Shown here in pieces: positions 1-21,021 of a DNA stretch of 21,021 nt. The stretch is taken from the IMG/VR virus record IMGVR_UViG_3300030329_003784, positions 1 through 21,021 of that record. The stretch is one strand, 5' to 3'. The translations under genes and the position numbers were made by a program. The number at the start of each line of letters is the position of its first letter. Within the stretch, counting starts at the first letter, position 1. Below the pieces are notes generated by a model, which had not been told where the DNA came from, ran no database searches, and worked only from the letters and a program-made list of their open reading frames with translations. The DNA comes from a virus.

Positions 1-2649
1 TAGCTCGCCTCTGTGCTGGGTGGTGCCATCGACATCCCTGCTGTGACAGGCGTACCATCCGTTGAGACCCGTTTCGCTGATGGCTGTCGCCATTCGATTT
101 TTGACCATGAAAACTTGACCGATGATATCGGTGCCACTCGACTGATTTGGCATGTTGAGGACCACATAGCTTTTGTTTGCAGCCCATATTCCGGCTGGTT
201 TCCCGCCAAATCCGGTGCTGCCGTCCAGCATCGGCGCGGTGTAGTTTCCGGTGTAAGATGCAGAGAGTGAAGGCCCTAAATTCGTGTTTCCCGCCCCGAC
301 ATCCCAAGAGTGTTCCGCCACGGATAATTCCATTGTTCCAGCATTGTTGAAAACGCGAACGTAAAGGACGTTTAGCTGCCGCTGCCACAGCGCCGGGTAG
401 CGCATAAAAACCTTATTAAACTCTGCGGCGGCGCTGCCAATATTTCTGGTGCCGTCGCCGTCGGGAATGATGTTTTCATCCACGCTGCCGAAATCAGCGC
501 CACCGGCGAGATCGAGGATCCCTTGCACCTGATCCTCTTTGAGATTTCCAGAGTCGGATGTATCGGAGAATACAATGGTATCTGTCGCCGCTATGGCCGT
601 ATCCGTCAAACCTGCCAGCGCTCCATGCAATCCAGCGGGGGTGATTGCTCTGGCGGTGTCCGATCCCGTGACCGTCTCCGCAGTCGTAGCTAGCTCCACC
701 ACACCAGCGTTTGTGTCACTTGCAGTTTCCGCTGTATAAGTCACGGTGTCTGTTGCACTGACAGCAACATCCATACCTGCGCCCGCAGCGAAGGTCATGG
801 TGTTGCCATCCCCCACTGTTTGACTTGTCGAGCCGTCTGACATCGTGAAGTTAGACATCGTACCCGAGCCATCCGCACCGTCTGCCCCCGCGTTTCCAGT
901 GCGAACAAACTGGACGCTGACAGGATCGCCATCAGAAATAGCGGACCCCCCAGAGACAACATGAGTGACAGCCACTTTCGAGTACGTCGAGGCCGAAGTC
1001 ACCGCGCCTGTTACATTGAAAATATGAAAGTTGGCCGGTGTGGCGTTCTCGAAAATCGAGATCGTACCGCGCAACGCTGTATTGGTTGAATCATCCCAGG
1101 AATCGACCATGCTATTGATCGATGCGCCACCAGCTTCCACATCGTCCATATATAAGACTGTAGCTGAACTGGCCGTGCCATGATTAAGCCATACTTTTCC
1201 TGCGCCCTGGTCGCTATCAGCCGTGGCTGTCTCGTATGTCATAAGAACGCCAGGGGCGTCGCCCTTTACGCCCTGAATGCCTTGAATGCCTTGACTTCCC
1301 GTTGACCCCAAATTGCCGGTGCGGGAGAACGACAGCCTTACGAGGTCATCATTTGAAAACGACCCAGTTCCAGCTACATACGTCAAAGCCTGTTTGGTGT
1401 AGCCGCTGGCATTTGTCGCCGCGCCTGTAATGTTCCATTGCGCCCAAACTGCTGTATTTGTTTCCTTGACCAGAGTGATCGTGCCGCGCAACGCAGTGGT
1501 CGTGGAATCGTCCCAACTCTGAACCAGACCGCTGATATCGGCTCCTGCCAAATCTGCATCATCGATGTAACAAGCTGTCGCACTCGCCAGAGTTCCATTA
1601 TTGAAGCGGATGTATCCCGCGCCAGGATCGCTGTCAGTGGTGGTTGTGGAGTATTTCAGCCCCAGCCCCGGTGGTACGCCAGAGCTACCCGCTGGACTAA
1701 ACGCAAGCGATATTTCCGCGTTGTTTGAAATCGATGTGCTGCCAGCCAGATATACAACGGGTATTTTCGTATAGCCGCTGGCATCGGTCACAGCACCAGT
1801 AACCTTGTATGTGACTAGTGGCGAAGCTGGATTTGGGTTACCGGCAATCGTAATGATGCCGCGATTGGCACCATCGGCGTCGTCCCAAGACTGCACCCAA
1901 GCGGTGATATCCGTTGTGCCGTCACTGTCGTCCACATACATAATTGTGGCGGAATTGAGGCTAGTATTGTTCAGCCGAATGAACCCGGCCCCAGGGTCAG
2001 CATCGGCGGTGGTCGTGCTGTATTGCATCGACACGCCACCCATCATGCCAGTTTGGCCTACGGGAATACCCAGGGCTAAAGCACCAGTTGATTCTGTAAA
2101 GCTCGCCGTTGCTGTACCAGGAGATCCGCTGCTAGTCGCGACGTTGGATACGGTAACTGTATTAACGCGGCCCGTTACAGCTTCCGGATTACCATGAGTA
2201 GAATCAAAGCCAAACAATTTGCCTTTACGATCCGCTTGTACGGGTAATGTGAAATCGTTGACCGTATCGAATGGCTCAGACTTAAAGGTTCTCGCAATGT
2301 CGCGCTCGTTTTGCTGCATCATTGCGACTTGCTTATCAAGCTCGTCATTCAATGTGTCGATTTGGAATGCGCCGGAAACCGGGAAGTCCGTTGTCCGAGA
2401 GATTGCCATATCTCGTATAATGGTAACGGTTGCATTAGAAACGCCCGTTCCCATGGTTACAGTACCACCACCGGATGTACCTGCGCCGGAAACAGTATAA
2501 TCGGTCGTTAATGTTTTCAGCGTAGAATCGACATAGACCTTCAAATCCGCATCGGCAAAGAACTCAAAGTTCACCGTAAATGCGGTTTGTGGCGTACCTC
2601 CTACTGTATAGGAGTCTCTTGGTGTCGTATCAGATATCGTAATTGGCAT
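1..2649 (-). CDS. Tail fibre protein, T7 gp17-like N-terminus (3' end beyond window)
   Basis: The frame is open from an ATG at 2649 to base 1 with no stop, 883 codons, so the C-terminus is missing. GAGG eight bases upstream and a 3-bp gap after the preceding gene support the start. Residues ~1-125 match the T7 tail-fibre N-terminal pattern (LKVYVDSTLKTLTTDYTVSG, then TDFPVSGAF, then LNDELDKQVAMMQQ), the part that attaches the fibre to the tail. Residues ~205-585 hold three ~118-aa repeats, with seven collagen-like G-X-Y triplets between the second and third and four more after the third. Then come fibre motifs of the type GVVELATTAETVTGSDTARA and DGDGTRNIGSAAAEF. The role is host recognition, and the receptor-binding tip is probably the part outside the window. 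No chaperone or depolymerase motif is visible. The assignment as a fibre is firm; the receptor is unknown. Confidence 0.88.
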   Translation of the reverse strand, partial: MPITISDTTPRDSYTVGGTPQTAFTVNFEFFADADLKVYVDSTLKTLTTDYTVSGAGTSGGGTVTMGTGVSNATVTIIRDMAISRTTDFPVSGAFQIDTLNDELDKQVAMMQQNERDIARTFKSEPFDTVNDFTLPVQADRKGKLFGFDSTHGNPEAVTGRVNTVTVSNVATSSGSPGTATASFTESTGALALGIPVGQTGMMGGVSMQYSTTTADADPGAGFIRLNNTSLNSATIMYVDDSDGTTDITAWVQSWDDADGANRGIITIAGNPNPASPLVTYKVTGAVTDASGYTKIPVVYLAGSTSISNNAEISLAFSPAGSSGVPPGLGLKYSTTTTDSDPGAGYIRFNNGTLASATACYIDDADLAGADISGLVQSWDDSTTTALRGTITLVKETNTAVWAQWNITGAATNASGYTKQALTYVAGTGSFSNDDLVRLSFSRTGNLGSTGSQGIQGIQGVKGDAPGVLMTYETATADSDQGAGKVWLNHGTASSATVLYMDDVEAGGASINSMVDSWDDSTNTALRGTISIFENATPANFHIFNVTGAVTSASTYSKVAVTHVVSGGSAISDGDPVSVQFVRTGNAGADGADGSGTMSNFTMSDGSTSQTVGDGNTMTFAAGAGMDVAVSATDTVTYTAETASDTNAGVVELATTAETVTGSDTARAITPAGLHGALAGLTDTAIAATDTIVFSDTSDSGNLKEDQVQGILDLAGGADFGSVDENIIPDGDGTRNIGSAAAEFNKVFMRYPALWQRQLNVLYVRVFNNAGTMELSVAEHSWDVGAGNTNLGPSLSASYTGNYTAPMLDGSTGFGGKPAGIWAANKSYVVLNMPNQSSGTDIIGQVFMVKNRMATAISETGLNGWYACHSRDVDGTTQHRGEL
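895..2037 (-). repeat. Three ~118-aa repeats inside the tail fibre gene
   Basis: Three protein repeats lie at 2037-1687, 1668-1315 and 1251-895 (117, 118 and 119 codons). Each begins G-x-x-h-x-Y followed by a T/D-rich stretch and GAG. Each has SAT, then Y-x-DD, then V-x-SWDD and RG-x-I, then VTGA-x-T-x-AS-x-Y-x-K, and ends near F-x-R/P-x-G. Nucleotide identity is only moderate, so the duplication is old. The pattern resembles repeat units I know from alphaproteobacterial phage fibres and collagen-like proteins. They probably fold as beta-rich trimeric shaft modules. That fold is inferred. Confidence 0.85.
1252..1317 (-). repeat. Collagen-like G-X-Y stretch in the tail fibre, with 9-bp tandem repeat
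   Basis: Seven consecutive G-X-Y triplets (GNL GST GSQ GIQ GIQ GVK GDA) join fibre repeats 2 and 3. The DNA contains a near-perfect 9-bp tandem (ggcattcaa/ggcattcag), which could change copy number by slippage. A shorter run, GNA GAD GAD GSG, follows repeat 3 at 897-862. Short collagen-like segments are common trimerising linkers in phage fibres. Confidence 0.75.
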
Positions 2650-2652
2650 TCT

Positions 2653-5600
2653 TTACCTCGCAACGCTTTCCAAATCGCGAAACGATCCGGTTAATAAGAA
2701 ATGATTCTGCAAAAGTATCATCCGGCGCAACGCACCAACCGTGCCACGATCATGGGTGCCGGTAGCCCAATCCGTGACAACGTTATGTAGATCCACCAGC
2801 TTTGATCCCGACGGACCAAAAACTGTTCCAGCTATATACCGTGGGGCTGGGGAGTAGGGGGGCGCCACCCCAAGAGCAGCGTGTGCGCCTAATTTATTGT
2901 CGCTTAGATTTTCAAGCGCCCTGTTGATATCGGTGAAATAGCCCAGCACCCCAGAGCGGTCGATACCGGCTAATAATTTCTCTCTGAAATTTTCTTTATC
3001 TGTACGTTCTGCGACTGTGCGTTTTAATTCATTTACGATTAGCCCCATGCCAATCATCATCAATATGCCATAGAGCGTATAGGCTTGTTTTTCCTGCAAG
3101 CCGCTTACCATAACTCGCTGCGCTGCGCCTACAGCAAAGCCTTTGAATTGGCTTATCACAGAGCCTAGTTCTGTACTCATCCAAAGCGGCCTGTCAGCAG
3201 TTCCAGGCGTTACAATTGTACGATCTACATCTTGTGCGAGCGCACCGCGGAATGCAGCAACAGCTTCTAAATCGGCCCACAGTTCTGTATTGGGCAGGAA
3301 TACACCGCCCTGTTTTCGGGCGCGTTCAATATATTTTGCAATTGCCTCGCCAACATCATTGACCCGTGTGCTTTCGATCAACTCTCTCATGGTCGGACCT
3401 TTAGCGAAGGCAATGTCTCCATGTGCGTAGAACATTTTGTTAATACGCTCGGCCATCGGCTGATCAATGCCGCCCCGCGCCAGTTTCACGAAGTCGTGAT
3501 TTAATTTTGCGCCTGGTTTTAATGCCCCGGCTTTAGCCCAGGCATCCGTCGTTTCAAGTATTCGGGCCGCGATGATAAGGCCAGCCCATTCCTTCATAGC
3601 CGTATTCCACGGGTTCAGAAGATTAACCATAGAGAAAGCGCCAGCAGCGCCATGAAGAAATCGTTCTATTTTTGAATGACGGCCAAACACATCTCCGAGA
3701 TCCGCCATAGCCAGAGCGCGGGTATTAAGAACCATTTCCAAGCCGGTTCCTCCTCTGTGCGTCTCTTTGCGTGATAGCTTTCTAATATTCTTACCGCTCA
3801 TTGCCGCCGCGAAGGTGGGCTTCATCGTGCGCTCTATGCCCTCAACCATGATTGGCCGTGCTAAATCAGGCAGAGCCGATATCACCACCCCACCCAGATA
3901 AGTGAGATAATTCCATTGCTTCATAATGCGGTAAAAGCGCGAGAGTGGGCGATAAGGATCATCAGGCAGACCAAAGGTGCCGCGTAGCCGGTCCCTGAGT
4001 GCCGTAAAATCGCGAAGATCGTTGTTCATGGCTTTTCGCATTTTTTGCTGCTTTCCAGTCGGCGCAGCCGCAATGCGTTCTAGCCATTTCTCTTTAATCA
4101 ACTGGGTCTGGTCATACATATCGACGGTATCGAAACGTTTGACGATTTCGAGGTCCGTCGCAAATGTTCGAACGTGATACCGGAGAATGGCTTCATAATC
4201 GTTCTCGATAAACTCAGTTAGATATTTATCCTCAATATCAATAAGCCGCTCTCGTGCGGAACGGGCGATACCCGGATCATGCTCCTTGAGGGGTCCAAAG
4301 GGATGATCGCGCCGAATGCGCTCAATCATCTTTGTTGTTTCAACCTCAACCTCTTCGGAGGGAACACCTCTTTTACGCAGCCAATTACCTATGACTGCAC
4401 GGAACTGATCGATATTGTTTTCAATTTTATCAATACGCCAAATACGGGGCAGATATCCGGGCTGCGCTAATATCTCCGGGCCTTCCGTATGAATGCGGTC
4501 AATTTCTCGCTGATGCGATTTAGCTCTCTTGTTCAAAGCGCCACGTTGGCGGGACAGTTGCTTTTGTCTATCTGTTATTAACTGAAGGTTATGTTCTTCT
4601 GCCGCGATTTTTTTAGGATCTTGTAATTTCTTTATGGCCGTTTTTTTCTTTGAGATCTGTTTTTCTAATGTCGCAATGCGTGTATTGTAATCCTCAATCT
4701 CCGTATTAAATTTTTTAAGCTGGCTGCGGAGATCCGCCGTAAACATATCCGCCTCAATAGCCTCATTTTTGAGTTTATCGAGAACCTTCCGTGCTGCTAC
4801 AGCGGTACTCTGCACATGCGGATCATCATGCACATCACCGGACCTCATGGCATAGGACACTTCGTCACGGAACTCTGGATAAGACATTTTGTCGCCGCGT
4901 CCCTTGACCAAATCTCCCGCCGTTAATTTAGCAAGGCCGATAGTCTGCGCCCCTGCGCTATCACCTAATGCCTTGCCACGATAGGCTGCGTATTCCGCCA
5001 GACCGGTATTTAACGCTTCGACCAAATCATATTGCCAGAAGCGTATATTGGTTTCGACGCTTCGCTGCGTTGCCTCGCCATAGAAGTTCTTCTTTTGGAA
5101 AGTACCTGGCCCCTCAATCAGTGCCGTGGTTAATTCCGGAACGCTTGATTCTTGGGATTTCATCAACCGTTTGTATGGACTGTCAGGGAGCTTTTCGAGG
5201 CCAAACGCGGAAGCTAGTTTTTCGCCTTCAGCTATTTCTTCTTCGGTTTGAGCGCGAGCGCCTTCATCACGCGCACCAGCCCCTACACCCCTAAAGGTTG
5301 GGCCAGCGCCGGGAGGCGGCTCGGTGGTGAAGTCGGCAGGCTCAATAATGTCGCTTTCATCTTGTTTACCAATGACCGGGCCGGGGTCACCGTAAATGCG
5401 GTGTCCTTGTTCTATTCCGTCGTCAATATAAGGTTGGGCATGAACCATAAATGGTGGATCGTCGGAAATACCCTTCGGATTGACCTCAAAAAGCCCTTCT
5501 ATCTCGTCGCCTGAGGGATTGGCCATAAACGGGCCTTCATCTTCAACGATTCTGATGGCTTCTTCTGCGCTAGAGGCTCTTACAATCTTGGTGGGAAATA

Positions 5601-6468
5601 CTGGCTGACCGTAGGGGTCGGTTTGTTCGAAGATGACTTCCCATTGCCTGTATTCTTGTAATTCTTCCTTTCCGGTGGGGCCGCTGCCGGAAGGCGGCTC
5701 GTCCGCAGAACGAGTTGGCCCGCCTCCCGGCATCCCCCCCAAGGGATCTGCTGGATCTAGCGGCTCACGCGGTCTTACTGCTCCTGGTGGGGGGATTTCT
5801 GGCCCGCCGATCAATCTTTCTGCGTCATATATTTCCTTAAAATAGCGGTCACCAACTTCTCGTAAATGGCGGCGACCCAAAGCACCGATACCACCGCCAA
5901 GTATCCCTAGGAAAAATGTATCTGAACCAACATTCAGTAACGATTCGTCCAAAGATCGGGTTTGCTGCATACTAGCCAACGCGGCCTCACTCAGAACAGC
6001 CGATCCGGCTGCGCTAGGCGCCATTCGCCTTATGCCTTGAATAGCCCCGATGCCTGTTTTGAATCGCGTTGCAGGCAAAAGCACTTGCAGGGGGTCGCTA
6101 AAACCGCCCCACATATACCCGACCATTCCGCCAATGCCGCTATTTTCGATTTGTTCCAGATCATCCATCTCTTGCTGGATTTGTCTGTCTACCAGCACAA
6201 CTCCTGCTTCGGTTGTAACGCCGAAATATCTCGTCGGGTGCGTATCTACATATCTACCGACTTCAAATGGATCGATTTCTTCGCCATGCGCTTCAGCGTC
6301 CCGCAATGCAGTCTGGAAATTCCTGTCACGAAGATATGAGCCAAAAATATTATTGCGTACAAAGCCCGCGCCCATGCCCTCAAAGAATCCAAATTCCCGG
6401 ATAACTGGCGGCGCTATTGTTTGCGGAGGGCCTCCCGGAACTGTATGGCTGCGCTTAACTAATCCCAT
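2653..6468 (-). CDS. Large internal virion (ejection/core) protein, T7 gp16-like position
   Basis: This 1271-aa protein starts at an ATG that overlaps the previous stop (TAATG) and has no clear Shine-Dalgarno, so it is probably coupled. Visible parts: a hydrophobic Gly-rich segment at ~182-198; a Pro/Gly-rich hinge ~222-266; a short domain ~272-312 with a WEVIF strand and an SAEEAI helix; another Pro-rich stretch ~378-392; a long charged coiled coil ~575-660; YLPRIW at ~672-677; hydrophobic segments ~853-875 and ~1131-1147; and a C-terminal region (SQFKGFAVGAAQRV near 1106-1119). The latter resembles the C-terminus of large podovirus core proteins. Such proteins are packed in the head and ejected to build the DNA channel. 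T7 gp16 is 1318 aa and has an N-terminal transglycosylase, but I see no such domain here. Function is assigned from position, size and C-terminal resemblance. Confidence 0.72.
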   Translation of the reverse strand: MGLVKRSHTVPGGPPQTIAPPVIREFGFFEGMGAGFVRNNIFGSYLRDRNFQTALRDAEAHGEEIDPFEVGRYVDTHPTRYFGVTTEAGVVLVDRQIQQEMDDLEQIENSGIGGMVGYMWGGFSDPLQVLLPATRFKTGIGAIQGIRRMAPSAAGSAVLSEAALASMQQTRSLDESLLNVGSDTFFLGILGGGIGALGRRHLREVGDRYFKEIYDAERLIGGPEIPPPGAVRPREPLDPADPLGGMPGGGPTRSADEPPSGSGPTGKEELQEYRQWEVIFEQTDPYGQPVFPTKIVRASSAEEAIRIVEDEGPFMANPSGDEIEGLFEVNPKGISDDPPFMVHAQPYIDDGIEQGHRIYGDPGPVIGKQDESDIIEPADFTTEPPPGAGPTFRGVGAGARDEGARAQTEEEIAEGEKLASAFGLEKLPDSPYKRLMKSQESSVPELTTALIEGPGTFQKKNFYGEATQRSVETNIRFWQYDLVEALNTGLAEYAAYRGKALGDSAGAQTIGLAKLTAGDLVKGRGDKMSYPEFRDEVSYAMRSGDVHDDPHVQSTAVAARKVLDKLKNEAIEADMFTADLRSQLKKFNTEIEDYNTRIATLEKQISKKKTAIKKLQDPKKIAAEEHNLQLITDRQKQLSRQRGALNKRAKSHQREIDRIHTEGPEILAQPGYLPRIWRIDKIENNIDQFRAVIGNWLRKRGVPSEEVEVETTKMIERIRRDHPFGPLKEHDPGIARSARERLIDIEDKYLTEFIENDYEAILRYHVRTFATDLEIVKRFDTVDMYDQTQLIKEKWLERIAAAPTGKQQKMRKAMNNDLRDFTALRDRLRGTFGLPDDPYRPLSRFYRIMKQWNYLTYLGGVVISALPDLARPIMVEGIERTMKPTFAAAMSGKNIRKLSRKETHRGGTGLEMVLNTRALAMADLGDVFGRHSKIERFLHGAAGAFSMVNLLNPWNTAMKEWAGLIIAARILETTDAWAKAGALKPGAKLNHDFVKLARGGIDQPMAERINKMFYAHGDIAFAKGPTMRELIESTRVNDVGEAIAKYIERARKQGGVFLPNTELWADLEAVAAFRGALAQDVDRTIVTPGTADRPLWMSTELGSVISQFKGFAVGAAQRVMVSGLQEKQAYTLYGILMMIGMGLIVNELKRTVAERTDKENFREKLLAGIDRSGVLGYFTDINRALENLSDNKLGAHAALGVAPPYSPAPRYIAGTVFGPSGSKLVDLHNVVTDWATGTHDRGTVGALRRMILLQNHFLLTGSFRDLESVAR

Positions 6469-9400
6469 TAGTTTTGGTCCGGATCATAATCTTCGCCATA
6501 GCTCTGTCGTGGCTCAAAAGCGGGGTCTTGGCGCAATTGGTTAACATCTATTTCTGGGCTACCTGGCACCAACGGGTCTACAGCTGGGCCGCGACGTATT
6601 TCCGGTGGTTTTCCAGAACCAAAGTCTTCCAATACCGGAGCGCCACCCGCCTCTTGCCCATCCATCAAACGCGGGAAATGGTCCGGGAAAGTCAATACAA
6701 GCCGCTTTCTTATCCAGTCGCTTGTTTTTTCGATTGCGCTCCGTTGATCTTTGTTTACTTGCAATTGCTCAAGATTTCGGTTGAACAATGTTTGTTGGAA
6801 AACAATATCGTAAAGCCATGACGTAGGAACAATATCCCCGAAACCACTAGCCCGAAGTGCGTCAGGTAAATAATCATTAACTTCCCGCGCAACTACGGTA
6901 ACCATGTCATCCCAGCGTGATTCTTCGCCGTTAAATTGATAGGCGCTGAACTCATCTAAAAGCTCTATTTCTTGATCTTCAAAGTTTAGGAAAACGCGGT
7001 ATTTTGGATTTACCCCCAACTGCTGACCGGCGAAGGCTTCTAATCTTATATTGCCTTCTTCCATCATTGTTCGCAGGGCGTTCCTGCTCATGTCCCGGCC
7101 ATCCCAGGCATCTCCAGATAAGCCAGCCTCAAACAGAGAATCCAGCAAGTCCTCCCGAACAATAAGAGCCGAGGCCATGCTTGGATTGATATTGCCAGCG
7201 TCGATGACCGCATCAGGGATTTTTTCTGGCGGATGTTCCATCATTGCCCATTTGCCGCCAAAATAGCTTACCCCCCATGTCGAATTTGCCATCGTATTTA
7301 TGGCGAGCGCCGCCGCCTTCTTCTGCCCTTCTTCCGTCGCTTTGTAACCAGCAGCAGTTAACCTATAGACCCTCGTAACATCCCGAATAAATTTAGGCGG
7401 GTACGCTATTTCTGGCTGTCCGCTAATCAACTCATCGAAAAAACGCCAAGTCCCCTCCAATGTCCCTATTACGGCACCCTCTCCCTCCGCTTGTGCCTCC
7501 ACATCTCTCATAAGCCAACGGTCCAATAAACCCGGCATCAGTTCGTCAACAGTCTCGTCAATTATTTCCTGTTCTAATGCAGGGACCGTCATTTCCTGCC
7601 CTTTGGCCCATTCCGCCATACTGTTGGCATGAGCTTTATTGGCCGTGCCATCATGCAGTTTGACCATTCTCTCTATAAGGTGCTCATTGCTACCGGCTGT
7701 TTGCAGGAGGCTTGCCGCCTCATCCCATATACCAGAATATTCACTAACTAATTGGCTTCTAATATGCTTCCCTTTTTGAGGATGGGCACCAAGTTGCATC
7801 CATAGCGTTGCTACTCTCTGAAGGTCTTCGGGATCCGTATGAATTGAAGAAAAATATGGTTTCAGATTTGTGGGAACTACGCCGGTTTGGTGAACCAGCT
7901 CGACCATTGCCTTAATGCCTTCGTCCGTTTGAATGGTAAACGGCTCGCCGTCATCGGTCTGTCCCTTCTTTTCGTAACGGTCAAAAAGAAGGTTGGCATC
8001 CTCTTCGATTTCTGCCGATGGAATTGCGGTATGCCAGTCCGGTAGTCCGGCAATTCTGGTTCTCGCACCCACCACTTTTGCATAGTCTTTAGTAATTTTC
8101 CTCAAATCTTGTTGTAATTTCTTGGTTAAGTCGTAAACGCCATTATCGCTTAACTCCTCAAGATCTCGACGCGTGTGCCAATGGCTTGTGAGGTCTTCAG
8201 ACAATTGTCTTACGCCGATCTCGTTGCCAGCCTCAACCATCAGCTCGATAGTTGTGAGATGTTCTTCATACAGGGATTGCTCTTGCTTAAAATTGGTTGT
8301 TTGTGCGGCCTTTTTTTCCTGTAGCTTTTGTGTCCTTGCCTCTTTATCTAGGGCCTCCCATTCCCTAATTGATTTCACTACTGCGTCGCTTGCGGCTGTT
8401 GCTATTTTATTTCTAAGTTCCAGCCCATCTTCTTCCAAAACAAAACCGGAATCGATTGCACCGTTTATCATTTCGGAGATTTCTAGTGCTTCCGCAGTTG
8501 CGAATTGTAATTCGTCTAATTCCTGTAATCGCTTTATGTTATTTACGGCATCAACTACTCTCGTATTCAGCCTTGCTTTATTTAATTTTTTCTCTTCCGT
8601 TTCAGCTGCTTTCGCAGCTGCTTCTTTATCTTTGTAATGTTTACGATTTTCGGCGTTAAGCAGTTCAATTATTGCTTCTCTATTCTGGCTCCAATACTCA
8701 TAGCCAATATCATCGTCGGCATATAACTTATCCAGACGAATGATTTCCTGTCTGGCCGACTGAACGGTCTTTTCAATATCTCCCTCTATTTCCTGAGCAA
8801 ATTGAATGTTACCTTTTGCAATTGATACGTTGGAGCCATCGTGTGCTTCATTGATCTTATGTCTCTCCGCTCTTTTTGCATCATCGTCTGTCTTTTTATC
8901 TTTCAGGCGTCTTGTATAATCATTGTATTCGGTGCGAAGAAAGTCGGTAACTTTGTCCCGGTCCTCGGTGGTCATTTTCTCGAATAACGGGTCGTTCCCG
9001 TTTTCAATATTTTCCAGCCATAGACGAACATCATCTTCAGATTGGTTTATTCGCTGATCGAGTTCGTACAGTCCAAGGCTGCGGTACATTCCCAATCTAT
9101 CGGCGTTACGCAATTGAGTTGCTATGGATGCGGGAACAATGTCTGTATCCACTGCGGCCTCTAATTGCTCCCATGCATCGGTGATATTTCCGCTCCCCAT
9201 AGCGGAAATACCGGAGTTTCTTATGGCTTCATGGTTGATTCTAAATTGGCGTTCAACATCCGCTATTACCGTTTCAGCGTCTTGTGCATCTTCAATCTGT
9301 TGACGCCTCGCGGTTACATTAAGAAAGCCTTGCCCAACCGCACTTTCCAGCATGAGTTGTGCTCTTGGCCGCAACTGCTCATGTACGCCCTTCAGTGTTT

Positions 9401-9773
9401 CGTCAGCATATGCACCTGCCGCAGCAGAAAAAGCCTGGGGATCGTTTGAATGTTGCTGTTCAATTTCCGTTATTGCTCTGGCCGTATCTGTTCCAAACTT
9501 TGAGTAATAAACGACACGGCCCTTTTCGTTATAGGACTGACCGTAAAACGTGTCCTCACCCATCGGCTCAAACGTGCCAGCTGCCGCTTCTGCCTCACCA
9601 GCCAAGCCACCACGATGACCTGCTCTTTTGGCGCCTTCTTCAAAGATCATATCGTTCAGATTTTGAAAGAAATCCGCTGTTTCCCCATGCGCTTGCGCAT
9701 GACCAAAATCCGCACGGTTTACCGCTGGAATATTGACCCCGATTTGAGTACGGAAAGGCGTCCTTCGGGCCAT
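6468..9773 (-). CDS. Large internal virion protein, T7 gp15-like position
   Basis: This 1101-aa protein starts at an ATG with GAAAGAG about 8 bases upstream, 4 bp after the gp14-like gene. It is largely helical and highly charged, with long Lys/Glu/Ala-rich stretches at ~285-310 and ~360-510 that look like coiled coil, and a Pro/Gly-rich acidic tail from ~1040. No signal peptide, transmembrane helix or enzyme motif is evident. In T7-type phages the gene between gp14 and gp16 encodes a second internal core protein, gp15 (747 aa), which builds the periplasmic part of the ejection channel. Position and helical character support the same role here. Direct sequence similarity to gp15 is not something I can see, so homology is inferred. 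Confidence 0.65.
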   Translation of the reverse strand: MARRTPFRTQIGVNIPAVNRADFGHAQAHGETADFFQNLNDMIFEEGAKRAGHRGGLAGEAEAAAGTFEPMGEDTFYGQSYNEKGRVVYYSKFGTDTARAITEIEQQHSNDPQAFSAAAGAYADETLKGVHEQLRPRAQLMLESAVGQGFLNVTARRQQIEDAQDAETVIADVERQFRINHEAIRNSGISAMGSGNITDAWEQLEAAVDTDIVPASIATQLRNADRLGMYRSLGLYELDQRINQSEDDVRLWLENIENGNDPLFEKMTTEDRDKVTDFLRTEYNDYTRRLKDKKTDDDAKRAERHKINEAHDGSNVSIAKGNIQFAQEIEGDIEKTVQSARQEIIRLDKLYADDDIGYEYWSQNREAIIELLNAENRKHYKDKEAAAKAAETEEKKLNKARLNTRVVDAVNNIKRLQELDELQFATAEALEISEMINGAIDSGFVLEEDGLELRNKIATAASDAVVKSIREWEALDKEARTQKLQEKKAAQTTNFKQEQSLYEEHLTTIELMVEAGNEIGVRQLSEDLTSHWHTRRDLEELSDNGVYDLTKKLQQDLRKITKDYAKVVGARTRIAGLPDWHTAIPSAEIEEDANLLFDRYEKKGQTDDGEPFTIQTDEGIKAMVELVHQTGVVPTNLKPYFSSIHTDPEDLQRVATLWMQLGAHPQKGKHIRSQLVSEYSGIWDEAASLLQTAGSNEHLIERMVKLHDGTANKAHANSMAEWAKGQEMTVPALEQEIIDETVDELMPGLLDRWLMRDVEAQAEGEGAVIGTLEGTWRFFDELISGQPEIAYPPKFIRDVTRVYRLTAAGYKATEEGQKKAAALAINTMANSTWGVSYFGGKWAMMEHPPEKIPDAVIDAGNINPSMASALIVREDLLDSLFEAGLSGDAWDGRDMSRNALRTMMEEGNIRLEAFAGQQLGVNPKYRVFLNFEDQEIELLDEFSAYQFNGEESRWDDMVTVVAREVNDYLPDALRASGFGDIVPTSWLYDIVFQQTLFNRNLEQLQVNKDQRSAIEKTSDWIRKRLVLTFPDHFPRLMDGQEAGGAPVLEDFGSGKPPEIRRGPAVDPLVPGSPEIDVNQLRQDPAFEPRQSYGEDYDPDQN

Positions 9774-9777
9774 TATG

Positions 9778-10245
9778 TTACTCTTTCTTCGGCTCTTTTA
9801 ATTGATGGATTCTTAAAGCGCCTTGAGCGGCTGTGCCGAGCGCCCTCATTGTTCCCGCAGAACTAGCGTGAGCGGCTCGTGAGGCAGCAGCGGCACCAGT
9901 AATTTGCGCGTCACGGCGGAACGTAGCGGTATTTAGTTTAATTTTTGTAATATCCCGGCCCAGCTGAGTTCGTGCTTCGTCCTGTAACCGTTGTGGACTG
10001 CCAAGGAAATTACGAACACCCGCCGCAGCTGTGAACGCTCGTTCAGTGGCGGCATGTCGCGCAAAATCTTTACGCCGCTCTGCCTCATCATCTATGCCTC
10101 TAATACGCGCCATTTCGGCCTGTTCTTCGGCCTGTTGGCGTTCAAAGGATGCTTGCTGTGCAAGGGCCTTGCCCTGCGCTCTCTGCGCCTTTGCGGTTAA
10201 CATGGTTGACGCAACCATCAGGCCGATAGTGACTGGATCGCCCAT
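9778..10245 (-). CDS. Internal virion protein, T7 gp14-like
   Basis: This 155-aa protein is rich in Ala, Arg and Gln. It has a short hydrophobic N-terminus (VTIGLMVASTML, ~5-16) followed by a long helix with KAQRAQGKALAQQASFERQQ at ~19-38, and a second helical half with AAAGVRNFLGSP near 73-84. This layout (small residue-rich membrane-active N-terminus plus coiled coil, motif G-V-x-x-x-x-GSP) is typical of gp14-type internal proteins of podoviruses. Such proteins form the outer-membrane end of the DNA ejection channel. The ATG overlaps the stop of the tail nozzle gene (TAATG), and AAGGAGG lies 10 bases upstream, a strong ribosome binding site. T7 gp14 is 196 aa, so this one is short. Confidence 0.7.
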   Translation of the reverse strand: MGDPVTIGLMVASTMLTAKAQRAQGKALAQQASFERQQAEEQAEMARIRGIDDEAERRKDFARHAATERAFTAAAGVRNFLGSPQRLQDEARTQLGRDITKIKLNTATFRRDAQITGAAAASRAAHASSAGTMRALGTAAQGALRIHQLKEPKKE

Positions 10246-12170
10246 TAGAATACGACCTCCTTTTCCATTCCCAATACTGTCAAGGGCAGGGGGGCGCTTT
10301 CTGTCAGCGTGACCTGACCGAGCTTGTCATAACCCAGGACATAAAATTCATAGTTTCCGGTTTTCGTCGCTGGCGCCGCGCTCAGATCATCCGTTACGTC
10401 ATAGATTGGAAGAACCTGGGTGCCGAGCGTTACTGTATAGGAGTTAAGAAGAGCCACGTTTACCTTCGTTACGCGCTTCATCTCCCCCATAATCGAGCCA
10501 TTGGCGAGGCCGATTTCGATAGGCAAATCCTTCAGCGTTACACTGTAATCAAAACCGATATCAATATTGGTGTAGGCTTCTGTGGTCGTAATCGCGCTTG
10601 AAGATACCGTGTAGGTTCCCGCATGGGTTGTAGTGGTATTGTCCACCACATCCACGCTCGCGGCTTGTAAATGCGCCAATCCCGACCAGGAGGTTGTTGC
10701 GGAAGCCGTCTTTGTAACAGCGCAATCCAGCGTCACATTGTAATCCAGCTTTTCCAGGTAATAGACCGTTGCGGAATTGATCGTGCGCTGGACGCAGAAA
10801 AATATGTCATCCTCGATAGATGTTATCGATATGAATTTATCCCCGGTTCGGGTTGTCCATTTTGACCATCCCGCTACGTTCTCTGAGCGCATTGTGTTTA
10901 ACTGCGCTATCGAGCCATCCGTATTGATGATGTAACAATACTGTTCGGGATGATCGTCAGAACCGGAAATAACTTCTGCATCCACAGGTGTTCCAAAGAT
11001 ATCCGGCACCAGCTTGGATACGCTGTCTGCTGAATAGGCTTGTTCGATATCCGAGAAGGTAAACTCCCGAATATGTTTGCCTGTACGATCTGGAAATAAC
11101 GTAACGCCATCCATCTTCCGCGGCGGCACTTCAAGAGAGCCGAATGTCGTTTGCTCACGAAATGATATATTCGCTGGTGCAAACGGATTAGCCTCCGTCG
11201 TCGGAATGTACCATTCGCTTTCATTAGTGAAAATTTCCAGGTGATTTGAGGCGACCAAGTGCATAATCGTATTGCTTTGATCGCTACCAATGGTCGCCTG
11301 GATACCCTCATCATCAAGGCCGGTCCCAAGGTTGAAGTTAAAAAATGCCCCAATCTTGGACGCAAACAATGTATCGGGAAGGCTTTTGCCACCACCGAAT
11401 AAAAGACGTTCCTGAAAAAACCGCGCTGTTCTCGGATAACCCTTAACACTGCTGAAAGCCGGTTCATCCCAATCGATGTCTGCTGTCGTCGCGGCCAATG
11501 TTTCGCGTACACTCCCCGCCATAACCGTCGAGGATGTAAATCCGGTCAACATAATTTCCTTGCCTTTATACCGGATGATTTCATCAACATAGTCAGATGT
11601 GAAATATCCGCTCGACAAGGTGACGGTAATAGAACCCGATGTGCCGCTAGGAGTTAGCGTAATGCCTTCATCAGCATATTTGTAATAAGGCTGGTTAAGC
11701 GGTGCGCCGGATGTGTGCTGCTCAAACGTAAACGCGGCCCATGTAAAACTAGAGGCGCCGGTGCGCGTTAATTTATAAATTGGATGATCTTCGTGGACGA
11801 CAATCATCGTATCTGCGGTCTGCGCCCAGCGTATTTCAAAAAGCTGTGCCGCCGTATAAGGAACACCGGAGGTAATCGACTGATCTACAGAACCGTCTGA
11901 TGAATACACATCGATGCGGCTTTCCATAAACGCTACGATATATTGCTGGCTTTCTGAAAAGACGAACTTGGCAAGCCGCGCCTTTTTATTCAGTGTTGCC
12001 AAATAGCTCGTACCGGGACGCCGGGATGCACCCCCATGTAACAAAGGCCGGAAATTCGTGAGTGTTTCAACACCGTTTCGATAAGCGTCGATATCCGAGC
12101 GCAGCCGCATACCCGGATCAAGTTGACCGGCGACGAAATTATTTTGCAGACGCCGTAGTTTCTTGACCAT
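10245..12170 (-). CDS. Tail tubular protein B (tail nozzle), T7 gp12-like
   Basis: This 641-aa protein has the family's typical beginning: QNNFVAGQLDPGM at ~8-20, DIDAYRNGVETLTNF near 26-40 and LLHGGASRRPGTSYL at ~43-57. The rest is beta-rich, with FQERLLFGG around 250 and a run of Thr/Ser-rich strands to the C-terminus. Proteins of this family form the hexameric nozzle at the end of the short tail. T7 gp12 is longer (794 aa). The start ATG overlaps the stop of the upstream gp11-like gene (TGATG). The usual neighbour order gp11-gp12-gp14 is kept. Confidence 0.9.
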   Translation of the reverse strand: MVKKLRRLQNNFVAGQLDPGMRLRSDIDAYRNGVETLTNFRPLLHGGASRRPGTSYLATLNKKARLAKFVFSESQQYIVAFMESRIDVYSSDGSVDQSITSGVPYTAAQLFEIRWAQTADTMIVVHEDHPIYKLTRTGASSFTWAAFTFEQHTSGAPLNQPYYKYADEGITLTPSGTSGSITVTLSSGYFTSDYVDEIIRYKGKEIMLTGFTSSTVMAGSVRETLAATTADIDWDEPAFSSVKGYPRTARFFQERLLFGGGKSLPDTLFASKIGAFFNFNLGTGLDDEGIQATIGSDQSNTIMHLVASNHLEIFTNESEWYIPTTEANPFAPANISFREQTTFGSLEVPPRKMDGVTLFPDRTGKHIREFTFSDIEQAYSADSVSKLVPDIFGTPVDAEVISGSDDHPEQYCYIINTDGSIAQLNTMRSENVAGWSKWTTRTGDKFISITSIEDDIFFCVQRTINSATVYYLEKLDYNVTLDCAVTKTASATTSWSGLAHLQAASVDVVDNTTTTHAGTYTVSSSAITTTEAYTNIDIGFDYSVTLKDLPIEIGLANGSIMGEMKRVTKVNVALLNSYTVTLGTQVLPIYDVTDDLSAAPATKTGNYEFYVLGYDKLGQVTLTESAPLPLTVLGMEKEVVF

Positions 12171-12760
12171 CAGCCACGCGCTCCACGCAGCCGCGCCCCC
12201 GTCAGGCGGGATATATTTGCACGTTTTGCGGTTTGACCTTGAGCATCGTTACGCCGCGACTGCGCGAACAGAACAGCGCCTTCTTCTGACAGAACAGCCG
12301 CCATCTTGTCATCCCGCGCCAGCGACGTTGCAAATTGCGCGGCCAGCCCGGTAACTACCGATAATAGAAAATCGGCAGGCCAGTCATTCTCATCGACACG
12401 GTAGGTATAGATCGCCACTACATCATCAGCGTCGTTATCCTGATTGGTGTAGATCAAATCCTTGAAACGTTCGAACTCAATGTCCCGATCACCGTACAGT
12501 ACACGATGAAGAACAAGAAGATCGCTGGGAACATCATAACCGTAGTCCCACATCTCAAGAGGCGTATCTGAGTTCTTGTTGAGGGAGAAATCTTTCTTCG
12601 CCCAATTCCACCGTGTCAGCGCCAGCTGGCCGCGTACATAGGTTTCATAGAGCGTGGACGCAACGGAGGATTCCGTTGTGCCGTCGGTAAACGAAGTAAT
12701 CGCCGCGCCGCCGATACGGACGAGCGCTTGATTGGCTACGGAGATATCGGTTTCGGCCAT
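12170..12760 (-). CDS. Tail tubular protein A (adaptor/gatekeeper), T7 gp11-like
   Basis: This 196-aa protein has the same length as T7 gp11. The N-terminus ISVANQALVRIGGAAITSF (~6-24) and the segment YETYVRGQLALTRWNWAKK (~38-56) are the standard gp11 family pattern. A Y-x-VPSDLL motif at ~75-81 and the helix ADFLLSVVTGLAAQFA (~128-143) follow. It forms the ring that joins the portal to the tail nozzle. The ATG at 12760 is preceded by GTGAGG, five bases away. On the transcript this binding site lies in the 3' arm of a small hairpin (see 12761-12830), so translation may be controlled there. Confidence 0.9.
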   Translation of the reverse strand: MAETDISVANQALVRIGGAAITSFTDGTTESSVASTLYETYVRGQLALTRWNWAKKDFSLNKNSDTPLEMWDYGYDVPSDLLVLHRVLYGDRDIEFERFKDLIYTNQDNDADDVVAIYTYRVDENDWPADFLLSVVTGLAAQFATSLARDDKMAAVLSEEGAVLFAQSRRNDAQGQTAKRANISRLTGARLRGARG

Positions 12761-12830
12761 ATTGCCTCACAAGAATGTGAGCGGAAGGTGAGTCGCCTCA
12801 CCCTCCGCTCGACACTCTCTAATCGGTGTC
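12761..12830 (-). promoter_or_regulatory. Three consecutive RNA hairpins between decoration protein and tail tube gene
   Basis: In minus-strand order: hairpin 3 (12830-12811, GACAC/GTGTC, spanning the TAG stop); hairpin 2 (12809-12780, two 6-bp arms joined by a G-U pair, 13 pairs in all, 4-base loop); hairpin 1 (12781-12766, CTCACA-ttct-TGTGAG). The last holds GAGG, the ribosome binding site of the gp11-like gene, in its 3' arm. GTGAG and CTCAC each occur twice, so alternative pairings are possible. No U-run follows hairpin 2, so a Rho-independent terminator is unlikely. An RNA-processing, attenuation or translation-control site fits better. Confidence 0.6.
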
Positions 12831-13082
12831 CGTCATCGAAATGGCGGTGCCGTCTGACACGTCTACATTTGTCCCATCGTTCGACAGAACCTGCATGATC
12901 GTCATGGTAGGTGTGTTCGAATCATAGACAAATATAGTGTCACCGACTTGTAGCAACTCAGCCGCATTAGCAAAGTAATTGGCCGAATCCACACTTGCCT
13001 TGGCATCTGTAGACGTATAGTGCCACAAAGTGTAACTGTTGCCGTAGGCAAGTGCCGTCAGACTTGTACGAGAAAAAGCCAT
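12819..13082 (-). CDS. Small probable capsid decoration/head protein
   Basis: This 87-aa protein begins MAFSRTSLTALAYGNSYTLW. It then has YTSTDAKASVDSANYFANAA (~22-41), VGDTIFVYDS (~46-55) and a C-terminal VDVSDGTAIS. It is acidic and beta-rich. Small proteins with this arrangement (DA-x-A-x-VD-x-A-x-YF, then VGD-x-I-x-V) are common directly after capsid genes of podoviruses and siphoviruses and are generally regarded as virion or decoration proteins. The role here is inferred from that position. A strong AGGAGG lies 8 bases before the ATG, and only 12 bp separate it from the capsid gene, so high co-expression is likely. Confidence 0.7.
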   Translation of the reverse strand: MAFSRTSLTALAYGNSYTLWHYTSTDAKASVDSANYFANAAELLQVGDTIFVYDSNTPTMTIMQVLSNDGTNVDVSDGTAISMTDTD

Positions 13083-13094
13083 CTTTCAACCCTC

Positions 13095-13916
13095 CTACGA
13101 TTCCTGACACGAAACTTCGATGATGCCGTTGGCGTCGATCAAAACTGCGTTCATCTGCATCTTGTTTACAAACAGATGAGCTTGCTTTGTACCTTGCCAC
13201 GTCACGTCGAGTTCCACGTCAGCCCCGATTGCGTGACCAATCGAGGACCGGTGATAGGCAAACGTCTTGCGAATACTGCTCGCAACGTCTAACCCGGAAA
13301 AAGCGAACATGGTGAAACCAAGCCACCGCTTGGCCGTTACACCGTCAAGCCATGGGCCTGTACCTGGACCGATATAATCGAGACTTGCGAACTCGGTAAT
13401 ATCCATCAGGTCAGTCCATTGCTGGAAGCCCATGACCCAGAAGCGTCCTTCGTCTTCGGGAACATCGTTGTTACCGAGAGTTTCAAACGCCGAAGTGACC
13501 TTGGCCTTGGTCAATGCCGCCGAGCCGTGTGCGATGGTGCTTGTCGTGGCGTCCATCGCCGTTGTTATCAACTCGTCGGTTTTACGACCAAGCGCCCAGG
13601 CACCGGAACTGGCGGCTACCATGCGCTCGTCAATGTTGATACGAAGCTCATCGAGATCATCGATGTATTCACTTGCGTACCAGTCTTGCAGGGTGACGTT
13701 GACGTTTGTATGCGCGAGATTCATCGGCGAAACGTCACCGCCCCTTGACTTCTGCGACGCCGCGCCCTTGGCAACTTTCTGAAAAGTTGTCTTGTTCGAG
13801 ACGTTGTTCTTCGTTCGAACAGTATTCCGTAGCTTCGAACCTTGGCGTTGGTAAGCCATATGAACGTCAGCTTCAAACTGCTCGATGAAGGCAGTAGAGA
13901 TAGTGTTGGCTGCCAT
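13095..13916 (-). CDS. Major capsid protein (Phage_capsid_2-like)
   Basis: This 273-aa protein has the N-terminal signature of this capsid family: FIEQFEADVHMAYQRQGSKL at ~10-29 and the following RNTVR. Then come a loop-like region, QDWYASEYIDDLDELRINID (~77-96) with the long central helix, and GRFWVMGFQQWTDLM near 156-170. An HK97-type fold is the family's expected structure, inferred and not visible directly. GGAGG lies about 9 bases before the ATG, among the best binding sites in the window, which fits the most abundant virion protein. It follows the scaffold gene after a 131-bp non-coding gap, the only sizeable gap in the head module. Confidence 0.88.
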   Translation of the reverse strand: MAANTISTAFIEQFEADVHMAYQRQGSKLRNTVRTKNNVSNKTTFQKVAKGAASQKSRGGDVSPMNLAHTNVNVTLQDWYASEYIDDLDELRINIDERMVAASSGAWALGRKTDELITTAMDATTSTIAHGSAALTKAKVTSAFETLGNNDVPEDEGRFWVMGFQQWTDLMDITEFASLDYIGPGTGPWLDGVTAKRWLGFTMFAFSGLDVASSIRKTFAYHRSSIGHAIGADVELDVTWQGTKQAHLFVNKMQMNAVLIDANGIIEVSCQES

Positions 13917-14047
13917 AACTAGCCCTCCACTTCTTCTTCATCCGTTGGTCTGACGGTTTGGCTGTTTTTCCGTAAATCCGGTTTGGCCTTACGGGGCCGG
14001 GAACGGTTTCACAGGGCCGCTTAAATGACCTCTGGCCTACATGCCTC
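13917..14047 (-). promoter_or_regulatory. Non-coding gap between scaffold and capsid genes with 25-bp-spaced repeats
   Basis: The gap holds three copies of CGGTTT (plus strand) at 13954, 13979 and 14004, exactly 25 bp apart; the first two extend to GGTTTGGC. A perfect 6-bp inverted repeat, CCGTAA (13970-13975) / TTACGG (13989-13994), overlaps the middle copy. The last ~20 bases on the minus strand carry the GGAGG binding site of the capsid gene. No convincing sigma-70 promoter and no U-run terminator is visible. A promoter, transcript processing site or leader controlling capsid expression is plausible but unproven. Confidence 0.4.
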
Positions 14048-14908
14048 CTATCCGCCTGTCGGATTGGAGGGTGCAGTTGCTTTGTTGCCGGGATAGGCAC
14101 GCTTCCAAGCGGCCTCCACTTCAGCAACATATGTTTCGTCGCGCTGTAGGGGGTCCCAATAGCGCGGATCATTTTGCATAGCCTTAATCTCAGACTTGCT
14201 TTTCGGCGCGTTGGGAACCGGCGCTTCGCTGCCATTGTTCACACGCGCATTTTTCGTAAGGGATTGGATCTCCTCTACCATCTTAATGCCGTTAGCCGTT
14301 GTCACCACACCTTCCAGGGCCTTATAGGAATCTTCGGTCAGATTGGCCTTGGCCCAAAGATTTACGGCCTCAATTCGCTCGGAGCCGTTGCTGCCAAGCG
14401 CGGCCACTTCGGCATCGTAATTCGGCATGTTGGCGGCTTGCATTTTCACATATTCGGCTATTCCGGCATCAAACTTGTCTTGACCAAACCCGTTGTCATA
14501 TGCCGTTTGCCGCCACCATGATAAAAGCGGATCGTCTTCATTCATTTGCCATTCGGTGCCTTCGGGCAGGGCATCGTCCGGTATATTGAATTTATAGTCC
14601 TCAACCTTTTCTGGCCGGTCTTTTATCTGGCCTTGCGTTACTTCCTTTTCCACATCAGCCCGGACTTCATTGCGCCATTCTTCCGCAGTCTTGCCGCCAC
14701 GAACGATACGGCTGAGTTCTTGCTCTTGATGGCTGTAAGACGTTGCCAATGCCTCGATGTTCGCCTCGCCTTTGCCGTTATCCCAGAACTTTTCTGGCAT
14801 CCACTCAGGACGAGCGGTTTCCGTACCGTTGATTTCTACTTCGGCATCAGAAGTTGCGCCGCTATCATTTTCGGCCTGTAAATAGGGGTGGGGGGTTCGG
14901 ATCAGCAT
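14048..14908 (-). CDS. Scaffolding (capsid assembly) protein
   Basis: This 286-aa, acidic, hydrophilic protein starts at the ATG at 14908, which overlaps the previous stop (TGATG) and has AGGGAA seven bases upstream. A TTG three bases earlier is a less likely start. The motif RPEWMPEKFWDNGKGEANIE (~33-52) followed by a helical SYSHQEQELS is the usual start of podovirus scaffolds. A middle region DYKFNIPDDALPEG (~103-116) is followed by helices, and the C-terminus is basic (AAWKRAYPGN), as expected for a capsid-binding tail. It guides procapsid assembly and is not kept in the mature head. T7 gp9 is 307 aa. Its place between portal and capsid genes is standard. Confidence 0.82.
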   Translation of the reverse strand: MLIRTPHPYLQAENDSGATSDAEVEINGTETARPEWMPEKFWDNGKGEANIEALATSYSHQEQELSRIVRGGKTAEEWRNEVRADVEKEVTQGQIKDRPEKVEDYKFNIPDDALPEGTEWQMNEDDPLLSWWRQTAYDNGFGQDKFDAGIAEYVKMQAANMPNYDAEVAALGSNGSERIEAVNLWAKANLTEDSYKALEGVVTTANGIKMVEEIQSLTKNARVNNGSEAPVPNAPKSKSEIKAMQNDPRYWDPLQRDETYVAEVEAAWKRAYPGNKATAPSNPTGG

Positions 14909-15213
14909 CAAATTCCCTTTTTGCCTCGTTCTATCCGTTGGAGGGTCAACGCAACTTGATAACGCTGGCCTTCAAGATGGCGCAACGCACAATCCTCAAT
15001 TCCAGCGCCCGTGACGTTGTTCATGGTGATCGAGCGTACATAATCGATCCATTCTTGACCGGCTTTGCTTTTGAATACTTCAGCCGCCAGGGCGTTTAGT
15101 TTCCTTTCCGAGTCTGCGCTGCGCCGGATGCCGTCAAGGCCAGTGCGATGACCGGACTTGGCAACCTCGCGTAAATCGACAACTCGATCCCATCCCGATT
15201 TACGTTCCGTCAT
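14908..15213 (-). CDS. Bbp19-like small phage protein
   Basis: This 101-aa protein has WIDYVRSITM (~55-64) and GIEDCALRHLEGQRYQVALT (~71-90) with a helical RIERG end. That matches the pattern F-x-x-x-x-G-x-x-h-h-x-Y-h-x-x-x-T ... LR-x-x-EGQR-x-h-V of the Bbp19-like domain, named after a gene of Bordetella phage BPP-1. Proteins of this family sit beside portal and scaffold genes, and their function is unsettled. The ATG overlaps the portal stop by four bases (ATGA), and the stop overlaps the scaffold start (TGATG), so all three are probably translated together. Confidence 0.65.
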   Translation of the reverse strand: MTERKSGWDRVVDLREVAKSGHRTGLDGIRRSADSERKLNALAAEVFKSKAGQEWIDYVRSITMNNVTGAGIEDCALRHLEGQRYQVALTLQRIERGKKGI

Positions 15214-16853
15214 TGCATTGCACCACCGCCACCGCCTATGGCTTTAGCCAAATCCTGTGGCGGCACACCTTCTTCCATAGCCTGTCCAGCCATTTGTGAC
15301 ACTTCCTCAACAAGCTGCTTGCGCTCAAGATCAGAACGTATGAGATCTTTCGGCACGCCCCAACGCTCGGCCAGATACTTTGCGGCTTTTTCCTGATCGA
15401 ACATCATGCCGACCATTTGCGGTCCAAAACGCATTTGTATCTGCTCAACACAGCGGTCCACATTGAGAATGTCTTGCTGCTCCTGGGCGCGGCCCAAAGG
15501 CGATACCGGATGTACGCGGATCTCCCGGCCATTGATTTCCGGCAGATTGATGCGCCCTCCACGCTTCAGGATATACGCCATACGACGCATAATCGGCTGG
15601 GTTTTTTCCGTCTGTATCCGCCCGAACGGAGAGCCGGTTTGGCGGGAAAACTCAGCCAACCGCTCGGTGATTTCTGTGGCGGAACGCACTGGTTGCTCTA
15701 ATCCGCCTAGCGGCTGATCGTACATTGCCAGACGGATCTTGTTTTGCAGATCCTCCAAAATGAGTTGGCTGACATCGAAGCTGCCGCCTGGTTGTAAAGG
15801 TCGTATGCCATTAGACCCTGCCGATATCGGAATCATCGTACCGGCAACAAACTGTACGGTATGCGGGTTTATGGTCGTGTCGTCGTCATATTGCCACATA
15901 CCGGTAATAGCGGTTTCGGCGTTTTCGAGTGTTAGCTCCACCACCAGATTAGCGACCTTAATATCCGGCAATGCGTTGAGTAGAGGGCCGCGTCCGTAGA
16001 CCTCCGATGAGGACGTAGACCAGCGGAAAATAATCCACGGTGAAGATCCGGGGCCTTCAAATGTGTCTTGTTCGATAGACTCCTGATGCTCAAGAGAAAT
16101 GATATCATGGAGATATTTCTCCGGACCCAACGGATTTGAGCGGTCCCGCAACGTGGTATTGATGATCGTGATTTCCCGCTCCGGTGCATCGCGTATATCC
16201 TTTGCGACCTTATCCGGCATTGTGGCCTTGGGCCATAATTCAGGAATTTGGTGAACCTTGATCTTGCGCGGCCAAAATACGCCGTCAATCGAAGAAAACG
16301 GCCCAGGCTCAAGTACCAGTTCCGGCAGTGGAACGGCACGGAACTCAATCAATTGGTTCAGCGTACCTTCCTCACATAAAAGCGCACCCGTGCCGACAGC
16401 GAGATCTATATTTGCCTCATGGTCTTCCTGGTCAAAGTTCGAGCCGTTTTGCAGCGTATCAAACATATAGTCGTTTACTTCAACCAAGCCCTCATTCACT
16501 TCGTCGCGCTCTTCCGGTGGAATTTCGGAACCGGCGCGAAGCTCGGACCATTTGGCGAAGTTCGGGGTGGTAAAGGACTTTACGCGGGACGCAAAGTTCT
16601 GAACGCTATGAACGGCAGTTGAATCGAATATCTTGTCTGTGCGGCTTTCGCCATACTGCGCCGTATAAAAGCCGCAACGGTTTGGCAGGGCCAAGTCATA
16701 ACAGTCCTGCCATTTTGGCAACCAGTCCTCACGTCTTTTATGCGCTTTGGCATATCTGCGGATAATGACTTCCGTGCGGGAATCCCCGCTCGGCATCATT
16801 TCCGTTGTTCCAGGAATAATCGTGGTATCAGTGGCGCTTCCGGTAACAATCAT
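15210..16853 (-). CDS. Portal (head-to-tail connector), T7 gp8-like
   Basis: This 547-aa protein is close to T7 gp8 in length (536 aa). It begins with a charged helix (RYAKAHKRREDWLPKWQDCY, ~33-52), then LPNRCGF, then the family signature D-S-T-A-V-H-S-V-Q-N-F-A-S-R-V at ~77-91 and TPNFAKWSELR (~96-106). The C-terminal helices include RSATEITERLAEF near 390-402, the usual RSATEVxER motif, and IQTEKTQPIMRRM. It forms the dodecameric ring through which DNA enters and leaves. The start lies 3 bp after the glycine-rich gene with only a weak AGG binding site. A second in-frame ATG at codon 20 is possible, but nothing favours it. Confidence 0.92.
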   Translation of the reverse strand: MIVTGSATDTTIIPGTTEMMPSGDSRTEVIIRRYAKAHKRREDWLPKWQDCYDLALPNRCGFYTAQYGESRTDKIFDSTAVHSVQNFASRVKSFTTPNFAKWSELRAGSEIPPEERDEVNEGLVEVNDYMFDTLQNGSNFDQEDHEANIDLAVGTGALLCEEGTLNQLIEFRAVPLPELVLEPGPFSSIDGVFWPRKIKVHQIPELWPKATMPDKVAKDIRDAPEREITIINTTLRDRSNPLGPEKYLHDIISLEHQESIEQDTFEGPGSSPWIIFRWSTSSSEVYGRGPLLNALPDIKVANLVVELTLENAETAITGMWQYDDDTTINPHTVQFVAGTMIPISAGSNGIRPLQPGGSFDVSQLILEDLQNKIRLAMYDQPLGGLEQPVRSATEITERLAEFSRQTGSPFGRIQTEKTQPIMRRMAYILKRGGRINLPEINGREIRVHPVSPLGRAQEQQDILNVDRCVEQIQMRFGPQMVGMMFDQEKAAKYLAERWGVPKDLIRSDLERKQLVEEVSQMAGQAMEEGVPPQDLAKAIGGGGGAMQ

Positions 16854-16856
16854 AAA

Positions 16857-17252
16857 TTAACCTGTTCCAAGTCCTACGGCGATACGCTTGTGCGTCGTGC
16901 CGCCGCCATATCCCGATGCACTTAACGGATCAGCTGCGGGAGCCGCGGTTGCCGTCGCTTGCTCTACCGGGGGTGATGCCGCTGGCTGACGCAAGGTTCT
17001 GACCGGTTCTGTTGGCGTAATAGGAATGCTTGGGCCGAAAGATCCAGGGGCAGGGGGGTTGCCACCGGCAGTCGTGTTAGGGGTTGATGCTGGCGTCCCG
17101 GTTGTAGACGTTGGACCTGCGCCGATACCCATGCCACCCAGACCGGGATTTTGCCCACCGCTGAAGCCGATGCCGCCAAGTCCCCCACCACTAGAACTTG
17201 AATTGCCGCCGATGCCGCCAAATCCGCCAAACCCTGCGCCTGTTACCGGCAT
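16857..17252 (-). CDS. Glycine-rich low-complexity protein of unknown function
   Basis: This 131-aa protein has a Gly/Ser-rich first third (FGGFGGIGG-type runs, ~8-45), a Thr/Pro/Ala-rich middle (~46-115) and a short basic end THKRIAVGLG. Almost no hydrophobic core is visible, so it is probably disordered. The start is supported by a strong AGGAGG seven bases before the ATG and a 2-bp gap after the preceding gene. It lies between the proline-rich protein and the portal. Low-complexity proteins in this position could be linkers or minor virion components. I do not recognise a family. Confidence 0.72.
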   Translation of the reverse strand: MPVTGAGFGGFGGIGGNSSSSGGGLGGIGFSGGQNPGLGGMGIGAGPTSTTGTPASTPNTTAGGNPPAPGSFGPSIPITPTEPVRTLRQPAASPPVEQATATAAPAADPLSASGYGGGTTHKRIAVGLGTG

Positions 17253-17254
17253 AG

Positions 17255-17482
17255 CTAGCCTCCTAAATTACCCTTTGGGAATCCTAACTCGTCGCCCGAT
17301 AAGAGGCTTTTGTATCCGCGCCGCCCACGTTTCAGTTGCGCTTTTTCCTCACGCTCTAAATCTTCCTGCTTTTTCTTCTCTTCAGCGGCTTGGCGTTCAG
17401 CCTCCCTCCGTTGCCTACCCAGTTCTGGGTCTGGCGGTGGTGGCGGCGGCGGCGCTTTCGGTGCTTTGAAAATTCCACCCAT
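17255..17482 (-). CDS. Small proline-rich, coiled-coil phage protein
   Basis: This 75-aa protein starts at the ATG at 17482. AAGGAGAGG lies six bases upstream, inside the end of the previous gene, which rules out the upstream TTG at 17500 because that codon lies within the binding site. It begins MGGIFKAPKA, followed by seven prolines (11-17), a Glu/Lys/Arg-rich helix (~20-52) and the end GRRGYKSLLSGDELGF (~53-68). Small proteins with MGG-x-F, a proline run, a charged helix and a GRRG-x-x-SLL end are common in podovirus packaging or head modules. I know no function for them. A virion linker is one possibility. Confidence 0.75.
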   Translation of the reverse strand: MGGIFKAPKAPPPPPPPDPELGRQRREAERQAAEEKKKQEDLEREEKAQLKRGRRGYKSLLSGDELGFPKGNLGG

Positions 17483-17483
17483 C

Positions 17484-17876
17484 TTATACCTCTCCTTCAA
17501 ACGTAGGTTCGGCGCCCGCTTTCAACATGGCGCGGTATAAACCATGGGGGGTAAAACAAAACCCGCGAAAGCCGATGACATCCTTCATCATCGAAACACA
17601 GGTACGAAGCGAATAACCGTGCGTTACACAATGCTGTTCCGTCCAACTCAATGCTTTGCCGTTCCGTTTTGCAAAGTGGATGAATCTTTCCACATCTACG
17701 GCTTCAGCAATACGCACAATGACCTGCCCCGGTTGCGGCTCGACAAATAGCCATTGTTTATTATCTGCGTCATAGGCAAATGCCATGACATGACGAAAGC
17801 CCTTTCGCGTCCAGATCCGCGCCCACAGCTGCTGCGGATAGCCAGGAAAATCCAAAAACAGCACATTCCAAATCAA
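17484..17876 (-). CDS. Conserved phage protein, possible papain-like (LRAT/permuted NlpC-type) fold
   Basis: This 130-aa protein begins at a TTG that overlaps the terminase stop (TTGA) and ends 1 bp before the next gene. There is no Shine-Dalgarno, and a GTG at codon 5 is an alternative start, so the N-terminus is uncertain. Seen in the sequence: RHVMAFAYD with His29, WLFVEPQPG (42-50), then Cys93 at the start of a helix (TCVSMMKDVIG) and FTPHGLYRAML (~108-118). A His followed by strands and then a helix-starting Cys is the order found in LRAT/permuted NlpC-P60 folds, whose members cleave or form amide or thioester bonds. Whether it is an active enzyme is unknown. His29 and Cys93 are only candidate catalytic residues. 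Small proteins like this are found near terL in several podoviruses. Confidence 0.6.
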   Translation of the reverse strand: MIWNVLFLDFPGYPQQLWARIWTRKGFRHVMAFAYDADNKQWLFVEPQPGQVIVRIAEAVDVERFIHFAKRNGKALSWTEQHCVTHGYSLRTCVSMMKDVIGFRGFCFTPHGLYRAMLKAGAEPTFEGEV

Positions 17877-19408
17877 TGGACGGCAAAGCGTTGAGTCCGA
17901 GATGTCAGCCTCCCTTTTTGAATGCGCCGGTCAAAGATATTCTGTGACCGCTCCACTACATGCGGCTTGGCTGGTTTATCGCCTATTGTCAGTGCGCGGC
18001 CTTCACCGGCACCCAGCATGAGATATTGAAGCGCATCATGCGGGTGAGATGCCTTGTTCTTGGCTGGCCGCTCCTGGTACTGGTCGATAGTTCCGGCAAC
18101 GGACGGAAAATTATATCCGCCGTTAAAGCCTTGTTTGAGAACCACGCAGCGCGGATCGATCAGAATACCTGGTTGTCCGTCAATCATGCGGTTGAGAACC
18201 GTCTCCACGGCTTCAATACGAATATCGGGATCGTTGGTCGGCGCTTTTCTGGCTATCAAGCCTTCAGCGCGGAAAATTCTAAACGGCGTATTTTCGTCGG
18301 TCTGTGCGCGATGATCGCCAGCCGGATCGCCGTAGATCAGAAACTTGGCACCTTCGGTAAGAGGAAACTCGCCCATTGCCTTTTTGATCTCACCGGCAAA
18401 GCGCTTCGCCCCCATATCCGAGCGCACCACTTCCTTCAGAATACGCCAGCGGCCATGAAGGCTCTGTGCGAATATCGCTGCTGGGGTCAACCCAAAATCC
18501 ACACCCACCCATACGTCCTGTGACGGCACACATTCGAGCGGCTCCTTGGCGATATGTGCTTCCTGGCGGAATGTCGAATAGACCGGCTTGCCAGCAGAGT
18601 GGGTGCCGAGCTTGTTCATCACATACACGTCGATCCAGTCCTGGCCCTTACCTTGAATCAGGCCGGGGTAATAATCGCCATCCAGGTTTCTCACATTTTC
18701 GGCACGTTGATTGACATGGTATCCGGTGACTTCGCCCTGCGCGTTTGTCTTTTCCAGCATTCCGGGCGGCTGAGTGAAGAACTCCCAATCGGCGGGTGTC
18801 ACCAGCGTCAGCCGGTCAGCCTCACTCATCCATTCCGGCACGGGTACTTCGCCAGCCATGATCGGCCACCAATGTTCTTCGGAAGGCGCGTTGGTATCCA
18901 TAATCAGGCCCGACCATGTAGCCCCACCGTCCTTCATCGCCGGGAATCTTCGCAATCTGCTGGTTGCCGCATCCACGATCTGCTTCGGCACTTCACGGGC
19001 CTCGTTGATCCAGCAGAAAGTCAACTCAAGCGATAACAGCTTTTTAATATCTTCAGGCTTGTCGAGTGCGAGAAAGATTACCTCAAGCTCGATATCGTTG
19101 ACCTTAATCATATGAATGAAGGGCGGCGACCATGAGAAATGCCCGAAATCGTTTTCCGGAAACCATTCGAGCCATGTTTTGGCCGTGGTCAGTTTTAGTT
19201 CCGGAAACGTATTCCGCACGATTGCCGCACGGCTGCGCCGAATGCCTTTATCGTCAGGTTCCTGGGCGCAAGCGCGGCGGAATATCTCTATACAACAGGC
19301 CGTTGACGTACCGGAGCCGATAGGGCCGCGTATGCCGCGAACAAATCTGTCCGACTTCATAAAGGATTTAAGAACCGTACCATCCGGCTTATAGGTGATG
19401 GTAGGCAT
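17873..19408 (-). CDS. terL: Large terminase subunit
   Basis: This 511-aa DNA-packaging motor has an N-terminal ATPase and a C-terminal RNase H-like nuclease. The Walker A position at 28-35 reads GPIGSGTS, with Thr34 where Lys is expected. Walker B is LTFCWINEAREV (129-140), with Asn-Glu as is usual in this family, and the coupling motif is LIMDTNAP (169-175 region). The nuclease carries the three expected acids: Asp304 in VGVDFGL, Asp361 in IYGDPAGD and Asp458 in SHPHDALQY. It cuts concatemeric DNA and pumps it through the portal. The ATG overlaps the stop of the 74-aa gene (TAATG), and no strong binding site is seen. The missing Walker A lysine is the odd point (codon ACG where AAG would give Lys). 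Confidence 0.93.
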   Translation of the reverse strand: MPTITYKPDGTVLKSFMKSDRFVRGIRGPIGSGTSTACCIEIFRRACAQEPDDKGIRRSRAAIVRNTFPELKLTTAKTWLEWFPENDFGHFSWSPPFIHMIKVNDIELEVIFLALDKPEDIKKLLSLELTFCWINEAREVPKQIVDAATSRLRRFPAMKDGGATWSGLIMDTNAPSEEHWWPIMAGEVPVPEWMSEADRLTLVTPADWEFFTQPPGMLEKTNAQGEVTGYHVNQRAENVRNLDGDYYPGLIQGKGQDWIDVYVMNKLGTHSAGKPVYSTFRQEAHIAKEPLECVPSQDVWVGVDFGLTPAAIFAQSLHGRWRILKEVVRSDMGAKRFAGEIKKAMGEFPLTEGAKFLIYGDPAGDHRAQTDENTPFRIFRAEGLIARKAPTNDPDIRIEAVETVLNRMIDGQPGILIDPRCVVLKQGFNGGYNFPSVAGTIDQYQERPAKNKASHPHDALQYLMLGAGEGRALTIGDKPAKPHVVERSQNIFDRRIQKGRLTSRTQRFAVH

Positions 19409-19632
19409 TATCCATGCACGATAGGTTTTGCTGCCAAAATACCTGCATCGACCTGGGCCTTGATCTGCTTTTCAGCAACTTGCGGCCCAAGCGAGGCGAT
19501 GATCTTGTCGCATTCATAATCATTGATATGCCGGTCAGGATAATGCCGCATTTGGACGCGGCGAACCGACGCTCTCAGGCGGCTTAAATCGTCATGGGAC
19601 AGACCGGTAATCCACTCAAGTCCCTCGCCCAT
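19408..19632 (-). CDS. Small conserved protein directly upstream of terL
   Basis: This 74-aa protein contains RHYPDRHINDYECDKIIASL (~29-48) and a helical VAEKQIKAQVDAGIL. It resembles a small family of phage proteins found next to terL, with a motif of the type YP-x-x-x-I-x-D-x-E-x-D-x-x-I-x-x-hGP. Its function is unknown. The start is 3 bp after the 36-aa gene with no clear Shine-Dalgarno, and its stop overlaps the terL ATG, so it is probably translated by coupling. By position it could be mistaken for the small terminase. But at 74 aa without a helix-turn-helix it is a poorer candidate than the fragment at 20830-21021. Confidence 0.65.
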   Translation of the reverse strand: MGEGLEWITGLSHDDLSRLRASVRRVQMRHYPDRHINDYECDKIIASLGPQVAEKQIKAQVDAGILAAKPIVHG

Positions 19633-19635
19633 GAT

Positions 19636-19746
19636 TTAGGCGTATTTCACAGCACGGCGAGGCTTTCTTGTGCGCTTTGTCACCTTTCTCTTGGTTCCAG
19701 GCTTGGCCCGTTTCGGTTTCTCGCCGTATCCTTTACCTTTAGGCAT
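19636..19746 (-). CDS. 36-aa highly basic small protein
   Basis: The ATG at 19746 has GGAG eight to eleven bases upstream. The product begins MPKGKGYGEKPKRAKPG and ends RRAVKYA. It has 16 Lys or Arg residues out of 36 and only one acid. Tiny basic proteins beginning MPKGKGYG are found in packaging or lysis regions of many podoviruses and are usually left unnamed. Nucleic-acid binding or a minor virion role is possible but not shown. It ends 3 bp before the 74-aa gene. Confidence 0.6.
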   Translation of the reverse strand: MPKGKGYGEKPKRAKPGTKRKVTKRTRKPRRAVKYA

Positions 19747-19764
19747 CGCTTTTCTCCATGATTG

Positions 19765-19878
19765 TTACCGGCCCCACAGAAGGAGCCTTTTGAGGCGTGA
19801 AAATATGCGTCTAATCCATCTATAGAGGCTGAAAAGACCATCGGTAACGTGCTTGGCAAAGATCATGTGGAACATCAT
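19765..19878 (-). CDS. Putative 37-aa cationic amphipathic peptide
   Basis: An ATGATG overlaps the TGA of the upstream gene, and the frame stays open to a TAA at 19765. The peptide starts MMFHMIFAKHVTDGLFSLYR and continues with a helix rich in Arg, Lys, Trp, Phe and Leu. Nine of the last 20 residues are Arg or Lys, and the only acid is Asp13. Plotted as a helix it would have one hydrophobic and one basic face, like membrane-active peptides. No Shine-Dalgarno is visible beyond coupling. It could be a small lysis or membrane-acting product, or a chance ORF. I recognise no homologue. Confidence 0.4.
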   Translation of the reverse strand: MMFHMIFAKHVTDGLFSLYRWIRRIFSRLKRLLLWGR

Positions 19879-20174
19879 TGCGTGGTTTCCAGCATCCTCG
19901 CGCCAGGAGACAAAATACCGTCCCGGCCATGCGCCTTCTGGCATTCAAAGCCAGCGTTTTCGAGGGTGGCGGTCCATGTACCGGAGCCAAAATTCATATA
20001 AATCCGGACGATATCTCCGGTTCCGGTAATGCCCTTGAAAATGCGGTTCTCACCAAACTTCTGCGAAAGTGTGTCACGCCAGATTTCGTGCGGGGGACAG
20101 CCTGGGGGTTGTTGACGCACGCCCTCTTGAGGCGTTGCGGCGATCAGTACGGCAGTCGTGGCTTCCAGTAACAT
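19875..20174 (-). CDS. Small secreted-type protein (host-like family)
   Basis: This 99-aa protein has a short hydrophobic N-terminus (TTAVLIAATP, ~6-15), then GCPPHEIWRDTLSQKFGENR (~25-44), FKGITGTG, a strand IVRIYMN and SGTWTATLENAGFECQKAHG (~64-83). The layout is an export-like start, C-x-x-x-x-x-h-x-x-L-x-x-x-(F/Y)GE, G-x-x-x-x-G, then TWT-x-x-h and Cys-x-x-x-x-G. It matches a family of small uncharacterised secreted proteins that I associate with alphaproteobacteria and their phages. The function is unknown. The two cysteines (26 and ~79) may form a disulphide if it is exported. GGG is very close to the ATG, so the binding site is not ideal. Its TGA overlaps the start of the 37-aa ORF. 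Confidence 0.55.
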   Translation of the reverse strand: MLLEATTAVLIAATPQEGVRQQPPGCPPHEIWRDTLSQKFGENRIFKGITGTGDIVRIYMNFGSGTWTATLENAGFECQKAHGRDGILSPGARMLETTQ

Positions 20175-20226
20175 CCCTAAACTATCCGCCTATGGCGATG
20201 GCCTTTCCTGGTGCCGGGAGAGCGCC

Positions 20227-20267
20227 GTTGACGCTGGGCTGCTTAGAGGAGGTAGAGTGGCGTCAAC
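20227..20267. promoter_or_regulatory. 8-bp inverted repeat, possible operator or hairpin
   Basis: GTTGACGC (20227-20234) and GCGTCAAC (20260-20267) are perfect inverted copies 25 bp apart, with centres 33 bp apart, about three helical turns. The repeat lies in the non-coding stretch between the XRE regulator and the secreted-type gene, where a promoter of the late genes could be. It may bind the regulator or form a long-loop RNA hairpin. No clear -35/-10 pair was found beside it. Confidence 0.4.
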
Positions 20268-20319
20268 ATAATCCAGTGCTAAAGATTCCGCGCTCATCCC
20301 GGCAAGACCATATCAACCC

Positions 20320-20337
20320 AAAAAACCCGCCAGGGCT
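20320..20337 (-). terminator. Weak Rho-independent terminator-like hairpin after the XRE gene
   Basis: About 18 bases after the stop of the regulator, the minus strand reads AGCCC-TGGC-GGGTT followed by TTTT. That is a 5-bp stem (one G-U pair), a 4-base loop and a T-run, followed by GGG. The stem is short, so termination would be partial. Confidence 0.35.
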
Positions 20338-20354
20338 ACGCACAGACGTTTGCT

Positions 20355-20693
20355 CTATGTTTTAGAATCCCGAAAAGCATGAAGAACTTCAAACAAATCA
20401 CAGCCCAATTCCCTATCAGTCAAATCATCATAAACATCCGAAACAAACTCTCTATCCGGCCTCAAAGCATTCGGCGCCCGACGACCACGGCCTACTCCCG
20501 ATACCGGAACAACCTCTAGCTCGTACCCTAAAGCCCCTAAAATATTCTCCAGCTTACGAACCGTCGTTTCCCGCCGACCGCCTTCAACCGCCGCCAGCGT
20601 CGAAGCGGCAACCCCGGAATCCAAAGATAACTGAGACCGCGTTATCCCAGCCTCACGTCGTAACTCCCCTAAAACTACTCCCGTCCAATGCAA
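20355..20693 (-). CDS. XRE-family helix-turn-helix transcriptional regulator
   Basis: I chose the TTG at 20693 because AGGGAG lies six bases upstream of it. The longer frame from a TTG at 20720 would put that binding site inside the gene. The product is 112 aa. Residues ~7-60 form an HTH_XRE domain: LGELRREAGITRSQLSLDSG, then VAASTLAAVEGGRRETTVRK, then LENILGALGYELEVVPV. The GYELEVVP end is typical of HipB-like and phage XRE proteins. A basic linker (~66-80) and an acidic helix (~82-105) follow. It probably represses or tunes a nearby promoter. It is unusual that it lies between the probable small terminase and the rest of the packaging genes. No toxin partner is visible in the window. Confidence 0.78.
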   Translation of the reverse strand: MHWTGVVLGELRREAGITRSQLSLDSGVAASTLAAVEGGRRETTVRKLENILGALGYELEVVPVSGVGRGRRAPNALRPDREFVSDVYDDLTDRELGCDLFEVLHAFRDSKT

Positions 20694-20829
20694 GGCACAC
20701 TCCCTAGCAAAAATATACAATACGCCCTCATATGGGACTGCGTGCTTTTGAGAGCATTTCTAGCTGTGAGGGGCCTTAAGGGGAACGGTAGTACCCCACT
20801 TTCGGAGGGGGGGTCTGTTATAGACACCC
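20694..20829 (-). other. Non-coding leader of the XRE gene with competing hairpins
   Basis: Directly after the stop of the partial terminase gene, GGG-T-GTCT/AGAC-CCC forms a 7-bp stem with a bulge (20829-20810). Its C-run can instead pair with GTGGGG (20793-20813), giving a mutually exclusive hairpin. Further along are the 8-bp palindrome CCTTAAGG (20774-20781 region) and the short palindrome GGTACTACC. No T-run follows any stem, so simple termination is not supported. No convincing promoter was identified. Confidence 0.35.
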
Positions 20830-21021
20830 TCATCCGAGGTCTATGTTGATCGACACGTCGTGCTGGTGCTGCACCTTTTCTGGTGCCTTGAACCCTGCAC
20901 GATCGAGGAGATCCTTGCTTGCTTCGAGTTGCACATACTCACTCTTGGCACTGAGTGCTAAGCGATTGAGTACATGTGAAGCTCCAACAGCACCTAGACC
21001 AACCTGTTCTGCTACTCTCTG
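20830..21021 (-). CDS. Probable small terminase subunit, C-terminal 63 codons (5' end beyond window)
   Basis: The frame runs from the window edge to a TGA at 20830. The visible part ends with a helix HVLNRLALSAKSEYVQLEAS, then KDLLDRAGFKAPEKVQHQHD and a strand VSINIDLG. The pattern A-x-S-x-x-x-h-x-h-x-A-x-x-x-LLDRAG(F/Y)-x-x-x-x-K, then a short acidic/hydrophobic end, is typical of phage small terminase C-termini. Small terminases recognise the viral DNA and hand it to TerL. The DNA-binding N-terminus is outside the window, so it could be a related HTH protein of similar build. Confidence 0.6.
   Translation of the reverse strand, partial: QRVAEQVGLGAVGASHVLNRLALSAKSEYVQLEASKDLLDRAGFKAPEKVQHQHDVSINIDLG

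Follow-up and report, generated by a model that had tools for sequence, protein, structure and literature searches.

The lysine of the Walker A motif is held to be indispensable, and mutating it is a common means of inactivating ATPases with a P-loop. Among phage packaging motors, deviant Walker A motifs of terminases with a moved lysine were reportedly described by Mitchell and Rao in 2004, and in lambda gpA a lysine, K76, stands at the start of the P-loop. Mu gp28 is described with L70 at the canonical site and K64 at the start of the loop (PMC7363723). For the large terminase subunit (TerL) of HK97, PMC9410871 reports that K57 and K60 are both needed and that changing the Walker A lysine to alanine abolishes packaging and ATPase activity, which shows that this relative pays a price for losing the lysine. 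The TerL of D6E has a trans-acting arginine, R158, placed between helix 3 and strand 4 (PMC5727402). The HK97 and D6E enzymes share their two-domain fold with the terminase analyzed here, D6E being its best structural match, and according to the same sources both combine a Walker A lysine with a further basic side chain three residues earlier (K60 and K57 in HK97, K47 and R44 in D6E), whereas the terminase analyzed here has neither.

This terminase is encoded in a stretch of viral DNA of 21,021 nucleotides (IMG/VR record IMGVR_UViG_3300030329_003784, positions 1 to 21,021), referred to below as the window. Its closest named relatives, the TerLs of Pelagibacter phage Hodr (55% identity over 96% of the window protein) and Burkholderia phage BcepC6B (42% identity over 93%), have the same order of motifs and keep GPxGSGK[ST], whereas the window's group reads GPIGSGTST. 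The protein is probably a functional TerL of the BcepC6B/Hodr type whose P-loop works without the Walker A lysine, with threonine in its place and the charge supplied elsewhere.

Threonine at the Walker A lysine position

The TerL reading frame starts with ATG, is open throughout, and matches PHROG family phrog_2, terminase large subunit (E 6.2e-19). It belongs to a head-gene module on the minus strand that comprises a small terminase, an XRE-type regulator, small ORFs, TerL, a 130-aa gene, a connector and the major head protein (Table 1), and thus has the placement beside small terminase and portal/connector that is a hallmark of TerL. Further hallmarks, namely the Walker B glutamate, the coupling asparagine and three nuclease acids, are present in the window protein; the canonical Walker A GK[ST] is absent, GTS standing in place of GKS. 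A PDB sequence search returned no terminase, and a distant DNA search of positions 14900-20000 against phages returned no match.

Table 1. Positions of terminase residues and neighboring genes in the window.
Feature	Position	Strand	Basis
TerL, 511 aa: N-terminal ASCE ATPase domain and C-terminal RNase H-like nuclease	17873-19408	-	
P-loop GPIGSGTS, residues 28-35	19304-19327	-	direct reading
Thr34 codon ACG, Walker A lysine position	19307-19309	-	
Thr36, hydroxyl residue accompanying Thr34	19301-19303	-	
Arg27, substitute proposed in the initial annotation	19328-19330	-	
Arg24, substitute proposed in the initial annotation	19337-19339	-	
Asn135-Glu136, Walker B glutamate	19001-19006	-	
Arg151, candidate trans-acting arginine lying between helix 142-151 and strand 167-172	18956-18958	-	by position
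Asn173, coupling-motif residue (DTN)	18890-18892	-	
Asp304, nuclease	18497-18499	-	
Asp361, nuclease	18326-18328	-	
Asp458, nuclease	18035-18037	-	
130-aa gene, directly after TerL and overlapping its end	17484-17876	-	
Small terminase, C-terminal part	20830-21021	-	phrog_2538, E 1.7e-8
XRE-type HTH regulator, between small-terminase fragment and TerL block	20355-20720	-	HTH_3
Head-tail connector	15210-16853	-	PF12236
Major head protein	13095-13916	-	phrog_3437

A ligand-free AlphaFold (AF2) model of the window TerL (mean pLDDT 88.8) has the ordinary P-loop layout, with a strand at residues 23-27 (pLDDT 98), the loop at 28-33 and a helix from residue 34 (pLDDT 96). Its top match among solved structures was D6E TerL, aligned across both domains (Z 21.6, rmsd 15.2 over 380 residues), followed by the ATPase domain of P74-26 TerL (Z 19.8, rmsd 3.6 over 216 residues) and by Sf6, HK97 and T4 TerL, each spanning both domains. 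By these matches the model has the hallmark fold of an ASCE ATPase joined to an RNase H-like nuclease.

The initial annotation had read GPIGSGTS at residues 28-35 with ACG as the threonine codon, and direct reading bears this out; the family pattern with lysine, against which it set this motif, is likewise real, as in the Hodr TerL and other Lys-type relatives. It had also described the rest of the enzyme as intact, in agreement with the open frame and with a 69-row alignment in which N135, E136, D304 and D361 are invariant and D458 nearly so. A twin contig (IMGVR 3300020477_000113, 26,483 bases) shares 11,072 bases with the window with a single mismatch, none of it in TerL. A search with the whole protein, demanding no motif, identified 23 loci. 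Column 34 of the close homologs, which the initial annotation had singled out for inspection, is threonine in all seven loci at 73-100% identity, twin included (codons ACG, ACC, ACA and ACT); the six besides the twin are 73-76% identical to the window TerL and use other threonine codons. Among the remaining 16 loci, 15 have lysine, and the region around position 34 is absent in one. Over 44 loci, Thr34 is encoded by ACT (13), ACG (13), ACC (12) and ACA (6). Thr34 is therefore a real feature of this terminase, and extends further than the initial annotation had reported.

Distribution and history of the Lys/Thr switch

A strict pattern, RG-RGP-GSGT[ST], identified 19 viral contigs, all encoding TerLs of the window's family; since the strict patterns required Arg24 and Arg27, rows found in this way are uninformative on those two residues. 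Without this demand, a looser search, which still required Ile/Met26, Gly28, Pro29 and Cys38, returned 79 viral contigs, 78 of them with TerLs carrying Thr34 (23 known before and 55 of 56 new). Within the RG-RGP context, position 34 of TerLs was only lysine or threonine among the codons scanned (AGR and ATR were left out): scans of C-, G- or T-first codons and of ADY codons returned eight contigs and no TerL. The Lys-type pattern gave at least 120 rows, a figure from which no Lys-to-Thr ratio was derived.

A related form, GPxRSGTS, was found in 11 viral contigs and the phage record Mwe-JY08, as well as in records filed as Bosea, Microvirga and Chelatococcus genomes and as a Methylocystaceae MAG; the same genome scan identified GPVGSGTSS in a Flavobacteriales MAG contig, bringing Thr34 overall to five bacterial genome records and one phage record. 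The Flavobacteriales contig (L185, 32 kb, filed under MAG MED638) is possibly a mis-binned phage, its group B type of TerL occurring otherwise on viral contigs. Mwe-JY08 (PP395640, L045 in our set) is deposited as a complete phage with Microcystis wesenbergii as stated host; its TerL is 75% identical to the TerL in the Microvirga genome, so this host may be doubtful and should be treated with care. A literature search found no paper naming Mwe-JY08, none on GSGTS in connection with terminase, and no biochemistry of a Thr-type TerL.

The history of position 34 was followed in trees built with the P-loop columns left out, after exclusion of rows shorter than 440 aa and of four named rows. Thinning of 140 rows left 121 at 92% identity and 80 at 82%, and the 80-row tree needs four Lys/Thr changes; a 55-row tree, from which eight long-branched and 25 dense Lys rows had been removed and to which eight GPIRSGTS rows had been added, needs three; and a 91-row tree (135 rows thinned at 75%) needs seven, at least four of them forced by starred branches. 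A single Thr clade was rejected (p-AU 0.007), also in a denser sample of 55 inner rows hand-picked from the 91, with two nested Lys rows allowed in (p-AU 0.004), and with a far lower p still when all 91 rows were used. These rejections firmly support, at the level of sequence phylogeny, that position 34 changed between lysine and threonine more than once. One clade of the Thr rows minus group B (L028, L317 and kin) was not rejected (p 0.16 and 0.35), and groups A and B as one clade are borderline (p 0.052).

Since the outer relatives have lysine, the simplest reading of the trees is at least two gains of threonine; an alternative is one early gain followed by several returns to lysine. L327 groups with Lys rows on a starred branch. 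Two Lys rows, L280 and L309, are nested in the largest Thr clade (support 100 for the branch), which suggests reversals. The second of these, L309, is a Bradyrhizobium plasmid record that also encodes a portal, a major capsid protein, an integrase and an S24 peptidase, and is possibly a phage-plasmid. Recombination of the ATPase half was considered as a cause of the scattered threonines, and the short half-protein trees (residues 1-215 minus 24-37, and residues 255-475) did not discriminate, each needing four changes of which starred branches force only one.

Candidate replacements and integrity of the enzyme

The clearest partner change going with Thr34 in the alignments is a hydroxyl residue at position 36. 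Serine or threonine occupies this position in 63 of the 71 Thr rows (66 unique sequences) versus 10 of the 64 Lys rows. Two of the search patterns favored Ser/Thr at 36, affecting 8 of the 71 Thr rows, and 33 Lys rows absent from the 135-row set include three with Ser36 and three with Thr36; with those eight left out and the 33 Lys rows restored, the counts become 55 of 63 Thr rows versus 16 of 97 Lys rows. Among four independent pairs, Ser/Thr36 goes with Thr34 in 3.18 concordant versus 0.07 discordant, ranking first of 150 columns. Residue 35 is serine in all 71 Thr rows, and serine or threonine in Lys rows. A hydroxyl residue at 149 was lost in Thr lineages (0.11 versus 2.44 in the independent pairs).

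A mechanism for a functional P-loop lacking the lysine can be proposed on this basis. The hydroxyls of Thr34, Ser35 and Ser/Thr36 would, together with backbone amides of the loop, hold the phosphates and Mg2+, and the missing positive charge would come from outside the loop, most likely from an invariant arginine of the neighboring subunit in the ring; a metal ion could be the alternative source. ATP affinity would be expected to be lower than in Lys-type relatives. Arg151, an arginine shared by all 71 Thr rows and by 61 of the 64 Lys rows, may be that trans arginine by its position: in the order of structural elements it has the same place as R158 of D6E (PMC5727402). Arg154, three residues further on, is conserved in 56 of the 71 Thr rows. 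A more far-reaching version, in which these are lysine-independent motors with no substitute in cis, the hydroxyl cluster binding K+ or using the neighbor's arginine so that ATP binding is completed only in the ring, is a tentative possibility that we consider clearly less likely than the general reading above.

The 130-aa gene that follows TerL was also considered as a partner of Thr34. It matched neither Pfam nor PHROG families; His29 and Cys93 are invariant in a 60-row alignment, and a predicted model (pLDDT 90) resembles YiiX (2if6) at Z 6.6 with rmsd 4.0 over 112 residues, and a cysteine peptidase from Bacillus (3kw0) at Z 6.2 with rmsd 3.7 over 106 residues. With Z below 8, a YiiX-like fold is assigned tentatively, and the product is perhaps a permuted NlpC/P60 protein. 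Relatives of the gene were found near 59 of 61 Thr-type versus 42 of 124 Lys-type TerLs (deduplicated TerLs with at least 700 bases downstream; matches on the same strand, mostly within 1 kb), the two Thr-type exceptions being L350 and L352. It was rejected as a partner: the gene occurs also in Lys relatives that adjoin the Thr groups, and the association may simply reflect shared ancestry.

A source of charge within the loop region itself, the lysine being replaced by Arg27 or Arg24, and in the GPIRSGTS group perhaps by Arg31, is the better surviving of the rival explanations, and we consider it rather unlikely. The initial annotation had proposed a clade in which the charge had moved to Arg24 or Arg27; the clade stands, and the substitution fails as a general one. 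The window TerL and those closely related to it carry both arginines, Arg31 of the GPIRSGTS group lies three residues before position 34 like K57 relative to K60 in HK97 and R44 relative to K47 in D6E, and relocation of the lysine is known in terminases: PMC7363723 and PMC5727402 cite Mitchell and Rao 2004 for it, and such a shift has been proposed for lambda gpA and Mu gp28. However, residue 24 in the 71 Thr rows is Arg (31), Ser (18), Lys (15) or other (7), and residue 27 is Gln (35), Arg (28), Met (5) or other (3). Both arginines are absent from 33 of the 71 rows, 15 of these 33 having Lys24, and 15 of the 71 (13 unique) have no lysine or arginine anywhere at residues 23-37. To judge from these alignments, Arg24/Arg27 fails as a general substitute for this reason. 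Moreover, near Lys-type relatives share Arg24 and Arg27, which argues against a specific gain, although many such rows were found by a pattern demanding both; and separate lineages would require separate substitutes. In an outer set of 30 Lys rows not chosen by their P-loop, residue 27 is methionine in 18, near-copies included. The window TerL itself has no lysine at residues 23-37, and hence no start-of-loop lysine of the lambda/Mu type, but it has Arg24 and Arg27; its residue 31 is glycine, where 15 of the 71 Thr rows have arginine, so that the basic residue of the HK97/D6E type is absent. All 15 rows that lack a basic residue close by fall within a single part of the largest Thr clade, so Arg27 or Arg24 may still play a local role in the group to which the window TerL belongs.

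Searches of the alignment for a basic residue gained elsewhere gave no universal candidate. Across six Thr-versus-Lys contrasts over 511 positions, no residues except 102 and 387 showed a gain of lysine or arginine in three of the contrasts, and an earlier count with 11 Thr and 69 Lys rows gave no basic gain. Among 159 columns compared in independent pairs, the best basic gain was at residue 22 (1.74 concordant versus 0.01 discordant, four pairs), followed by 98 and 102, none of them universal. Residue 102 is lysine or arginine in 66 of 71 Thr rows versus 32 of 64 Lys rows, and is Asp, Glu, Ser or Tyr in some rows. The strongest signal among the basic columns is a loss, at residue 122, in the Thr lineages (0.02 versus 3.08 of four pairs); the window TerL itself retains Lys122. 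Our preferred reading, a functional P-loop with charge supplied elsewhere, is held slightly less firmly because the 15 rows lacking a nearby basic residue belong to one subclade and the direction of the switch is not proven.

A dead TerL ATPase, with another protein driving packaging, would be in keeping with the abolished activity of HK97 TerL K60A (PMC9410871), and the initial annotation had raised an inactive copy as one option. However, none of the 71 Thr rows departs from N135, E136, D171, N173, R65, R151, R397, D304 or D361, and Asn173 is likewise present in 64 of 64 Lys rows. At position 458, 43 Thr rows have Asp, 26 have Glu and two have a gap. In the window's group, where each of the ten pairs is saturated at synonymous sites, residues 1-200 have pN/pS of 0.08-0.17 and non-synonymous differences of 0.06-0.14 per site; the nuclease domain of this group gives a higher range, 0.20-0.30. 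Corresponding pN/pS values for residues 1-200 are 0.12-0.17 in group B and 0.19-0.36 in the GPIRSGTS group, the latter indicating weaker selection. For four Lys-type relatives the range is 0.24-0.32, but their synonymous divergence is lower, which precludes a strict comparison between the groups. These values indicate, at the sequence level, that the ATPase domain is under purifying selection. Each of eight records searched has one TerL match. No second GxxxxGK[ST]-like motif was detected in ORFs of at least 90 aa on two Thr-type contigs of 34-35 kb, which are of uncertain completeness and were read in pieces, so that an ORF spanning a cut could escape; one further Walker-like match was found in the window's twin, in a 138-aa frame, and three in Mwe-JY08. 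Kept catalytic residues, purifying selection, a single TerL match per record and the lack of a second Walker motif on those two contigs, together with the repeated switching and wide spread of the Thr type, make a dead enzyme very unlikely. An error of sequencing or assembly, suggested at first by ACG being one base away from AAG, can be dismissed as refuted, since the twin contig agrees and Thr34 is common to many contigs, which between them use all four ACN codons.

Comparison with known motors

Lambda gpA and Mu gp28 resemble the window TerL in being packaging motors without lysine at the canonical position. They differ in having a lysine at the start of the P-loop, where the window loop has none and 15 of the 71 Thr rows lack any basic residue at 23-37. 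In the available portions of six papers (PMC5727402, PMC9410871, PMC7363723, PMC10127595, PMC7947584 and PMC2366019), these two were the only terminases described without the canonical lysine. What is new in the present case, as far as the alignments reveal it, is that the shape of the loop is kept with no lysine inside, and that some members of the family lack even a basic residue close to it.

The Walker A lysine is thus probably not essential in a motor of the window type. A common phage motor family that switched from lysine to threonine, and apparently back, amounts to a natural experiment, and matched pairs of Lys- and Thr-type enzymes could be used to measure the role of the lysine in a ring motor. 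Automatic motif checks, moreover, would label Thr-type terminases inactive. Outside the terminases, the closest parallel is Kti12 of Eurotiomycetes with the K14L change, for which lower ATP affinity and catalysis persisting at high ATP are reported (PMC7363723). Kti12 differs from the window TerL in being another ATPase, in having leucine or isoleucine and not threonine, and in its restriction to one fungal class; its P-loop lysine has nevertheless been lost naturally in a clade that is conserved, which makes it the best precedent for reading the Thr-type TerL as a working lysine-less motor.
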